64,000 nucleotides of DNA from Micromonospora endolithica (GTDB lineage: Bacteria; Actinomycetota; Actinomycetes; Mycobacteriales; Micromonosporaceae): contig NZ_RBAK01000013.1 of assembly GCF_003626595.1 (NCBI RefSeq), forward strand, positions 62,001 through 126,000. The letters run 5' to 3'. Each line of letters opens with the position of its first letter. Within the stretch, counting starts at the first letter, position 1. This document shows, one piece after another, positions 1 through 64,000 of the stretch. The notes beneath the pieces are model-generated. The model saw only the letters and a program-made list of their open reading frames with translations, did no database searches and was not told the origin of the DNA. The position numbers and the translations under genes are program-made.

Positions 1-1
1 C

Positions 2-1240
2 CGGGCCGTGGTCACCGGGATCGGCGTGGTCGCGCCGAGCGGGATCGGCGCCGACGCGCACTGGCGGACGGTGCTCGCCGGCACCCGTCGCACCGGTCCG
101 TTGACCCTGTTCGACCCGTCCGGCTATCCCACCCGCCACGGCGGCGAGGTGCCCGGCTTCGACGCCGCCGGGTACGCCGACAACCGCCGGCTGGTGCAGA
201 CCGACCGGTGGACACACCTGGGTTTCGCCGCCACCCGGCTGGCCCTGGCCGACGCCGGCCTGCCCGAGCGCGCCCCCGACCCGTACGGCTACGCGGTCGC
301 CCTGGCCAGCTCGTCCGGCGGCAACCTGTTCGGGCAGCGGGAGCTGCAACGGCTGTGGGGTGGATCGTCGCGCACCGTCGGGGCGTACCAGTCGATCGCC
401 TGGTTCTACGCGGCCAGCGTCGGCCAGCTCTCCATCCACCACCAGTTCAAGGGGCCGTGCGGCGTGCTGGTCGCCGAGGCCGCCGGTGGCCTGGACAGCC
501 TTGCCCACGCCGCCCGCGCGATCCGCAGGGGCACCCCGGTGGTGATCGCCGGGGCGACCGAGTGCCCGCTGAGTCCGTACGCGTTGGCCTGCCAGCTTCG
601 CTCCGGGATGCTCAGCGACGTCGCGGACCCGGAGCGGGCGTACCGGCCGTTCGACGCCGCCGCCAGCGGCTACCTGCCGGCGGAGGGTGGGGCGGTCTTC
701 GTGGTGGAGGAGCTGGCGCACGCGCTGGCCCGCGGTGCCCGTGTCTACGGCGAGGTGGCCGGCTGGGGATCCACCCACGACGCCGTCCACACCGGACCGG
801 ACACCGCCGGTGACCCGGTGCAGTACGCCCGGGCCATGCGGCTGGCCCTGGACCGGGCCGGCGTGCCCGCCGAGGCGGTCGACGTGGTGCTGCCCGACGC
901 GCTGGGCGTGGCCCGCTACGACCGCAGTGAGGCGGTGGCGCTGCGCGCCGTGTTCGGCGACCGGTCGCCGCCGGTGACCACCCAGAAGCCGCTGACCGGC
1001 CGGGCGCACCAGGGTGGGTCGGCGCTGGACGTGGCGACCGCGCTGCTCGCCTTCGCGCACGACACGCTGCCGGCCTCGGCCGGCCCGGACGAGGTCGCCG
1101 ACGGCTGCGAGCTGGACTTCCTGCGCGGGCACCGGCGGCCCCGCACCCGGGTCGCGCTGGTCGGCGCCCGGGGCTTCGACGGTTTCAACAGTGCGCTGGT
1201 CCTGCGCGGGGCGGCGCCGGTGAGGGGAGTGCACGGATGA
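2..1240 (+). CDS. Chain-length-factor-like ketosynthase (KS-beta), 5' partial
   Basis: This is a thiolase-fold beta-ketoacyl synthase of the chain-length-factor type, the partner that sets chain length in type II polyketide synthases. The reading frame is open to the left edge and the first codons read RAVVTGIGVVAPSG, which normally lies a few residues inside the protein, so the start is probably lost. In the segment GPCGVLVAEAAGGLD (near residue 150) the active-site Cys of a true ketosynthase is absent, as in chain length factors, but the Gln that usually replaces it is Ala. The His motifs of KS-alpha are also missing: the later segment reads VLPDALG instead of NAHGTGT. A KS-alpha partner is expected just outside the window. 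The stop overlaps the next gene by four bases. The family is clear; the choice of chain length factor over another inactive KS is probable. Confidence 0.85.
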   Translation, partial: RAVVTGIGVVAPSGIGADAHWRTVLAGTRRTGPLTLFDPSGYPTRHGGEVPGFDAAGYADNRRLVQTDRWTHLGFAATRLALADAGLPERAPDPYGYAVALASSSGGNLFGQRELQRLWGGSSRTVGAYQSIAWFYAASVGQLSIHHQFKGPCGVLVAEAAGGLDSLAHAARAIRRGTPVVIAGATECPLSPYALACQLRSGMLSDVADPERAYRPFDAAASGYLPAEGGAVFVVEELAHALARGARVYGEVAGWGSTHDAVHTGPDTAGDPVQYARAMRLALDRAGVPAEAVDVVLPDALGVARYDRSEAVALRAVFGDRSPPVTTQKPLTGRAHQGGSALDVATALLAFAHDTLPASAGPDEVADGCELDFLRGHRRPRTRVALVGARGFDGFNSALVLRGAAPVRGVHG

Positions 1241-1560
1241 GCGAGCAGCGGGCCCGGGTGGTCTTCCTGGTGCGGGTGCCCGAGGAGCGGACGGCGGCGT
1301 TCCTGGCCGCGTACGAGGCGGTGCGACACCTGGTCGCCGACGGGGTCCCGGGTCATCTGGTGGACCAGGTGTGCCGCTCGGCGACCGACCCGGAACAGTG
1401 GCTGATCACCAGCGAGTGGGCGCGGCTGGCCGACTTCGAGGCGTGGGAGCGCAGCCCGGAGCACCGGGACCTGGTCCGGCCGATGCGGGAGTGCTTCACC
1501 GACGCACGGTCGCTGCGGTTCCACATCCACGCCCAGACCCCGGCGCTGACCACCGCCTGA
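1237..1560 (+). CDS. Antibiotic biosynthesis monooxygenase (ABM) family small protein
   Basis: This 107-residue protein has the size and pattern of the ferredoxin-like ABM fold: a first strand VVFLVRVPEE, a helix with a conserved FLAAYEAVR, a strand WLITSEW, and a helix ending in FEAWERSPEHRDL. The W-x-x-SEW followed by FEAWxxSPEHR pattern is typical of ABM/YgiN-like proteins, which act as cofactor-free monooxygenases or as cyclase-like helpers in polyketide clusters. The ATG overlaps the stop of the chain-length-factor-like gene (ATGA), so the two are translationally coupled. The substrate cannot be read from the sequence. A role in oxidising or folding the product of the type II ketosynthases is inference from position. 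Confidence 0.75.
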   Translation: MSEQRARVVFLVRVPEERTAAFLAAYEAVRHLVADGVPGHLVDQVCRSATDPEQWLITSEWARLADFEAWERSPEHRDLVRPMRECFTDARSLRFHIHAQTPALTTA

Positions 1561-1613
1561 GCTGCTTCCCGGCGGGCCGGGGGCGTCGGTGCGGTGCCGG
1601 CCCACCCGGCTGC

Positions 1614-1690
1614 CGGCGCTTCCCGGGGTGGCGGCGCTTCCCGGGATGGCGCCGCTTCCGGGGTGGCGGCGCTTCCCGGTGGCGGTGGTC
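1614..1690. repeat. 17-18 bp direct tandem repeat (about 4 units)
   Basis: Units close to GCGCTTCCCGGGGTGGCG start near 1616, 1634, 1652 and 1669, with small substitutions between copies. An isolated related piece (GCTTCCCGGCGGG) lies at about 1563. The array sits immediately downstream of the ABM-like gene in non-coding DNA. There are no spacers, so it is not a CRISPR array. Confidence 0.7.
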
Positions 1691-1799
1691 GGGCGCGGCA
1701 TCGTGACGTTGGCCCTTTCGGGCTGATGTCGTGGATGGATCAGCGGTGGTGTCGTAGACGGCTCAGCTCGACAGCGTCACGCCGGCGTGGTTCCGGTCA

Positions 1800-1980
1800 G
1801 CGCCACCCGCGCCCGCGACCCGCCTCCGTGACCGCGACCCGGGCCCGTGATCGCGATCCGGGCCCGCGTTTCGCGTCCAGGCCCGGGTTTCGCGCCCGCG
1901 AGCCGCGTCCGTGGCCCGGCCCGGCCCGGCCCGTGACCGTGGCCCGGCCCGTGACCGCGACCCGGGCCCGCGTTTCGCGT
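1800..1980. repeat. Degenerate interspersed repeats of a GACCGCGACCCGGGCCCG type
   Basis: The 20-mer GTGACCGCGACCCGGGCCCG occurs exactly at 1828-1847 and 1951-1970. GGGCCCGCGTTTCGCGT follows at about 1859-1876 and 1964-1980, and several GTGACCGTGGCCCGGCCC variants lie between. The pattern points to local duplication followed by drift. No coding function is supported. Confidence 0.6.
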
Positions 1981-2433
1981 CGTGACCGCGACTCGCGCCC
2001 CGGCCCGTGCGCCCGCGCCGTCCTTTCGCGAGCGCGAGCGCGGTCGCGCTCGCGGACCTCCACGCCTCGCGTCCGGCACGCTGGCGGCGCCAGTGTGGTC
2101 GGACGCCAAGGCCGGCGTGCCCGAGGCCACCGAGCCGTACCGGACCACGCGGTCGGACCACGCGCTCGGACCGAACGGCCGGGTGGGCTGGGCCGGTCGG
2201 CGTCCGAGCCGCGCCGGACGTACGAAGGGGTATCCGGCGGTGCCGCGAAGCCGGTGTACGCGCCCGATACTGCCCGCCTGATCGAGCCTCGGCAATACGG
2301 CCGGCCGCCATTTCTGATCTAGCCATTTGCACCTAGCAATGGATCTGAGGGCTGTCGTAGGGTTCCCCGCAGCAACCCGAGAAAATTTCTTATGGGCGGA
2401 TTCGCCCTCTTTCGTGCTGGGCGGTGAACAGTA

Positions 2434-3834
2434 GTGGTCAGGCCCCCGTCGACCGACGATCCTACGGCGACAGACCCGGGATGGGTTGACGAAGTGCTGT
2501 TCGCCGGGCGATCGAGCGACGTATGCCTCAGCTTGCCCGACCCGGTGGACCGGGCCACCCTGCGTCGGCTGGTGACCGCCGCGCAGGAGCGGCTGACCGC
2601 CGCCGGACTCCGCTCCGGAGGTGCCGTCGCGCTGCGCCTGCCGCCGTCCCTGGCGTACGTGGTGAACCTCCTGGCGACCTGGCGGGCCGGGGGGCAGGCG
2701 ATCCTGCTCGACCACCGGCTCACCGACCACGAGGTGGACCGGGCCCTGGAACGCCTCACCCCGCAGGTGGTCGTCGCACCGGTCCGTACCGGTGGCGGTG
2801 CGTTGCGTGTGTTCGTCGACGTCACCGAGGGTGTCACCCCGTACGCCGACCGTCCGGCGGTCAGCGGGCACGCCGTCATCCAGCTCAGCTCCGGCTCGAC
2901 CGGCCCGTCCAAGGTGATCGGCCGGACGGCGGCCGACCTGGTCGCCGAGGTGCACCGCTACACCCGCATCGACGGGGTGGCCCTGCCCGGCGAGCGGATC
3001 GTGCTGCTGCCCTCGATGGTGCACGTGCTGGGCCTGGTCGGCGGCCTGCTCTACGGCCTGCACGCCGGTGTCGAACTCGTCCCGCCCCAGCGGCTCAGCG
3101 GCGACGCCGTCCTGGCCGCCATCGCCGCCGCCGACAGCCCGGCCACCGTCCTCGGCGTGCCGTTCCACATCGGACTGGTCACCGCCACCCGCCCGGACGG
3201 CCCGCTGCCACAGTTCCGGCGGATGACCACCGGCGGCGAGCTGGTCCCGGCCGCCGTCGCCCGGGCCTTCACCGACCGGTTCGGGGTGCCGCTGGGCAAC
3301 ATGTACGGGATGACCGAGGTCGGCGTCATCGGCACCGACCTGCACGGCCGGCACCGCCCGTCGATCACGCCCGCCCCCGGCATCGAGGTGCGCGAGGTCG
3401 GCGGCGAGCTGCACGTCAGCTGCCCGGCCTCGCCGTACGTGGGGCTGACCGACCCGACCCGGTGGTCCGCCGGCTGGCTGCACACCCGCGACGCCGGCAC
3501 CGTCGACCCGGACACCGGCCTGGTGACGGTACGCGGACGGCTCGACTCGCAGGTCTCGGTGGGTGGCATGAAGGTCGATCTCACCGAGGTCGAGACCACC
3601 GTCGCCGAACTGACCGGCGTCGCCGCCGCCGTCGTGGTCTGGGACAACGGCATCACCGCGTACGTGCAGCCGGACGGCCCGCTGTCCGAGGAGGCGCTGG
3701 ACACGCTGCTCGCCGAGCGGCTGGCCGGCTACAAGCGACCGCGCACCCTGCACCTGCTCGATCAGCTGCCCCGGACGACCACCGGGAAACTGGTCCGTTC
3801 CGTCGACGCGCTGCGGACGGCGGCCACGCCGTGA
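2434..3834 (+). CDS. Adenylate-forming acyl-CoA/acyl-ACP ligase 1
   Basis: This is an ANL-superfamily enzyme that would activate a carboxylic acid as acyl-AMP and pass it to CoA or a carrier protein. The phosphate-binding loop SSGSTGPSK is at residues 152-160, the YGMTE motif at 291-295, and the C-terminal catalytic Lys is in TTGK near residue 452. At 466 residues it is somewhat short for the family because the N-terminal domain is compact. The GTG start at 2434 is the first in-frame start after the AT-richer leader; its ribosome site is weak. The 3' end runs 73 bases into the convergent phosphopantetheinyl transferase gene. It is one of three ligases in the cluster, each with a different P-loop sequence, so they probably load different acids. 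Substrate unknown. Confidence 0.85.
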   Translation: MVRPPSTDDPTATDPGWVDEVLFAGRSSDVCLSLPDPVDRATLRRLVTAAQERLTAAGLRSGGAVALRLPPSLAYVVNLLATWRAGGQAILLDHRLTDHEVDRALERLTPQVVVAPVRTGGGALRVFVDVTEGVTPYADRPAVSGHAVIQLSSGSTGPSKVIGRTAADLVAEVHRYTRIDGVALPGERIVLLPSMVHVLGLVGGLLYGLHAGVELVPPQRLSGDAVLAAIAAADSPATVLGVPFHIGLVTATRPDGPLPQFRRMTTGGELVPAAVARAFTDRFGVPLGNMYGMTEVGVIGTDLHGRHRPSITPAPGIEVREVGGELHVSCPASPYVGLTDPTRWSAGWLHTRDAGTVDPDTGLVTVRGRLDSQVSVGGMKVDLTEVETTVAELTGVAAAVVVWDNGITAYVQPDGPLSEEALDTLLAERLAGYKRPRTLHLLDQLPRTTTGKLVRSVDALRTAATP

Positions 3835-4478
3835 CCGGACCCCTGCACCACCTCGACGACGACGTCGACCCCGCCCTCCGCACCGACCACCGCGACCGCG
3901 AGCACCAGGGGCCCGTCCACCCGGGGATGTCCCACCCGGACGGCCGGCAGGCCGGGCACCGGCCGCAGCACCCCGTCGTCGGGCTCCGGCATCGGCCGAC
4001 GCAGTCCGCCGGCGCGCAGACCCACGCCGAGCGCCTTGCCGACGGCCTCCTTCGCGGTCCACAACCGCAGGAACCCCGACTCCCGGTCGCCGGCCGGCCG
4101 GCCGGCCAGGTGGGCCGCCTCGTCCGGGGCGTACCAACGCCGCGCCAGGGCCACGGCCGGCAGTGGGCGTACCCGCTCCACGTCGACGCCGACCGGCCCG
4201 CGCGGACGGGCGGCGACCACCACGATCCCGGCGGTACGACTGACGCTGACCGGCAGCGCGACCGGCCCGACGGGTCGCTCACCGCCGGGCGGATCGGCGA
4301 CCCGGACCACCGGGGCGCCACCGGGCCGGTGCCCCACCACGACCCGCTCGGCTGGGGCGCCGAGCAGAGCGACACCCACCCGCCGCAGCAGCGGCCCGAC
4401 CGGAACCGGCCGACCGCCGGCGTCCCGGCCGACCCACACGTACACGGTGTCCCGACCGGGCACCGGTAGCTGGCTCAC
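3762..4478 (-). CDS. Sfp-type 4'-phosphopantetheinyl transferase
   Basis: The protein carries the hallmark motifs of Sfp-type enzymes that move 4'-phosphopantetheine from CoA onto carrier-protein serines: VGVDVERVRP (Mg-binding Asp and Glu) and FLRLWTAKEAVGKALG (WxxKEA). At 238 residues it has the usual length. It is oriented against its neighbours. Its 3' end overlaps the ligase by 73 bases, and its GTG start lies only 15 bases from the divergent carrier-protein gene, so it probably activates the two carrier proteins encoded beside it. A later GTG near 4445 (reading VYVWVG) is an alternative start and would widen the divergent gap. The C-terminal tail past about residue 215 lies opposite the ligase end and may not be conserved. 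Confidence 0.88.
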   Translation of the reverse strand: MSQLPVPGRDTVYVWVGRDAGGRPVPVGPLLRRVGVALLGAPAERVVVGHRPGGAPVVRVADPPGGERPVGPVALPVSVSRTAGIVVVAARPRGPVGVDVERVRPLPAVALARRWYAPDEAAHLAGRPAGDRESGFLRLWTAKEAVGKALGVGLRAGGLRRPMPEPDDGVLRPVPGLPAVRVGHPRVDGPLVLAVAVVGAEGGVDVVVEVVQGSGHGVAAVRSASTERTSFPVVVRGS

Positions 4479-4493
4479 GGAAAGAGGTTAACC

Positions 4494-4760
4494 ATGAGAG
4501 CCGAGGTCCGCGCCTTCGTCATCGAGCAGCTCGCCGACATGAACTACGACGTGGAGGACATCGACGACGACACCACCCTCGGACCCTCCGGGGTGGACCT
4601 GGAGTCCCTCGCCCTGGCCGACCTCTCGGTGCGGGTGGAGGACCGGTACGGCCTGACCTTCGCCGACGACGAGTCGGAGAAGCTGGCCCTGATGACGGTC
4701 GGCGAGTTCACCACGATGGTGGCCGACCGGGTCGCCGGGGCGACGAGCGACCCCTCCTGA
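4494..4760 (+). CDS. Acyl carrier protein 1
   Basis: This 88-residue acidic protein has the four-helix carrier pattern and a phosphopantetheine site at Ser38 in GVDLESLALADL. The attachment motif reads LES-L instead of the usual DSL, with the Asp two residues earlier. The ATG is preceded by AAAGAGG at a good distance. It begins a run of twelve genes on the plus strand that overlap or nearly touch, and its stop overlaps the next start as TGATG. It presumably carries the acyl chain for the ketosynthases at 4998 and 8202. The carrier identity is firm; its cargo is not known. Confidence 0.87.
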   Translation: MRAEVRAFVIEQLADMNYDVEDIDDDTTLGPSGVDLESLALADLSVRVEDRYGLTFADDESEKLALMTVGEFTTMVADRVAGATSDPS

Positions 4761-5005
4761 TGGCCGGTCAGCCCGACCTGGGGCGAGCTGACCTGGTGAC
4801 CATGCTCGCCGAACTGCACGCGCGACCCGCCGCCGAGGTGCCCGACCGGATCGGCTCGATGGAGCTGGCCTGGCTGGTGCACCTGGTGGAGCAGCGCTAC
4901 GACCGGCAGCTCGACCTCACCGACGACCAGCTCGCCGGCATCCGTACCGTCGACGACGCCCTGGTGGTCTTCCGGACCTCCCTGACCGCTCCCGCAGATG
5001 GCTGA
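4760..5005 (+). CDS. Acyl carrier protein-like protein 2
   Basis: This 81-residue protein sits directly after carrier protein 1 and shares its start with the previous stop. A carrier-like segment RIGSMELAWLV places a candidate phosphopantetheine Ser at residue 33, with GSM in place of the common DSL. Helices before and after match the carrier fold: AELHARPAAEVPDRIG, then LVHLVEQRYDRQLDL and a terminal TVDDALVVF. The 3' end overlaps the next ketosynthase by eight bases. Two different carrier proteins in one operon suggest separate starter and extender or shuttle roles. The divergent motif leaves some chance that it is not modified. Confidence 0.78.
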   Translation: MAGQPDLGRADLVTMLAELHARPAAEVPDRIGSMELAWLVHLVEQRYDRQLDLTDDQLAGIRTVDDALVVFRTSLTAPADG

Positions 5006-6074
5006 GCGGGGGGCCGTCCAGCTCACCGGTGTGCACGCGATCAGCGCCCTCGGCAGGGGAGCCGAGGCGCAGCTCGCCGGTGTGCTCGCCGCGACGCCGG
5101 CCTTCGCGCCGGTGGGCCGCTTCGACACCGGCCCGCGCCGGGTCGACGCCGCCGCGACGCTGCCCGACGTCGGCCGGCTGCCCGACGAACTGGCCGAGGC
5201 GGTCGAGGTCGCCTGCGCCGACGCCGGCCTGAACGCCGCCGGGCGGGCCGGCGCCGCGCTGCTGCTGGCGGTGCACGGCGGTGTCGGGGTGCCGGAGCTG
5301 GCCACCGGGCTGGCGCGGCGCACCGGACTGGGCGGGGGCACCCGTGCGTACACCACCGCCTGTGTGTCGGCGACCAGCGCGGTCGCCGCCGGCGCGGCGC
5401 TGCTCGCCCGCGGCGACCGCGACGCCGTGGTGGTCGCCGCCGGCTACCTGGTGGAGCCCGACCAGTACGCGCTCTTCGACACCGGTCGCGCGCTGGCCAC
5501 CGACGGCGCGGTCCGCCCGTTCAGCGCCGGGCGCACCGGTCTGCTGCTCGGTGACGGCGTGGCGGCGGTGGTGCTGCAACGGGCCCGCTCGGCCCGCGAC
5601 CCGGTGGCCGACCTGCTCGGTTGGGGCCGGACCGGCGACGCGTTCCACCCCTGCCAGCCGGAACCGTCCGGCCGGGGCCTGGCCCGCGCGGCCCGCGCCG
5701 CCCTGGACCGGGCCGGGCTGCCGCCGGAGGCGGTCGGGTACGTCAACGCCAACGCCACCGGCACCGCCGGCAGCGACGCGTCCGAGGCGGCCGCGCTGGG
5801 CGCCGTGTTCGGTGCCGCCGGCGTGCCGGTCAGCTCCACCAAGGCGGTGCACGGGCACGCCCTGGAGGCGTCCGGGCTGCTCGAACTGGTGGTCACCGTG
5901 CAGGTGCTGAGGCACGGCAAGCTGCCGGTCAACGCCGGATGGCGCGGGCCCGACCCGCACTGCCCGGTGGACGTCATCCTCGACGCGCCGCGCCCCGCCG
6001 CGACCCGGTACGCGCTGACCCTGAACGCCGCCTTCGGCGGGGCGAACACCGCCCTGCTGGTCGGTGCGGCGTGA
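4998..6074 (+). CDS. Ketosynthase with altered catalytic triad (Cys-Asn-His)
   Basis: This is a thiolase-fold condensing enzyme of 358 residues, about 50 shorter than a typical KAS II. The nucleophile is present (Cys122 in TTACVSATS), and the second His and its Lys are present (K282 and H287 in KAVHGH). The first His motif, normally NAHGTGT, reads NANATGT, so Asn252 replaces the catalytic His. Such a change should weaken malonyl decarboxylation but allow acyl transfer or a Claisen step of the kind catalysed by Cys-His-Asn enzymes. The start overlaps the carrier protein by eight bases, and the stop overlaps the next gene as GTGA. It may be a starter-loading or acyl-transfer enzyme; that is inference. 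Confidence 0.83.
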   Translation: MAERGAVQLTGVHAISALGRGAEAQLAGVLAATPAFAPVGRFDTGPRRVDAAATLPDVGRLPDELAEAVEVACADAGLNAAGRAGAALLLAVHGGVGVPELATGLARRTGLGGGTRAYTTACVSATSAVAAGAALLARGDRDAVVVAAGYLVEPDQYALFDTGRALATDGAVRPFSAGRTGLLLGDGVAAVVLQRARSARDPVADLLGWGRTGDAFHPCQPEPSGRGLARAARAALDRAGLPPEAVGYVNANATGTAGSDASEAAALGAVFGAAGVPVSSTKAVHGHALEASGLLELVVTVQVLRHGKLPVNAGWRGPDPHCPVDVILDAPRPAATRYALTLNAAFGGANTALLVGAA

Positions 6075-6592
6075 GCGGCGGGCCGCCGGTGCGCGCGGAG
6101 GCGTCCTGGCCGGAACCCGGTGACGGCGCGCCGCCGCCGGTGCCCGGGTTCGTGCACTCGGACTTCAGCCCGCTGGTCGCGGCCGTGGCCGAGCGGTGCC
6201 TGAGCCGGGCGTACGGGCAGCGGCCCGCGCCGGACGGCGGGCGGACCGCGGTCGTGCTGGTCACCGCCGACGGTGACCGGGACAGCGCGGCGCACGTGCG
6301 CCGCACGGTGGCCGCCGGCGGGCGACCCGGACCGCTGTTCTTCTTCCAGTCGGTACCCAACAGCGTGGCCGGGCACGTGGCCGCCCGCTGGGGACTGGGC
6401 GGGCCGGTGGTCTGCCTCGCGCCGACCGGCGACCCACGACGCGACGGGGCGGCCGAGGCCGACCTGCTGCTGCACGACGGCGACGCCGACGCGGTGTTGC
6501 TGGTTCTGATCGAACAGGCGCCCGACGACGGTGGCGCGCGGGACCGGGCCCGAGCCGTCGCGGTGCTGCTGGGGGGAGGAGACAGACCATGA
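6071..6592 (+). CDS. Stand-alone beta-ketoacyl synthase N-terminal-like domain protein
   Basis: This 173-residue protein resembles the Ketoacyl-synt_2 type N-terminal domain, with FVHSDFSPLVAAVAERCL, a central AVVLVTADGD strand and the segment FFFQSVPNSVAGHVAARWGL, which corresponds to the PNS-x-AG stretch before a ketosynthase active site. It ends after a strand VLLVLIEQ, so the Cys-containing and His-containing halves are missing. The GTG start at 6071 overlaps the preceding stop, and its own stop overlaps the next ATG (ATGA). Proteins of this kind accompany type II systems such as aryl polyene clusters. It is probably a structural or substrate-gating partner, not a catalyst. A damaged gene is unlikely, because both ends are translationally coupled. 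Confidence 0.68.
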   Translation: MSGGPPVRAEASWPEPGDGAPPPVPGFVHSDFSPLVAAVAERCLSRAYGQRPAPDGGRTAVVLVTADGDRDSAAHVRRTVAAGGRPGPLFFFQSVPNSVAGHVAARWGLGGPVVCLAPTGDPRRDGAAEADLLLHDGDADAVLLVLIEQAPDDGGARDRARAVAVLLGGGDRP

Positions 6593-8205
6593 GGACCAGG
6601 GGACTGCGCGGCGCACTCGCCGCCGACGACCTGATCGGCGCCGGCAACGTCCTGGCCCGGGTGCTGGCCCACGGGGCCGACCCGGACGCACCCGGACTCA
6701 CCTTCGACACCGCCGTCGACGGGCACCCCGCCGACCACCCGCTCACCCTCGGCCAGCTCGACGAGCGGGTCGCCGCCCGGGTCGCGTGGCTGCACGAACG
6801 CGGGGTGCAGCCACGCGACCCGGTGGCGGTGTGGGCGACCGCCGCCGCCGACATGGTGCTGAGCTTCCTCGCGCTGACCCGGCTGGGCGCGATCCCGGCG
6901 CTGATGAACGGCAAGCTGCGCCCGGAGATCGCTGCCGAGTACATCCGCCGCCTGCGTGGCGTGGGCGTGCTCGCCGACGACGCGCACACCGCCCTGCTCG
7001 CCGGGCACGACCTCGGCGTACCGGTGCTCGGCACGCCCGCCGAGGCGGGCTCCGGCGACCCGGCCGGGGCTCCCGCGCACTACCGGCACCACCCGGACGA
7101 CCCGATCGTCATCACCCACACCTCCGGCACCACCGGCGTGCCCAAGGCGGTGCTGCACTCGCACGCCAGCCTCTTCGCCGCGACCCGGCACCTGCTGTCC
7201 ATGCCGCAGGCGCAGGGCACCACCCGGATCCTCAACGCGCTGCCCGCCCCGCACACCGCCACCGTGCTGATGGTCAACCAGGCGCTGGGCAACTCGGCGG
7301 AGATGTTCCTCCTGTCCGACCAGGGCGGGGAGCAGGTGCTGGACGCGATCCAGCGGTGGCGGCCCGACGGGGTGTTCGGTTTCTCCGTCACCTGGGCGGA
7401 ACTGGCCCGGTTCGACCTGTCCGCGTACGACCTGGACTCGGTGCGCCTGTGGTTCAACACCGGCGACAGCTCGCACGAGCCGCACATCCGGCGCCTGGTC
7501 GCGGTCGGTTCCCGGGACGTGGTGACCCGCCAGGGCATCACCCGGGTACCCGGGTCGGTGTTCATCGACGGGCTCGGCTCCAGCGAGATGGGCCACTCGA
7601 TGTTCCACGTCACGCACACCCGGGACACCGACCGGTACGACCGCTGCATCGGCCGCCCGTACCGGTTCACCTCGGTGGCCGTGCTCGACGCGCACGGCGA
7701 CCCGGTGCCGGCCGGCGAGGTGGGGTGGCTGGGCATCGACTCGCCGTCGCTGTTCCGGGGCTACTGGAACGACTCGGTGACCACCTACCGGTTCCGTCAG
7801 CGCGGCTGGTACCTCACCGGGGACCTGGTGTACGCCGACGACGAGGGCCGGTATTACCACATGGACCGGGCGGTGGACGCGGTCGACGCCGGGGACGGGA
7901 AGCGCTTCTACACCGCGCTGTCCGAGGAACGGGTGCTGGCCGCCTGCCCGGACGTCACCGACTGCACGGTGGTGATACTGCGCGAGGGCGACGCGGTGGT
8001 CACCGACGTGCTGCTGGAACTGGCGGCCGGCGCGGACGAGGCCGAGGACCGCACCGAGCGGGTGCGTGCCGCGCTCGGCGCCGACGTCGGCGCGACCCTG
8101 CGCCGGGTGGTGCCGGTGCGCTCGGACGACATCCCGGTCACCGTGACCGGCAAGGTCCGCAAGGTCGTGCTGCGCGAGCGCTATCTCAGCGAGACGCCGT
8201 CATGA
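6589..8205 (+). CDS. Adenylate-forming acyl-CoA/acyl-ACP ligase 2
   Basis: This 538-residue ANL enzyme has the phosphate loop THTSGTTGVPK at residues 177-187, a signature FIDGLGSSEMGHS in the position of the aromatic-xTE motif, the hinge region YLTGDLVYADDEGRYYHMDR, and the catalytic Lys in TVTGK near residue 522. The motif SSEMG is unusual for this family but keeps the Glu. The gene is coupled to both neighbours by four-base overlaps. Because it lies between ketosynthases and carrier proteins, it probably activates the acid that primes one of the carriers. An aromatic acid such as 4-hydroxybenzoate or an arylacetate is plausible, given the HmaS-like gene downstream, but this is not shown. 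Confidence 0.86.
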   Translation: MRTRGLRGALAADDLIGAGNVLARVLAHGADPDAPGLTFDTAVDGHPADHPLTLGQLDERVAARVAWLHERGVQPRDPVAVWATAAADMVLSFLALTRLGAIPALMNGKLRPEIAAEYIRRLRGVGVLADDAHTALLAGHDLGVPVLGTPAEAGSGDPAGAPAHYRHHPDDPIVITHTSGTTGVPKAVLHSHASLFAATRHLLSMPQAQGTTRILNALPAPHTATVLMVNQALGNSAEMFLLSDQGGEQVLDAIQRWRPDGVFGFSVTWAELARFDLSAYDLDSVRLWFNTGDSSHEPHIRRLVAVGSRDVVTRQGITRVPGSVFIDGLGSSEMGHSMFHVTHTRDTDRYDRCIGRPYRFTSVAVLDAHGDPVPAGEVGWLGIDSPSLFRGYWNDSVTTYRFRQRGWYLTGDLVYADDEGRYYHMDRAVDAVDAGDGKRFYTALSEERVLAACPDVTDCTVVILREGDAVVTDVLLELAAGADEAEDRTERVRAALGADVGATLRRVVPVRSDDIPVTVTGKVRKVVLRERYLSETPS

Positions 8206-9440
8206 CCGCGGTGATCACCGGGATGGGGCTGTTCACCCCGGCCGGTCGGGGCGTCGACGCCACGTTCGACGCGCTGTGCGCCGGCAAGTCCGGGCTGGCC
8301 CGCCCGCCGGAGGACCACCCGGCCGCCGGTTCGCTGGAGGTCGCCGGGGTGCTGCCGGACGTCGACCCGCGTACGGTCGCCTCCGGCCCGGAGGCCAAGG
8401 TGCTGGACCGGATCGTCGTGCTCGCCCTGCACACCGCGGCCGACGCCCTCGCCGACGCCGGCATCGAGGTGGGCCGCGACGTCGACCCGGAGCGGATCGC
8501 GGTGGTCGTCGGCGGGGTGGGCGGTATGGCCACCCTGGAACGGCAGGTGCTGGCCCGGGCCGAACGCGGCCGGGCGGCGGTCAACCCGTACCTGCTCACC
8601 GGGATCCTGCCGAACATGCCGTCGGCGCGGATCGCCATCCGGTTCGGCATCCGTGGCTACAGCTCCTCGGTCGGCACGGCCTGCGCCTCCGGCGCGCAGG
8701 CGGTCGCCGACTCCGTCCGGCTGATCCGGGCCGGCGAGGCCGACGTGGTGCTGTGCGGGGCGAGCGAGGCACCGCTGTTCCCGACCTTCGCCGACACGTT
8801 CGGCAACGCCCGGGCCCTCGCCCGTGGCTGGGACGACCCCACCGCGGCGAGCCGGCCGTTCGACCGGCGCCGCAACGGGTTCGTGCTCGCCGAGGGCGCG
8901 GCGCTGCTGGTCCTGGAACGCGCCGAGCACGCGGCGGCCCGGGGCGCGACCGGGTACGCCGAGGTCGCCGGGTACGGGGTGACCACCGACGCGTACCACC
9001 CGACGGCCCCGCGCCCGGACGGCGCCGGCGCGGCCGGTGCCATGCGCCGCGCCCTCGCCGCCGGTGGGGTGCCCGCCGCCCGGGTCGGCTACGTCAACGC
9101 GCACGGCACCGGCACCAAGCTCGGTGACATCGCCGAGACCACCGCGCTGGGCGACGTCTTCGGCGTCGGCGGGGTGCCGGTCAGCTCCACCAAGGCGCTC
9201 ACCGGCCACCTGCTCGGCGCGTCCGGGGTGCTGGAGGCGGCGGTGACCGCGCTGGCGCTGGGCCGGGGGCTGCTGCCGCCGACGTACAACCTGGACGAGG
9301 TGGACCCGGCGTGTCCGGCGGACCACATCCGCGCCGAGCCGCGGCCGACCGACGCGGCGTACGCGCTCACCAACTCCTTCGGGTTCGGCGGCCAGAACGT
9401 GAGCCTGCTGCTCGCGCGGGCCGCCCGAGCCCGCGGGTGA
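8202..9440 (+). CDS. Beta-ketoacyl synthase (canonical KAS II type)
   Basis: This is a complete condensing enzyme of 412 residues, carrying out decarboxylative condensation of malonyl-ACP with an acyl primer. All catalytic elements are visible: Cys161 in GTACASGAQAV, His301 in NAHGTGT, and Lys331 with His336 in KALTGHLLGASG; the C-terminal NSFGFGGQN loop is also present. The ATG at 8202 overlaps the ligase stop (ATGA). It is the only ketosynthase in the window with an intact triad, so it is the likely chain-extending enzyme for the two carrier proteins. It could work alone or pair with one of the inactive KS-like proteins. Confidence 0.92.
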   Translation: MTAVITGMGLFTPAGRGVDATFDALCAGKSGLARPPEDHPAAGSLEVAGVLPDVDPRTVASGPEAKVLDRIVVLALHTAADALADAGIEVGRDVDPERIAVVVGGVGGMATLERQVLARAERGRAAVNPYLLTGILPNMPSARIAIRFGIRGYSSSVGTACASGAQAVADSVRLIRAGEADVVLCGASEAPLFPTFADTFGNARALARGWDDPTAASRPFDRRRNGFVLAEGAALLVLERAEHAAARGATGYAEVAGYGVTTDAYHPTAPRPDGAGAAGAMRRALAAGGVPAARVGYVNAHGTGTKLGDIAETTALGDVFGVGGVPVSSTKALTGHLLGASGVLEAAVTALALGRGLLPPTYNLDEVDPACPADHIRAEPRPTDAAYALTNSFGFGGQNVSLLLARAARARG

Positions 9441-9475
9441 CGACACCACCGGCAACGACGACCACGGGGGGAACT

Positions 9476-10582
9476 GTGGGAAGGGCTGGGACATTGGACA
9501 TCCGTGGGATAGACCACATCGAACTCTACGTGGGGGACGCCCGGCAGGCCGCCTTCTACTTCTGCCGGGCGGTCGGCTTCGGACTGCTCGGGCAGGGCGG
9601 ACCGGAGACCGGGCTGGCCGGGCAGCGGTCGCTGCTGCTGGGACAGGCCGACATCCGGATGGTGCTGACCTCCGGGCTCAGCGCCGATCACCCGGCGTCG
9701 CGCTACGTGCAACGGCACGGCGACGGCATCGCCGTGGTGGCCCTGGAGGTCGACGACGTCGCCGGGGCGTACGCGCGGCTGTGCGACCGGGGGGCGGTCG
9801 GGCTGACGCCGCCGACCACCTTCACCGGCGCGGACGCCGAGGTGGTCACCGCCGAGGTGGGGGGCTTCGGCGACGTGGTGCACCGGCTGGTGCAGCGGCG
9901 CGGCGACCGGCGCGACTTCCTGCCCGGCGTGATCGAGGCGGTCCCCGCCGACGGTGACGCCGACGGGGTGCTCGCCGAGATCGACCACCTGGCGGTCTGC
10001 GTGCCGCCGGGGCAACTGGCGGCCACGGTCCGGCAGTACCGGGAGGTGTTCGGCTTCGCCGAGATCTTCACCGAACGGATCGAGGTCGACGGGCAGGCGA
10101 TGAACTCGACCGTCGTGCAGAGCCCGTCGGAGCGGGTGACCCTGGTGCTGCTGGAGCCGGATGCCACCGGCCGGGCGGGGCAGATCGACGCGTTCCTCGA
10201 CCAGCACGCGGGGGCCGGGGTGCAGCACCTGGGCCTGCGTACCGACGACATCGTGACCGCGGTGGAGACGCTCGGCCGGCGCGGGGTGCGCTTCGCCGGC
10301 ACCCCGGGCAGCTACTACGACGCGCTGGAGGACCGGGTCGGTCGGGTGGACGGGCAGGTGGAGCGGCTGCGTGACCTCGGGGTCCTGGTCGACCGGGACC
10401 ACGGCGGGCAACTGCTGCAGATCTTCACCGAGTCGATGCACGTGCGCCGGACGCTGTTCCTGGAGCTGATCGAACGCCGTGGGGCGCGGACCTTCGGCAG
10501 CGGCAACATCAAGGCGCTGTACGAGGCCAAGGAACGGGAGCTGGCCGCCGCCGCGGCGGTGCCGCAGGGGGTGCCGGCATGA
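9476..10582 (+). CDS. hmaS: 4-Hydroxymandelate synthase / HPPD family dioxygenase
   Basis: This Fe(II) enzyme has two vicinal-oxygen-chelate domains and acts on 4-hydroxyphenylpyruvate. The metal ligands are H171 (IDHLAV), H251 (QHLGL) and E330 (LFLELIERRG), followed by the C-terminal GSGNIKALYEA. Spacings of 80 and 79 residues agree with those I recall for glycopeptide-cluster HmaS. Where homogentisate-forming HPPDs have a PxN motif (PLNEP), this protein has VLLEP, which removes the Asn and favours 4-hydroxymandelate formation. The GTG at 9476 follows GGGGGGA. At 368 residues it is close to HmaS length. It is coupled to the PhyH gene by a four-base overlap. With the oxidase and aminotransferase at 24.2-27.6 kb it completes a 4-hydroxyphenylglycine-type pathway. 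An ordinary HPPD remains possible. Confidence 0.8.
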   Translation: MGRAGTLDIRGIDHIELYVGDARQAAFYFCRAVGFGLLGQGGPETGLAGQRSLLLGQADIRMVLTSGLSADHPASRYVQRHGDGIAVVALEVDDVAGAYARLCDRGAVGLTPPTTFTGADAEVVTAEVGGFGDVVHRLVQRRGDRRDFLPGVIEAVPADGDADGVLAEIDHLAVCVPPGQLAATVRQYREVFGFAEIFTERIEVDGQAMNSTVVQSPSERVTLVLLEPDATGRAGQIDAFLDQHAGAGVQHLGLRTDDIVTAVETLGRRGVRFAGTPGSYYDALEDRVGRVDGQVERLRDLGVLVDRDHGGQLLQIFTESMHVRRTLFLELIERRGARTFGSGNIKALYEAKERELAAAAAVPQGVPA

Positions 10583-11508
10583 CCACGACGGAGTTCTCGC
10601 CGACCCTGACCGCCGCGGAGGAGGCGCTGCTGCCCACCGACGCCGACGTGGCGTTCTACGCCGAGCACGGCTGGTACCTGTCGGAGAAGCTGCTCACCGA
10701 CGACGAGGTGGACGCGCTGGCCGCCGCGGCCGAGCGCTACTACGCCGGCGAGCGGGCCCGCCGGCTGCCGGTACGCCCGCCGAAGCTGGCCTACTGGGAG
10801 CCGGAGAAGGGCGACGTGCAGCGGCACAACGACTACGTGCACCACGAGCACGACGGGCTGGCGGCGATCCTGCGCAAGCCGCTGATCGGCGCGGTCGCCG
10901 CCCGGCTGGCGAAAGCCACCGAGATCCGGATCTTCCAGTCCACGCTGATCCGCAAGCCGCCGATCTCCGGCGAGCCGTCGAACATCGTGCCCTGGCACTT
11001 CGACAAGCACTACTGGGCGTCGTCGTCGTCGGAGGACATGCTCACCGCGTTCATCCCGTTCCACGACTGCGGGGAGGAGATGGGCACGATCACCATGGTC
11101 GACGGCTCGCACCGGTGGAGGGAGATCGGCGCGGACGACACCGTGGTGCGGCACTTCGCCGAGCGGGACCGCGACCAGCTGGAGGAGATGCTGGCCGAGA
11201 ACGCCGCGTACAACGGTGCGTCGATCCGCAAGGTGCCGATGGTCATCCCCAAGGGACACATGAGCTTCCACCACTGCCGCACCTACCACGGCAGCGGCGC
11301 GAACGTCAGCGGCCGACCCCGCAACGCGATCTCGCTGCACCTTCAGGACGGCGACAACGCCTGGCGGGAGTACCCGCTCTCCGACGGCACCGTCGCCGCG
11401 TACAACCACGACGTGCTGGTCCGCCGCACCCACGACGGGCGGCCGGACTACGCGGACCCCGAATACTGCCCGGTCATCTGGCGCGACCGCGCCCAGCAGG
11501 GAGGCTGA
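10579..11508 (+). CDS. Phytanoyl-CoA dioxygenase (PhyH) family Fe(II)/2-oxoglutarate oxygenase
   Basis: This 309-residue protein has the double-stranded beta-helix iron site: H140 and D142 in PWHFDKHYW, and the distal H237 in RTYHGSG, with an Arg a few residues later (GRPRNA) to hold 2-oxoglutarate. PhyH enzymes hydroxylate, desaturate or rearrange small molecules and carrier-bound chains. The gene starts inside the stop of the HmaS-like gene and ends one base before the DUF3050 gene, so the three are made together. It is expected to oxidise an aromatic or acyl intermediate of this pathway. The exact reaction cannot be deduced. Confidence 0.87.
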
Positions 11509-11509
11509 C

Positions 11510-12301
11510 ATGTCACGGTACGACTGGGGTAAGACCCACCCGGGGATCGAGCGGCTGGAGAAGGCGGTGACCGACCGCCGGGACGTGGTGGTGCGGCACC
11601 CGCTCTACGCCAACCTGGACACGCACGAGGCGCTGGTCACGTTCATGGAGCACCACGTCTTCGCGGTCTGGGACTTCATGTCCCTGCTGAAGTCGTTGCA
11701 GCGGCAGCTCACCTGCGTCACCGTGCCGTGGATCCCGACCGGACCGACCGGCAGCCGGCGGCTCATCAACGACATCGTGATGGTCGAGGAGAGCGACGAG
11801 CTGGGCGAGGGCTACATCAGCCACTTCGAGCTGTACGTGCAGGGCATGACCGAGGCCGGCGCGGACACCACGGCGGTGGAGAAGCTGATCGACCTGCTGC
11901 GCGCCGGCCGGCCGGTCACCGACGCGCTGACCGAGGCCGGTGTGCCCGGACCGTCGGCGGCGTTCGCCGCGACCACCTGGCGGATCATCGAGACCACCCC
12001 GGTGCACTGCCAGGCCGCCGCGTTCGCGTTCGGCCGGGAGGACCTGATCCCGGACATGTTCACCCAGGTCGTCGCCGTCAACGAGCGCAGCCAGAAGCTG
12101 CACAAGTTCGTCGACTACCTGGAGCGGCACATCGAGGTCGACGGCGAGCAGCACACCCCGATGGCGATGCAGATGCTCGCCGACCTCTGCGGCGACGACG
12201 ACGCCAAGTGGCAGGAGTGCGCGGACACCGTCAACACCGCGCTCGCCGCCCGGGCGAAGCTCTGGGACGACATCCTGGCCGCGATCAAGGGTCGCGGGTG
12301 A
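11510..12301 (+). CDS. DUF3050 protein, candidate haem-oxygenase-like di-iron oxidase
   Basis: The 263-residue, all-helical protein matches the DUF3050 pattern: HPLYANL, then [17 protein letters not shown], a conserved EESDE and HFELY. Candidate metal residues are E47, E94, H105 and a later cluster H207-x3-D211-x3-H215 in [11 protein letters not shown], which resembles the ExxH-type sites of haem-oxygenase-like di-iron oxidases. Members of that superfamily make nitro groups, alkenes or cleave C-C bonds; DUF3050 itself has no function I can name. It lies between the PhyH gene and E1alpha with a one-base gap and a four-base overlap. Its position argues for a dedicated tailoring step. Family assignment is firm, metal use and reaction are inference. 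Confidence 0.78.
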
Positions 12302-13266
12302 CCGACCCCGAGGAGGTCCGGCTCTACCGGACGGTCCGGCTGATCCGCCGCTTCGAGGAGCGCGCGATCGGCCTGGTCCGTTCCGGGCACATCGTCGGCG
12401 GCATCCACCCGTACCTCGGTCAGGAGGGGATCGCCGCCGGCGTGTGCGCCGCGTTGCGCGCCGACGACGTGGTGGCCGGCACCCACCGTGGGCACGGGCA
12501 CGTGCTCGCCAAGGGTGCCGACCCGGCCCGGATGCTCGCCGAGCTGTGCGGCCGGGAGAACGGGCTGAACCGGGGCCGGGGCGGGTCGATGCACGCCGCC
12601 GACTTCGGCGTCGGCGTGCTCGGCGCGAACGCCATCGTCGGCGCCTCCGGGGCGATCATGACCGGTGCGGTGTGGGCGGCCCGCCGCCGCGGCGGCGACG
12701 TCGTCGGGGTGAGCTTCTTCGGCGACGGCGCGGTCAACGAGGGCATGCTGCTGGAGGCGTTCAACCTGGCCGCGCTGTGGCGGGTGCCGGTGCTGTTCGT
12801 CTGCGAGAACAACGGCTACGCCACCACCATGCCGGTCGACGGCGCGGTGGCCGGCACCATCACCGGCCGGGCCGAGGCGTTCGGCATGCCGGCGTCCGTC
12901 GTGGACGGCCAGGACCCCGAGGCGGTACGCGCGGTCACGGCCGCCGCCGTCGCGCGGATGCGCGCCGGCGGCGGCCCGGAGCTGATCGAGGCCCGCACCT
13001 ACCGCTTCGACGCGCACCACACCTTCGAACACGCGGTACGCCTGGACTACCGCCCGCCGGACGAGGTGGCCCGGGGCCGGTCCCGGGACCCGGTGGAGAT
13101 CGCCGGGGCGCGGCTGTCCGACGCCGACCGGGCGGCGGTGGACGCCGAGGTCGAGACGACGCTCGACGCGGCGGTGGAGTTCGCCCTGGCCGGGCCGGAG
13201 CCGGACCCGGCCGACGCGCTGGCGTACCTCTACGCCAGCGGCCTGACCGCCCGGGGAGGTGGCTGA
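12298..13266 (+). CDS. 2-Oxoacid dehydrogenase E1 alpha subunit (TPP), cluster copy
   Basis: This 322-residue protein is the alpha subunit of a thiamine-diphosphate 2-oxoacid decarboxylase. The TPP/Mg motif runs from GDGAVNEG through LFVCENN, and THRGHGH and GGSMH are typical of the E1alpha of acetoin/pyruvate-type complexes. The GTG start overlaps the DUF3050 stop, and the E1beta gene follows with no gap. No E2 or E3 gene is in this cluster. Similar free E1 pairs (PglB/PglC) are used in phenylglycine biosynthesis of streptogramin producers to turn an aryl-2-oxoacid into an acyl thioester. Here the substrate may be an arylpyruvate or arylglyoxylate from the HmaS/Hmo branch; this is inference. 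Confidence 0.87.
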
Positions 13267-14238
13267 ATGCCGAGGTTGTCCTACCGCAGGGCGCTGACCC
13301 GGGCGCTCGCCGACGAGATGACCCGCGACCCCGACGTGTTCCTGCTCGGCGAGGACATCCGGGTCGCCGCGTCCAACGTCACCGCCGGGTTGCTCAAGCG
13401 GTTCGGCCCCGACCGGGTTCTGGACACCCCGCTGTCCGAGCAGGCGTTCACCAGCTTCGCCACCGGCGCGGCGCTGCTCGGCACGCGACCGGTGATCGAG
13501 TTCCAGATCCCCTCGCTGCTGTTCCTGGTCTTCGAGCAGATCGTCAACCACGCGCACAAGTTCCCGCTGATGACCGGTGGGCAGTGCGCGGTGCCGGTGA
13601 CCTACCTGGTGCCCGGCTCCGGCTCGCGGACCGGGTGGGCGGGGCAGCACTCCGACCACCCGTACAGCCTCTTCGCCCACGTCGGGGTGACCACCGTGGT
13701 GCCGGCCACCCCGGCCGACGCGTACGGGCTGCTGGTGTCGGCGGTGCGCTGCGACGACCCGGTGGTGGTGTTCGCGCCGGCCGGGGCGATGGAGGTCCGC
13801 GCCGATGTGGACCTCGCCGCGCTGGTCCCGGTGCCGCTGGGCCGGGGCCGGGTGCACCGGGCCGGCGACGACGTGACCGTGGTCGCCGTCGGCCACCTGG
13901 TGCACGACGCCCTCGCCGTCGCCGAGGACATCGCCGACCAGGTGTCGGTGGAGGTGTTCGACCCCCGCACGCTGTACCCGTTCGACTGGGACGGCCTGTG
14001 GGAGTCGGTGTCGCGCACCGGCCGGCTGGTGGTGGTGGACGACTCCAACCGTGCCTGCGGCATCGGCGCCGAGGTGATCGCGGGGGTGGTGGAGCGGGTG
14101 CGGCTGGTCGCGCCGCCGCGCCGGGTGACCCGCCCGGACGGCGCGGTGCTGCCCTTCGCCCCGGCGCTGGACCGGGCCGTGCAGCCGGGCCGGGAGCAAC
14201 TGCGTGCGGCCATTCAAAACGTGATGAAGGACGGGTGA
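13267..14238 (+). CDS. 2-Oxoacid dehydrogenase E1 beta subunit, cluster copy
   Basis: This 323-residue partner of the preceding E1alpha shows the expected LSYRRALTRALADEM start, the GEDI motif, the DTPLSEQAF segment, and the C-terminal transketolase domain with VVDDSNRACGIGAEV. It begins directly at the E1alpha stop with a GGAGGTGG ribosome site inside the E1alpha end. It forms the alpha2beta2 decarboxylase that produces hydroxyalkyl-TPP and passes the acyl group to a lipoyl or thiol acceptor. The segment GTRPVIEFQIPSLLF differs from the same stretch of the branched-chain E1beta at 39270 (GLRPVVEMQFDAFAY). The two are therefore paralogues of different specificity. Confidence 0.88.
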   Translation: MPRLSYRRALTRALADEMTRDPDVFLLGEDIRVAASNVTAGLLKRFGPDRVLDTPLSEQAFTSFATGAALLGTRPVIEFQIPSLLFLVFEQIVNHAHKFPLMTGGQCAVPVTYLVPGSGSRTGWAGQHSDHPYSLFAHVGVTTVVPATPADAYGLLVSAVRCDDPVVVFAPAGAMEVRADVDLAALVPVPLGRGRVHRAGDDVTVVAVGHLVHDALAVAEDIADQVSVEVFDPRTLYPFDWDGLWESVSRTGRLVVVDDSNRACGIGAEVIAGVVERVRLVAPPRRVTRPDGAVLPFAPALDRAVQPGREQLRAAIQNVMKDG

Positions 14239-14241
14239 GAC

Positions 14242-15600
14242 ATGCTCGACGTCGACTACCGCTGGCCGTCGGCCGCGCAGCCCTGGCTCGACCTGCCCGC
14301 CGACGTCCGCGCCGACATGGTGGCCGCCGGGGCGCGGTCCTGGCGGGAGGTCTTCGACGGGCGGGCCACGTACAACAAGCAGTGGCGGCTGGCCCGGCCC
14401 CCGGTGATGGACGAGACCACGCTCGGCGTGCTCAACGCGGTCTGTGACCGGCTGGCACAACTGATCTTCGAGGCGTGCCGGCGGCGGGCGGGCACGGCGG
14501 GGGAGCTGCGGCGACTGCTGCGGGTGCCGGACGGCGAGACCCGGCTGCTGGACGACGACGAGCCGCTGACCGAGGCGCTGCTGGACGCGTTCCGCCCGGA
14601 CGTGCTGCTCTCCGACGGGGTGCCCAAGGTGGTGGAGTACAACATCGACTCCAGCCTCGGCGGGGCGTTCGACGCGGACACCACCGTGCGCCGGTTCGTC
14701 GACGTCTACCGGCGGCACGGCCTCACCGAGCGGATCCGCCTGGCGGCGGCGCCGTCGGCGGTGGACCGGCGGTTCGCCGCGATCCGCGCCGGGCTCGGCC
14801 TGCCCGACGGGGCGCGGGTGGCCATGCTGATCGACTTCGACGCCGAGTACCCCGGGCTGGACGACCCGGAGCGCTTCTTCCGGCTGCTCACGCCGGTGGT
14901 CGACCGGGCCGCCGTGTTCGGCCTGGACCTGGTCATCGCGCCGGTCTCCCAGGTGACCCTGGACGACCAATCCCGGCTGGTGGTGCGCGGCGGGCCGGTC
15001 GACGGGGTGTTCCGGCTGTTCGTGCCCAACCGGGTCACCCCCAGCGCCGGGGTGGACGCCCTGGAGGCGGCGCTGGCCGCCGGCACGGTGCCGATGTGGG
15101 TGTCCGCCGCCGCGTGGCTGATCGCGAACAAGGCCGCGTTCGCCTGGCTCTGGGACGACGCCGGCGACCTGCCGGCCGCCGACCGGGACCTGGTGCACCG
15201 GTACGTGCCGCAGACCTGGATGTTGACGCCGGACCTGGTGGACCGGGCGATCGTCGAGCAGCGCGACCTGGTGGCGAAACCGTCGGACGGCTCCGCCGGG
15301 GTCGACGTGCTGGTCGGCCGGGCGTGCGACGCCGACACGTGGGCCGGCGGGGTGCGGCGGGCCGCCGACCGGGGCGGGTTCATCCTCCAGCGGTACGTGA
15401 AGGCCGACGACGTCCCGCTGGACTTCGTGCACATCGAGACCGGCGACACGGTCTCCGCGGACGTCCCCTACAGCATCGCGCCGTACCTGTTCGGCCGCGA
15501 ACCGGCCGGTGCCTGCATCCGGACCGGCTTCCCCGGCTGCGACGCCGTGCTCAACCTCGCCCGCGGCGTCCTCCTCTCCGGCCTCCTGGTGGTCGACTGA
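14242..15600 (+). CDS. ATP-grasp-like carboxylate-amine ligase
   Basis: This 452-residue protein looks like a circularly permuted or glutathionylspermidine-synthase-like ATP-grasp enzyme. Visible elements are VVEYNIDSSLGG (131-141), a Lys in VAKPSDGSAGVDV (K346) matching the ATP-binding KPxxGxxG strand, and ILQRYV (381-386) before the metal-binding region. Such enzymes form amide or ester bonds between a carboxylate and an amine with ATP. It is the last gene of the operon, three bases after E1beta. In this setting it could couple the arylglycine made by HmaS, oxidase and aminotransferase to another acid. A long hairpin follows it. Confidence in the fold is moderate; the substrates are unknown. 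Confidence 0.68.
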   Translation: MLDVDYRWPSAAQPWLDLPADVRADMVAAGARSWREVFDGRATYNKQWRLARPPVMDETTLGVLNAVCDRLAQLIFEACRRRAGTAGELRRLLRVPDGETRLLDDDEPLTEALLDAFRPDVLLSDGVPKVVEYNIDSSLGGAFDADTTVRRFVDVYRRHGLTERIRLAAAPSAVDRRFAAIRAGLGLPDGARVAMLIDFDAEYPGLDDPERFFRLLTPVVDRAAVFGLDLVIAPVSQVTLDDQSRLVVRGGPVDGVFRLFVPNRVTPSAGVDALEAALAAGTVPMWVSAAAWLIANKAAFAWLWDDAGDLPAADRDLVHRYVPQTWMLTPDLVDRAIVEQRDLVAKPSDGSAGVDVLVGRACDADTWAGGVRRAADRGGFILQRYVKADDVPLDFVHIETGDTVSADVPYSIAPYLFGREPAGACIRTGFPGCDAVLNLARGVLLSGLLVVD

Positions 15601-15623
15601 CCGACCAGTCCACGGCCTCTCCG

Positions 15624-15683
15624 GTTGATCATGGATTGGCGGGTGGTTCGGAGATCGAATCACCCGTCAACCTCGTGATCAAC
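15624..15683. terminator. Long hairpin between convergent genes
   Basis: Arms GTTGATCATG (15624-15633) and CGTGATCAAC (15674-15683) pair, followed inward by TTGGCGGGTG with CACCCGTCAA and by GTTCG with CGAAT. The structure covers the 3' ends of the ATP-grasp gene and of the oppositely oriented SGNH gene; the stop codon of the latter lies inside it. It is a likely bidirectional terminator. Confidence 0.7.
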
Positions 15684-16367
15684 GGCGTGGGAGGGGATGC
15701 GGTGGGTGGACAGGGCGCGGAGGGTCTGGGCCGTGGCGATGGCGTCGCTGCGGGCGCTGCCGTGACGGCCGTCGCTGCTGTAGATGGACGGGTCGGCGGT
15801 GAGTGGGTGGTCGGTCAGGTGCACGTGGACGGTGCCGAGGCGGTCGGCCAGGGCGCGGGTGTGCTCCGCCAGCCGGCGCATCCGCTCGCCGATGCCGGCG
15901 CGCAGGTGCTCCGGCACGGCCGGGCTGTGTGACACGTCGAACATGCCCACCGTGATCACGTCCGCGCCGGCCGCCCGCAGCGCCTCGATCATCGAGGTCA
16001 GCTCCGCGTCGACCGCGTCGGCGTCGTACGCCGGCCGGAACGCGTCGTTGCCGCCGCACACGACCAGTGCCAGGTCGGGACGGAACTCCCGCGCCGCCGC
16101 GAGCTGGGTGGCGCGCACCTCGTGCGCCCGCAACCCCCGCCGGCCCAGGTTCAGGTACGCCAGCTCGGGGCGTACGGCCCGCAGTTCGGCGGCGATCCGG
16201 TCGGCCCACTGCACGTCCGGGTAGCCCTCGACCGGTTCGCACAGCCCCTCGGCCACGCTGTCGCCGAGCACCACGAATCGTCGCCACGGGTGGCCACGCA
16301 GCAGCTCGGCACTCTCCCCGGGACGCAGGCACCACGGATCCGTAGCTTCGGTCAACGTCGATGGCAT
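15660..16367 (-). CDS. SGNH/GDSL-family hydrolase (cytoplasmic)
   Basis: This 235-residue protein has the SGNH blocks in order: the nucleophile Ser in FVVLGDSVAEG (near residue 36), Gly in NLGRRG, Asn in VVCGGNDAF, and a C-terminal D-x-x-H-like region (SDGRHGS). There is no signal peptide, so it acts inside the cell, probably as an esterase or deacetylase of a small substrate. It is on the opposite strand to the biosynthetic operon, ends in the shared hairpin, and has no clear tie to the cluster. It starts a block of ordinary minus-strand genes that separates two sets of biosynthetic genes. Confidence 0.85.
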   Translation of the reverse strand: MPSTLTEATDPWCLRPGESAELLRGHPWRRFVVLGDSVAEGLCEPVEGYPDVQWADRIAAELRAVRPELAYLNLGRRGLRAHEVRATQLAAAREFRPDLALVVCGGNDAFRPAYDADAVDAELTSMIEALRAAGADVITVGMFDVSHSPAVPEHLRAGIGERMRRLAEHTRALADRLGTVHVHLTDHPLTADPSIYSSDGRHGSARSDAIATAQTLRALSTHRIPSHAVDHEVDG

Positions 16368-16381
16368 GCCCGGCAGGCTAC

Positions 16382-16439
16382 GGCAAGGAAGGGCCCCCCG
16401 TTAACGCCTGCGGTAGAGCAAGGGCCCCCGCTTAACACC
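16382..16439. repeat. Micromonospora-type GGGCCCC/GTTAAC palindromic repeat, copy 1
   Basis: The element starts AAGGAAGGGCCCCCCGTTAACG, continues through CTGCGGTAGAG, and ends with AAGGGCCCCCGCTTAACACC. Its two halves are inverted copies of AGGAAGGGCCCCC, so it can fold on itself. It lies between the starts and stops of two minus-strand genes. Two further copies are at 61941-61997 and 62048-62104. Repeats of this kind are, to my knowledge, common in Micromonospora genomes. Confidence 0.8.
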
Positions 16440-16483
16440 GCCGCCGGGGCCCGCTCCCGGGGCGGCCCGGTCGACCGGCGGAG

Positions 16484-17125
16484 TCAGCCCAGGAGCGTCA
16501 ACAGGTCGCCGGGCTCACTCGCGGTCAGGTCGGCGAGTGCCGTCGGGTCGTACAGGTGACCCCAACCCGCCGCCACGGACAGGGCGCCGGCGCCGCGAGC
16601 CGCGCCCAGGTCCAGGGGTGAGTCGCCGACGTACGCGATCTGTCCGGGCTCGACGCCGAGTCGCCGGCAGGCCAGCAGGACGCCCGCGGGGTCCGGCTTG
16701 GGCCGGTCCACCTCGTCGCCGCCGACGATCACCGCGACGTGCTCCGCCAGGCCGGTCCGTCCGAGCAGGATCCGGGCGGCCTCCGCGCTGGCACCGGTGA
16801 ACAGGCCGACCGGCACCCGGCGGGCGGCCTCCGCGAGCAGGTCCGCCACCCCGGGGTAGACGGTCACGCGGTCGGCCGCCGCGGCCAGCTCGTGGTGGTA
16901 GCGGGCCATGTCCTCCTCGGTGGCCTGCCGGCCCAGCAGGGCGGAGAGCAGGTCCACCGGCGCGCCGAGCGAATAGCCGGCGATGATCTCCTCGTCGGTG
17001 TGCTCCCGACCGCCCCCGGCGAGCACCGTCGCCCGGTACGCCGCCGGCACCGCGGCGTGCGACTCGATCAGTGTGCCGTCCATGTCGAAGACCAGCCCCG
17101 TCAGCGGGGCCCCGGGGCATGCCAC
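16484..17125 (-). CDS. HAD-superfamily phosphatase (phosphoglycolate-phosphatase type)
   Basis: The HAD motifs are all present in 213 residues: the nucleophile and acid/base Asp in FDMDGTL (D14, D16), a Ser/Thr motif in GLFTGAS, a Lys in RPKPDP, and the acidic loop YVGDSPLDLGAA. A cap domain of about 60 residues sits between motifs 1 and 2. It would hydrolyse a small phosphorylated metabolite. It is read away from the YjbR gene with a ten-base gap, likely in one transcription unit. No link to the biosynthetic cluster is visible. Confidence 0.87.
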   Translation of the reverse strand: MACPGAPLTGLVFDMDGTLIESHAAVPAAYRATVLAGGGREHTDEEIIAGYSLGAPVDLLSALLGRQATEEDMARYHHELAAAADRVTVYPGVADLLAEAARRVPVGLFTGASAEAARILLGRTGLAEHVAVIVGGDEVDRPKPDPAGVLLACRRLGVEPGQIAYVGDSPLDLGAARGAGALSVAAGWGHLYDPTALADLTASEPGDLLTLLG

Positions 17126-17134
17126 GGATGGAGC

Positions 17135-17533
17135 CTAGCCGGCCGGAGGACCGGCGCGGTGGGCGGCGGCGAGACGCTTCGGCGCGCGGGCGTACCAGGC
17201 CTCGGTGATCAGCTCGGTCAGCTCGTCGGTGTCGATGCGCGCCAGCCGGACCAGGACGGCCGGGTAGCCGTCGAGGTGCGGGGTGGTGAAGTAGACGGCC
17301 GGATCGTCGGCGAGCAGCGCCTCCCGGGCACCCAGGTCGGGCACCCGCGCCCCGAGGATCGGGCCGGCGGGCGCGGCGTCACCGAGGGCTTCGAGGTCGG
17401 CGCGGCGCAGCGGTCGTTCCCAGACGAAACCCTTGTCCCGGACCTTCCAGGCGGGCAGCCCGTCGTACGACGGTTTCTCGGTCGTCTCCGGCAGGCTCAG
17501 CGCGATCCGCCGCACGTCGTCCCAGGTGGCCAC
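17135..17533 (-). CDS. MmcQ/YjbR-like protein
   Basis: This 132-residue protein has the YjbR pattern: an N-terminal ATWDDVRRIALSLPET, the central strand pair PSYDGLPAWKVRDKGFVWERPL, then DPAVYFTTPHLDGYPAVLVRLARI and a C-terminal helix ELITEAWYARAPKRL. Members are often called DNA-binding-like from their fold, but their role is not settled. The gene is packed between the HAD phosphatase and the kinase-like gene on the same strand. Confidence 0.83.
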   Translation of the reverse strand: MATWDDVRRIALSLPETTEKPSYDGLPAWKVRDKGFVWERPLRRADLEALGDAAPAGPILGARVPDLGAREALLADDPAVYFTTPHLDGYPAVLVRLARIDTDELTELITEAWYARAPKRLAAAHRAGPPAG

Positions 17534-17542
17534 GACCCGACC

Positions 17543-18427
17543 CTACGCCGACCCGGCGCGCCCGGCGGCCCCCTCGTCGAGCAGGGCGTCCAGCGTCCGC
17601 CGCGCCAGGGCTCGGGTGACCGGGGCGGGATCGTCGTACGTGATGAGGGATTTCCACAGTGCCCAGCCCCGACCCCGCGCCCAGGTGGCGTCGTCGACAC
17701 CGAGCGTCCTGCGGAACGCGGCCCGCGCGGACCCCGCCAGGAACGTCCAGGCGATGACCGTGTCGCACGCCGGGTCGCCCACGCCGCAGCAGCCGAAGTC
17801 GATGACGGCGGCGAGCCGGCCGTCGCGGACCAGCAGGTTGCCGGGGGCGACGTCGCCGTGGAACCACACCGGCGGGCCGGTCCACCGCGCGGCGAGGGCG
17901 GCCTCCCAGATCGCGAGGACGGCGTCGGAGGGGATCCGGTCGCCGAGCGCGTCCACGGCCCGCCGGGTGTCCTCCTCGTACGAGGTCAGGGGTCCACCAC
18001 GCCCGGCGCTGTGCGGGCCCGCCCCGGGTCCGTCGGTGGCCTCGACGTCCCGCAGCGCGGTGAGGAATCCGGCGAGCGCGACGGCGAACGCGGTGGTGTC
18101 ACCGACGCGCCCGACGGCGGCGGTGTCGCCGTCGATCCACCGGCGGACCGACCACGGCCAGGGGTAGTCCTCATCCGGCGCTCCGGCGGCCACCGGGACC
18201 GGTACGGGCAGCGGCAGGCGTGACGCGAGGAACGGCAGCCAGCGCTGCTCCTTGCCGACCTGGAGGGCGTAGCCGGCCGCACTGGGCAGCCGGACGGTCA
18301 GGTCCGCGCCGAGGTGGAAGGTGCGGTTGTCCCAGCCGCCGTACGCCACCGGCCGGACCGGCAGGTGGGCCCACCGGGGGAACTGCCGGGCGACGAGCCG
18401 GCGGACGAGCGCGACGTCGATCTCCAT
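17543..18427 (-). CDS. Aminoglycoside phosphotransferase (APH)-family kinase
   Basis: This is a protein-kinase-fold small-molecule phosphotransferase. The catalytic loop WFHGDVAPGNLLV and the metal-binding IDFGCCGVGDPACD are clear, and the N-lobe has YGGWDNRTFHLG and TVRLPS. I prefer the internal ATG at 18427, reading MEIDVALVRRL, over the upstream ATG at 18463, because the twelve extra residues do not look like kinase sequence; this gives 294 residues. Chromosomal members of this family usually phosphorylate choline, homoserine, sugars or unknown metabolites. Drug resistance cannot be assumed. Confidence 0.84.
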   Translation of the reverse strand: MEIDVALVRRLVARQFPRWAHLPVRPVAYGGWDNRTFHLGADLTVRLPSAAGYALQVGKEQRWLPFLASRLPLPVPVPVAAGAPDEDYPWPWSVRRWIDGDTAAVGRVGDTTAFAVALAGFLTALRDVEATDGPGAGPHSAGRGGPLTSYEEDTRRAVDALGDRIPSDAVLAIWEAALAARWTGPPVWFHGDVAPGNLLVRDGRLAAVIDFGCCGVGDPACDTVIAWTFLAGSARAAFRRTLGVDDATWARGRGWALWKSLITYDDPAPVTRALARRTLDALLDEGAAGRAGSA

Positions 18428-18476
18428 CCGCACCAGCGTGCCGCTCACGGCACTCGCCGACAACCGGTTTCCACCC

Positions 18477-19709
18477 TCAACCCGGTGGGACCGGGGAGGG
18501 GTCGGGGGTGGGAGCGGGCTGGGAGCGCAGGGCGGTCAGCAGCGGGATCGTGGTCACCAGCAGGGCGAAGACGGCTGCCGCCAGCAGGGCGGGGACGAGG
18601 CCGTAGGCCGTCACCGTCCAGCCGCCGAGCAGCGCGCCGACCGGCAGCCCCGCGAACGCCAGCGAGCCGGCGAGCCCGATCACCCGGGTCTGCAACTCCG
18701 CCGGTACCCGCTCGTACAGCGCCACCCCGAGCAGCGGGTTCACCACCGCGATGCCGATGCCGGACAGGAACGTCACCACCAGCACCAGCGGCAGGTCCTC
18801 GCTGAGCGCCAGGACGAGCAGCCGGGGCGCACCGCTGACCGCCGCGCCGACGGCGAAGGTCAGGTCCCGGCGCAGCCGGGGACCGAGCACGGTGAACAGC
18901 ACGTTGCCGAGCAGCGCGCCGGCGGAGAACGCCCCGAGCACCAGGCCCAGCCCGGCCGGGTTGCCCAGCACGTCGGCCACCCACAGCGGGATGTAGACCG
19001 CGATGCTGGCGTTGACCACCATGTTCAGTGCCGAGATGACCAGCAGCATGGTCAGCAACGGGTGGTCCCGGCCCAGGTAGCGGAAGCCGCCGCCGAGCGC
19101 CCGCAGATATCCCTGCGGCGCGGCGGGCGCGCCGTCGCCGGCCGCCGCCGGGGCGCGGACCAGCAGCCCGATCAGCGCCGCGCACACCGCGAAGGTGGCG
19201 GCGTCGATCAGGATCGCCCAGGTCACCCCGAACCACCAGATGAGCAGCCCGCCCATGCCGGCGCCGATCAGGGTGACCACCCGGCCCAGCCCGTCGTAGA
19301 CCGAGGTGAGCCGGATCAGCCGTACCCCGGCGGCCTCCGCGACCGGCCGGAACAGCACGTGCTTGACCCGGTCGCCGACCCCGCGCAGCGCGCCCACCAC
19401 GGCGACCAGCGCCACCAGCGTGCCGAAACCCAGCCACGGGGTGAGCGCCACCGCCACCATCAGCCCGGCGCTGCCGACGTCGGCGAGGATCGAGGAGCGG
19501 CGCAACCCGAGCCGGTCCGCCAGCGGGGTGCCCAGCGCGCTGGACAGCAGGTACGGCAGGGTCTCGGCGGCGGCCACCACCCCCATCTTCACCGGGCTGC
19601 CGGTGGTCTCCAGCACCAGCCAGGGGATCGCCACCACCGAGATGCGGCTGCCCAGGTTGGACAGCAGGTCGGCGCCGACCAGGGCGACCAGTTGACGCCG
19701 GGGCGTCAC
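18477..19709 (-). CDS. MFS transporter (drug/metabolite efflux type)
   Basis: This 410-residue integral membrane protein has about twelve hydrophobic segments and the MFS layout. The loop LADRLGLRRSS after helix 2 resembles motif A (GxLaDRxGrR), and a cytoplasmic loop follows helix 6. It resembles the MFS_3 / enterobactin-exporter-like group by its start RRQLVALVGADLLSNLGSRIS. The GTG start overlaps the stop of the ligase gene by four bases, so ligase 3 and exporter are made together. It probably exports the cluster product or an intermediate. Confidence 0.87.
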   Translation of the reverse strand: MTPRRQLVALVGADLLSNLGSRISVVAIPWLVLETTGSPVKMGVVAAAETLPYLLSSALGTPLADRLGLRRSSILADVGSAGLMVAVALTPWLGFGTLVALVAVVGALRGVGDRVKHVLFRPVAEAAGVRLIRLTSVYDGLGRVVTLIGAGMGGLLIWWFGVTWAILIDAATFAVCAALIGLLVRAPAAAGDGAPAAPQGYLRALGGGFRYLGRDHPLLTMLLVISALNMVVNASIAVYIPLWVADVLGNPAGLGLVLGAFSAGALLGNVLFTVLGPRLRRDLTFAVGAAVSGAPRLLVLALSEDLPLVLVVTFLSGIGIAVVNPLLGVALYERVPAELQTRVIGLAGSLAFAGLPVGALLGGWTVTAYGLVPALLAAAVFALLVTTIPLLTALRSQPAPTPDPSPVPPG

Positions 19710-21352
19710 GCCCGGCTGCCGATCGAGGCCGCGGGATGCTCCACGGCCGACGGGTGGTCGGCGGCGTACCGGGCGCGCAGGGCCCGCTTGTCCACCTTGT
19801 TGGCGCGGTTCAGCGGCAGCCGGTCGACGAACTCCACCCCGCCGGGCGCCCACGTGTCGCTCAGCGCGGTGGTCACCGCCGCGACCAGCTCCGCGCCGGT
19901 CACCGTCGCGCCGGGAGCGCGCACCACATAGGCGTACGGGAGTTCGCCGGCCACCTCGTCGGGTACGCCGATCACCGCGGCGGCGCGGACCTGCGGGTGC
20001 CCGGCCAGCACGTCCTCGATCGGCCGGGAGTAGATCGGCCAGCTGCGCTGCCGGGTCAGGATCCGGTCCTGCGACCGGTCGACCAGGTAGAGGTAGCCGT
20101 CGTCGTCGAGGTGCCCGATGTCGCGGGTGCGTACCCAGCCGTCGACCAGCGTCTCGGCGGTCAGCTCCGGCTGGCCGTGATAGCCGGCGAACCGCAGGCC
20201 GGTGTGCACCCACACCTCGCCGTCGGCCCCGGTCGGCAGCACGGTGCCGTCCTCGGCACGGATCTCGACCCGCACGTCGCCGTACGGCTTCCCGCAGGAC
20301 CGGAGCCGCTCCGGGTGCGCCGGGTCGTCGGTCAACCCGGGCAGGGCGGTGATCACCACGGCCTCGCTCAACCCGTACACGATGCGCAGCACCGGGCCGA
20401 AACGCGCGATGGCCTGGCGCAGCCGGGCGGGCGCGGCGGGCCCGGCGCCCACGTTGAACATGAACATGGCGGAGAAGTCCGCGCCGTCCAGCGCCGGGTG
20501 GTCGAGCACCTCGTAGAGCATCGGCGGGGTGACGAACGTCGAGGTGATCCGCTCGGCGTCGACGGTACGGACGAACGTCTCCGGGTCCCAGCCGTCGCGG
20601 GGGAACAGCACGCCGCCGGTGAACAGGTTGAACAGGGTGGTGATCTGGCCGCTGGCCAGCCACATCGGCGAGTACGACAGGTGCCGCAGCAGCGGGAAGC
20701 CGGCGTCGCGGAAGGCCGCGGCCAGCGCGAGGACCTGGGTGTAGAAGCTCTCCCGGTGGTGCACCAGTTTCGGGGTGCCGGTGGTGCCCGAGGTCTGCAG
20801 GAACGACTCCGGTTCCGGCGCGTCCGGCGCGGAGTCGGGGTCCGGGCCGGCGACGTCGGCGGTGGGGTCCGGGCCGGCGTCCCCGGCGGTGCGGTCCGGG
20901 CCGGCGTCCCCGGCGGTGAGGTCCGGGCCGGCCCCGCCCGGGCCGAGGCAGAACACCGGTACGCCGGGCAGGCCGGCGGCCAGGTCCGGTCCCACGCTCG
21001 CCGGGTCGCGGGCGTCGTAGAGCAGGGCGTCCGGGCGGGCCAGCGCGACGAAGTCGTCGACCTCCCGCCGGGAGGTGACCGGGGCGACCCACATCGTCCG
21101 GCAGCCGAGCAGGTGCAGGGCGAGCTGCACCAGCGGCGCCTCCACCGGGTTGCCGAGGACCACCAGCACCCCGTCCCCCGGCCGCACGCCGTGCCGGCGC
21201 AGCGTGGCGGCGAGCCCGCGCACCCGCGCCCGGACGTCGGCGTACGTGAGCCGGCGCCCCCCGCCGACCAGCGCCTCCCGGTCGCCGAACTCCGCGAACA
21301 GCGCCAACGCCCGGTGCGCGTAACTCGTCCGGTGGTCTCCTCGGTCGGTCAT
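19706..21352 (-). CDS. Adenylate-forming acyl-CoA/acyl-ACP ligase 3
   Basis: This 548-residue ANL enzyme has a P-loop QTSGTTGTPK (around residue 188), a VYGLSE motif, WVRTRDIGHLDDDGYLYLVDR in the hinge region, and the C-terminal Lys within NRANKVDKRAL, where the usual NGK is ANK. The ATG at 21352 follows GGGGAG. An unusual feature is a 27-bp tandem repeat that encodes a flexible Gly-Pro-Asp-Thr-Ala stretch at about residues 138-171, just before the P-loop. It is coupled to the exporter. With two other ligases in the cluster it may handle a third acid or a late acylation. Substrate unknown. Confidence 0.86.
   Translation of the reverse strand: MTDRGDHRTSYAHRALALFAEFGDREALVGGGRRLTYADVRARVRGLAATLRRHGVRPGDGVLVVLGNPVEAPLVQLALHLLGCRTMWVAPVTSRREVDDFVALARPDALLYDARDPASVGPDLAAGLPGVPVFCLGPGGAGPDLTAGDAGPDRTAGDAGPDPTADVAGPDPDSAPDAPEPESFLQTSGTTGTPKLVHHRESFYTQVLALAAAFRDAGFPLLRHLSYSPMWLASGQITTLFNLFTGGVLFPRDGWDPETFVRTVDAERITSTFVTPPMLYEVLDHPALDGADFSAMFMFNVGAGPAAPARLRQAIARFGPVLRIVYGLSEAVVITALPGLTDDPAHPERLRSCGKPYGDVRVEIRAEDGTVLPTGADGEVWVHTGLRFAGYHGQPELTAETLVDGWVRTRDIGHLDDDGYLYLVDRSQDRILTRQRSWPIYSRPIEDVLAGHPQVRAAAVIGVPDEVAGELPYAYVVRAPGATVTGAELVAAVTTALSDTWAPGGVEFVDRLPLNRANKVDKRALRARYAADHPSAVEHPAASIGSRA
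20839..20940. repeat. 27-bp tandem repeat inside ligase 3 (about 3.8 units)
   Basis: Units beginning GGTCCGGGCCGGCG start at 20839, 20866, 20893 and 20920, an exact 27-base period. Read on the minus strand they encode a nine-residue repeat of the GPDxTAGDA type. The period keeps the frame open, and the repeat lies in a surface linker ahead of the P-loop. Confidence 0.88.
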
Positions 21353-21539
21353 CGGCGCGGCTCCCCAGCTCGGCGGACAGCGGCCTCCGGGCGGCGCCCG
21401 GGGCCGGGCACGGCGGGTCCCGGGGTATCCGGCGACCGCGCCGCCGACTGCGAGCCTAGGCAGCGGCCGGCGACGTGGCACCGGGCCGAACGGTGCCCGG
21501 CCCGCCCCGGAGGACATTTGATCACGTCGATCAGGTTGA

Positions 21540-21569
21540 TTGACGCCCGTCAGAGGCGGCGGCTAGTTT
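21540..21569 (+). promoter_or_regulatory. Candidate sigma-70-like promoter for the secreted SGNH gene
   Basis: TTGACG (21540-21545) and TAGTTT (21564-21569) are separated by 18 bases, in the 283-base gap between the divergent ligase 3 and esterase genes. The start codon is 66 bases downstream of the -10 element. The boxes match actinobacterial housekeeping promoters only moderately. Confidence 0.4.
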
Positions 21570-21635
21570 CCCGTCCATCGCCCAGGTGATTGCCGTCAGT
21601 GGACGGGGCCCTGGGCTGCCCACGATGGAGGTTCA

Positions 21636-22937
21636 ATGACGACCCCGAAGAGATGGCACGTCGTCGCCACCGCGGCGATCCTGCTGATGGCCGGCACCCC
21701 GGCGGTGGTGGCCAGCGCCGGCCCGTCCGGTGACGCCGACCGGCGCGACCGGACGACCTGGGCGGCGACCTGGGCCACCGCGGTCACCCGGGGCAACGCG
21801 ACCGGCCTGACCAACACCGGCCTGAACAACCAGAGTGTCCGGATGGTCGTCCACACGACGGTCGGCGGTCCGGCGCTGCGGGTGCGACTGAGCAACATGT
21901 ACGGCGAGCAGGCCGTCCAGGTGGGCCGGGCGACCATCGCCCGGCCGAACACCGCCACCCCGGACGACCTGTCCGACATCGACCCGGCGACGCTGCGCGA
22001 ACTGACGTTCGGCGGCGCCACCACGGCCACCATGAACCGGGGCGCCGAACTGCTCAGCGACCCGCTGGCGTTCCCGGTCGGCGACCAGTCCGACCTGGTG
22101 CTGACCCTGCACTTCCCGACGCCGACCGGCCCGGTGACGTTCCACGGGCAGTCCCGGCAGACCAACTTCATCGGCGCCACGGACCTCACCTCCGCCGCCG
22201 ACGGAGCCGGCTTCACCATCCGTCCGAACTGCTGCTGGTTCTTCCTGTCCGGGATCGACGTGCAGCGCAAGCTCAGCCCCGGCTCGGTGGTCGTCTTCGG
22301 CGACTCGATCGCCGACGGCAACGGCAGCACGGTCAACGCCAACAAGCGCTGGCCGGACCTGCTCGCCGACCGGCTCATCGACGCCCGGCCGGACGTGCGT
22401 ACGCCGGGCGTGCTCAACGCCAGCCTCGCCGGCAACCGGCTCAACCACGAGGGCCCGGAGCCGGGCGCGGGGGGCTTCCCCGGCTACAACGAACTGGGAC
22501 CGAACGCGGTGGCCCGGCTCGACGAGGACGTGTTCTCCCAGACCGACGCGAAGACTGTGATCACCCACCTGGGCATCAACGACATCTGGATGTCCGGTGA
22601 CTCCGCCGACGCGATCATCGCCTCGCTGCGGCAGGTCAACCGGCAGGTGCAGGCCCGTGGCCTGCGCAGCCTGGTGGCGACCCTGACGCCGTACGAGGGG
22701 CACGGCAACCCGGGCGTGTGGACGCCGGAGAAGGAGGCCGTCCGGCAGGCGGTGAACGCCCACCTGCGCGCCAGCTCCGAGTTCGACGGGCTGCTCGACT
22801 TCGACAAGGTGCTGCGTGATCCCGCGCAGCCCAGCCGGCTGCTGCCCGCGTACGACTCGGGGGACCACATCCACCCGAACGACGCCGGCAACCAGGCGAT
22901 GGCGAACGCCGTACCGCTGCGCCTGCTCGGTCTGTGA
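21636..22937 (+). CDS. Secreted SGNH/GDSL esterase
   Basis: A signal peptide (KRWHVVATAAILLMAGTPAVV, cleavage near residue 27-29) precedes a 400-residue SGNH hydrolase. The nucleophile Ser is in VVVFGDSIADGNGS, the Gly block is NASLAGNRL, the Asn block is THLGINDIW, and the catalytic Asp-x-x-His is in DSGDHIHPND. This is the architecture of extracellular GDSL lipases/esterases found in actinomycetes. The start ATG has GATGGAGG nearby. A strong hairpin follows the stop. It lies within the cluster but may equally be an independent degradative enzyme. Confidence 0.88.
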   Translation: MTTPKRWHVVATAAILLMAGTPAVVASAGPSGDADRRDRTTWAATWATAVTRGNATGLTNTGLNNQSVRMVVHTTVGGPALRVRLSNMYGEQAVQVGRATIARPNTATPDDLSDIDPATLRELTFGGATTATMNRGAELLSDPLAFPVGDQSDLVLTLHFPTPTGPVTFHGQSRQTNFIGATDLTSAADGAGFTIRPNCCWFFLSGIDVQRKLSPGSVVVFGDSIADGNGSTVNANKRWPDLLADRLIDARPDVRTPGVLNASLAGNRLNHEGPEPGAGGFPGYNELGPNAVARLDEDVFSQTDAKTVITHLGINDIWMSGDSADAIIASLRQVNRQVQARGLRSLVATLTPYEGHGNPGVWTPEKEAVRQAVNAHLRASSEFDGLLDFDKVLRDPAQPSRLLPAYDSGDHIHPNDAGNQAMANAVPLRLLGL

Positions 22938-22943
22938 CATCCG

Positions 22944-22978
22944 GTGCGGGCGGCGGGTGATCCCCGCCGCCCGCACCA
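22944..22978 (+). terminator. GC hairpin terminator after the esterase
   Basis: Perfect 15-bp arms GGTGCGGGCGGCGGG (22944-22958) and CCCGCCGCCCGCACC (22964-22978) with a five-base loop. It ends only about 23 bases before the P450 start, so the P450 operon either has its own leader signal or depends on read-through. Confidence 0.8.
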
Positions 22979-23001
22979 CCGATTCCTGGGGAGACCGACG
23001 A

Positions 23002-24228
23002 ATGACCGACGTTGCACAGGTGCTGACCCGTCTCTACAGCGACGCGGGTCGGCAGGATCCGTATCCCTGCTACGCCGACCTGCACGCCCTCGGCCCGGTC
23101 AGCCCGGTGCCGGCGCGCGCCGAGCACCGGGCGGTCGCCGCGGTCGCCGTCGGCTACGAGCTGGTCGACCGGATCCTGCGGGACCCGCGGTGGTACAAGC
23201 AGCCGCCGCCGGGCTGGCAGGACCAGGAGGTGCTGCGCACGTTGCAGACCTCGATGATGTTCGTCAACCCGCCGGACCACACCCGGATGCGGGGCGTGTT
23301 CGCCAAGACCTTCACCCCGCGCCGGATGGGCGCCCTGGAGCCGGTCGTGCACCGGGTGGTCGACGGCCTGCTGGACCGGATGGCCGACGCCGGCGATGCC
23401 GAGGTCGACTTCGTGGCCGAGTTCGCGTACCCGATGCCCGCCCTGGTGATGGCGGAGTTCATCGGCATCCCCGCGGGTGAGCTGGACTTCTACCGGCAGC
23501 GGGTGGAACGGATCGACGAGTTCCTGGACGTGGCCGGCAAGACCCCGGAACGCCTGGCCGCCGCCAACACCGCCGCCGCCGAGCTGCGGGCCTTCTACCG
23601 GGACCTGCTGGCCCACCGCCGGCGGACCCCCGGCGAGCACCTGATCAGCGCCCTGGTCGAGGCGGTCGACGCCGGGGACGTGGAGCTGACCGAGGACGAG
23701 CTGATCAGCAACCTGGTGGTGCTGTTCAACGCGGCGTTCGTCACCACCGTCTACATGTTCAGCAACGGCCTGCCGCTGCTGCTGGAGCACCCGGAGGTGG
23801 CCGCGGCGCTGCCCGGCGACGACGCGCTGACCCGGGGCGCGGTGGACGAGATCCTCCGGCTGGAGGCGCCGGTGCACTTTCTGGCCCGCGCCGCGCCGGA
23901 GGACACCGACCTCGACGGGGTGCCGGTCGGGCGGGACGAGAACGTCCTGCTGATGATCGCCGGGGCCAACCGCGACCCGTCCCGCTTCGCCGACCCGGAC
24001 CGCTTCGACCCGCGCCGCGCCGGCCCGCCGTCGCTGGCGTTCGGCGCCGGTGCGCACTACTGCATCGGGGCGGCGGTCTCCCGGCTGGAGGGCCGGCTGG
24101 CGCTGCCCCGGCTGCTCGACCGCTTCCCAGGCCTGGCCGTGTCCGAGGCGCCCACCTTCAGCGGCAGCCTCTTCCTGCGCGGCGTCGACAAACTCCTGGT
24201 CAGCACCGGAACGGGGGAGCGGCCGTGA
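23002..24228 (+). CDS. Cytochrome P450
   Basis: This 408-residue P450 has the haem-binding loop FGAGAHYCIG (Cys354), the ExxR motif EILR (E283-R286) and the N-terminal PPDHTRMR segment. The I-helix oxygen-activation motif is abnormal. Where most bacterial P450s read AGxET or AGxDT, this one reads AAFVTT (244-249), so the acidic residue is Val and the usual Gly is Ala. Such changes are known in P450s with unusual proton delivery or peroxide use. The ATG follows CTGGGGAGA. The stop overlaps the fusion gene by four bases. It probably oxidises an aryl or acyl intermediate of this cluster. Confidence 0.9.
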   Translation: MTDVAQVLTRLYSDAGRQDPYPCYADLHALGPVSPVPARAEHRAVAAVAVGYELVDRILRDPRWYKQPPPGWQDQEVLRTLQTSMMFVNPPDHTRMRGVFAKTFTPRRMGALEPVVHRVVDGLLDRMADAGDAEVDFVAEFAYPMPALVMAEFIGIPAGELDFYRQRVERIDEFLDVAGKTPERLAAANTAAAELRAFYRDLLAHRRRTPGEHLISALVEAVDAGDVELTEDELISNLVVLFNAAFVTTVYMFSNGLPLLLEHPEVAAALPGDDALTRGAVDEILRLEAPVHFLARAAPEDTDLDGVPVGRDENVLLMIAGANRDPSRFADPDRFDPRRAGPPSLAFGAGAHYCIGAAVSRLEGRLALPRLLDRFPGLAVSEAPTFSGSLFLRGVDKLLVSTGTGERP

Positions 24229-26270
24229 CCCTGCACCCGCAGGCGGCGGCGTACCGGGACGCCCGCGCGGCGTCCGGCGTCCCGCCGCTGTACACCCAGA
24301 CCCTCGCCGAGGCCCGCGCCGCCGACCTCGCCGCGATCCGCGCCGGCGGCGGCGCGGTCGAGCCGGTGCACGAGGTACGCGACACGCACGTCCCCGGTCC
24401 GGCCGGCGACCTGCCGGTACGGATCCACCGGCCGGCGGGGCAGGGGCGGCTGCCCACCCTGCTCTACTTCTTCGGCGGGGGCTGGACGCTGGGCAGCGTG
24501 GACACCGCCGACGGGATCTGCCGCCGGCTGGCCAACGCGGTGCCCTGCCAGGTGATCACCGTCGGCTACCGGCTCGCCCCCGAGCACCCCTTCCCGGCCG
24601 CCGTGCACGACTGCCACGCCGCCGCCCGGTGGATCGCCGCGCACCCGGACGAGTTCGGCGTCGACCCGGAGCGGATCGCGGTCGGCGGGGACAGCGCGGG
24701 GGGCAACCTCGCCGCCGCGGTGACCCTGCTGGCCCGGGACACCGGAGCGCCCCGGCTGGCCGCACAACTGCTCGTCTACCCGAACACCGACCAGAGCGCC
24801 GAGCCGACCGGCGACGACGACCCGGCGCTGTTCAACCGCCGCTCGGTGGCGTGGTACCGGGGCCACTACCTCGCCGACGCCGCCGACGCCCGGCATCCCC
24901 TCGCCTCGCCGCTGCTCGCCACCGACCTGGCCGGCCTGCCCCCGGCGCTGGTGGTCACCGCCGAGCACGACCCGCTGTGCCCGGAGGGGGAGCGGTACGC
25001 CCACCGGCTGCGCGACGCCGGCGTGCCGACCGTGCTGAGCCGGTACGCCGGCATGGTGCACGGCTTCTTCGCCATGCCCGGCGTCTTCGACGACGCCCAC
25101 CGGGCCCAGACCGAGGCCGCCACCTTCCTCCGCGCCCACCTCCACCCCGACCCCGCCCCGCTCGCGGGCGGGCAGGGCGGCGCCGGGGACGGCGGTGCGG
25201 TCGGGTTGGCCGACTTCGCGGAGCTGGCGCGGGCCGTGCTTCCCGCGCCGGTGTGGGACTACGTGGCCGGCGGCAGCGGCGCGGAGACCACCCTGGCGGC
25301 GAACCGGCGTGCCCTGGACCGGGTCGGTGTGCTGCCCCGGATGCTGCGCGGCGTGCACACCCCGAGCACCGCCGCGCGGCTGCTCGGCGCCAGCCACGCC
25401 CTGCCGGTGGCGGTCGCGCCGATGGCGTACCAGCGACTGCTGCACCCCGACGGCGAGCTGGCCCTGGCCGCGGCGGCCGGCGCGGCCGGCGTGCCGTACG
25501 TGGCGAGCACGCTGAGCAGCGAACCGATCGAGCGGATCGCCGGAGCCGGCGGCGAGGTGTGGTTCCAGCTCTACTGGCTGCGCGACCGGGGACTGGTCGC
25601 CGACCTGCTGGACCGGGCGCACGCGGCCGGCTGCACCGCGCTCACCGTCACCGTGGACGTGCCGGTCCTCGGCCGCCGGCTGCGCGACCTGCGCAACGGC
25701 TTCGCCCTTCCCCCGGACGTGCACGCCGCGAACCTGCCGGCCGGACGGGACGATCTCGCGCACCACGGCACCCCCGGGGTGTCCGCCGTCGCCGCGCACA
25801 CCCACGAGGTCTTCGCCCCGGCACTGACCTGGGCGGACCTGGAGTGGCTGCGGGCGCGTACGCCGCTGCCGCTGGTGGTGAAGGGGGTGCTGGACCCGCG
25901 CGACGCGGTCCTCGCGGCGGACGCCGGCGCGGACGCGGTGGTGGTGTCCAACCACGGCGGACGGCAACTCGACGGCGCGCCGCCCGCCGCCGCCGCGCTG
26001 CCCGAGGTGGTCGACGCCGTCGGCGACCGGTGCGAGGTGCTGCTGGACAGCGGGATCCGGAGCGGGACCGACGTGCTGCGTGCCCTCGCCCTCGGCGCGC
26101 ACGGCGTGCTGGTCGGCCGGCCGCTGCTCTTCGCCCTCGCCGTCGGGGGTCGGGCCGGTGCCGACACCGCGCTGGCGCTGCTCGCCGCCGAGCTGACCGA
26201 CGCGCTCACCCTGGCCGGCTGCGCCGACCCGGCCGCCGCCCGTGACCTGCGCACGGTGCCGGTGGACTGA
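24225..26270 (+). CDS. Alpha/beta-hydrolase fused to FMN-dependent 2-hydroxyacid oxidase
   Basis: One frame of 681 residues holds two enzymes. Residues 1-308 form a hormone-sensitive-lipase-type hydrolase with nucleophile S157 in GGDSAGGN, D249 in AEHDP and H279 in MVHGFF; its oxyanion HGGG motif is FGGG (83-86). Residues 325-681 form an alpha-hydroxyacid oxidase with APMAY, FQLYW, TVDVPVLGRR, K553 in VVKGV, catalytic H577 and R580 in SNHGGRQ, and the phosphate site DSGIRSG. The oxidase half matches hydroxymandelate oxidase (Hmo), which turns hydroxymandelate into arylglyoxylate. The linker is Gly/Ala-rich. The hydrolase may release a thioester, as the thioesterase PglD does in phenylglycine synthesis. 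Both halves are intact, so the fusion looks functional. Confidence 0.88.
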   Translation: MTLHPQAAAYRDARAASGVPPLYTQTLAEARAADLAAIRAGGGAVEPVHEVRDTHVPGPAGDLPVRIHRPAGQGRLPTLLYFFGGGWTLGSVDTADGICRRLANAVPCQVITVGYRLAPEHPFPAAVHDCHAAARWIAAHPDEFGVDPERIAVGGDSAGGNLAAAVTLLARDTGAPRLAAQLLVYPNTDQSAEPTGDDDPALFNRRSVAWYRGHYLADAADARHPLASPLLATDLAGLPPALVVTAEHDPLCPEGERYAHRLRDAGVPTVLSRYAGMVHGFFAMPGVFDDAHRAQTEAATFLRAHLHPDPAPLAGGQGGAGDGGAVGLADFAELARAVLPAPVWDYVAGGSGAETTLAANRRALDRVGVLPRMLRGVHTPSTAARLLGASHALPVAVAPMAYQRLLHPDGELALAAAAGAAGVPYVASTLSSEPIERIAGAGGEVWFQLYWLRDRGLVADLLDRAHAAGCTALTVTVDVPVLGRRLRDLRNGFALPPDVHAANLPAGRDDLAHHGTPGVSAVAAHTHEVFAPALTWADLEWLRARTPLPLVVKGVLDPRDAVLAADAGADAVVVSNHGGRQLDGAPPAAAALPEVVDAVGDRCEVLLDSGIRSGTDVLRALALGAHGVLVGRPLLFALAVGGRAGADTALALLAAELTDALTLAGCADPAAARDLRTVPVD

Positions 26271-26271
26271 G

Positions 26272-27588
26272 GTGACCCCCGACCTGCGCCTGACCGACCT
26301 GCACCCGGCGCTGGACGACCCGGCGCTGACCTCGATGAACTTCCTCAACGAGGTGGCACAGCGCTACCCGGACGCGGTGTCGTTGGCCGCCGGCCGCCCG
26401 TACGAGGAGTTCTTCGACGTCGCCACCCTGCACCGGCACCTGGACCGGTTCCGGCGGCACCTGGCCGAGGACCTCGGGCAGAGCCCGACGCAGGTGCACC
26501 GGACGCTGTTCCAGTACGGCCGGACCAAGGGCATCGTGCACCACCTGGTGACCCGCAACCTGGCCGTGGACGAGGGGATCACCGTCGACGACGAGGCGGT
26601 GGTGGTGACCGTCGGCTGCCAGGAGGCGATGTTCCTGGTGCTGCGGGCGCTGCGGGCCACGCCCCGGGACGTGCTGCTCGCCGTCGCCCCCACCTACGTC
26701 GGGCTGACCGGCGCGGCCCGGCTGCTGGACCTGCCGGTACGGCCGGTGGCCGGTGGACCGGCCGGCGTCGACCTGGCCGACCTGCGGGTACAGGTGCACC
26801 GGGCCCGCGCCGAGGGGCTGCGCCCGCGGGCCTGCTACGTGATGCCGGACTTCGCCAACCCGTCCGGGGCGAGCATCGACGTGGCCGGCCGGCGGCGGCT
26901 GCTCGACCTGGCCGCCGAGGAGGACCTGCTGCTGCTGGAGGACAACCCGTACGGCCTCTTCCCGGCCGGCGACGGCGACCGGCCGCCCACCCTCAAGGCG
27001 CTGGACACCGCGCGAAGGGTGGTCTACCTCGGGTCGTTCGCCAAGACGGTGCTGCCCGGCGCCCGGGTCGGGTACGTGGTGGCCGACCAGCGGGTGGGTG
27101 CCCCGGACGGCACCGTCGGCCTGCTCGCCGACCAGCTCGCGAAGATCAAGAGCATGGTCACGGTGAACACCTCGGCGCTGGCCCAGGCGGTGGTCGGCGG
27201 CGCGTTGCTGGAGCACGGGTGCAGCCTGGTCGCCGCCACCGTCCGGGAGCGGGCCGCGTACACCCGGAACCTGCGCCACCTGGTCGCCGGCCTGGCCCGG
27301 CGGTTCGGCGACGCCGGGCCGGTGCGGTGGAACGTCCCGGCCGGCGGCTTCTTCGTGGTGGTGACCGTGCCGTTCGGTGTGGACGACGCGCTGCTGGACC
27401 GCTCGGCCCGGGAGTACGGGGTGCTGTGGACGCCGATGGCGCACTTCTACGACGACGGGGCCCCGGTCGACGCCCTGCGCCTGTCGGTCAGCGCGGTCAC
27501 CCCGGCGGAGATCGACAGGGGCCTGGACCGGCTCGCCGCCCTGGTCGCCGACGAACTCACCCGCCGGGTCGGCACGGCCGTGCGATGA
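26272..27588 (+). CDS. PLP-dependent aminotransferase, arylglycine (HpgT) type
   Basis: This 438-residue fold-type I aminotransferase has the PLP Lys258 in SFAKTVLPGARVGYV, N196 in DFANPSG, and D224 in LEDNPYG. The start region (LAAGRPYEEFFD, then FQYGRTKG) resembles the HpgT/PglE and MocR-like aminotransferase group, in which HpgT converts 4-hydroxyphenylglyoxylate to 4-hydroxyphenylglycine. I chose the GTG at 26272, one base after the fusion-gene stop, because the frame upstream lies within that gene. It follows an oxidase that makes the expected 2-oxoacid, so an arylglycine aminotransferase role is a strong inference. Use of other aromatic 2-oxoacids is possible. Confidence 0.85.
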   Translation: MTPDLRLTDLHPALDDPALTSMNFLNEVAQRYPDAVSLAAGRPYEEFFDVATLHRHLDRFRRHLAEDLGQSPTQVHRTLFQYGRTKGIVHHLVTRNLAVDEGITVDDEAVVVTVGCQEAMFLVLRALRATPRDVLLAVAPTYVGLTGAARLLDLPVRPVAGGPAGVDLADLRVQVHRARAEGLRPRACYVMPDFANPSGASIDVAGRRRLLDLAAEEDLLLLEDNPYGLFPAGDGDRPPTLKALDTARRVVYLGSFAKTVLPGARVGYVVADQRVGAPDGTVGLLADQLAKIKSMVTVNTSALAQAVVGGALLEHGCSLVAATVRERAAYTRNLRHLVAGLARRFGDAGPVRWNVPAGGFFVVVTVPFGVDDALLDRSAREYGVLWTPMAHFYDDGAPVDALRLSVSAVTPAEIDRGLDRLAALVADELTRRVGTAVR

Positions 27589-27655
27589 CACACCGCGTTC
27601 ACCACACGGCAAAGCGCGACGACCCGGTCGCGAAGGTCCTGGATGGACACCCATA

Positions 27656-27916
27656 ATGGACCGCATGATCGCTTGGGAGTACGCGCTGCTGGTCCGCCGC
27701 TACCAGGGACAGGGCCGCAATTTCCACGTCAGCTTCATCTGGTACGGGCCGGAGGGGTCCCGCACCGACATCACCGCGTACGGCGACACCGCGATCGCGC
27801 ACCTGAACCGGGCCGGGCGCGAGGGCTGGGAGCTGGTCTCCGCCGCCGAGGACGTGAACAACGTCCAGGGCAGCACCGAGGTCCACCGCTACCACCTCAA
27901 GCGCCCCCTGGCGTAA
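27656..27916 (+). CDS. DUF4177-like small protein
   Basis: This 86-residue protein has the DUF4177 pattern WEYALLV at the start, LNRAGREGWELVS in the middle, and a final YHLKRPL. The function of this family is unknown. The ATG at 27656 (reading MDRMIAWEY) and the ATG at 27665 are both possible starts; neither has a strong ribosome site. It ends before a large palindrome and is probably unrelated to the cluster to its left. Confidence 0.78.
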   Translation: MDRMIAWEYALLVRRYQGQGRNFHVSFIWYGPEGSRTDITAYGDTAIAHLNRAGREGWELVSAAEDVNNVQGSTEVHRYHLKRPLA

Positions 27917-27943
27917 CCCGCCCCGCCCGGTGCCTGGCCGGCC

Positions 27944-28007
27944 CGCGTCGATCTGGGACTTGTCGTTGCGGTAGGAGACAAGCCCCCACACGTCCCAGAT
28001 CGACGCG
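27944..28007. repeat. Perfect 16-bp-arm palindrome with inner stem between convergent genes
   Basis: CGCGTCGATCTGGGAC (27944-27959) pairs exactly with GTCCCAGATCGACGCG (27992-28007), and CTTGTC pairs with GACAAG inside. It lies between the 3' ends of the DUF4177-like gene and glyA. It may act as a bidirectional terminator. Its length and exactness also suit a repetitive palindromic element. Confidence 0.82.
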
Positions 28008-28048
28008 GTGGTGCGCGCCCCACGCCCGGGGGCGCGGGGTGGGCAGGG

Positions 28049-29485
28049 TCAGGCCAGGTCGACCGAGGGGTAGAGCGGGTAGCCGGTGAGGAGTTCGCCG
28101 GCCTGGCGGCTGACCTTGTCGGCGATGGCCGGGTCCAGCACGTACTTCGCCTTGGAGGGCGTGCCGTCGGCGTTGGCGCCCGGCGCGGTCCGGTCCAGCA
28201 CGGTGTGGATCAACTCGGCGGTGGTGTCCATCTCGGCGGTGCCGAGGCCCCGGGTGGTCAGGGCCGGCGTGCCGATCCGGATGCCGGAGGTGTACCACGC
28301 GCCGTTCGGGTCCTGCGGGACGGCGTTGCGGTTGGTGACGATGCCCGAGTCGAGCAGCGCCTGCTCGGCCTGCCGGCCGGTGAGACCGTACGAGGACACG
28401 TCGATGAGCACCAGGTGGTTGTCGGTGCCGCCGGTGACCAGGTTCGCGCCCCGGCGTACCAGCCCCTCGGCGAGGGCCTGGGCGTTGCCGACGATGCGCG
28501 ACGCGTAGTCGGCGAAGTCGGGCCGGCGGGCCTCGGCGAGGGCGACCGCCTTGGCGGCCATCACGTGCGGCAGCGGACCACCGAGCACCATCGGGCAGCC
28601 CCGGTCCACCTGGTCGGCCAGTTCCGGGCCGCAGAGCACCATGCCGCCGCGCGGCCCGCGCAGCGACTTGTGCGTGGTGGTGGTGACGATGTGCGCGTGC
28701 GGCACCGGGTCGAAGTCGCCGGTGAAGACCTTGCCCGCGACCAGACCGGCGAAGTGCGCCATGTCGACCATGAACGTCGCGCCGACCGAGTCGGCGATCT
28801 CCCGCATGATCCGGAAGTTCACCTTCCGCGGGTACGCCGAGTAGCCGGCGACCAGGATCAGCGGCTTGAACTCCCGGGCCGCCGCCGCGACCTTGTCGTA
28901 GTCGATCAGGCCGGTCGCCGGGTCGGTGCCGTAGCTGCGCTGGTCGAACATCTTGCCGGAGATGTTCGGCCGGAAGCCGTGGGTGAGGTGCCCGCCCGCG
29001 TCCAGCGACATGCCGAGCATCCGCTGGTCGCCCAGCTCCCGGCGCAGCGTGAACCAGTCCGCCTCGGTGAGGTCGTTGACGTGCCGGGCCTGGGCCCGCT
29101 TCAGCGCCGGCGCCTCCACCCGGTCGGCGAGGATCGCCCAGAACGCCACCAGGTTGGCGTCGATGCCCGAGTGCGGCTGCACGTACGCGTGGCTGGCGCC
29201 GAACAGCTCCCGGGCGTGCTCGGCGGCGAGCGCCTCGACGGTGTCCACGTTCTGGCAGCCGGCGTAGAACCGGCGGCCGACGGTGCCCTCGGCGTACTTG
29301 TCGCTGAACCAGTTGCCCATCGCTAGCAGGGTGGCCGGGGAGGCGTAGTTCTCGCTGGCGATGAGCTTGAGCGACTCGCGCTGGTCGGTCAGCTCGGCGC
29401 CGATGGCGTCGGCCACCCGCGGCTCGACGGCGCGGATCACCTCGAGGGCGCTGCGGAAGGCGGTGGATTCGGCGTTGCGCGACAT
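28049..29485 (-). CDS. glyA: Serine hydroxymethyltransferase
   Basis: The 478-residue PLP enzyme interconverts serine and glycine with tetrahydrofolate. It shows [10 protein letters not shown] near the N-terminus, [23 protein letters not shown], and the PLP-binding Lys in [14 protein letters not shown]. The ATG at 29485 follows an AGGAGG six bases upstream. A frame runs further upstream but that stretch is the ZTP riboswitch, so the longer start is rejected. The gene is monocistronic, with a palindrome downstream. Control by ZTP links it to low 10-formyl-tetrahydrofolate. Confidence 0.96.
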
Positions 29486-29503
29486 GCGACCTCCTGGTGA
29501 CGT

Positions 29504-29592
29504 GCGGAAGGCCCAGGCGCTCGGCATGCGTCCTCGTGACGGGGCCGCTCCCCGATGGTGATCCATCTCCAATGCGCCAGTCACGGCCCGCA
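29504..29592 (-). promoter_or_regulatory. ZTP (pfl) riboswitch upstream of glyA
   Basis: Read on the minus strand, the leader contains GGGCCGTGACTGGCGCA, then a hairpin GATGG/CCATC, then CGGGGAGCGGCCCCG, and, after a spacer with a small stem, GCGCCTGGGC. These are the conserved blocks of the ZTP riboswitch in the correct order: the GACUGGC helix-junction and GGGAGC pseudoknot partner, and the downstream CGCCUGGGC pseudoknot domain. The aptamer ends about 20 bases before the glyA start, so control is probably at translation or by a nearby anti-terminator. Coordinates are good to a few bases. Confidence 0.9.
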
Positions 29593-29716
29593 GGTGATCC
29601 TACCGGGTCGAACGCGCGCGCCGGCCGGGGGTTGAGCGGCCCCGCGCGGGGCGTCAGGACCGGTGGGCCGGCGGCGGTGCGGCGGCCGGCACGACCGACC
29701 TGGGGAGACGAGAACG

Positions 29717-29852
29717 ATGACCACACCGAGCACCGACCGGCCGTTCGCCGTGGTGACCGGCGCCTCCAGCGGCATCGGGTACGAGCTGGCGGTGCGGTTC
29801 GCTCAAGGCTGAGCAGCACCGCAAGATGGCCGAGCCCGGCTCCGCCTCCTGA
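29717..29852 (+). pseudogene. Internally deleted short-chain dehydrogenase (SDR) remnant
   Basis: An ATG at 29717 with GGGGAGACGAGAACG before it opens MTTPSTDRPFAVVTGASSGIG, the Rossmann TGxxxGIG motif of an SDR, but the frame stops at 29812 after 31 residues. In the next frame, from about 29802 to 29852, the codons read LKAEQHRKMAEPGSAS and stop, which looks like an SDR C-terminal tail. A normal SDR would have about 200-250 residues between these points. The two ends are therefore joined by a large deletion with a frame change. Confidence 0.75.
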
Positions 29853-29930
29853 CTCGTCCCCGTCCCAGGCGGGCGGGGCTAGGGGCGTGGGGGACTCGCG
29901 AGTTGGCGGGGCGGGCCTAGGATCGGCGGC

Positions 29931-30800
29931 ATGACGCGGGCGGGTTGGGACGGCAGTCTGCTGGCCATCAGCGACCTGCACGTGGGGCACCGGGACAACC
30001 GGCCGATCGTCGAGGCCCTGCGGCCGGAGACCCCGCACGACTGGCTCCTGGTCGCCGGCGACGTGGCCGAGACGGTCGCCGACGTCGAGTGGGCGCTGGG
30101 CCTGCTGGCCGACCGGTTCGCCCGGGTGGTCTGGTCGCCGGGCAACCACGAGCTGTGGACCACGCCGGGCGATCAGGTGCGACTGCGCGGCGTGGCGCGC
30201 TACCAGCACCTCGTCGAGGTGTGCCGCCGGTTGGGCGTACTCACCCCGGACGACCCGTGGGCGGTGTGGGACGGCCCCGGCGGCCCGGTGACCGTGGCCC
30301 CGCTGTTCCTGCTCTACGACCACAGTTGGCGCCCGCCGGGGTGCGACACCCCCGAGGCGGCGCTGGCCGAGGCGTACCGGACCGGGATCGTGTGCACCGA
30401 CGAGCGGTTGCTGGACCCGGATCCTTACCCGAGCCGTTCGGCGTGGTGCGCGGACCGGGTGGCCGAGACCGCCCGGCGGCTGGACGAGCGCGATCCGGCG
30501 CTGCCGACGGTGCTGGTCAACCACTGGCCGCTGGTGCGCGAGCCGACCCGGATCCTGCGTCATCCGATCTTCGCCCAGTGGTGCGGCACCGAGGCCACCG
30601 CCGACTGGCACCGCCGCTTCGACGCCGCCGTGATGGTCTACGGCCACCTGCACATCCCCCGCACCACCTGGTACGACGGGGTGCGGTTCGAGGAGGTCTC
30701 GCTGGGCTATCCACGGGAGTGGCGGTCGCGCGGCGTACCTCCGGGGCAATTGCGGCGGATCCTGCCGGCGCCCGACGGGGTGCCCCCGACGGCCTGGTGA
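29931..30800 (+). CDS. Metallophosphoesterase
   Basis: The calcineurin-like blocks are all present in 289 residues: ISDLHVGHRDN, VAGDVAE, SPGNHELW, VLVNHWPL and YGHLHIPRT. These bind two metal ions and act on phosphomono- or phosphodiesters. There is no signal peptide. The ATG follows GGCGGC and is read away from the SDR remnant. Related actinomycete proteins often sit next to phosphopantetheinyl transferase genes, but none is adjacent here. The substrate is unknown. Confidence 0.88.
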   Translation: MTRAGWDGSLLAISDLHVGHRDNRPIVEALRPETPHDWLLVAGDVAETVADVEWALGLLADRFARVVWSPGNHELWTTPGDQVRLRGVARYQHLVEVCRRLGVLTPDDPWAVWDGPGGPVTVAPLFLLYDHSWRPPGCDTPEAALAEAYRTGIVCTDERLLDPDPYPSRSAWCADRVAETARRLDERDPALPTVLVNHWPLVREPTRILRHPIFAQWCGTEATADWHRRFDAAVMVYGHLHIPRTTWYDGVRFEEVSLGYPREWRSRGVPPGQLRRILPAPDGVPPTAW

Positions 30801-30808
30801 GACGCGAC

Positions 30809-30833
30809 CGGGCCCGGCCGGTGGCCGGGCCCG
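30809..30833. terminator. GC hairpin between convergent genes
   Basis: CGGGCCCGGCC (30809-30819) pairs with GGCCGGGCCCG (30823-30833) around a three-base loop. It separates the metallophosphoesterase from the convergent hemerythrin-like gene and can serve both. Confidence 0.8.
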
Positions 30834-30852
30834 ACGTGCCGGGGTGGGACGC

Positions 30853-31353
30853 TCAGGCGGTCATCGCGTCCAACGACTTCTTGATCGCCTTGGGTGCGGT
30901 GGGGGTGCGCGGGGCGTCGGCGCGCATGTCGATCATCCGCTGGCCGATCTCCTGGAGCTGGTTGCGGCCCAGGGCGTCGCGCACCTTGGGGAACCACTCC
31001 TGCTCCTCCTCCTCGACGTGGTGCTCGACGTTCTCGATGAGCACCGTGGTCTTGGCGTTGAAGCGCTCGTCCGAAGCGTCCATGGTGGCCAGTTCCGCGC
31101 AGAGCACGTCGGCCACGTGGTGCTCCTCGTACGACTCGAGGATGTCGTCCTCCAGGTCCGGCAGCAGCTTGCGGACCTCCGGGTACATCACCTCGTTCTC
31201 CAGGTAGGTGTGCACCGTCAGGGCCTCCAGGATCTGGTTCACCAGCTCCTGACGCCGCTTGGCGGGGCCCTCCTCCGCCTTCTCGAACTCGCGGAAGAGG
31301 CGGCGCATCTCCTTGTGGTCCTCTTTCAACAGGACGATGGCATCGGTGGACAC
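30853..31353 (-). CDS. Hemerythrin HHE-domain protein
   Basis: This 166-residue helical protein has the HHE pattern for a di-iron centre: LLKEDHKEMRRLF, then LTVHTYLENEVMYPEV, YEEHHVADVL and ENVEHHVEEEEQEWFP. Such proteins sense or bind oxygen, nitric oxide or iron. The GTG start at 31353 follows GAGGAGG. It is a single gene with hairpins on both sides. No partner gene is evident. Confidence 0.87.
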   Translation of the reverse strand: MSTDAIVLLKEDHKEMRRLFREFEKAEEGPAKRRQELVNQILEALTVHTYLENEVMYPEVRKLLPDLEDDILESYEEHHVADVLCAELATMDASDERFNAKTTVLIENVEHHVEEEEQEWFPKVRDALGRNQLQEIGQRMIDMRADAPRTPTAPKAIKKSLDAMTA

Positions 31354-31414
31354 CGGTTGACCTCCTCGACTCGGCTGACGCTTTCTCCCTACCCCGGGGT
31401 GAACTGCGAAAACG

Positions 31415-31449
31415 GACGGGCCCGGCGGAGTTGCCGCCGGGCCCGTCGG
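31415..31449 (-). terminator. GC hairpin downstream of the subtilase
   Basis: GACGGGCCCGGCGG and GCCGCCGGGCCCGTC form a near-perfect stem with a short AGTT loop. It lies 15 bases past the stop of the minus-strand protease and upstream of the hemerythrin-like gene. Confidence 0.82.
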
Positions 31450-31463
31450 TGGTGCCGTCGGGA

Positions 31464-32954
<1,491 letters not shown>

Positions 32955-33098
32955 ACAGACTCCCAGGGGCTGTCGTCGACCGGTCCGCCCATGCGGGGAG
33001 CGGACCGGCGGGAGGCGGGCGGATCGCCGGCCTCCGAACGGACAGCGCCGGGGTGGGGTGTGGCGTTACACACACCCCGCCCGGCGGGACATATGGTG

Positions 33099-33968
33099 TC
33101 AGACGGTGGCGAGGGTGTGCGGGATCTCGTCGAGCAGCTCCCGGGCCAGGAAACCGATCCGCCCGTACTGCGGGACCAGCCGCTGGCCACTGACCGCGTG
33201 GGCGAACGCCGCCCAGCAGGCGGCCTGTGCCGGCTCCGCCCCGCGGGACAGCAGCCCGGCGAGCAGCCCGGCGCGTACGTCGCCGCTGCCCGACGTGCCG
33301 AGTCCCGCGTCGCCGCTCTCCTCCCGCCAGCCGCGGCCGTCCGGCGCGGCGACGTGACCGTAGAGGGAGACCACCGCGTCGTACCGGTCGGCCAGCTCGA
33401 TCGCCTCGGCGTCCAGGTCGTCGCCCGGCTCCCGGCCGAGCAGGTGGCGCGCCTCGACCAGGTTGGGCGTGAGGACCGCCGGCCGGCCCGCGCCGGCCAG
33501 CAGTTCCGGGGAGTGGCTGAGCGCCCCGAGGGCGTACGCGTCGAGCACCAGCGCGGTCTCCGGGCCGGCCGCGTCGAGGACCAGCCGCAGCAGCTCGCCG
33601 GTCTCGTCGATGCCGGTCAGGCCCGGTCCGACGGTCACCACGTCGGCGGCGGCCACCAGTTCGGTCAACCGGTCGCCGGACCGTCCGGCCACCGCGCCGT
33701 CGGGCGTCTCCGGCAGACCCACGACGAGGGCCTCAGGCACCTGGATGCTGAGCGCGGCGGCGGTGGACTCGGCGGCGGCGAGCTGGAGCACGCCCGCGCC
33801 GGCCCGCAGCGCGGCCACCCCGGCCAGCAGCACCGCACCGGGGGTGAACCGGGAGCCGCCGACCACCAGGACGGTGCCCCGGGACTCCTTGCCGCCGGAG
33901 GGCACCGGCAGCGCCCAGCGGCGCAGCAGCGCGGGCGTGATGACCTTCGTGTCAGACCGGTTCGGCAT
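33099..33968 (-). CDS. nnrD: ADP-dependent NAD(P)H-hydrate dehydratase
   Basis: The 289-residue protein has the ribokinase-like fold of the NnrD repair enzyme, which restores hydrated NAD(P)H using ADP or ATP. Motifs include GKESRGTVLVVGGS, the segment VGPGL, LTPNLVEARHLL, and the nucleotide-binding GTSGSGDVRAGLLAGLL. In most bacteria this domain is fused to an epimerase; here only the dehydratase part is encoded, as is common in actinobacteria. It overlaps the upstream phosphatase gene by 17 bases, so the two are cotranscribed. Confidence 0.88.
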   Translation of the reverse strand: MPNRSDTKVITPALLRRWALPVPSGGKESRGTVLVVGGSRFTPGAVLLAGVAALRAGAGVLQLAAAESTAAALSIQVPEALVVGLPETPDGAVAGRSGDRLTELVAAADVVTVGPGLTGIDETGELLRLVLDAAGPETALVLDAYALGALSHSPELLAGAGRPAVLTPNLVEARHLLGREPGDDLDAEAIELADRYDAVVSLYGHVAAPDGRGWREESGDAGLGTSGSGDVRAGLLAGLLSRGAEPAQAACWAAFAHAVSGQRLVPQYGRIGFLARELLDEIPHTLATV

Positions 33969-34683
33969 GGACCTCGTCCTCCCTGGTCGGCCGCGCGCCC
34001 TGGGCGTGCAGGTGACCGACGTCGTTGAACACGTCGGGACGCAGCCGCCCGTCGGCGTCGGCGGACCAGCCGGTCACCGAGCAGTTGGCGATGACGTACC
34101 GGCGGGTCAACGCCATCAGCTCCTCCTCGGTGAGCCCCTCCACCAGGTAACGCGTCAGGAAGACCAGGGCGTCGTGGCCGAACAGCAGCACCCGCCGGCC
34201 CTCGTGGTCACGGCGCAGGTCACCGAGCAGCGCGCGCAGCCGCAGCGCCACGTCGGTCCACGCCTCGCCGCCGGGCGGCCGGTAGTAGAACTTGCCGAGC
34301 CGGTCCCGCCGCGCGGCCTCGTCGGGGTACCGGCGGCGCACGCCGTGGGCGGTCAACCCGTCCAGGATCCCCAGCTCCCGGTCGCGCAGCCGTTCGTCGC
34401 GGCTGACCGGGATGCCGGTGCCGTCCAGGGCCAGGTCGGCGGTCTGCACCGCACGCAGGTACGGCGACACCACCGCCACGTCCGGCCGGCGGTCCTCGGG
34501 CAGCCCGGCCAACCACCGGGCGGTGGCCTGCGCCTGCTCCCGCCCGGTGTCGCTGAGCGGCACGTCGGCGTCCCGGTGGCTCAGGTCGATCAACTCCGAC
34601 CCGGCCGCCTCGGCCGCCGAGGCCGCCACGTTCGCCGTGCTCTCGCCGTGCCGGACGATCCAGAGCGTCGCCATTTCCGCCAT
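33952..34683 (-). CDS. Histidine phosphatase family protein
   Basis: This 243-residue protein carries the RHGES motif of the histidine-phosphatase (phosphoglycerate-mutase-like) superfamily near its start, with LSDTGREQAQATARWL, the second Arg in SPYLRAVQTA, and the second catalytic His in VLLFGHDALV. It removes phosphate from a small molecule or protein. It overlaps nnrD and probably drives its translation. A second start Met (MATLWIVRHGES) three residues in is equally possible. Confidence 0.88.
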   Translation of the reverse strand: MAEMATLWIVRHGESTANVAASAAEAAGSELIDLSHRDADVPLSDTGREQAQATARWLAGLPEDRRPDVAVVSPYLRAVQTADLALDGTGIPVSRDERLRDRELGILDGLTAHGVRRRYPDEAARRDRLGKFYYRPPGGEAWTDVALRLRALLGDLRRDHEGRRVLLFGHDALVFLTRYLVEGLTEEELMALTRRYVIANCSVTGWSADADGRLRPDVFNDVGHLHAQGARPTREDEVHAEPV

Positions 34684-34793
34684 GCGGCACCTGCTACCCG
34701 GGTGCCGCCGCCGGTAACCACACCACCCGGTGCTCCCCGGCCCGGCCCGCGCGCTTGCCCGCGCCGCCGCTCCCGGCCCGCTACCGTGTGGGC

Positions 34794-35765
34794 GTGGCGA
34801 CGCCGGCGGAGGAGATTCGGGTGGGAGACCGGCTGGTCCGTGTCTCCAGCCCGGACAAGCCCTACTTCCCGGAGCGCGGCCTGACCAAGATCGACGTGGT
34901 GCGCTACTTCCTGGCCGTCGGCGACGGCATCCTGCGTGCCCTGCGGGACCGGCCGACGATGCTGGAGCGGTGGCCGCGCGGGGTGTTCGAGGGCGCGAAG
35001 ATCGGCACCCGGCAGGACAACCGGGGGGACGCCTTCTACCAGAAGCGGCTGCCGGCGGGCGCGCCCGAGTGGGTACGCACCGCGCACATCACCTTTCCCA
35101 GCGGACGGACCGCCGACGAGGTCGCGCCGAGCGAGCTGGCCGTGGTCGCCTGGGCGGCCAACCTGGGCACCCTGCGGTTCCACCCCTGGCCGGTGACCGC
35201 CGCCGACGTGGAGCGGCCGGACCAGCTGCGCATCGACCTGGACCCGATGCCCGGCGTCGGCTTCGACCAGGTGGTGCCGGTGGCGCACGAGGTCCGCGCC
35301 TTCCTCGACGAGCAGGGCCTGACCGGCTACCCGAAGACGACCGGGGGGCGCGGCCTGCACGTCTACCTGTCGATCGAGCCGCGGTGGAGCTTCGGTGACT
35401 GCCGGCGGGCGGTGCTGGCACTGGGCCGCGAGATGCGGCGGCGCCGCCCGGACCTGGTCACCACGACGTGGTGGCGGGACCAGCGGGACCGCCCGGTCTT
35501 CGTCGACTACAACCAGATGGCCCGCGACCACACCATGACCTCGGCGTACTCGATCCGGCCGACCCCGGCCGCGCTGGTGTCCGCGCCGCTGGACTGGGCG
35601 GAGCTGGACGACGTACGACCGGAGGACTTCGACGTCACCACGATGCCCGCGCGGTTCGCCGAGCGCGGTGACCCGCACGCCGGCCTGGACGACCGGCGCT
35701 TCTCCCTGGAGCCGCTGCTCGCGCTGGCCGACCGGGAGGGCCTGGAGGCTCCGCCGGAGCGGTGA
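34794..35765 (+). CDS. LigD-type primase-polymerase domain protein
   Basis: This 323-residue stand-alone protein is an archaeo-eukaryotic primase-like polymerase of the LigD PolDom family used in non-homologous end joining. Metal-binding acids are in LRIDLDPMPG, the nucleotide-binding GGRGLHVYL follows, and a third acid is in PVFVDYNQM. I use the GTG at 34794 (MATPAEEIRVG); upstream residues are Pro/Arg-rich and unlikely. No Ku or ligase gene is adjacent, so it works with partners encoded elsewhere. Confidence 0.88.
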   Translation: MATPAEEIRVGDRLVRVSSPDKPYFPERGLTKIDVVRYFLAVGDGILRALRDRPTMLERWPRGVFEGAKIGTRQDNRGDAFYQKRLPAGAPEWVRTAHITFPSGRTADEVAPSELAVVAWAANLGTLRFHPWPVTAADVERPDQLRIDLDPMPGVGFDQVVPVAHEVRAFLDEQGLTGYPKTTGGRGLHVYLSIEPRWSFGDCRRAVLALGREMRRRRPDLVTTTWWRDQRDRPVFVDYNQMARDHTMTSAYSIRPTPAALVSAPLDWAELDDVRPEDFDVTTMPARFAERGDPHAGLDDRRFSLEPLLALADREGLEAPPER

Positions 35766-35766
35766 G

Positions 35767-36381
35767 TCACCGTTCGCCGTCGGTGGCGCCGAGTGCCCGG
35801 CGGAGCATGGTGACCAGTTCCTCGGCGGCGTGGGCGGTGTCGAACCCGGGGTCGGTGAGGCTCTCCGCCACGATGGCGTCCACCGCCCCGTTCACGATCA
35901 CCGCGGTGGCCCGCGGGTCGACGTCGGGGCGGTAGTCGCCGCTCGCCCGTGCCGCGTCGATCAGGCCGGCGACCGAGTCCCGCCGGCTGGCCGCGTGGGG
36001 TGTGTCGTCGACCCCGGTCTCCCCGGCGATCGCCTCGACGATCATGCGGGTGTGCGCGGGGTGGTGGCGGGTGTACGCCACCAGGGAGCGGATGTACGCC
36101 TCGATCGCCGCCGCGCCGGATCGCGCGCCGACCTCGGCGCCGACGTACGCGGTGAGGGACTCCAGGACCGAGCCGTAGGCGGCCCGCACCACCGCGTCCT
36201 TGGACGGGAAGTGGTAGAGCACAGCGGCCTTGGAGATGCCGGCCGCCTCGGCGATACGGGCCAGTGACGTGCCCGGGTAGCCGTGCTCGGCCACCAGGTC
36301 GATGGTCACGCCGATCAGCTGCGCGCGGCGCGCCTGCTCGGTGATGGTGAGCGGCCGGCCGACCGGGACCTGGGCGGACAT
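35767..36381 (-). CDS. TetR-family transcriptional regulator
   Basis: This 204-residue repressor has an N-terminal TetR helix-turn-helix (LIGVTIDLVAEHGYPGTSLARIAEAAGISKAAVLYHF pattern, residues about 20-60) and a ligand-binding helical C-domain. The ATG at 36381 follows CGAGGAAGCC and is preferred to the upstream ATG at 36438. It is divergent from a membrane-anchored hydrolase gene, with a palindrome in the shared promoter, so it most likely represses that gene and perhaps itself. Confidence 0.88.
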   Translation of the reverse strand: MSAQVPVGRPLTITEQARRAQLIGVTIDLVAEHGYPGTSLARIAEAAGISKAAVLYHFPSKDAVVRAAYGSVLESLTAYVGAEVGARSGAAAIEAYIRSLVAYTRHHPAHTRMIVEAIAGETGVDDTPHAASRRDSVAGLIDAARASGDYRPDVDPRATAVIVNGAVDAIVAESLTDPGFDTAHAAEELVTMLRRALGATDGER

Positions 36382-36446
36382 GGCTTCCTCGGGTGGCACC
36401 CGCCCACCGTACCGGGTGATCTCCGCGGCACCGGCCAACCTCGCGG

Positions 36447-36476
36447 TTGAATTTTTTACCGCACGGTTAGTAATCT
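36447..36476 (+). promoter_or_regulatory. Promoter with internal TetR-type operator; leaderless start
   Basis: TTGAAT (36447-36452) and TAATCT (36471-36476) are 18 bases apart, and the predicted transcript start falls on or next to the ATG at 36483, which has no ribosome site, so the mRNA is probably leaderless. Between the boxes lies TTACCGCACGGTTA (36456-36469) with the exact palindrome ACCG-CA-CGGT, a good site for the divergent TetR protein. Confidence 0.6.
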
Positions 36477-36482
36477 GACCGC

Positions 36483-37484
36483 ATGGTAGTCAACCTCTTC
36501 GGCAAGCTCGGCAACTGGCTACGTCGCCGCCGCCGCCCGCTGGTCCGGGTCGCCGTGGTGCTCACGGTGATCGCGGTGGCGGTCGCGTACCTGCTGAAGG
36601 ACCCGGCGCCCGTGGGCTACTTCACCTCGACGGCCGCGCAGGACCGCTTCCGCGCGGCGTACCGGGAGGCGATGACGGACCTGCCGCCGCCGGACCGCAC
36701 GCTGGACGTACGGACCGGTTACGGCGTGGTGCGGCTCTACCACTTCCGTGGTGGCACCGACCCGGCCGCGGCACCCCTGCTGCTGCTGCCCGGCCGGGCG
36801 TCGGCGTCCCCGGTCTGGGCGGACAACCTGCCGTCGCTGCTGCGGCTGCGCAGCGTCTACACAGTCGACCTGCTGGGCGAGCCGGGCATGAGCATCCAGT
36901 CGCGGGCGATCGACGACGCGACCGACCACGCCCGCTGGTTGTCCGAGGTCCTGCACGCGCTGCCCGAACCGCGGATCCACCTGCTCGGGGTGTCCTTCGG
37001 CGGCTGGACGGCGATGAACCTGGCGGTGCACCGCCCGGAGAAGGTGGCCGGCGTGGTGCTGCTCGACCCGGTGCTGGTCTTCGCCGACCTGTCGCTGGAG
37101 GTGATCCTGCGCTCCATCCCGGTGAGCTTCCGCTGGGCGCCCCGGTCGTGGCGGGACAGCTTCGCCAGCTGGACGGCGAACGGCGCGCCGGTGACCGACG
37201 TGCCGGTGGCCCGGATGATCGAGGCCGGCCTGCAGGCGTACGTGGTGAAGCTGTCCGCGCCGGCCCGGCCGTCGGCCGACCAGCTCGCCGCGGTCGACGT
37301 GCCGGTGCTGGTCCTGATGGCCGGCAGCTCCCGGCTGCACGACTCCGGCGAGGCCGCCGACACGGCGCGGCGGACCCTGGCCCGGGGCAGCGTGAAGACC
37401 TACCCGGAGGCGTCGCACGCCATCAACGGGGAGTACCCGGACCGGATCGCCGCCGACGTCGCCGCGTTCCTGGCCGGAGCGTGA
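36483..37484 (+). CDS. Membrane-anchored alpha/beta hydrolase
   Basis: This 333-residue protein begins with a basic stretch (LRRRRRPLVRV) and one transmembrane helix (about residues 21-38), followed by an alpha/beta-hydrolase domain. The nucleophile is in LLGVSFGGWTA, an Asp is in GVVLLDPVLV, and a His is in YPEASHAING. The oxyanion segment is LLLLPGRASAS. It is controlled, by position, by the divergent TetR regulator through a promoter-embedded palindrome. The substrate may be a lipid or xenobiotic ester. Confidence 0.85.
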   Translation: MVVNLFGKLGNWLRRRRRPLVRVAVVLTVIAVAVAYLLKDPAPVGYFTSTAAQDRFRAAYREAMTDLPPPDRTLDVRTGYGVVRLYHFRGGTDPAAAPLLLLPGRASASPVWADNLPSLLRLRSVYTVDLLGEPGMSIQSRAIDDATDHARWLSEVLHALPEPRIHLLGVSFGGWTAMNLAVHRPEKVAGVVLLDPVLVFADLSLEVILRSIPVSFRWAPRSWRDSFASWTANGAPVTDVPVARMIEAGLQAYVVKLSAPARPSADQLAAVDVPVLVLMAGSSRLHDSGEAADTARRTLARGSVKTYPEASHAINGEYPDRIAADVAAFLAGA

Positions 37485-37491
37485 GGACGCC

Positions 37492-37998
37492 TCACGGCCA
37501 GGGGCTCTGCTCGCCGTCGAACTCCTCGAAGACCAGCCAGGTCCGGGTGGACAGCACCCCGGCGATGCCCTGCACCCGGCCCAGCACCACGTCGCGCAGC
37601 GTGGCGTTGTCCGGCGCCCGGACCAGGGCCAGCACGTCGTGCTCGCCGCTGAGCAGGGCGGCGTGCTCGATGTAGCGCACCCGCGCCAGCTCGGCGGACA
37701 CCTCCCGCCAGGTGTTCTGCTGGATGGTCAGGGAGATGTAGGCCGACGTGCCCAACCCGGCCGGCTCCGGCGCGACCTGGGCGCGGAACCCGGTGATCAC
37801 CCCGTCCCGCAGCAGCCGCTCCACCCGCGCGTACGCGTTGGTGCGTGAGACGTGCACCCGTTCGGCGAGCGTACGGATGGAGAGTCGCCCGTCGCGGACC
37901 AGTTCGTCCAGGATGCGCCGGTCGACCTCGTCCAGCGGCCCGACCGAACGTCCCGTCGCACCCGTCCCGCCCGGCGGCGGCGTGGTCTGCTGGCTCAT
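37492..37998 (-). CDS. Lrp/AsnC-family regulator (BkdR-like)
   Basis: This 168-residue protein has the Lrp layout: an N-terminal winged helix-turn-helix (LDEVDRRILDELVRDGRLSI, then VHVSRTNAYARVERL) and a C-terminal RAM domain with AALLSGEHDVLALV. The ATG at 37998 follows GGGAGGTG. It is divergent from the branched-chain 2-oxoacid dehydrogenase operon with about 100 bases between starts, the usual setting of BkdR, so it most likely controls that operon in response to a branched-chain amino acid. Confidence 0.88.
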   Translation of the reverse strand: MSQQTTPPPGGTGATGRSVGPLDEVDRRILDELVRDGRLSIRTLAERVHVSRTNAYARVERLLRDGVITGFRAQVAPEPAGLGTSAYISLTIQQNTWREVSAELARVRYIEHAALLSGEHDVLALVRAPDNATLRDVVLGRVQGIAGVLSTRTWLVFEEFDGEQSPWP

Positions 37999-38037
37999 CG
38001 GCACCTCCCGACGGGACCATCCGTCCCGCCTTCTTCG

Positions 38038-38059
38038 CGGATATTGAGTCAATCATCCG
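38038..38059. promoter_or_regulatory. Candidate Lrp/BkdR operator
   Basis: CGGAT-ATTGA-G-TCAAT-C-ATCCG is an interrupted palindrome whose core ATTGAGTCAAT (38043-38053) is exact around the central G. It lies between the divergent Lrp gene and the dehydrogenase operon and is less GC-rich than its flanks, as expected for an Lrp-type site. Confidence 0.6.
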
Positions 38060-38103
38060 TTGGCAGGAGCATAGGTCCACCACACGTCCAGGAGGTCCCC
38101 GCC

Positions 38104-39270
38104 GTGACGACCACACCCCAGGCGGTCCGCAGGGCATCCCCGCGCACCCGCCGGCCGGCCACCCCGGCCGCCACCGACCCGGCCGCCGGCCTGCTCCCGC
38201 AGACCGAACCGGTCCGGCTGCTCGACCCGGACGGCACGCCGCTGCCGGCGCGCGACGACTACCCCGAGCCGCCGATCGAGGCACTGCGCGAGATGTACCG
38301 GCGGATGGTCGTCGGCCGGCGCTTCGACACCCAGGCCACCGCGCTGACCAAGCAGGGCCGCCTCGCGGTCTACCCGTCCTCGCGCGGCCAGGAAGCCTGC
38401 CAGGTCGGCGCGGTCCTCGCGCTGCGCGACGACGACTGGGTGTTCCCCACCTACCGGGAGTCGATGGCCCTGGTCTCCCGGGGCATCGACCCGGTGGAGG
38501 TGCTCACCCTGCTGCGCGGCGACTGGCACTGCGGGTACGACCCCGCCGCCCGGCGCACCGCCCCGCAGTGCACCCCGCTGGCCACCCAGTGCGTGCACGC
38601 CGCCGGTCTCGCCTACGGCGAGTCCTACCAGGGGCGGGACACGGTCGCGCTGGCGTTCATCGGCGACGGCGCCACCAGCGAGGGCGACTTCCACGAGGGC
38701 GTGAACTTCGCCGCCGTGTTCAAGGCCCCGGTCGTCTACTTCGTGCAGAACAACAAGTACGCGATCAGCGTCCCGCTGTCCCGGCAGACCGCCGCGCCGA
38801 GCCTGGCCTACAAGGGCGTCGGCTACGGCGTGCCCAGCGAGCAGGTCGACGGCAACGACCCGGTGGCCGTGCTGGCGGTGCTCACCCGCGCGGTCGCGCA
38901 CGCCCGCGCGGGCCACGGCCCCTACCTGGTCGAGGCGCACACCTACCGGATGGAGCCGCACACCAACGCCGACGACGCGACCCGCTACCGGGACGCCGAC
39001 GAGGTCGAGGCGTGGCGCGACCGGGACCCGGTGGCCCGGCTGGAGACCTACCTGCGGGCCCGGGGCGCGCTCGACGACGCCGCCGTCGCCGAGATCGCCG
39101 GACAGGCCGAGGCGTACGCCGCCGACCTGCGGGAGCGGATGAACGCGCAGCCCACGGTCGACCCGATGAGCCTCTTCGACCACGTCTACGCCGAGCCGAC
39201 CCCGCAGCTGGTCGAGCAGCGCGAACAGGTCCGGGCCGAGCTGGCCGCCGCCGCGGAGGGGGACGCCTGA
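38104..39270 (+). CDS. bkdA: Branched-chain 2-oxoacid dehydrogenase E1 alpha
   Basis: The 388-residue alpha subunit has YPSSRGQEACQVG, the TPP motif GDGATSEGDFHEG to VQNNKYAISVP, and the phosphorylation-loop-like segment YRMEPHTNADDATRY. It decarboxylates branched 2-oxoacids derived from Val, Leu and Ile and so supplies branched acyl-CoA primers for fatty acids. The GTG at 38104 follows CCAGGAGG. Its stop overlaps the E1beta start by one base. It is distinct from the shorter E1alpha in the cluster at 12298. Confidence 0.93.
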   Translation: MTTTPQAVRRASPRTRRPATPAATDPAAGLLPQTEPVRLLDPDGTPLPARDDYPEPPIEALREMYRRMVVGRRFDTQATALTKQGRLAVYPSSRGQEACQVGAVLALRDDDWVFPTYRESMALVSRGIDPVEVLTLLRGDWHCGYDPAARRTAPQCTPLATQCVHAAGLAYGESYQGRDTVALAFIGDGATSEGDFHEGVNFAAVFKAPVVYFVQNNKYAISVPLSRQTAAPSLAYKGVGYGVPSEQVDGNDPVAVLAVLTRAVAHARAGHGPYLVEAHTYRMEPHTNADDATRYRDADEVEAWRDRDPVARLETYLRARGALDDAAVAEIAGQAEAYAADLRERMNAQPTVDPMSLFDHVYAEPTPQLVEQREQVRAELAAAAEGDA

Positions 39271-40286
39271 TGGCCACCATGACCATGGCGAAGGCGCTCA
39301 ACGCGGCGCTCGCCGACGCGCTGCTCGAGGACGACCGGGTGCTCGTCTTCGGCGAGGACGTCGGCCAGCTCGGCGGCGTCTTCCGGATCACCGACGGCCT
39401 CCAGGCCCGGTTCGGCGACAAGCGCTGCTTCGACACCCCGCTCGCCGAGGCCGGCATCGTCGGCTTCGCGGTCGGCCTGGCCATGTCCGGCCTGCGCCCG
39501 GTGGTGGAGATGCAGTTCGACGCGTTCGCGTACCCGGCGTTCGAGCAGATCGCCTCGCACGTGGCGAAGCTGCGCAACCGCACCCGGGGCAAGCTGAGCG
39601 TGCCGATGGTCATCCGGGTGCCGTACGCCGGCGGCATCGGCGGCGTCGAGCACCACTGTGACTCCTCCGAGGCGTACTACGCGCACACCCCGGGCCTGAA
39701 GGTGGTCACCCCGGCCACCGTGTCCGACGCGTACTCGCTGCTGCGCGAGGCCATCGACGACCCGGACCCGGTGGTGTTCCTGGAGCCGAAGAAGCTCTAC
39801 TTCGCCAGCGGCGAGGCGCAGCTTCCGGCCCGCACCGAGCCGTTCGGCCGGGCCGTGGTGCGCCGCGCCGGCACCGACGCCACCCTGGTCGCGTACGGGC
39901 CGGCGGTCCCGGTCGCGCTGGAGGCCGCCGAGGCCGCCCGCGAGGAGGGCTGGGACCTGGAGGTGGTCGACGTCCGCACCCTGGTGCCGTTCGACGACGG
40001 CACGATCGCCGACTCGGTGCGCCGGACCGGCCGGTGCGTGGTGATCTCCGAGGCGCAGGGCTTCGCCGGGGTCGGCGCGGAGATCGCCGCCCGGGTGCAG
40101 GAGCGCTGCTTCCACGCCCTGCACGCCCCGGTGCTGCGGGTGTCCGGCCTGGACATCCCGTACCCCGCGCCGATGCTGGAGCACACCCACCTGCCGTCGG
40201 TGGACCGGATCCTGGACACGGTCGCCCGGTTGCAGTGGGACGACCAGCCCGACCCCCGCTGGCTGACCCAGGGGAGCGCGGCATGA
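39270..40286 (+). CDS. bkdB: Branched-chain 2-oxoacid dehydrogenase E1 beta
   Basis: The 338-residue beta subunit begins MATMTMAKALNAALADAL and has the GEDVGQLGGVFR motif, FDTPLAEAGIVGFAVG, and PVVFLEPKKLY of the BCKDH beta family. The ATG overlaps the E1alpha stop (TGATG), and its own stop overlaps the E2 start (ATGA). It completes the alpha2beta2 decarboxylase of the bkd operon. Confidence 0.93.
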   Translation: MATMTMAKALNAALADALLEDDRVLVFGEDVGQLGGVFRITDGLQARFGDKRCFDTPLAEAGIVGFAVGLAMSGLRPVVEMQFDAFAYPAFEQIASHVAKLRNRTRGKLSVPMVIRVPYAGGIGGVEHHCDSSEAYYAHTPGLKVVTPATVSDAYSLLREAIDDPDPVVFLEPKKLYFASGEAQLPARTEPFGRAVVRRAGTDATLVAYGPAVPVALEAAEAAREEGWDLEVVDVRTLVPFDDGTIADSVRRTGRCVVISEAQGFAGVGAEIAARVQERCFHALHAPVLRVSGLDIPYPAPMLEHTHLPSVDRILDTVARLQWDDQPDPRWLTQGSAA

Positions 40287-41638
40287 CCACCGCCACCGGA
40301 AACCGGGACTTCCTCCTGCCCGACCTGGGCGAGGGGCTGAGCGAGGCGGAGATCGTGCAGTGGCGGGTCGCCGTCGGCGACGTGGTCACCGTCGACCAGA
40401 CCGTCGTCGAGGTGGAGACCGCCAAGGCGGTCGTCGACGTGCCCTGCCCGTACGCCGGCCGGGTGGTGGCCCTGCACGGCGCGGAGGGCGAGACGCGCCC
40501 GGTCGGCCAGCCGCTGATCACCGTCGCGCCGCTGGACGGCGGCGACGGCGACGAACCGGCGGGGCACGCCACCTACCGCGAGGAGGAGCGGGCCGGCTCC
40601 GGCAACGTGCTCATCGGCTACGGCACCGACCACGGCGGGGCCCGGCGACGACGCCGCCCCCGGCCGGTGGTGGCGCCGTCACCGCGTACCCCCGAGCCCA
40701 CGCCGACCGCCGCCGCGCCGGCGGCCGCAACCGAGCCCGTCGCGGCGCTGGTCATCTCCCCGATCGTGCGGCGGCTGGCCCGCGAGCACGGGATCGATCC
40801 GGCCACCCTGCGCGGCACCGGCCCGGGCGGCGTGGTCCGGCGGGCCGACGTCGAGGCTGCCGCGACCGCCACGGTCGGGGCCGCCGCCCCGGTGGACGCG
40901 GCCGAACCGGCGGCGCCCGCGGTGCCGGATCTGCCCGCCGACGCCGAGGACCGGATCATCCCGCTGACCGGCGTGCGCAAGGTGATCGCCGACAAGCTCT
41001 CCCGCAGCCGGCGGGAGATCCCGGAGGTGACCATCTGGGTCGACGTGGACGCCACCGGCCTGCTGGAGACCCGGGCCGCGATCAACGCGGCCACCCCGGA
41101 CGCGCCGGTGAGCATCCTCGCCCTGCTGGCCCGGATCTGCCTGTCCGGGCTGCGGCGGTACCCCCAGCTCAACGCCAGGGTGGACACCGAGGGCCAGCGG
41201 ATCGTCCAGTCCGCCGGGGTGCACCTGGGCATCGCCGCGCAGACCGACCGGGGCCTGGTCGTCCCGGTGCTGCGCGACGCCCAGCGGCTGACCACCGCCG
41301 AACTGGCCGCCGCCCTCACCGCGACCACGGCGGCGGCACGCGCCGGCACGCTCCCGCCGGCCCGACTCACCGGCGGCACGTTCACCCTGAACAACTACGG
41401 CGTGTTCGGCGTCGACGGCTCCACCCCGATCATCAACCACCCGGAGGCGGCGCTGCTCGGCGTGGGCCGGATCGTGGACAAGCCGTGGGTGGTCGACGGG
41501 CAGCTCGCGGTCCGCAAGGTCACCCAGATCAGCCTCACCTTCGACCACCGGGTGTGCGACGGCGGGGTGGCCGGCGGTTTCCTGCGGCATGTCGCGGACT
41601 GCGTCGAGCGACCGGCGCTGCTCATCGCCAACGTCTGA
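40283..41638 (+). CDS. bkdC: Dihydrolipoamide acyltransferase E2 of the branched-chain complex
   Basis: The 451-residue E2 has an N-terminal lipoyl domain (Lys in VEVETAKAVVDVP), an Ala/Pro-rich linker, a peripheral-subunit-binding domain (VISPIVRRLAREHGIDP), and a C-terminal acyltransferase with the catalytic FDHRVCDGG. It passes the acyl group from E1 to CoA. No E3 gene follows, so a shared lipoamide dehydrogenase from elsewhere is used. A strong terminator lies nine bases after the stop. Confidence 0.93.
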   Translation: MTTATGNRDFLLPDLGEGLSEAEIVQWRVAVGDVVTVDQTVVEVETAKAVVDVPCPYAGRVVALHGAEGETRPVGQPLITVAPLDGGDGDEPAGHATYREEERAGSGNVLIGYGTDHGGARRRRRPRPVVAPSPRTPEPTPTAAAPAAATEPVAALVISPIVRRLAREHGIDPATLRGTGPGGVVRRADVEAAATATVGAAAPVDAAEPAAPAVPDLPADAEDRIIPLTGVRKVIADKLSRSRREIPEVTIWVDVDATGLLETRAAINAATPDAPVSILALLARICLSGLRRYPQLNARVDTEGQRIVQSAGVHLGIAAQTDRGLVVPVLRDAQRLTTAELAAALTATTAAARAGTLPPARLTGGTFTLNNYGVFGVDGSTPIINHPEAALLGVGRIVDKPWVVDGQLAVRKVTQISLTFDHRVCDGGVAGGFLRHVADCVERPALLIANV

Positions 41639-41646
41639 GCGGGCCA

Positions 41647-41688
41647 CGTCGGGTCCCGGCGCTCCGACCGGGGCGCCGGGACCCGACG
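41647..41688 (+). terminator. Terminator of the bkd operon
   Basis: Perfect 16-bp arms CGTCGGGTCCCGGCGC (41647-41662) and GCGCCGGGACCCGACG (41673-41688) are followed by GGTTTCTTCTCC, which gives one of the few hairpins here with a T-containing tail. It ends the E2 transcript. Confidence 0.88.
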
Positions 41689-41751
41689 GGTTTCTTCTCC
41701 CGCCGGCCGGGAAACCGGCCGCTGCGAGCACCGCCGACGGGAGGAGCAGGC

Positions 41752-43430
41752 GTGGCGTACCCGGACCTGCCCACCACCGCCACCGGGGTACGGACGCACG
41801 CCGTCGCCGGTGCGCCGCTGCTCTGCGACGCCCGCGAGCACGGGCTGACCGGCGACGGCACCACCAACGACCAACCGGCGCTGGCCGCCCTGGTGGACCG
41901 GCTCGGTGACGCGCACGACGCCGACGGGCGGGCCCGGATCATCTACTGCCCGCCGGGGGTGTACTCGATCCAGGACGCCAGCACGGTCTGGCGGACCGGG
42001 GTGTCCCTGGTCGGCGCGGGGCCGGGCGCGACCCGCTTCGTGCTGAGCAACTCCGGCGACCGGGCCGAGCCCACCCCGCTGGCCTTCTACACCGCCCAGC
42101 AGCACGGCGCCGGGCCGGACCGACCGCTGGCCGACTGCACCTTCGCCGACTTCGAGATCGACGGCTCCGGGGTCGCCTCGGCCGACTACAACCCGCTGGC
42201 CAAGGGGCTGGGCCTGCAGTACGTGACCCGGGGTGTGTTCCGCAACCTCTACATCCACCACACCGCCGCGACCGGCCTGGGCTGCGACTTCCTGCAGGAC
42301 TGCCTGATCGACGGCATCCTGGTGGCCGGATGCGGTCGGCAGGACAACGGCACCCAGATGGGCGGCGCCGGCATCGGGATCGGCATCGGGGGTTGGGGCA
42401 GCGTCGAGCGGTTGAACATCGTCAACTGCTCCGCGGTGGCAACGCCACCAACGGCATCTTCGTGGAACTCCAGGACGTCGCGGAACTGCGCCCACGCGGC
42501 ATCCGGATCATCGGCTGCCACGCCCAGGGCAACCGGTTCGGCATCTCCGACTGGGGTGCCAACGGCCTGATCGTGTCGTCCTGCACGATGACCGGCAACC
42601 TGGAGGCCGGCTTCCACGTGTCGGCGAAGGGCACCACGAACACCGCCGGTCGGGGTGGGCTGGTCAGCGACTGCGTGATCGACGGCAACGTCCGCGACGG
42701 GATCAGCATCGGCAACACCCCCGGCCCGTACACGGTGCGCGGCAACCGGATCAGCGGCAACGGGCGGCACGGTTACCACCAGAGCGTCCTGGGCGGCACC
42801 GAGAATCCGGTCGCCGAGGAGATCGTGGTGGAGTCCAACGACATCTACGGCAACAGCGGCGACGGGATCCGCATCGACCGGCCGGTGCGGGACCTGTTCC
42901 TGGTCGGCAACCGGATCCGCAACAACGGCCGGCAGTGGGCGCCCGCCACGACCGGGCACGGCAGCTCGGTGCGCTACGGCGAGACGACCCTGGTGGACCA
43001 GCGCGCGACCTGGCCGCACGACGGCCACCGGGGCAAGGTGCTGCGGGTCGGCCGGACGATCGCGGTGGTCGCGGCCAACGACGAGACCACGCTGACCCTC
43101 GCCCCGATCCGGCCCGGGTCGCACGTCGCCTGGAGCGGCGCGGTGCCGGAACCGGCGAGCGCGTACGAGCTGCCGCCGAGCCCGCCGGTGCGCGCCGGGA
43201 TCACCATCGACGCGGCGGTCGACTTCGCGACGATCCGGGGCAACCGGGTCTGGGACAACCGCGCCCCGAGCACCCAGGACCACGGCCTGTGGATCACCGA
43301 ACAGGGCAGCTGCGTGGACTGCCGGGTGGAGGACAACGACTTCGCGGGCAACGCCGGTCCCGCGATCCTGCTGGACACCCCGCCGGTGGGCGGACGGTGG
43401 GACCGCAACCACGGCGACGACCCCGACTGA
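41752..43430 (+). pseudogene. Right-handed beta-helix (pectate-lyase-like) protein, frameshifted
   Basis: A GTG at 41752 with GGGAGGAG opens a pectate-lyase-3-like protein (GVRTHAVAGAPLLCDAREHG, then GTTNDQPALAALV, IIYCPPGVYSIQ). The frame is good to about 42430 (ERLNIVNCSA), then turns to nonsense and stops at 42570. A second frame takes over at about 42436 with RGGNATNGIFVELQD and continues with parallel beta-helix repeats to 43430. The two parts join with a one-base loss near 42427-42437. Together they would be about 559 residues without a signal peptide. It is a recent pseudogene, a sequencing error or, less likely, a programmed frameshift. Confidence 0.82.
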
Positions 43431-43468
43431 CCGGTGCCGGCCCCGATGACCGGGGGCCGGCACCGGTC
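43429..43468. terminator. Bidirectional GC hairpin
   Basis: GACCGGTGCCGGCCCC (43429-43444) pairs with GGGGCCGGCACCGGTC (43453-43468). It lies between the ends of the convergent beta-helix and sugar-dehydrogenase genes. Confidence 0.85.
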
Positions 43469-43473
43469 GCGCG

Positions 43474-45570
43474 TCAGACCGCCGGCGTCGTCGGCACCAG
43501 GACCACCGTCGCGGTCCCGGTCTGCGGCGGTACGCCCGGCTCGGTCGGCGCGTCGGTGTACTCGGCGACGAACACCCCGGTCAGGTTGTCGGCGCCACCG
43601 TGGCCGCCGTCGACGAACGTGGTGATCGTGCCGCTGCACCCGGACGCCGAGGAGAGCGGGTGCCCGTGCTCGTCGTGCCCGAGGATGTAGGTGACCTTCA
43701 CCCGCGCGCAGTCCACCGGCAGGTCGTCGGTGACCGTCACCTCGTACGCCACCGGCTGGCCGAACTGGAACGGCTGGCCGGCCACCGGGGCGACGAACTC
43801 GACGATCGGCGCGCGCGGGCCGACCAGCAGCGGCAGGGTCGCCGCGGCCGACCGGCCGGTGCGGTCGGTGACCTTCACCGTGGGCTGGTACGACCCGTTG
43901 GACTGGAAGGTCCACGTCGGGTTCGGGTCGGTGGAGTCGACCGAGCCGTCGGCGTCGAAGTCCCAGGCGTAGCTGAGCCGGTCACCGTCCGGGTCCACCG
44001 TGCCGGCGCTGGAGAAGGTCACCGTCAGCGGGGCCTGACCGGCGATCGGTTCGGCACTGATCTTGGGAATCGGCGTGCGGTTGCCCCGGACGAAGTCGAT
44101 CCGGGACAGCTGGGCGTCCGGGTTCTCGGCGAAGTAGCCGTCACCGTACTCCAGCAGGTACAACGCGCCGTCCGGGCCGAACTCCATGTCCATCGGGTTG
44201 TCCACCACCAGCGACGGCGTCACCGGGCGGATGTCGGCCACGTCCCCGTCGGCGTCCAGGCGGAACTCCTTGATGTAGTCGCGGGTCCACTCGTAGAACA
44301 GCGGCGCCCCGTCGTAGTAGGCCGGCCACCGGGTCCGCGAGGTGCTCCGCCCGTCGTAGTCGTACGCCGGGCCGGCCATCGGGCCGACCCCGCCGGTGCC
44401 GAGCTGCGGGAACTCCCCGGAGGCGGCGGACGGGTACCAGACCTCCGGCGCCTGCACCGCCGGCAGGCGACGCAGGCCGGTGTTGCGCGGCGAGTCGTTG
44501 ACCGGGCGGGCGCAGTTGAACCTCCGCCCCGACTCACCGGTGGCGAAGTCGTGGTCGACGTACGCCAGACTCGGCGTCACGCAGTACGGCCAGCCGTAGT
44601 TCGCCGGCTCGTCGACCCGCATCCACCGACCGTGTCCGGCCGGCCCGCGGTCCGGGTCGCCGGTGGACGCGTCCGGTGAGTAGTCGGCGAGGTAGACCTC
44701 GTCGGTGCGCCGGTCGACGGCGAACCGGAACGGGTTGCGCAGGCCCATCGCGTAGATCTCCGGACGGGTCTTCGCGGTCCCCGGCCGGAACAGGTTGCCC
44801 GCCGGCACCCGGTAGCCACCGCCCGGCTTGACCCGGATCCGCAGCAGCTTGCCCCGCAGGTCGTTGGTGTTCGCCGAGGTCCGCTGCGCGTCGAAGGCCG
44901 GGTTCCGGTCGGCCCGCTCGTCGATCGGCGTGTAGCCGTCGGAGAAGAACGGGTTGGTGTCGTCCCCGGTGGACAGGTAGAGGTTGCCCTCGCTGTCGAA
45001 ATCGATCTGCCCGCCGACGTGGCAGCAGATGCCCCGGTCGGTCGGCACGTCGATGATCTGCTGCTCGGTGCGCAGGTCGAGGGTCTGCCCGGTGAGCGTG
45101 AACCGGGACAGCCGCAGCACACCCCGGAACCGCGCCCAGTCGGCCTCGGTGCCGACCAGCGGCGCGTCCCCCTCGTTGACGTCCGGGGTGGCCGGGTCGT
45201 CGACCGGGGTGTCCAGCGGCGGTGAGTAGTACAGGTACACCCACCTGTTGGTGGCGAAGTCGGGGTCGATCGCGATGCCCTGCAACCCCTCCTCGTCGTG
45301 CTCGTACACGGGCACCTCGGCGGCCAGGGTGTTCAGGCCGGTACGCGGGTCGTGCAGGCGTACCTCACCGGTGCGGGAGGTGTGCAGCACCCGCTGGTCC
45401 GGCAGCACGGCGAGGCTGACCGGCTCGCCCGGGAAGTCGTTGAGGGTGACCTTCTGGAAGCTGCTGTCCGGCGGCGGTGCGGCCGGGGCGGCGGTGACCG
45501 GCGCGGACGGCACGGCCAGGGCCGTACCCACCAGCGCCAGGGCGGACAGCAGGGCGGTTCGTCTCATCAT
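43474..45570 (-). CDS. Secreted PQQ-type sugar (glucose/sorbosone) dehydrogenase with PKD domain
   Basis: The 698-residue exported protein has a signal peptide (about residues 1-27), a six-bladed beta-propeller of the GSDH family (YEHDEEGLQGIAIDPDF, GGQIDFDSEGNLYLSTGD, MGLRNPFRFAVD, DMEFGPDGALYLLEYGDGYF), a PKD domain at about 515-600 (VDPDGDRLSYAWDFDADG), and a C-terminal Ig-like part with a Cys pair. It would oxidise sugars, or bind them, at the cell surface. The ATG has only a weak GGGGGATC upstream. It is followed on the same strand by a sugar-isomerase-like gene, a pairing common in actinomycetes. Confidence 0.88.
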   Translation of the reverse strand: MMRRTALLSALALVGTALAVPSAPVTAAPAAPPPDSSFQKVTLNDFPGEPVSLAVLPDQRVLHTSRTGEVRLHDPRTGLNTLAAEVPVYEHDEEGLQGIAIDPDFATNRWVYLYYSPPLDTPVDDPATPDVNEGDAPLVGTEADWARFRGVLRLSRFTLTGQTLDLRTEQQIIDVPTDRGICCHVGGQIDFDSEGNLYLSTGDDTNPFFSDGYTPIDERADRNPAFDAQRTSANTNDLRGKLLRIRVKPGGGYRVPAGNLFRPGTAKTRPEIYAMGLRNPFRFAVDRRTDEVYLADYSPDASTGDPDRGPAGHGRWMRVDEPANYGWPYCVTPSLAYVDHDFATGESGRRFNCARPVNDSPRNTGLRRLPAVQAPEVWYPSAASGEFPQLGTGGVGPMAGPAYDYDGRSTSRTRWPAYYDGAPLFYEWTRDYIKEFRLDADGDVADIRPVTPSLVVDNPMDMEFGPDGALYLLEYGDGYFAENPDAQLSRIDFVRGNRTPIPKISAEPIAGQAPLTVTFSSAGTVDPDGDRLSYAWDFDADGSVDSTDPNPTWTFQSNGSYQPTVKVTDRTGRSAAATLPLLVGPRAPIVEFVAPVAGQPFQFGQPVAYEVTVTDDLPVDCARVKVTYILGHDEHGHPLSSASGCSGTITTFVDGGHGGADNLTGVFVAEYTDAPTEPGVPPQTGTATVVLVPTTPAV

Positions 45571-45598
45571 CGTGCGGATCCCCCGATGGTGTCGGCGG

Positions 45599-46561
45599 TC
45601 AGTAGCGGAGCGAGGCGAGGTACGCGTAGCCGACCCGGGCGGTCTCCAGCGCGTCGGCGGGGGAGCGGGGCGGGGTGCCGGCGTCGTCGCGCTCGACGAT
45701 GTACTCCTCGATCCCGGCCTCCCGGGACCGGTCGAAGATCCGGCCGAAGTCGATCAGGCCGTCGCCGAGGTCGGCGAAGCTGGCGTTGGTGTCCATGTCC
45801 TTGACGTGCACCTGGCGGATCCGGCCCCGGTGCTCCCGGATCACGTCGACCGGGTCCTGTGCGCCGCGCCAGGTCCAGAACAGGTCCAGTTCGAAGTGGA
45901 CGTACCGGGGGTCGGTCTCGTCGGCCAGGATGTCGAAGCCGCGACGCCCGTCGGTCAGCGGCACGAACTCCAGCTGGTGGTTGTGGTAACCGAACTGGAT
46001 GCCCGCGCGCGCGGCCATCCGGCCGGCCCGGTTGAGGTCCCGGGCCAGCGCGCGGTAGCGGCCCGGGTCGCGGATCGGCTGGCCGTCCTCGCCGATGCCG
46101 AAGAACGGGTGCGCGAGGTAGGTGCAGCCGACCGTGTTGGCGTCGGCCAGCACCTGCTCCCAGGCGTCGGCGTCGAACGGCTGCGGGACGCCGGCGTGGC
46201 CGGAGGTCGCCCGCAGCCCGGCCGCGTCCAGCGCCGCCCGGAACTGGGCGGCGGTGCGCCCGACGAAGCCCGCGTGCTCCACCCGGCGGTACCCGATCTC
46301 GCGGAGCGCGGCGAGCGTGCCGGGCAGGTCGGCGGCGAGCTGGTCGCGCAACGTGTAGAGCTGGATGCTGATCCGGTCGGCCGGTACCCGGCGCCGGCCG
46401 GGCCGGCCGTGGGTGGCGGCGGTGTCGGCGGCGGCGGCCGGGCCGGCCAGCAGCCCGGCGGTGCCCACAGCCGCGGCGGACACGGTGGCGGCGCGGAGGA
46501 TCCCGCGCCGGGTGAGGGGGTCGAGCCCTTCGGTCGGGGTGTGGCGGTCACGTTGATCCAC
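45599..46561 (-). CDS. Sugar phosphate isomerase/epimerase-like TIM-barrel protein, Tat-exported
   Basis: The 320-residue protein starts with a twin-arginine-type signal (TRRGILRAATVSAAAVG, mature near residue 45) and continues as an AP-endonuclease-2-type TIM barrel: ISIQLYTLRDQL, YHNHQLEFVPL, HFELDLFWTWRGG-like, and VHVKDMD. The metal-site His, Glu and Asp are in place. The family includes xylose-isomerase-like epimerases and inositol enzymes. The GTG at 46561 follows AAGGGACC. It lies upstream of the secreted sugar dehydrogenase on the same strand, so the two may act on the same extracellular sugar. Confidence 0.84.
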   Translation of the reverse strand: MDQRDRHTPTEGLDPLTRRGILRAATVSAAAVGTAGLLAGPAAAADTAATHGRPGRRRVPADRISIQLYTLRDQLAADLPGTLAALREIGYRRVEHAGFVGRTAAQFRAALDAAGLRATSGHAGVPQPFDADAWEQVLADANTVGCTYLAHPFFGIGEDGQPIRDPGRYRALARDLNRAGRMAARAGIQFGYHNHQLEFVPLTDGRRGFDILADETDPRYVHFELDLFWTWRGAQDPVDVIREHRGRIRQVHVKDMDTNASFADLGDGLIDFGRIFDRSREAGIEEYIVERDDAGTPPRSPADALETARVGYAYLASLRY

Positions 46562-47162
46562 AGGTGGTCCCTTCCTGCCGGACGGTGACGTCCGGACGGT
46601 CGCTGGTCGAACCGACCCGGATCCGGGCACGACGGACCGGCCGGACGGGGGTCCGGCGTCGACGGTCGCGGCGGGTACGGGCGGACGGGCGCCGAGGGGC
46701 GCCGGGCCGGGTCTCGGGATCGTCCCGAAAATCGACCAATGGACAACTTTGTATCTCGATCGGACCGTACCCTTACCGCGTCGTGAAGGCAAAGGTCTGC
46801 CGACAAGAGCGAAACTTCCGCTCTCGGCGACGAAAGTCGCCGGGCCGGGCGTGGGTCGACGCCCATCGCCGGTGGGTGTCCGAAAGCGATCGCGCTGTTC
46901 GCCGCGCGGGCGCGGGCCGGGGCGGGCCGCGGTGGTGGTACGGGAAATCCGGCCCTGGCCGGCGGGAAACGGACGGAAGGCGCCAGGCGGGTCCGGCCGG
47001 TCCCAGGCTGGTCGGGAGGCGCCGACGGCGGACGAGCGACCCATTGTGTGGCGCATCGGAAATCGTGCACGTCATTGTCCCGGCGATTCCGTGAAAATTG
47101 CGCGGATAACTGCGCGAGTGGAGAGGATGAGCCGAGGGACAACAAATACGGGGGGACGCATC
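46562..47162. other. Intergenic region with two adjacent hairpins
   Basis: I find no gene in these 601 bases between the divergent isomerase-like and L,D-transpeptidase genes. AGAGCG/CGCTCT (46806-46824) and the perfect GGCGAC-GAAA-GTCGCC (46826-46841) form neighbouring hairpins, the second with a GNRA tetraloop. The stretch 46730-46800 is AT-richer and probably holds promoters. No known riboswitch consensus could be fitted. Confidence 0.5.
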
Positions 47163-48428
47163 ATGGATCTGAGGCGGCGATTCGCGCTGTTGGCGGTGAC
47201 CGTCGCGGCCACGCCTCTGGCCCTCGGCGGCTGCACCGCCGAGGAACGCTCGGCCGACCGGCCGGCGCAGGGCCGGGCCGCGCCACCCGAGCTGACCGTC
47301 ACACCGACCGACCGCACCCGGAACGTACCGCTCTCCGCCGAGGTGGGCACCGCTGTCCGGGGCGGCCGGGTCACCGCCGTGCGGTTCACCGACGACCGGG
47401 GTGCCGAGGTCAGGGGTGAACCCCGCGAGGACGGTTCGTCCTGGGTGCCGGCCGCGCCGTTGAAGCCGGAGCGCACCTACACGGCCGAGGTGACCGCGAC
47501 CGGCGACTCCGGCGCGACCACCACCCGGAGGACGACCTTCACCACGATGCCGGCACCGACCAAGCCGGCGGTCACCAGCACTCTCTATTTCGCCGGTAAC
47601 CGGACGTACGGCACCGCCATGCCGGTCACCGTCGCATTCGACCCGCCTATTCCGAAAGAGGCTCGCGACGACGTCCAACGACGATTGTTCGTGAAGACCG
47701 ATCCGCCGCAGCCGGGGGCCTGGTCGTGGGTGTCCGACGGCAGCCAGGTCTACTACCGGGCGCCCGACTTCTGGCGGCCGGGCACCACGATCACCGTCCG
47801 CGCCGGCCTGGCGGGCCTGCCGATCGGCAAGGACCAGGTCGGCGACGACGACCGTACCGCCACCTCGAAGATCGGCCGGCAGGTCGCCCTGGAAATCGAC
47901 AACGCCAGCAAGCAGATGTCGGTGGTCCGCGACGGCAAGGTGGTACGCCGGATCCCGGTGAGCCTCGGCAAGCCGAGCACGCCGACCTCCAGCGGCAAGA
48001 TGGTGATCATGGAGAAGCACCAGCAGACGACCTTCGACACCCGGGGATCGGCCGACCCCTACGTGGTCGACGTCGAGGACGCCCAGCGCCTCACCTGGGG
48101 CGGCGAGTTCATCCACGGCGCGCCGTGGTCGGAGGGGGACCAGGGCAGCACCAACGTCTCGCACGGCTGCACCAACGTCTCCGCCGCCGCCGCGGACTGG
48201 CTGATGGGCGTCACCCAGGTCGGCGACCTGGTGACGGTCAAGGGCACCGAGGTCGAGCTGACCGAGGGCAACGGCTGGACCGCGTGGAACGTCAGCTGGG
48301 ACCAGTTCGTCAAGGGCAGCGCCCTGCCGGTGCCGTCCGGGCTGCGACCCAGCCCGACGACGCCGGCGCACCCGGGTGCCGTGGCCGGCGGATCGCCGGC
48401 GCCCGCGCCGTCGGTCAGCGGCGGCTGA
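47163..48428 (+). CDS. L,D-transpeptidase lipoprotein (YkuD domain)
   Basis: This 421-residue protein has a lipobox LGGC (Cys24), two Ig-like domains (about 45-125 and 130-235), and a YkuD catalytic domain with His318 in FIHGAPW and Cys336 in VSHGCTNVS, followed by a Pro/Ala/Ser-rich tail. It forms 3-3 cross-links in peptidoglycan on the outer face of the membrane, like the LdtMt2 type of mycobacteria. The ATG at 47163 follows GGGGGGACGC; an in-frame ATG at 47127 is less well served. Hairpins in the long upstream region could form its leader. Confidence 0.92.
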   Translation: MDLRRRFALLAVTVAATPLALGGCTAEERSADRPAQGRAAPPELTVTPTDRTRNVPLSAEVGTAVRGGRVTAVRFTDDRGAEVRGEPREDGSSWVPAAPLKPERTYTAEVTATGDSGATTTRRTTFTTMPAPTKPAVTSTLYFAGNRTYGTAMPVTVAFDPPIPKEARDDVQRRLFVKTDPPQPGAWSWVSDGSQVYYRAPDFWRPGTTITVRAGLAGLPIGKDQVGDDDRTATSKIGRQVALEIDNASKQMSVVRDGKVVRRIPVSLGKPSTPTSSGKMVIMEKHQQTTFDTRGSADPYVVDVEDAQRLTWGGEFIHGAPWSEGDQGSTNVSHGCTNVSAAAADWLMGVTQVGDLVTVKGTEVELTEGNGWTAWNVSWDQFVKGSALPVPSGLRPSPTTPAHPGAVAGGSPAPAPSVSGG

Positions 48429-48448
48429 CCACGGGGTACGCACCGACG

Positions 48449-48479
48449 CGCCCGGCCCGCCCGCACGGTGGGCCGGGCG
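48449..48479. terminator. GC hairpin between convergent genes
   Basis: CGCCCGGCCC (48449-48458) pairs with GGGCCGGGCG (48470-48479). It serves the L,D-transpeptidase and the minus-strand SMP-30-like gene, whose stop is at 48481. Confidence 0.8.
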
Positions 48480-48480
48480 T

Positions 48481-49500
48481 TCAGGTCAGGGGCACCCGGC
48501 CGATGCCGGGACCGGTCAGGCTGCCCAGCCAGAGCCGGTCGCCGTCCTGCCGCACCCCGGTGATCATGTCGTACGCCCCGGCCGGCCCGTGCAGGGTGCG
48601 CAGCACCCGCCCGTCGGCGTCGACCAGCGCGACCAGGCCGTAGCGCAACGGCTTCGGCTGCACGGCGGCCGGCAGCACCGCCACCACCTGCCGCAGCCGC
48701 GGGTGCGGCAGCAGCCGTTCGACCACCGGCACCCGCGGGCTGGGCAGCGCGATCCAGTACGTGCCGTCGCCCACCGGGGTCAGGTTGTCCGGATATGCCG
48801 GCAGGTCGGCCAGCTCGGTCACCGTGCCGTCCGGCAGGCTCACCCGGACCAGCCGGTGGGTGGACGTCTCCACCAGCATCAGCGCCGACTCGTCCGGGGT
48901 CAGCGCGATCCCGTTCGGGAAGTAGAGCCCGGCGCAGACCACCTCGGTGCGCCCGCTCCCGGGGTGGTACGCGAGCACCCGCCCGTTCGGCCGGTGCTCC
49001 AGCAGGTCCCGCTTCCAGTGCGAGACCGGGAACCGGTAGGACGAATCGGTGAAGTAGACCGTGCCGTCCCGGGCGATCGTGGCGTTGTCGGCCAGGTGCG
49101 GCGTCTCCCCGTTGCCGCTCAGGTCCCGGATCACCCCGTCCCCGGTGATCCGCAGCAACCCCCGGTACGCGTCGCACACGACGAGGCTGCCGTCGCGGGG
49201 GTCCACCTCCAGCCCGAGCGGCCGGCCCCCGGTGTCGGCGAGCAACTCCGGCCGGGTACCGGCCGGCGCGTCGGCCGGCCACCACCAGATCCGGCCGTCC
49301 TCGGCCCCGCTGACCACCCGCCCGGCCGGGTCGACGACCACGTCCTCCGGACCGGCGGAACCCGCCGGCAGCGGCAGCAGCTCGACCGCGTCGAGCCGGG
49401 TGTCGGTCGGCGCCCACGGCCCGTCCAGCGGCGGTGGGACGGTGGCCGGCTCGCGGACGGGCCGGATCAGCAACGGTACGCGGGTGCGGGGAGCGACCAT
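48481..49500 (-). CDS. SMP-30/strictosidine-synthase-like beta-propeller protein
   Basis: The 339-residue protein is a calcium-dependent six-bladed propeller. Diagnostic stretches are GPEDVVVDPAGRVVSGAEDGRIW, NGETPHLADNATIARDGTVYFTDSS, AGLYFPNGIALTPDESALMLVE, and YPDNLTPVGDGTYWIAL. Members hydrolyse lactones or phosphotriesters or have lost activity. There is no signal peptide. The ATG at 49500 is chosen because upstream residues are low-complexity. The family is clear; the reaction is not. Confidence 0.85.
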   Translation of the reverse strand: MVAPRTRVPLLIRPVREPATVPPPLDGPWAPTDTRLDAVELLPLPAGSAGPEDVVVDPAGRVVSGAEDGRIWWWPADAPAGTRPELLADTGGRPLGLEVDPRDGSLVVCDAYRGLLRITGDGVIRDLSGNGETPHLADNATIARDGTVYFTDSSYRFPVSHWKRDLLEHRPNGRVLAYHPGSGRTEVVCAGLYFPNGIALTPDESALMLVETSTHRLVRVSLPDGTVTELADLPAYPDNLTPVGDGTYWIALPSPRVPVVERLLPHPRLRQVVAVLPAAVQPKPLRYGLVALVDADGRVLRTLHGPAGAYDMITGVRQDGDRLWLGSLTGPGIGRVPLT

Positions 49501-49699
49501 CCGCCCATTCTCACCCGCCACCGTCGGGACGGACAGCCCCCGCGGCGGCCGCGCACGGTCCGGTCGGGCTGCCCAGGGGGGCGCACGGCCCGGCGGTGAC
49601 GCGGTCCCACCAGCCCGGACGTCGTCCTCCCGGGGGATCGGGGATGCCCCGGGGTCCGACCCTGGATGTACCCGGATCCCCCTCTCCCGAGGGGCGGAA

Positions 49700-50113
49700 A
49701 TGTCGGTGCCGGGGGCTAGATTCGGTGACATGGGGCAGCACGAAGAGCGGTTCCACGTGGAGGTCGGCGTGGGTGACCAGGTGGTGGACGTGCGAGCGAT
49801 CGGTGAGGTCGACGTGGCGACGGTCGCCGCGTTCCGCGCCGCGCTGTGGGCGGCGCCGGCGGGGTCGGTGGTCCGCCTCGACGTGTCCGGTGTCCGGGTT
49901 CTCTCCGCCGCCGGAGTCCGGGCCCTGCTGGCGGCGCACCGACGCATCCGCGCGCGCGGCGGCGAGCTGGTGCTGGTCGGTCCCGACCCGGTCGTGTCCC
50001 GGGTGCTGCGGGTGACCGGCCTGCACCGGATCATCCCGGTGGTGGACACGCGACTCGACCGTGGCGCCGACGGCGTGGCCCGCGCCGGCGACCGGGAGCT
50101 GGTGGCCTGCTGA
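49700..50113 (+). CDS. STAS-domain anti-sigma factor antagonist
   Basis: The 137-residue protein is a SpoIIAA-like STAS domain: VDVRAIGEVDVATVAAFRAAL, then VVRLDVSGVRVLSAAGVRALLAAHRR with the phosphorylatable Ser in the VLSAAG loop, and LVLVGPDPVVSRVLRVTGL. It would bind an anti-sigma kinase in a partner-switching stress pathway. I chose the ATG at 49700 because GAGGGG is ideally spaced; the ATG at 49730 (MGQHEERFHVEV) is the alternative. No kinase or sigma gene is adjacent. Confidence 0.85.
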   Translation: MSVPGARFGDMGQHEERFHVEVGVGDQVVDVRAIGEVDVATVAAFRAALWAAPAGSVVRLDVSGVRVLSAAGVRALLAAHRRIRARGGELVLVGPDPVVSRVLRVTGLHRIIPVVDTRLDRGADGVARAGDRELVAC

Positions 50114-50122
50114 TCCGCCGCC

Positions 50123-50158
50123 CCGGTCGGGTGCCGCCGGCGGGCGACACCCGACCGG
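50123..50158. terminator. GC hairpin between convergent genes
   Basis: CCGGTCGGGTG (50123-50133) pairs with CACCCGACCGG (50148-50158). It separates the STAS gene from the convergent FKBP gene. Confidence 0.8.
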
Positions 50159-50164
50159 CGGGTC

Positions 50165-50557
50165 TCAGCGGACGTCGAGCAGGTCGACCACGAAGACCAG
50201 GGTCTCGCCGGGCTTGATCACGCCGCCCGCGCCCCGGTCGCCGTAGCCGAGGTGCGGCGGGATGGTGAGCTTGCGCCGGCCCCCCACGCGCATGCCGACC
50301 ACGCCCCGGTCCCAGCCGGCGATGACCTGTCCGCCGCCCAGCGGGAACTCGAAGGTCTCGCTCCGGTTCCAGGACGAGTCGAACTCGCGCCCGCTGGAGT
50401 GCGAGACACCCACGTAGTGGACGCTGACCAGCTGACCCGGCTGGGCCTCCGGCCCGTCGCCGACGGTGATGTCCTCGGTCACGAGGTCGGCGGGCGGCGC
50501 GCCCTCGATCGGACCCACCTCGGGCTTGCCCGAACGGGCGCCTGCTGCCTGGTTCAT
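50165..50557 (-). CDS. FKBP-type peptidyl-prolyl cis-trans isomerase
   Basis: The 130-residue cytoplasmic FKBP has VSVHYVGVSHSSGREFDSSW, the GQVIAGWDRGVVGMRVGGRRKLTIPPHLGYG core, and a C-terminal TLVFVVDLLDV. The Trp and Tyr of the FK506 pocket are present. The start ATG is near GGCAGGAG. It helps folding of proteins by proline isomerisation. No operon partner. Confidence 0.93.
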   Translation of the reverse strand: MNQAAGARSGKPEVGPIEGAPPADLVTEDITVGDGPEAQPGQLVSVHYVGVSHSSGREFDSSWNRSETFEFPLGGGQVIAGWDRGVVGMRVGGRRKLTIPPHLGYGDRGAGGVIKPGETLVFVVDLLDVR

Positions 50558-50688
50558 GCGGGAATCTCCTGCCGTTTCGGTCCGGTTGTCCGGTCACCGT
50601 TGATCCTGCCGGATCGCGTCCCACCGATGCCCGGCGGTCCCGACCGGGGCCCCGGTCGGGACGACCGTGGGCACCCGGACACGGATCG

Positions 50689-50716
50689 GCGGGCGTCACC
50701 GGTGGGTGACGCCCGC
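50689..50716 (-). terminator. Hairpin downstream of the DoxX gene
   Basis: GCGGGCGTCACC (50689-50700) and GGTGACGCCCGC (50705-50716) form a perfect 12-bp stem with a four-base loop. It follows the stop of the minus-strand DoxX-like gene at 50739. Confidence 0.8.
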
Positions 50717-50738
50717 TCTCCGGTGGTGCCGGGTCGGC

Positions 50739-51287
50739 TCAGCGGAGCCAGGGGAACCGCTGGACCAGGGGGAGCTTGGCCCAGGTCCGGCCGAGGCCGA
50801 GGGTGTCGCCGGCGCCGACCAGGGCGAGGGCGGCGAGGATGGCGGCGCTGATCAGGTGGTCGTCCATGAACGGGTTGTTCTCGGGAGGCAGCACGACCGT
50901 CCACATCAGCACGTAGAGCAGACCCCCGGCGACGGCGGCGACGCGCATCCCGATGCCGAGGAGCAGCGCCACGCCGATGCCCGCCAGGCCGATCATGAAC
51001 AGCCAGTCGGCCCAGGCGGCGCCGGCGATGTCGTTGTAGAGGCCCTTGAACGGGCCGGCGGCGCCGAAGGTCAGGAAACCCTTGGTCGGGCTGCCGCCCT
51101 CGATCCAGGCGTTCTTCGCCTCGGTGGCGAATCCCAGACCGAAGACCTTGTCCAGGAACGCCCAGAGGAAGGTCCAGCCGAGAGCGATCCGGATGCCGGC
51201 GAAGACGTACCGGGTGGCGCGCTCACGGGGGGTCTCGGCCGCCGGAGCGATGGTGGCGGCGGTGTTCCGCTCGATTGTCGCGGTCAT
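50739..51287 (-). CDS. DoxX-family membrane protein
   Basis: The roughly 182-residue protein has four hydrophobic segments typical of DoxX: RIALGWTFLWAFLDKVFGLG, WADWLFMIGLAGIGVALLLGIG, AAVAGGLLYVLMWTVVLPP and LISAAILAALALVGAGD. DoxX proteins are linked to thiol or quinone redox control in the membrane, but individual roles vary. The ATG at 51287 and a GTG at 51296 are both possible starts. It is divergent from the CBS-domain gene with about 220 bases between starts. Confidence 0.84.
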   Translation of the reverse strand: MTATIERNTAATIAPAAETPRERATRYVFAGIRIALGWTFLWAFLDKVFGLGFATEAKNAWIEGGSPTKGFLTFGAAGPFKGLYNDIAGAAWADWLFMIGLAGIGVALLLGIGMRVAAVAGGLLYVLMWTVVLPPENNPFMDDHLISAAILAALALVGAGDTLGLGRTWAKLPLVQRFPWLR

Positions 51288-51508
51288 GGTCTCCACGTCC
51301 CTTCAGGTGTCGCACCGCGCTTCCCGGTGGCATCTCCATTGGACGCTCGTGGGCGGCGCGGCAGCAGGGCCGACCGGGCCCTGCCGGACCGGGTCCTTCG
51401 ACCCCTCCCGGACCGGTCCGCCCGGCACCGGCGGCCCGGTCGCGGGACCCTGCCGCCCGGCCCGGCGCGTCCGTAGCGTCGGTGTGGAGAAGAGGCAGGG
51501 AGGCCGTG

Positions 51509-52204
51509 ATGAGGACCTGGCAGGTGGGCGACGTGATGACGCGGGACGTCGCGACGGTGGGGGAGGAGGCACCGTACCGGGCGGTCGTCGACATCCTGGT
51601 CCGGCGTGGGATCAGTGGCGTGCCGGTGGTGGACGGCTTCCGCCGCGTGCTCGGGGTGGTGTCCGAGTCGGATCTGCTGCACAAGATCGAGCGGTCCGGC
51701 GAGCCGGAGCAACGGCGCATCTTCCAGGGGCGGCGGCACCGCAGCGCCCGGGAGAAGGCCGACGCGCTGCTGGCCCGGGACCTGATGACCGCGCCGCCGG
51801 TGACGACCGGGCCGCAGGCTCCGATCTCCGCCGCCGCGCGGCAGTTGGACCGGGAGGGGGTCAAGCGGCTGCCGGTGCTCGACGACCTCGGTCGGCTGGT
51901 CGGCATCGTCACCCGCGGTGACCTGCTGCGGGTGCACCTGCGGACCGACGCGGAGATCCGCGAGGACGTGGTCCAGGAGGTGCTGCGCGGGGTGCTCGCC
52001 GTCCGGGACGGCCTGGTGACCGTGCGGGTCCGCGACGGAGAGGTGGTCCTGGACGGCCGGCTCGACCGGCGCAGCGCCGCCGACCTGGCCGCCCGGCTCG
52101 CCGGCCAGGTCAGCGGTGTGGTGCGGGTGACCAGCACGGTCGCGTACGACGTCGACGACACGCCGCGCGACCGGCAACCGGGGCGGGTGACCCCGGTCGC
52201 CTGA
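51509..52204 (+). CDS. CBS-pair and BON-domain protein
   Basis: This 231-residue protein has two CBS motifs (VGDVMTRDVATVGEEAPYRAVVDILV... and ARDLMTAPPVTTGPQAPISAAARQL...) forming one adenylate-binding Bateman module at about 1-150, and a C-terminal BON domain (VVLDGRLDRRSAADLAARLAGQVSGV). This architecture is frequent in actinobacterial dormancy and stress regulons and is thought to sense adenine nucleotides. The ATG at 51509 follows GGGAGG. The long gap upstream (51288-51508) shows no other gene. Confidence 0.88.
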   Translation: MRTWQVGDVMTRDVATVGEEAPYRAVVDILVRRGISGVPVVDGFRRVLGVVSESDLLHKIERSGEPEQRRIFQGRRHRSAREKADALLARDLMTAPPVTTGPQAPISAAARQLDREGVKRLPVLDDLGRLVGIVTRGDLLRVHLRTDAEIREDVVQEVLRGVLAVRDGLVTVRVRDGEVVLDGRLDRRSAADLAARLAGQVSGVVRVTSTVAYDVDDTPRDRQPGRVTPVA

Positions 52205-52287
52205 CTCCCGTGGTGGACGCGCCGCCGCTGGGGCGGCCGGCCGGGGCGGGAGTGGTGCGCGGCGGCGGGTCGGTCACCCCGGGCCGG

Positions 52288-53019
52288 TCACGGGCCGGCG
52301 GGACCGACGACCGGATTGGCCAGCTGCGCGGCCAGCAGGGCGGGCGCGTCGGCGAGGGAGGGGCCGTACCAGGTGAGGTGCCGGCCGGAGACCAGGGCGC
52401 AGGGCGTGCCGGCGAAGGCGTCGGGGCCGTCGGTGGCGGTGAAGCGGTACGGCTCGTCCGGCAGCACCACCACGTCGGGTGTGTGCCCGCGCAGCTCGTC
52501 CAGCTCCGGTCGGGGATACCGCTCGGGGTGCTCGGCGTACACGTTGCGTACGCCGAGCCGGCGCAGCACGTCGCCGGCGAACGTGTCACCGCCCAGCACG
52601 ACCCAGGGGCGCCGCCACACCGGCACCACGGCGCGCCGGGGCGCGAGCGCGGGCGGCGCGGCCCACGCCTTCCGGGCGGCGGTCAGCCAGTCCGGCTCGA
52701 CCGTGGCACCGAGTTCGCCGAGCAGCTCACCGAGTTCGGCCAGCGCCCCGGCCACGGTCCGGGGATAGGTCACCCGGGTCGGTACGCCGGCCGCGGCCAG
52801 CGCGTCCGCGTCGGCCCGGCGGTTCTCCTCCACGTTGAGCAGCACCAGGTCGGGCCGCAGCGCGCGGATCGCGTCGAGGTCCGGGTACTTGCTGCCGCCG
52901 ACCCGCGCCACGTCCAGCCCGGCCGGGTGGGTGCACCAGTCGGTCGCCCCGACCAGCAGGCCCGGCAGGGTGGCGGCCACCGCCTCGGTCAGCGACGGCA
53001 CCAGCGACACCACGCGCAT
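52288..53019 (-). CDS. Helical-backbone metal-receptor (BtuF-like) protein without signal peptide
   Basis: The 243-residue protein resembles class III periplasmic binding proteins that bind cobalamin or siderophores: RVVSLVPSLTEAV, VGATDWCTHPAG, VGGSKYPDLDAIRALRPDLVLLN, and a C-terminal DVVVLPDEPYRF. It starts at the ATG 53019 with GGGAGGGG, and this start leaves no secretion signal, so it is cytoplasmic. No permease or ATPase gene is adjacent. It may be a scavenging or sensing protein derived from a transport receptor. Function uncertain. Confidence 0.8.
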   Translation of the reverse strand: MRVVSLVPSLTEAVAATLPGLLVGATDWCTHPAGLDVARVGGSKYPDLDAIRALRPDLVLLNVEENRRADADALAAAGVPTRVTYPRTVAGALAELGELLGELGATVEPDWLTAARKAWAAPPALAPRRAVVPVWRRPWVVLGGDTFAGDVLRRLGVRNVYAEHPERYPRPELDELRGHTPDVVVLPDEPYRFTATDGPDAFAGTPCALVSGRHLTWYGPSLADAPALLAAQLANPVVGPAGP

Positions 53020-53126
53020 CGGTCGTACCCCTCCCGCCCGGTGCCGGCGGCGGGTCCGCCGGCGGCGTACGCCGATCATGCCCGCCTCCGGTGGCCGCCG
53101 CCGCCGCGGGAGCCGAGAATGGCCGG

Positions 53127-53798
53127 ATGCCTCCCGACCTGCCGGCCACGCCGCCGGCCACCCGGACCCTGCCCGACTACGGCGTGCCGGCGGGGCAGGC
53201 GCTGCCCCGGGTGCGGGCCTTCGCCGACGCGTTGACGCTGCGCCGGACGGTACGCGAGTTCAGCGATCGGCCGATCCCGGACGGGGTGCTGCGGGAGGCG
53301 CTGCGGGCCGCCGCGAGCGCGCCCAGCGGGGCCAACCGGCAGCCGTGGCGGTTCGTCGTGGTGACCGACCCGGAGCTGAAGCGCCGGCTGCGGGTGGCCG
53401 CCGAGGCCGAGGAGCGGGTCTTCTACGAGCGGCGGGCGCCGGAGGAGTGGCTGGCCGCGCTCGCGCCACTGGGCACCGACGCCAGCAAGCCGTTCCTGGA
53501 CACCGCGCCGGCGGTGATCGTGGTCTTCGAGGTGCACCGGGGGCCGCGCAGCCCGCGCCCCTACTACGTCAAGGAGTCCGTCGGCATCGCGGTGGGGTTC
53601 CTGCTCGCCGCGCTGCACCAGGCCGGCCTGGCCACCCTGACGCACACGCCCAGCCCGATGCGGTTCCTCAACGAGCTGCTGGACCGTCCGCCCGAGGAGC
53701 GGGGCAACCTGATCATCCCGGTCGGCTACCCGGCCGTGGGCGCCCGGGTGCCGGCCATCGACCGCAAATCCCCCGATGAGGTGGTCGTCTGGCGCTGA
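53127..53798 (+). CDS. Nitroreductase-family flavoprotein
   Basis: The 223-residue protein has the FMN-binding nitroreductase pattern: LRRTVREFSDRPIPDGVL, APSGANRQPWRFVVV, SVGIAVGFLLAALHQAGLATLTHTPSP and RGNLIIPVGYPA. It resembles the BluB/iodotyrosine-deiodinase-like branch in its SGANRQPW segment. It reduces a small substrate with NAD(P)H. The ATG at 53127 is chosen over upstream starts that add only Ala/Gly. A separate promoter for the PhyH gene follows about 20 bases after its stop. Confidence 0.88.
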   Translation: MPPDLPATPPATRTLPDYGVPAGQALPRVRAFADALTLRRTVREFSDRPIPDGVLREALRAAASAPSGANRQPWRFVVVTDPELKRRLRVAAEAEERVFYERRAPEEWLAALAPLGTDASKPFLDTAPAVIVVFEVHRGPRSPRPYYVKESVGIAVGFLLAALHQAGLATLTHTPSPMRFLNELLDRPPEERGNLIIPVGYPAVGARVPAIDRKSPDEVVVWR

Positions 53799-53815
53799 CC
53801 ACCCCCGAGGCCCCC

Positions 53816-53843
53816 TTGCCACGTCTCTACAACGTTGTAATAC
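53816..53843 (+). promoter_or_regulatory. Promoter with embedded perfect 12-bp operator
   Basis: TTGCCA (53816-53821) and TAATAC (53838-53843) are 16 bases apart. The perfect palindrome TACAACGTTGTA (53828-53839) fills the spacer and overlaps the -10 box. A protein bound there would block transcription. The AACGTT centre is typical of LacI-family operators, but no LacI gene is nearby. The controlled gene starts at 53872. Confidence 0.65.
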
Positions 53844-53871
53844 TCGCCTGACCACCAGCAGGGGAGGTCCG

Positions 53872-54714
53872 ATGTCCGATGTCCGCAGCGCGCCGCCCGC
53901 CCCGACCGAGGTACCGGTCGAGGCGCTCGGCGACCTGTACCGCGACGGGATCACCGCGCGCCGGGGCGCCTTCGGCGTGGACTGGGTGCGGCGGATGGCC
54001 GAGGACGTCGAGGCGGCCTTCCAAGAGGCCCGCGCCCGCCCCGACGGCGCGGTCGGCCGCGGCCCGCAACGGTGGTACGTGGAGATCCACCCGGAACAGT
54101 TGCGCGGCTTCGTCGACCTGGTCACCCACCCGTGGGTGGTGGCGGTCTGCCGGGCGGTGCTCGGCCCCCGTTACGAGATCGTCGAACTGGGCTTCGACAT
54201 CCCGTTCCCCGGCGCGGCGATGCAGCCGTGGCACCGGGACTTCCCGATGCCGCCGGACACCCGGGACCAGCGGCGGCTGACCTCCCTCGCGTTCAACCTG
54301 ACCACGGTGGACACGGTCGAGGAGATGGGGCCGTTCGAGATCGCGCCGGGCACCCAGTGGGACGAGGGCGACGACTTCGACCACGGGATGTTCCCGCCGA
54401 AGGAGCGCTACCCGCGCTACGCCGCACGGGCGGTGCGCAAGTTCCCCCGGCGCGGCGACATCTCCGCCCGGTCGGCGCTCACCGTCCACCGCGGCACCCC
54501 GAACGTCTCGACCCGGGCCCGTCCGGTGCTGGTCCTCGGCGTGGACGCCCCCGGCGCGGGCAACGCCGCGCACCACGACATGGCGGTCACCCGCGGCTAC
54601 CGGGACAGCCTGCCCGCGTCGGTGCGCGCGCACCTGCCCTGCCCGGTGGTCGACGCGCTGACGCCGATCCGTCAGAAGCACACCATCGAAGGGCTGGTGA
54701 TGGGCGCGGAGTGA
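53872..54714 (+). CDS. Phytanoyl-CoA dioxygenase (PhyH) family protein 2
   Basis: The 280-residue Fe(II)/2-oxoglutarate oxygenase has H121 and D123 in PWHRDFPMP, distal H206 in LTVHRGTPN, and Arg217 in TRARPV. It differs strongly from the PhyH enzyme at 10579 in length and sequence, so the two are not recent duplicates. It has its own promoter with an operator-like palindrome and an ideal ribosome site GGGGAGG. It looks like an inducible catabolic or tailoring enzyme. The substrate is unknown. Confidence 0.87.
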   Translation: MSDVRSAPPAPTEVPVEALGDLYRDGITARRGAFGVDWVRRMAEDVEAAFQEARARPDGAVGRGPQRWYVEIHPEQLRGFVDLVTHPWVVAVCRAVLGPRYEIVELGFDIPFPGAAMQPWHRDFPMPPDTRDQRRLTSLAFNLTTVDTVEEMGPFEIAPGTQWDEGDDFDHGMFPPKERYPRYAARAVRKFPRRGDISARSALTVHRGTPNVSTRARPVLVLGVDAPGAGNAAHHDMAVTRGYRDSLPASVRAHLPCPVVDALTPIRQKHTIEGLVMGAE

Positions 54715-54739
54715 GCCCGCCGGAGTCGGGTGTGCCCGC

Positions 54740-55849
54740 TCAGCCGACCGGCACGTGCTCCGGCGCGACGGTCGCCACCGGGACCCCCTCGCCGACCGCC
54801 CAGGACAGGGCGTGCCGGACCGCCGCGACGGGCAGCGGCCGCCGGCTGGTCACACAGACCGCGGCGTGCACCGCGTACGAGACGAAGGGGTACGACCGAG
54901 CCAGCCCGGCGACCGACTCGCGCACCCGGTCGGCCGTCGCCACCGCCTGCTCCTCGGTGAGCGACGGCAGCACCAGCAGGTACTCGCCACCGGTGAGGCG
55001 GGCCGCCCGGTCGACCGGGCGCAACGGCGCGGTGAGCGCGGCGAGCACGGCCTGCGCCTCCCGGGCGGCGCTGCGCCGGCCGAACCGCTCCGGCGTGCCG
55101 GGCGGCTCGTCCACCCGGATGCCGACCACGGCCAGCGGCAGGGTGCCCGAGGCGGTCACGCCGTCCAGGCCGGTCCACCGCCGCAACCCCGGCTCGTCGA
55201 GCAGCGTGGCGGACCCGTCACCGGCCACCGGGGGCTGCGGCGCGTGGCCGGCCCGCCGGGCCCGCTCGGTGCGGTCGACCAGCAGCCGGATGGCCGCCTC
55301 GCCGCGCGCCTCACCCGGGGTCGCCGGCAGTTCCCGGACCCGACCCAGAACCTCGTCGAGCACCGCGCGGGCCGACTCCGGCAGCCGCGCGGTGAGCCGG
55401 TCGCGCAGCCGCAGCGCCTCGTGCAGCGCCGCGTCGCGCCGGAAGGTCCAGCCGCCGTCGAAGAGCCGGCCCGACTCCAGCGTCGGCGCGTCCGGGTCCA
55501 CCTCGGCCCGGTCGTACGCCACCAGGGCCGCACCGAAGCGCGGGGTCAGCGCGACCACCGACCACTCCCGGGCCAGTTCCTCGTCCTCGGCCAGCACCAC
55601 GCCGTACGCCCCGGTCGGCAGCGTCTCCGGCGCCGCGTCCACCACCCCGACCACGGTGGCCGCCGCGGTGCGGACGATCCGCTCGTAGAGGGCCCGTTCC
55701 CGCTCGAAGTACGGGATCCGCTGGAACAGCGCCAGGACGATCAGCGGGCCGTCCTCGGCGGTGGCCAGGGCGGCCCGTTCGATGGCGTGCGAGACGGTGA
55801 CGAGTTCGCGTTTGGTCAGTCGCTCCGGTACGCGTCCGCTGTGCAGCAC
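54740..55849 (-). CDS. DICT-domain protein with degenerate GGDEF
   Basis: This 369-residue protein has an N-terminal DICT sensory domain (about 10-150; RELVTVSHAIERAAL, LFQRIPYFERE, GVVLAEDEELAREWSVVALTP) and a C-terminal domain with a diguanylate-cyclase-like layout. The GGDEF site reads TGGEYL (RLTGGEYLLVLP), so one acidic residue is lost and cyclase activity is doubtful. A sensor or a GTP-binding regulator that no longer makes c-di-GMP is more likely. No transmembrane segment. It is a single gene. Confidence 0.8.
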   Translation of the reverse strand: MLHSGRVPERLTKRELVTVSHAIERAALATAEDGPLIVLALFQRIPYFERERALYERIVRTAAATVVGVVDAAPETLPTGAYGVVLAEDEELAREWSVVALTPRFGAALVAYDRAEVDPDAPTLESGRLFDGGWTFRRDAALHEALRLRDRLTARLPESARAVLDEVLGRVRELPATPGEARGEAAIRLLVDRTERARRAGHAPQPPVAGDGSATLLDEPGLRRWTGLDGVTASGTLPLAVVGIRVDEPPGTPERFGRRSAAREAQAVLAALTAPLRPVDRAARLTGGEYLLVLPSLTEEQAVATADRVRESVAGLARSYPFVSYAVHAAVCVTSRRPLPVAAVRHALSWAVGEGVPVATVAPEHVPVG

Positions 55850-56018
55850 GCCGCGAGCCTAGCCGCGCCCCGGGCCGGTGTCGCGGCGGAGCCGGGTCCC
55901 GCCCGGCCGGTCGTACCCCGGCCCCAGGCCGCACCGCCGAGGCGACCGCCATGATCCACGCCGTACACTCGCCCGGTCGGCGGGCGGACCGTCGGCGCGA
56001 CGGCGAACGGATCGGGCG

Positions 56019-56888
56019 ATGACGGGCAGCGGTGACGGGACCGGCTCCGGGCTGCGTACGCTCCCCGTGCCCGCCGGTCGCGCGCCGCTGGCCACCCGGG
56101 GCGGTCTCGTCGTGCACGGCGCGCACCGGCTGGGGGACCTGGTGCGCCGGCGACCGGCCGGCATCACCGGTAACCAGTGGGGTTCGGCGATCCGCGAGAG
56201 CTACGACCTGGTGGTCGCCGACGCCGACGGGCGGCTCCAGCTCGCCGCCGAGATCGGCCCGGAACCGGGCGCCGGGCAGCGTGCGGAGCGGACGAAGACC
56301 GCGGTCGCCGGGGCCGCCGGCCTGCCGGTGCTGCGGATCGGCTCGGCCACGCTGACCGCCGCCGAGCACGGCCGGACCGTCGTCGGGTACGTGCTCGACG
56401 CGGCCGCCTATGCCGAGCGGGTCGCCGGGATCGAGCCGGGTGACGACCCGCCGGTCGGGTTCCGGGACATCCCGGGCCGGTTGCCGGACGGGCGTACCGG
56501 CCCGGTCAACGACCTGGGCGCGCTGGCCCGGGCGGGGGCGGTCGAGGCGTACGTCGAGGGGCGGCTGGTCGATCCGATCCTGCGCGGCCTGCACGTGCGC
56601 TGGACCGGCGGGCCCGCCGAGGGCTGGGCCTGGGTCGAGGTACGCCCCGGCGGTTTCCTGGTGGAGCGGGTGACCGTCGCGGAGCACCGGTTCTCCGCCG
56701 GCCTGGACCCGGCCCGGTTCGCCGAGGACCTGGCCGCGCTGGCGGTCGGGGCACGGCTGCGTACGCCGGAGCCGGGTGGGCCCACGCTTGTCGACCGCGC
56801 GGTGCTGCGGACCCGTATCCGGGGCCTGGCCGCCCGGCGCGACGAGATGGTCGCCGGTTTCGCGTTCGACCACCTCTGCGCGGACTGA
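56019..56888 (+). CDS. DUF2726-like hypothetical protein
   Basis: I do not recognise this 289-residue protein with certainty. Residues about 55-110 (ESYDLVVADADGRLQLAAEIG, then TKTAVAGAAGLPVLRIG) recall DUF2726, a domain with an endonuclease-like fold in which a protein asks a stored acidic residue and Glu to hold metal. The C-terminal half has a beta-rich stretch (GWAWVEVRPGGFLVERVTV) without known motifs. There is no signal peptide or membrane helix. It stands alone between a DICT gene and a secreted protein. Confidence 0.6.
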   Translation: MTGSGDGTGSGLRTLPVPAGRAPLATRGGLVVHGAHRLGDLVRRRPAGITGNQWGSAIRESYDLVVADADGRLQLAAEIGPEPGAGQRAERTKTAVAGAAGLPVLRIGSATLTAAEHGRTVVGYVLDAAAYAERVAGIEPGDDPPVGFRDIPGRLPDGRTGPVNDLGALARAGAVEAYVEGRLVDPILRGLHVRWTGGPAEGWAWVEVRPGGFLVERVTVAEHRFSAGLDPARFAEDLAALAVGARLRTPEPGGPTLVDRAVLRTRIRGLAARRDEMVAGFAFDHLCAD

Positions 56889-57169
56889 TCCCCGCCGCCA
56901 CCCTGGCCCGAAGGGGCCCGCGGAAAAGATCCGCAGATTCCTCCGATCCGGGTTGAACCATCGCCACAGCCGCCCCGTACTCCTGCGCGAATGGACAGGA
57001 TCTCCTCGACCGCGCCACCCGGGCGTGGAAGACGGTGCGGAAAGGGCATCGTCGGTCATCGACGTGCCCCCGGCCGTGTCCGGCGGGATTCCGGTGGGCA
57101 CGCCACACGATTTTCGTCGGTCCGCCGAGGTCTGCCACCAACTACCGGATCTTGAAGGAGAACAATTCG

Positions 57170-58450
57170 ATGCGCAGGTCCACACGGGCGCGCCGGTCAC
57201 CCGGTATCGCGCGGAGCAAGCGGCTGCTGGCCGTGGTCGGCACGCTCGCGGTCTTCGGCGGCATTGTCGCCGTGACCCAGATCTCGTCGGCCGGGGACCG
57301 GCCGTCCAACCGGGCCCGCCCGGCGTCCGCGGCCTGTGTGGAGCCCAGCCCCGGCGCGACCGCGCCGAGCGGCCGGGACAACACCTCCCGTACCTGGCAG
57401 AACGGCCGGTGGGTGCGCAACCACTGGGGTGACGGCCAGCAGACGGTACGCGAGTGCCAGGAGACCCGCGACGGCGGCAGCCCGGTCAGCAACGGCGGCT
57501 CGGCGGTTGCCTGCCCGGACGTGGCGAGCAGACTTCCGCAGATCCCGGAGCGGGCGCGGGCCGAGGTCGACCGCAACCTCGCCCTGTTGCAGACCCAGAT
57601 CACCGAGGCCGACCGGCGGCTCGCCGCCGAGGGCAACAGGGGCGACGCCTTCATCCGCAACGCGATCCTCGGGCCACTGGCCGCAAAGCGGAAGGCCACG
57701 CTGGACCGGATCACCACGGCGATCGACCGGGCCGGGCCCCGGCCGCGCGGTCTCGCCCAGCTCGCCACCTGCCAGGTCGCCCCGACCGGAAACCCGAGCA
57801 ACGGCGGGAACGACGGCGGCGGCGACAACAATGGCGGCGGCAACAATGGCGGCGGTGACAACGGCGGCAACAACGGCGGCAACAACGGCGCCCCGGGCGC
57901 CGGGCTGGGCGTGCTCGCCAACAACTGCGACAACACCGAGCTGGAGGCGCACGACGGTTTCCAGAACGGCAACCGCTGCGTCAGCACCGCGTTCGGTGAG
58001 GTCGGCGCCGACGCCAACAACCCGTCCCTGCTGATCACCGACTTCCCCCAGCAGGTGGGCGCCAACCAGCCCTTCACGCTCCAGGTCTCCACCAAGAACC
58101 TGGTCCGGGACCGCTTCCTCGCCGCCGGCCAGGGTGGCTACTACGTGGAGAGTTCGCTGCTCAACGAGCAGGGCCTGGTGCGGGGCCACTTCCACACCGC
58201 CTGCCGGATGCTGTCGGGCACCGACGAGGCTCCCGGCAACCCGGAGGCGGTGCCGGCGTTCTTCGTGGCCACCGAGGACGGCGGCGGCGGCGCCGACGCC
58301 GACCAGGTGACCATCCAGGTCCCCGGGCTGCCGCAGTCCGGCACCGCGCAGTGCGCGGTCTGGGCCGGCGACGGGTCGCACCGCATCCCGATGATGGCGC
58401 GGGCCAACCAGACCCCAGCCTTCGACGCGGTGCGGATCGAGGTCAACTGA
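57170..58450 (+). CDS. Secreted protein of unknown function with Asn/Gly-rich linker
   Basis: The 426-residue protein has an N-terminal signal/anchor (RLLAVVGTLAVFGGIVAV) after a basic stretch, a Cys-containing region, a helical segment (about 120-190; RARAEVDRNLALLQTQITEADRRL), an Asn/Gly repeat linker (about 212-240), and a C-terminal beta-rich domain with HFHTACRMLSGTDEAP and CAVWAGDGSHRIP. The helical segment and C-domain occur, as far as I can judge, in other actinomycete exported proteins without a known role. The ATG at 57170 follows AAGGAG. A strong hairpin ends the gene. Confidence 0.75.
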   Translation: MRRSTRARRSPGIARSKRLLAVVGTLAVFGGIVAVTQISSAGDRPSNRARPASAACVEPSPGATAPSGRDNTSRTWQNGRWVRNHWGDGQQTVRECQETRDGGSPVSNGGSAVACPDVASRLPQIPERARAEVDRNLALLQTQITEADRRLAAEGNRGDAFIRNAILGPLAAKRKATLDRITTAIDRAGPRPRGLAQLATCQVAPTGNPSNGGNDGGGDNNGGGNNGGGDNGGNNGGNNGAPGAGLGVLANNCDNTELEAHDGFQNGNRCVSTAFGEVGADANNPSLLITDFPQQVGANQPFTLQVSTKNLVRDRFLAAGQGGYYVESSLLNEQGLVRGHFHTACRMLSGTDEAPGNPEAVPAFFVATEDGGGGADADQVTIQVPGLPQSGTAQCAVWAGDGSHRIPMMARANQTPAFDAVRIEVN

Positions 58451-58464
58451 TCCAGCGGGGCGAC

Positions 58465-58506
58465 CCGGGGGTCGCCGGTGGGGAGGTTCCCACCGGCGGC
58501 CCCCGG
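58465..58506. terminator. Long GC hairpin after the secreted protein gene
   Basis: Arms CCGGGGGTCGCCGGTGGG and CCCACCGGCGGCCCCCGG pair almost fully around GAGGTT (58465-58506). It lies 15 bases past the stop of the secreted protein gene. Confidence 0.82.
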
Positions 58507-58565
58507 TTCTGTTTCCGGGGCCCCGTGCGGCGGTGTCCCGGCGACGGCACCCGACCGAAAAGGCG

Positions 58566-58595
58566 GCGGGGCCACGCCGACCGGCATGGCCCCGC
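58566..58595 (-). terminator. Hairpin downstream of lsr2
   Basis: GCGGGGCCA (58566-58574) pairs with TGGCCCCGC (58587-58595). It lies about 32 bases past the stop of the minus-strand lsr2 gene. Confidence 0.75.
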
Positions 58596-58627
58596 AGGTG
58601 TGGAGAGCGTCCTTCGCGGACGCGTGC

Positions 58628-58975
58628 TCACCGGTTCTTGTACGCCTCGACGACCTCGACCGGGATCCGGCCCCGCTCGGAGATCTTGAAGCCGTTCTTG
58701 ACGGCCCATTCCCGAACGGCCCGGTTCTGCTCCCGGTCCATTCCCGAGGTGCCCGAACCGGCCGGCCGGCGCGGGGCGCGCCCGCTGTCGGCCGTGCCCC
58801 GACCGATGCGTCGACCGGCATTGATGTAAGGGTCGAGCGCCTTCCGCAGGACGCCCGCGTTCTCGTCGGAGACGTCGATGGTGTAGGCCACGCCGTCCAA
58901 GCTGAACTCGACGGTCCGGTCGGCCTTTCCGCCGTCCAGATCGTCGGTCAGAACAGTGATTACTTTCCTTGCCAT
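58628..58975 (-). CDS. lsr2: Lsr2 nucleoid-associated protein
   Basis: This 115-residue H-NS-like silencer has an N-terminal dimerisation domain (ARKVITVLTDDLDGGKADRTVEFSLDGVAYTIDVS) and a C-terminal AT-tract-binding domain ending REWAVKNGFKISERGRIP, where the RGR motif enters the minor groove. It represses AT-rich and horizontally acquired genes, including many biosynthetic clusters in actinobacteria. The upstream region (58976-59307) is relatively AT-rich (for example AAAATGCAACAAAGCG near 59034), consistent with a promoter and possible self-binding. Confidence 0.94.
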   Translation of the reverse strand: MARKVITVLTDDLDGGKADRTVEFSLDGVAYTIDVSDENAGVLRKALDPYINAGRRIGRGTADSGRAPRRPAGSGTSGMDREQNRAVREWAVKNGFKISERGRIPVEVVEAYKNR

Positions 58976-59307
58976 CGCCGATTACTCCCTGTGTGGGGCG
59001 GGGTGTGCCCAAAGTTTGACGTATCCCACGGCGAAAATGCAACAAAGCGCGTCCTCCTCATTTCGGCGGGTCGCGATATCGGGCCGAAAATCGCGGAACG
59101 CGCCGGTAAAGGGGCGGTCCGCGGGACGTCAGCGGCGGTCTGCCCCTGCCCACCCCCGTGGCCAACGCCGTCGGCCAGGACGGCGACGCGCTGATCCCAC
59201 TGGCGGCCCTGCGCCGGCAGTCCGCCGCCGTGACCACCGTGATCACCACCAATCCCGGCCGCCGCGGTGGGCGCCGCCCTGCTCCTGCTGCTCTGAACCG
59301 GGAGGAC
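58976..59307. other. Divergent promoter region of lsr2
   Basis: These 332 bases hold no gene I can support. An open frame begins at GTG 59158 but its first 50 residues are Arg/Pro/Ala-rich and lie before a good ribosome site at 59299-59304. The left part is AT-richer and likely contains the lsr2 promoter. Confidence 0.5.
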
Positions 59308-59565
59308 GTGACCGTGTCGCCCCCGATCGCCCGTACCCGGCGCAAGCTGGTCGCCTTCGCCGTCCTCACCGTCGTGGCGTCGCTCGTCGGTCTGCCCGGC
59401 GCGACGGTCGTCGCCCTGGCCGCCGTCAGCGTCGCCATCCCGGTCGCCGTGGCCTGTGCCGGCGGCGGTGCCCTCCTGCGTGACCTGCTCGTTCCCGGCG
59501 ACCGCCGGCGACGCGGCGGTGGCCTGGGTCACACGACGGAACAAGGGGAACGTTTTGTTACTTGA
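59308..59565 (+). CDS. Small membrane protein
   Basis: The GTG at 59308 with GGGAGG seven bases upstream opens an 85-residue protein with two hydrophobic segments (KLVAFAVLTVVASLVGLPGATVV and ALAAVSVAIPVAVACAGGGALL) and a basic C-terminal tail (DRRRRGGG). A longer frame begins at 59158, but the added residues are low-complexity. The stop lies inside the HspR-type box ahead of lon. I do not recognise a family. Confidence 0.5.
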   Translation: MTVSPPIARTRRKLVAFAVLTVVASLVGLPGATVVALAAVSVAIPVAVACAGGGALLRDLLVPGDRRRRGGGLGHTTEQGERFVT

Positions 59566-59581
59566 GTTGGACACGCTCAAC
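59561..59581 (+). promoter_or_regulatory. HAIR-like (HspR) operator upstream of lon
   Basis: CTTGAGT-N7-GCTCAAC (59561-59581) matches the HspR inverted repeat CTTGAGT-N7-ACTCAAG at the whole left half and five of seven bases on the right, with the exact spacer length. An additional ACTCAA half-site follows at about 59580. It lies 22 bases before the lon start, so repression by HspR and heat induction are expected. Confidence 0.75.
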
Positions 59582-59603
59582 TCAACGCGATAGCAGGTGT
59601 TCG

Positions 59604-61940
59604 ATGGCAACTCTTCCGGTACTTCCCCTGACCGACGCCGTGCTGCTGCCCGGCATGGTCATCCCGGTGACCCTCGACCCGACCACCCAGGCCGCCGTCG
59701 ACGCGGCCCGCGCCAGCGGCGACGGCACGCTGCTCGCCGTGCCCCGCCTCGACGGCGAGTACGGCCCGGTGGGCACCGTGGCCACCATCGAGAAGGTCGG
59801 CCGGCTGCCCGACGGTGAACCCGCCGCGGTCGTCCGCGGCCTGTCCCGCGCCCGGATCGGCTCCGGCGTGCCCGGACCCGGTGCGGCCCTCTGGGTCGAG
59901 GCGACCGCACTGCGCGAGCCCGCCCCCGCCGGCCGGGCCCGCGAGCTGGCCCGCGAGTACCGCGCCCTGATGACCTCGGTCCTCCAGCAGCGCGGGGCCT
60001 GGCAGGTCATCGACGCTATCGAGCGGATGACCGACCTGTCCGAGCTGGCCGACTCCGCCGGGTACGTGTCCTGGCTGACCCTGGCCCAGAAGACCGAACT
60101 GCTCGCCGCGCCGGACGTCACCGCCCGGCTGGAACTGCTCGTCGGCTGGGTGAAGGACCACCTCGCCGAGCAGGAGGTCACCGAGCGGATCAACACCGAC
60201 GTACGGGAGGGGCTGGAGAAGTCCCAGCGGGAGTTCCTGCTCCGCCAGCAGCTCGCCGCGATCCGCAAGGAACTCGGCGAGGACGAGCCCGACGGCTCGG
60301 CCGACTACCGGGCCCGCGTCGAGGCCGCCGACCTGCCGGCGAAGGTCCGCGAGGCCGCCCTGCGCGAGGTCGGCAAACTGGAGAGGTCCAGCGACGCCTC
60401 CCCGGAGGCGGGCTGGATCCGGACCTGGCTGGACACCGTGCTGGAGATGCCCTGGGGCACGCGTACCGAGGACAACACCGACCTCGGCGCGGCCCGCGCG
60501 GTGCTCGACGCCGACCACGCCGGCCTGACCGACGTCAAGGACCGGATCCTGGAGTACCTCGCGGTGCGCAACCGCCGCGCCGAGCGCAACCTCGGCGTGG
60601 TCGGCGGGCGCGGCTCCGGCGCGGTGCTCGCCCTCGCCGGCCCGCCCGGCGTCGGCAAGACCAGCCTCGGCGAGTCCGTCGCCCGCGCCCTCGGGCGGAA
60701 CTTCGTCCGGGTCTCCCTCGGCGGGGTCCGCGACGAGGCGGAGATCCGCGGCCACCGGCGCACCTACGTCGGCGCGCTGCCCGGACGCATCGTCCGCGCG
60801 CTGCGCGAGGCCGGCTCGACGAACCCGGTGATCCTCCTGGACGAGGTCGACAAGCTGGCCGCCGGCTACGCCGGCGACCCGGCCGCGGCCCTGCTGGAGG
60901 TGCTGGACCCGGCGCAGAACCACACCTTCCGGGACCACTACCTGGAGGTCGACCTCGACCTGTCCGACGTGCTCTTCCTGGCCACCGCCAACGTGGTCGA
61001 GTCGATCCCCGGCCCGCTGCTGGACCGGATGGAGCTGGTCACCCTGGACGGCTACACCGAGGACGAGAAGGTCGCCATCGGCCGCGACCACCTGCTGCCC
61101 CGGCAGCTCCAGCGGGCCGGTCTGACCGCCGACGAGGTCACCGTCGCCGACGACGCGCTGGCCCGGATCGCCGGGGAGTACACCCGGGAGGCCGGCGTAC
61201 GGCAGCTGGAACGCGCCCTGGCGAAGATCCTGCGCAAGGTCGCGGTCGAGCTGGCCACCGACCCGGCGCCGGTCGCGGTGGACACCGGCAATCTGGCCCG
61301 CTACCTGGGCCGGCCGAAGTTCACCCCGGAGTCGGCCGAGCGGACCGCGGTGCCCGGCGTGGCCACCGGCCTGGCCGTCACCGGCGCCGGCGGGGACGTG
61401 CTCTTCATCGAGGCCACCAGCATGGAGGGCGAGCCGGGGCTGACCCTGACCGGCCAGCTCGGTGACGTGATGAAGGAGTCCGCGCACATCGCCCTGTCCT
61501 ACCTGCGCTCCAACGGGCGCCGGCTCGGACTGGACCCGAACGCCCTCGCCGGGCGGCGGATCCACCTGCACGTGCCGGCGGGCGCGGTGCCCAAGGACGG
61601 CCCGAGCGCCGGCATCACCATGGTCACCGCCCTGGCGTCGCTGGTCAGCGGCCGACCGGTCCGGCCGGAGTTCGGCATGACCGGTGAGGTCACCCTCTCC
61701 GGTCGGGTGCTGCCGATCGGCGGGGTGAAGCAGAAGCTGCTCGCCGCGCACCGGGCCGGTCTGACCGAGGTGATCATCCCGAAGCGCAACGAGCCGGACC
61801 TGGACGACCTGCCGGCCGAGGTTCGCGACGCACTGACCGTGCACACCCTGGCCGACGTCGCCGACGTGCTCGCCCTGGCGCTGCGCCCGGCCGACGTCGA
61901 CGCCGGCTCGCTCGACGGCGAAGCCCTCACCACCGCCTGA
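59604..61940 (+). CDS. lon: ATP-dependent protease Lon
   Basis: The 778-residue Lon has an N-terminal substrate domain (LPVLPLTDAVLLPGMVIPV), an AAA+ domain with Walker A GPPGVGKTS (about 345-353) and Walker B VILLDEVDK, and a Ser-Lys protease domain with Ser668 in KDGPSAGITM and Lys709 in GGVKQKLLAAHRAG. It degrades misfolded and regulatory proteins in the cytoplasm. The ATG at 59604 begins MATLPVLPL. The HAIR-like box upstream suggests control by HspR, as known for Streptomyces lon. Two repeat copies follow the gene. Confidence 0.96.
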   Translation: MATLPVLPLTDAVLLPGMVIPVTLDPTTQAAVDAARASGDGTLLAVPRLDGEYGPVGTVATIEKVGRLPDGEPAAVVRGLSRARIGSGVPGPGAALWVEATALREPAPAGRARELAREYRALMTSVLQQRGAWQVIDAIERMTDLSELADSAGYVSWLTLAQKTELLAAPDVTARLELLVGWVKDHLAEQEVTERINTDVREGLEKSQREFLLRQQLAAIRKELGEDEPDGSADYRARVEAADLPAKVREAALREVGKLERSSDASPEAGWIRTWLDTVLEMPWGTRTEDNTDLGAARAVLDADHAGLTDVKDRILEYLAVRNRRAERNLGVVGGRGSGAVLALAGPPGVGKTSLGESVARALGRNFVRVSLGGVRDEAEIRGHRRTYVGALPGRIVRALREAGSTNPVILLDEVDKLAAGYAGDPAAALLEVLDPAQNHTFRDHYLEVDLDLSDVLFLATANVVESIPGPLLDRMELVTLDGYTEDEKVAIGRDHLLPRQLQRAGLTADEVTVADDALARIAGEYTREAGVRQLERALAKILRKVAVELATDPAPVAVDTGNLARYLGRPKFTPESAERTAVPGVATGLAVTGAGGDVLFIEATSMEGEPGLTLTGQLGDVMKESAHIALSYLRSNGRRLGLDPNALAGRRIHLHVPAGAVPKDGPSAGITMVTALASLVSGRPVRPEFGMTGEVTLSGRVLPIGGVKQKLLAAHRAGLTEVIIPKRNEPDLDDLPAEVRDALTVHTLADVADVLALALRPADVDAGSLDGEALTTA

Positions 61941-61997
61941 GGTGTAAGGAAGGGCCCCCTGTTAACGCCTCGTGCATAGCAGGGGGCCCTTCTTAAC
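61941..61997. repeat. Micromonospora-type palindromic repeat, copy 2
   Basis: GGTGTAAGGAAGGGCCCC begins the element, followed by CTGTTAACGCCTCGTGCATAG and CAGGGGGCCCTTCTTAAC. Its first 30 bases match the reverse complement of the end of copy 3 at all but one position. It starts directly at the lon stop and may terminate lon. Confidence 0.85.
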
Positions 61998-62047
61998 GGG
62001 CTGCGGTGGGTGCCGCGCGGCTCCGGGAAGTGCCGCCGGGCGGCGAT

Positions 62048-62104
62048 GTTAATAGGGGGCCCTTCCTCTGCCGCAGGCGTTAACAAGGGGCCCTTCCTTA
62101 CACC
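62048..62104. repeat. Micromonospora-type palindromic repeat, copy 3 (inverted)
   Basis: GTTAATAGGGGGCCCTTCCT, CTGCCGCAGGCGTTAAC and AAGGGGCCCTTCCTTACACC form a copy opposed to copy 2, so the pair makes one large inverted repeat between the convergent lon and helicase genes. It abuts the helicase stop at 62105. Confidence 0.85.
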
Positions 62105-63877
62105 TCAGCGGCGGTCGCGCCGCTCGCGCCGGTCACCGCCGTCGAAGCGGCGCTCGTCGCCGCTCCCGTCGCCGTCCCGGTCCCGGCGTACGGTGGCCTT
62201 GCGGCCCTTGATGGTGCTGCCGCGCAGGCCGGCGATCACGTCGTCGGCGACCGAGTGCGGGACCTCGACCAGCGAGAACCGGTCGGCGATCTCGATCGAG
62301 CCGATGTCCCGGCCGTTGATGCCCGTCTCGCCGGTGATCGCGCCGACCAGGTCCTGCGGGCGGACACCGGCCCGCCGGCCCAGCCCGATGAAGACCTGGG
62401 TGGTGCCGCCGGTACGCGGCCGGCCGGGACGGCGGTCGCCCCGGCCCTCGGGCCGCCCCTCGCGCGGGCCCCGGACCGGCACCTGCGGGATCTCCTCATC
62501 GTCGTCGGAGCCCGGCGAGGTCGCCTCGTGCGCCAGCCGCACCGCCGCCAGGGCCACCTCGACCAGGTCGAACTCGTCGGTCAGTGACTCGACGATCGCC
62601 CGGTACGGGTCGAGGTCGTCCTCCAGCAGGCTCTCCCGCACCGCCGCCTGGGTCAGCTCCAGTCGCCGGGTCCGCATGTCGGCCACCGTCGGGATCTTGT
62701 CGATCGCGATCCGCTGGCCGGTGACCCGCTCGATGGTCTTGAGCATCCGGTGCTCGCGCGGCTCGGCGAGCGTGATGGCCACGCCCTCCCGTCCGGCCCG
62801 GCCGACCCGGCCGATCCGGTGCACGTACGACTCCGGGGCCGACGGCACGTCGTAGTTGACCACGTGGGTGAGCTGCTCGACGTCCAGGCCACGGGCCGCC
62901 ACGTCGGTGGCGACCAGCAGGTCGGCGGTGCCGCCGCGGAGCCGACCCATCACCCGGTCCCGCTGTTCCTGGCTCATTCCGCCGTGCAGCGCCTCGGCCC
63001 GGTAGCCCCGCCCGTTCATCGTCTCGGTGAGCCGGTCGACCTCCTCCCGGCTGCGGCAGAACACGATCGCCGCGGTGGGCGACTCCACGTCCAGCACGCG
63101 GCCGAGGGCGGCCGGCTTGTGCGCCCGCGCCACGATGTACGCGCTCTGCCGCACCCGCGGCGCCTCGCCGGCCACCTGCTGCTCGCGGGCGATGAGGATC
63201 CGCACCGGGTCGGTCAGGTGCTTGCGGGCCAGCCCGTCGATGCGGGATGGCATGGTGGCCGAGAACAGGACCGTCTGCCGCTGCCGCGGCGCGTGCTCCA
63301 GGATCGCCTCGATGTCCTCGGCGAAGCCCATGTCGAGCATCTCGTCGGCCTCGTCCAGCACCACCGTGGCGAGCCCGCCCAGGTTCAGCGTGCCCCGGGC
63401 GATGTGGTCCAGCGCCCGGCCGGGCGTGGCCACCACCACGTCGACGCCGGCGTCCAGCGCCCGCAGCTGCCGGCCGATCGGTTGGCCGCCGTAGATCGGC
63501 AGCACCCGGGCGCCGAGGTCCTTGCCGTACCGGTGGAACGCCTCGGAGACCTGCACCGCGAGTTCCCGGGTCGGCACCAGCACCAACGCCACCGGGTCGC
63601 CGGTCGGACGGTCGTCGGGCATCCGCTGCAACAGCGGCAGCGCGAACGCGGCGGTCTTGCCGGTGCCGGTGGCGGCCTGGCCCAGCAGGTCCCGCCCGGA
63701 CAACAGCAGCGGGATGGTCTCCCGCTGGATCGGGGTGGGCTCCTCGTAACCGAGGGCGGAGAGCGCGGCGAGCAGTTCGTCGCGCAGGCCGAGGTCGGTG
63801 AACGCGGTCGCCTCCTCGGGGCCGTCCGGGGCGGGCGGTTCGGTGGGCGGGTCGTGCCGTACGGGTGCGGAACTCAT
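62105..63877 (-). CDS. deaD: DEAD-box RNA helicase (DeaD/CsdA type)
   Basis: The 590-residue helicase has the Q motif (FTDLGLRDELLAALSALGYEEPTPIQ), motif I AATGTGKT, PTRELA, motif II DEAD in LDEADEMLDMG, SAT, and motif VI HRIGRVGRAGREG. A C-terminal DbpA-type RNA-binding domain is at about 485-560 (QVFIGLGRRAGVRPQDLVGAI, then SIEIADRFSLVEVP) and a basic Arg/Asp/Gly tail ends the protein. It remodels RNA and ribosome assembly intermediates, often at low temperature. The ATG at 63877 is preceded by GAAAGGC. Confidence 0.94.
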   Translation of the reverse strand: MSSAPVRHDPPTEPPAPDGPEEATAFTDLGLRDELLAALSALGYEEPTPIQRETIPLLLSGRDLLGQAATGTGKTAAFALPLLQRMPDDRPTGDPVALVLVPTRELAVQVSEAFHRYGKDLGARVLPIYGGQPIGRQLRALDAGVDVVVATPGRALDHIARGTLNLGGLATVVLDEADEMLDMGFAEDIEAILEHAPRQRQTVLFSATMPSRIDGLARKHLTDPVRILIAREQQVAGEAPRVRQSAYIVARAHKPAALGRVLDVESPTAAIVFCRSREEVDRLTETMNGRGYRAEALHGGMSQEQRDRVMGRLRGGTADLLVATDVAARGLDVEQLTHVVNYDVPSAPESYVHRIGRVGRAGREGVAITLAEPREHRMLKTIERVTGQRIAIDKIPTVADMRTRRLELTQAAVRESLLEDDLDPYRAIVESLTDEFDLVEVALAAVRLAHEATSPGSDDDEEIPQVPVRGPREGRPEGRGDRRPGRPRTGGTTQVFIGLGRRAGVRPQDLVGAITGETGINGRDIGSIEIADRFSLVEVPHSVADDVIAGLRGSTIKGRKATVRRDRDGDGSGDERRFDGGDRRERRDRR

Positions 63878-63933
63878 GCGTCAAGCCTTTCATCACCGCC
63901 GCGCGCCCGTTCCGCCGACCGGCACATCACGCC

Positions 63934-63973
63934 GAGCGGGCACCCGCAGCCCCGTGCCGGCGGGTGCCCGCTC
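63934..63973. terminator. GC hairpin at the right edge
   Basis: GAGCGGGCACCCGC (63934-63947) pairs with GCGGGTGCCCGCTC (63960-63973) around a 12-base loop. It lies upstream of the helicase, so it probably ends a gene that enters from the right. Confidence 0.75.
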
Positions 63974-64000
63974 GCGCCGTCGACCCGGTGTCGCCGACCC

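What the first reader, a model, noticed from the sequence alone, without database searches (positions are those of the whole stretch)
24225..26270. Natural fusion of an alpha/beta-hydrolase to a hydroxymandelate-oxidase-like enzyme
Both halves keep their catalytic residues and are joined by a short Gly/Ala linker in one frame. Linking ester or thioester cleavage to 2-hydroxyacid oxidation suggests channelling: the hydrolase frees an aryl hydroxyacid (or arylglyoxylate) from a thioester next to the FMN site. The oxyanion motif HGGG is changed to FGGG, which may alter the hydrolase.
Basis: partly seen in the sequence, partly recalled or inferred. Interest (0 to 1): 0.7.

Follow-up and report, generated by a model that had tools for sequence, protein, structure and literature searches.

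The report
One-strain fusion of two neighbouring enzymes
In one Micromonospora-type genome two neighbouring enzyme genes of a hydroxyphenylglycine-making cluster, separate in the relatives examined, have run together into one long gene; it looks real but is probably a minor, strain-specific event with no sign of channelling.

Summary
Window 24225-26270 (+) is one open frame of 681 codons: an Abhydrolase_3 hydrolase joined to an FMN-dependent oxidase, catalytic residues kept. The oxidase half is a 4-hydroxymandelate oxidase (Hmo; best solved relative 5zzp). A 4-hydroxymandelate-synthase gene (HmaS) lies about 14 kb upstream and an HpgT-like aminotransferase directly downstream: the known 4-hydroxyphenylglycine cassette. 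The fusion is unique in the data: 1 of 160 genus genomes, no other in capped samples of 394 class and 396 phylum genomes, and none of 81 distinct same-strand pairs in relatives is in frame. There the genes mostly overlap by 8 nt (commonest ATGGCTGA: hydrolase stop, oxidase start). The window's spacer has lost that stop and start; no frame of it holds a stop, so one base error cannot hide two genes. FGGG is not a new mutation: 88 of 88 orthologue rows have it. Channelling is not supported: HmaS yields free hydroxymandelate, Hmo occurs without the hydrolase, and the linker is predicted disordered. Best reading: a lineage-specific fusion of two translationally coupled genes whose halves act on different steps. 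The hydrolase tracks HmaS (91 of 95 genomes with both halves, 0 of 33 with oxidase only); its substrate is unknown.

The parts
24225..26270 (+). fused gene: alpha/beta-hydrolase + 4-hydroxymandelate oxidase, 681 aa, GTG start
   Evidence: fusion not seen in relatives
24225..25133 (+). hydrolase half (residues 1-303): Abhydrolase_3, YFFGGGW, GDSAG, D249, H279
   Evidence: NCBIfam LipP1 360.9 bits, cut-off 350; Est8 4ypv best
25134..25205 (+). 72-nt linker (24 aa, residues 304-327) that replaces the ancestral stop/start; no stop in any frame, no ATG
   Evidence: (pLDDT <50 at residues 310-325)
25206..26270 (+). oxidase half (residues 328-681): FMN_dh, 4-hydroxymandelate oxidase (Hmo)
   Evidence: (5zzp, E 1.3e-112)
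23002..24228 (+). cytochrome P450, its stop overlapping the fusion's start by 4 nt (GTGA); start codon chosen by eye
26272..27588 (+). HpgT-like class I/II aminotransferase, starts 1 nt after the fusion's stop (start inferred)
   Evidence: most relatives align only from about residue 8-14 of the longer ORF
9440..10582 (+). 4-hydroxymandelate synthase (HmaS), stretch searched; exact start not fixed
   Evidence: 2r5v PCZA361.1 best, E 5.5e-90; NCBIfam names it 4HPPD, 346.9 bits, cut-off 277
10579..11508 (+). phytanoyl-CoA-dioxygenase-like enzyme, overlaps the HmaS stop
12298..14238 (+). pyruvate-dehydrogenase-E1-like alpha and beta subunits (beta by Pfam/NCBIfam; alpha by sequence reading and conserved position)
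   Evidence: alpha was given to NCBIfam in a wrong frame (see Tried and rejected)

Best explanation
A lineage-specific gene fusion. The ancestor had two adjacent, translationally coupled genes of a 4-hydroxyphenylglycine (Hpg) biosynthetic cluster: an Abhydrolase_3-family hydrolase and a stand-alone Hmo, overlapping head to tail in different frames. In the window's lineage the spacer lost the hydrolase stop and the Hmo start, and its length became a multiple of three, so ribosomes now read through. The product is one chain with two independently folded domains on a flexible linker. The Hmo domain oxidises 4-hydroxymandelate (from HmaS) to 4-hydroxyphenylglyoxylate, which the HpgT-like aminotransferase turns into Hpg. 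The hydrolase domain acts as an esterase-type enzyme on another, unidentified intermediate of the same cluster. The fusion mainly replaces translational coupling by covalent 1:1 expression and is roughly neutral. Shown: the fusion, its uniqueness in the genomes searched, the separate state of relatives, the cassette, conservation of active sites. Inferred: order of events, substrates, neutrality.
For: Separate genes: of 99 loci holding both halves, 96 separate on one strand, 2 on opposite strands, 1 fused; without identical copies 81, 2 and 1 of 84. Spacer length between fixed anchors is never a multiple of 3 in 81 distinct relatives (mod 1: 66, mod 2: 15) but is 72 nt here. Genus search: 160 genomes, only the window's gives a full-length match (1490 bits; next 611). 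Class sample of 394 (E <= 1e-100, best 3 candidates per genome scored) and phylum sample of 396 (1e-75, best 2 scored): no second full-length match. Overlap of exactly 8 nt in 56 of 84 pairs (copies not removed); the very string ATGGCTGA ends 34 of the 81 distinct hydrolase genes. Both halves show the same constraint as 10 hand-picked unfused relatives among themselves (mean pN/pS 0.416 vs 0.383 hydrolase; 0.391 vs 0.390 oxidase). Hmo identity. HmaS in 91 of the 95 other genus genomes with both halves. AF2: domains confident, linker disordered, pTM 0.58.
Against: Only one draft genome shows it; no reads or second isolate could be checked, and near-identical records may have been left out of the genome-contig scan (note). 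Three Salinispora spacers (L038, L065, L088: 73 nt) differ in length from the window's by one base, so a one-base step may be part of the history. Neutrality is inferred from constraint, not tested. The hydrolase tracks HmaS more closely than the oxidase does and sits beside Hmo and the aminotransferase in Micromonospora, Salinispora and most Kribbella loci, so a functional link is likely and the fusion could be mildly useful.
Confidence: 0.8

Rival explanations
1. Channelling enzyme: the hydrolase frees an aryl hydroxyacid or arylglyoxylate from a (thio)ester and hands it to the FMN site of the same chain.
For: Both active sites intact; the genes are neighbours in most relatives; an arylglycine cluster surrounds them; the hydrolase co-occurs with HmaS.
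Against: HmaS supplies free 4-hydroxymandelate in the same cluster (reaction from established knowledge). No relative examined is fused. Hmo is a single gene in HmaS-Hmo loci that show no match to this hydrolase in the fetched stretch. The linker is predicted disordered and the domain arrangement undefined, pTM 0.58.
Confidence: 0.06
2. Pgl-like thioesterase role for the hydrolase, fused or not (not exclusive of the best explanation): PDH-like E1 alpha/beta makes an arylacetyl thioester, an oxygenase oxidises it and the hydrolase releases the arylglyoxylate, in parallel with pristinamycin PglB/C, PglA, PglD, PglE.
For: In Labedaea (L098) and Actinophytocola oryzae (L111) the order is PhyH-(DUF3050)-E1a-E1b-hydrolase, like pglA-B-C-D; the Pgl route with a PDH-like pair and a thioesterase is described in passages of PMC7089894 and PMC10685826.
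Against: HmaS makes the route redundant. A 64%-identical PhyH enzyme also sits in a HmaS-Hmo-PhyH-aminotransferase operon with no E1 gene annotated nearby in S. angustmyceticus, so it need not act on an E1-made thioester.
Confidence: 0.12
3. Sequencing or assembly error that hides two separate genes.
For: A single draft genome (39 contigs), a G+C-rich spacer, and a one-base length difference from three Salinispora spacers.
Against: No stop codon in any frame and no ATG in the spacer; shifting the frame by one base would drive the hydrolase frame hundreds of bases into the oxidase gene (stops at 25513 or 26243) instead of restoring a stop/start pair. More than one error would be needed.
Confidence: 0.05

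Closest known systems
4-hydroxymandelate oxidase Hmo (PDB 5zzp/5zzq; source organism Amycolatopsis orientalis is recalled)
   Same: FMN half: best sequence match (E 1.3e-112) and best structure match (5zzq, TM 0.95 on the target, 58% identity); catalytic residues kept, including the Tyr of QLYW that is Phe in the Y128F mutant (alignment; start of the abstract of PMC6778850 in the listing)
   Different: stand-alone enzyme; here fused to a hydrolase
HmaS-Hmo-HpgT cassette for 4-hydroxyphenylglycine
   Same: all three genes present; same trio in Streptomyces loci L120, L121, L122, L136 and in L114, L115; HmaS-Hmo in the Nonomuraea gerenzanensis locus that carries vanY-N (L119; no aminotransferase match in that stretch)
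   Different: genes spread over 18 kb, no NRPS module among the genes searched, extra PDH E1-like, KS, PhyH, DUF3050 and hydrolase genes
Est8 (4ypv) / LipP1-type hormone-sensitive-lipase family, Abhydrolase_3
   Same: fold, GDSAG, Asp, His; Est8 best solved relative; passes NCBIfam LipP1 cut-off
   Different: oxyanion motif FGGG instead of HGGG in 88 of 88 orthologue rows; substrate unknown
PglB/C-PglA-PglD-PglE phenylglycine pathway (pristinamycin; passages read in PMC7089894, PMC10685826)
   Same: PDH-like pair, an oxygenase, a hydrolase and an aminotransferase occur together
   Different: HmaS and Hmo present; no Pgl sequence was compared; no CoA step shown

Membership tests
4-hydroxymandelate oxidase (Hmo) | FMN_dh fold with catalytic Tyr/Lys/His/Arg | tested here: met
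   Y450, K553, H577, R580 invariant in 117 of 117 rows (catalytic roles recalled)
4-hydroxymandelate oxidase (Hmo) | closest characterised relative is an Hmo | tested here: met
   5zzp first by sequence, 5zzq first by structure
4-hydroxymandelate oxidase (Hmo) | co-occurs with HmaS | tested here: met
   HmaS in the window and in 91 of 95 other genus genomes with both halves; but in 0 of 33 that hold the oxidase only
4-hydroxymandelate oxidase (Hmo) | oxidises 4-hydroxymandelate | not testable with these tools
   needs an assay
Hpg biosynthesis cassette | HmaS, Hmo and HpgT-type aminotransferase together | tested here: met
   the aminotransferase is 60% identical to one beside a type III PKS and enoyl-CoA hydratases in S. 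cellulosae (L123); that this is HpgT's usual company is recalled
Hpg biosynthesis cassette | an NRPS that uses Hpg | tested here: inconclusive
   stand-alone AMP-binding and carrier-protein genes, no NRPS module among the 20 stretches given to Pfam; the cluster may extend beyond the window
HSL / LipP1-type hydrolase (Abhydrolase_3) | GDSAG nucleophile elbow and Ser-Asp-His triad | tested here: met
   (one orthologue, L098, has GDSSG)
HSL / LipP1-type hydrolase (Abhydrolase_3) | HGGG oxyanion motif | tested here: not met
   FGGG in the window and in 88 of 88 orthologue rows; so filed only as an Abhydrolase_3-fold hydrolase, not as a LipP1 lipase, although it passes that model's cut-off
Pgl thioesterase (PglD) | homology to PglD and action on benzoylformyl-CoA | not tested
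   no PglD sequence on hand; literature passages only
conserved hydrolase-Hmo fusion protein family | same two-domain architecture in other genomes | tested here: not met
   none besides the window

The most novel reading that the evidence does not exclude
The fusion is adaptive: tethering the FGGG hydrolase to Hmo couples release of an aryl-hydroxyacid or arylglyoxylate from a carrier- or CoA-bound intermediate, made by the cluster's E1-like and PhyH-like enzymes, to Hmo oxidation. The strain would then have a bifunctional shortcut to arylglycine that the unfused relatives perform as a transient complex.
Probability: 0.06. Interest if true: 0.55.

Novelty: new variant of a known kind. Interest (0 to 1): 0.22.

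Why it matters
As a fusion it is a clean natural example of how an overlapping, translationally coupled gene pair becomes a two-domain enzyme through changes at the stop/start, with 81 distinct unfused pairs to compare. It does not reveal a new enzyme class. The wider point is that the hydrolase with its conserved FGGG motif, and the hydroxyphenylglycine cluster it belongs to, are common in this genus (HmaS in 95 of 160 genomes) while the hydrolase's substrate and the end product were not identified here.

Tried and rejected
Frameshift or sequencing error: rejected because no frame of the spacer holds a stop and no ATG is present. FGGG as a fusion-linked mutation: rejected, 88/88 rows. Conserved two-domain family: rejected; the class and phylum searches scored only the best 3 and 2 candidates per genome at E <= 1e-100 and 1e-75, so a more distant or independent fusion could be missed. 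I first thought from 16 junctions that a 4-nt loss explains the fusion; spacers vary from 22 to 295 nt, so the exact change cannot be reconstructed and I withdraw that detail (it stands in notebook entry 1).

The first alignment for the structure job (A1) laid oxidase rows on hydrolase columns; it was discarded and replaced by A3 (17 rows) after a test in a script. In one search the script's label 'frameshift' means 'different reading frame', not an error. The E1 alpha stretch given to NCBIfam and translated was out of frame by my mistake; its lack of a hit means nothing. The hydrolase query was also cut out of frame (4 stops), so the hydrolase identities printed there are too low and some hydrolases are missed; searches use the right piece. 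One search took the number of matches as a sign of one or both halves and misfiled at least G130, G153, G036, G061 and G165; it is replaced, typed by hand from the genome rows (oxidase and HmaS at E <= 1e-120, hydrolase at 1e-90). In one search, 10 genomes without a match and the lowest match rows were not listed; a fused gene would rank at the top, so the fusion count is not affected. Literature: searches showed no such fusion in the rows listed (0 to 20 rows each, of up to 2,686 papers); passages of PMC7089894 and PMC10685826 were read, PMC6778850 only as a listing with the start of its abstract.
Full report
OBSERVATION. The reported frame is real: GTG at 24225, TGA ending at 26270, 681 aa. 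Pfam finds Abhydrolase_3 (residues 79-282) and FMN_dh (335-671), both far above cut-off. The gene is coupled on both sides: the upstream P450 stop overlaps its start (GTGA), and the aminotransferase probably starts 1 nt after its stop.

IS THE FUSION REAL AND HOW COMMON. The window lies in a 7-Mb genome of 39 contigs; the named genomes with the most similar genes are Micromonospora and Salinispora. One genome-contig scan (best 80 of 180 relatives kept) plus genome-search loci gave 99 loci with both halves: 96 separate on one strand, 2 on opposite strands, 1 fused (the window). Without identical copies this is 81, 2 and 1 of 84. An earlier count on 112 loci was 82 separate and 1 fused, with 27 loci lacking a match for one or both halves and 2 with the halves not adjacent on one strand. 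In 56 of 84 pairs (copies not removed) the oxidase starts inside the last 8 nt of the hydrolase; the string ATGGCTGA itself ends 34 of the 81 distinct hydrolase genes, close variants most of the others. Between two fixed anchors the spacer measures 22-295 nt in 81 distinct pairs and is never a multiple of three; in the window it is 72 nt. Whole-genome searches gave a full-length in-frame match only in the window's genome: 1 of 160 genus genomes (second-best match 611 bits against 1490), and no other in a class sample of 394 and a phylum sample of 396; those two samples were searched at strict E-values with only 3 and 2 candidates scored per genome. No plasmid record covers 80% of the query. 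In rough trees both halves sit among unfused Micromonospora/Salinispora genes (hydrolase node support 0.76, oxidase 0.89), so separate genes are most likely ancestral and the fusion derived.

AGAINST AN ARTEFACT. From 25100 to 25240 no frame holds a stop and there is no ATG; only GTG 25195 (other frame), TTG 25206 and GTG 25236 could start the oxidase. A one-base error in the spacer would therefore not give back two genes, but would drive the hydrolase frame into the oxidase gene as far as 25513 or 26243. More than one error would be needed. Reads were not available.

THE TWO HALVES. Oxidase: best solved relative is the 4-hydroxymandelate oxidase of PDB 5zzp (E 1.3e-112); the model's best fold match is mandelate oxidase with (S)-4-hydroxymandelate bound (5zzq). 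Y450, K553, H577 and R580 are invariant in 117 of 117 rows. Hydrolase: best solved relative Est8 (4ypv); NCBIfam LipP1 at 360.9 bits for a cut-off of 350. S157, D249 and H279 are invariant, and so is FGGG, in 88 of 88 orthologue rows; a 43%-identical paralogue in the same genome has HGG (L002). FGGG is thus an old subfamily trait. Constraint on both halves is like that among 10 hand-picked unfused relatives. The AlphaFold model (17-row alignment, mean pLDDT 87.7; the other four models 62.5-76.7) shows two mostly confident domains, a disordered linker at 310-325 and pTM 0.58: nothing fixes the domains against each other.

SURROUNDINGS. Upstream lie a 4-hydroxymandelate synthase (2r5v best; NCBIfam's broader 4HPPD model also fits), a phytanoyl-CoA-dioxygenase-like enzyme, DUF3050, PDH-E1-like subunits, KS, carrier-protein and AMP-binding genes. 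The aminotransferase downstream is 60% identical to one that in S. cellulosae stands next to a type III PKS and enoyl-CoA-hydratase genes (L123), the usual company of HpgT (recalled). HmaS-Hmo-aminotransferase trios with no match to this hydrolase in the fetched stretch (4 to 41 kb) occur in L120, L121, L122, L114, L115 and, annotated, in S. angustmyceticus plasmid p1 (hppD, alpha-hydroxy acid oxidase, PhyH, aminotransferase, transporter, prephenate dehydrogenase; an annotated alpha/beta hydrolase about 14 kb away gave no match to ours at 1e-8). So the oxidase half is the Hmo of an Hpg cassette and needs no hydrolase.

CO-OCCURRENCE IN THE GENUS (from; 160 genomes). Apart from the window's, 95 genomes hold both halves and 91 of these hold HmaS; 33 hold the oxidase only and none of these holds HmaS; 3 hold the hydrolase only (1 with HmaS); 28 hold neither (2 with HmaS). 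The hydrolase therefore follows HmaS more closely than the oxidase does. This speaks for a role of the hydrolase in the HmaS pathway, but not for a tether to Hmo. Elsewhere the hydrolase also occurs with no Hmo match in the fetched locus (L111 of 20.9 kb, L116 of 3.9 kb).

MECHANISM. HmaS turns 4-hydroxyphenylpyruvate into free 4-hydroxymandelate, Hmo oxidises it, and the aminotransferase makes Hpg (established pathway; only sequence evidence here). The hydrolase is probably an esterase-type enzyme of the same cluster with another substrate. In L098 and L111 it directly follows the E1 alpha/beta genes, which recalls pglB-pglC-pglD, where a thioesterase releases phenylglyoxylate (passages of PMC7089894). 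I keep that as a rival. Channelling within the fused chain has no support beyond adjacency and co-occurrence.

VERDICT. Real, unique in the data searched, derived, probably of little functional consequence. New variant of a known kind, low interest.

Noticed in passing
window about 2434-27588: A biosynthetic cluster (HmaS, PhyH, DUF3050, E1 alpha/beta, KS genes, AMP-binding enzymes, P450, hydrolase, Hmo, aminotransferase) whose parts recur in Micromonospora, Salinispora, Kribbella, Actinophytocola and Labedaea loci; HmaS in 95 of 160 genus genomes. The rows listed by the literature searches showed no description of its product.
   Followed up: partly
L035 9983-11068 and 33 genus genomes: Hmo kept without HmaS and without the hydrolase in 33 of 160 genus genomes, under constraint in the 10 loci tested (mean pN/pS 0.289). 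What it oxidises there is unclear; a few of these genomes also carry fragments of the cluster (G109 aminotransferase piece).
   Followed up: partly
G006, G089, G036, G061, G014: The hydrolase matches only over residues 1 to about 177-201 in one frame; in G036 the rest follows as a separate match: broken hydrolase genes or assembly errors.
   Followed up: no
window 4998-6074 and 8202-9440: Two FabF-type ketosynthase genes that also match the cispentacin AmcF model (below its cut-off).
   Followed up: no
L136 17726-24372 (S. angustmyceticus plasmid p1): Compact run HmaS-Hmo-PhyH-aminotransferase-DMT transporter-prephenate dehydrogenase with no NRPS gene listed in the 41-kb stretch: perhaps a free Hpg-derived amino acid product.
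   Followed up: no
window 14242-15600: 452-aa protein without Pfam or NCBIfam match, found in the same place in many relatives.
   Followed up: no
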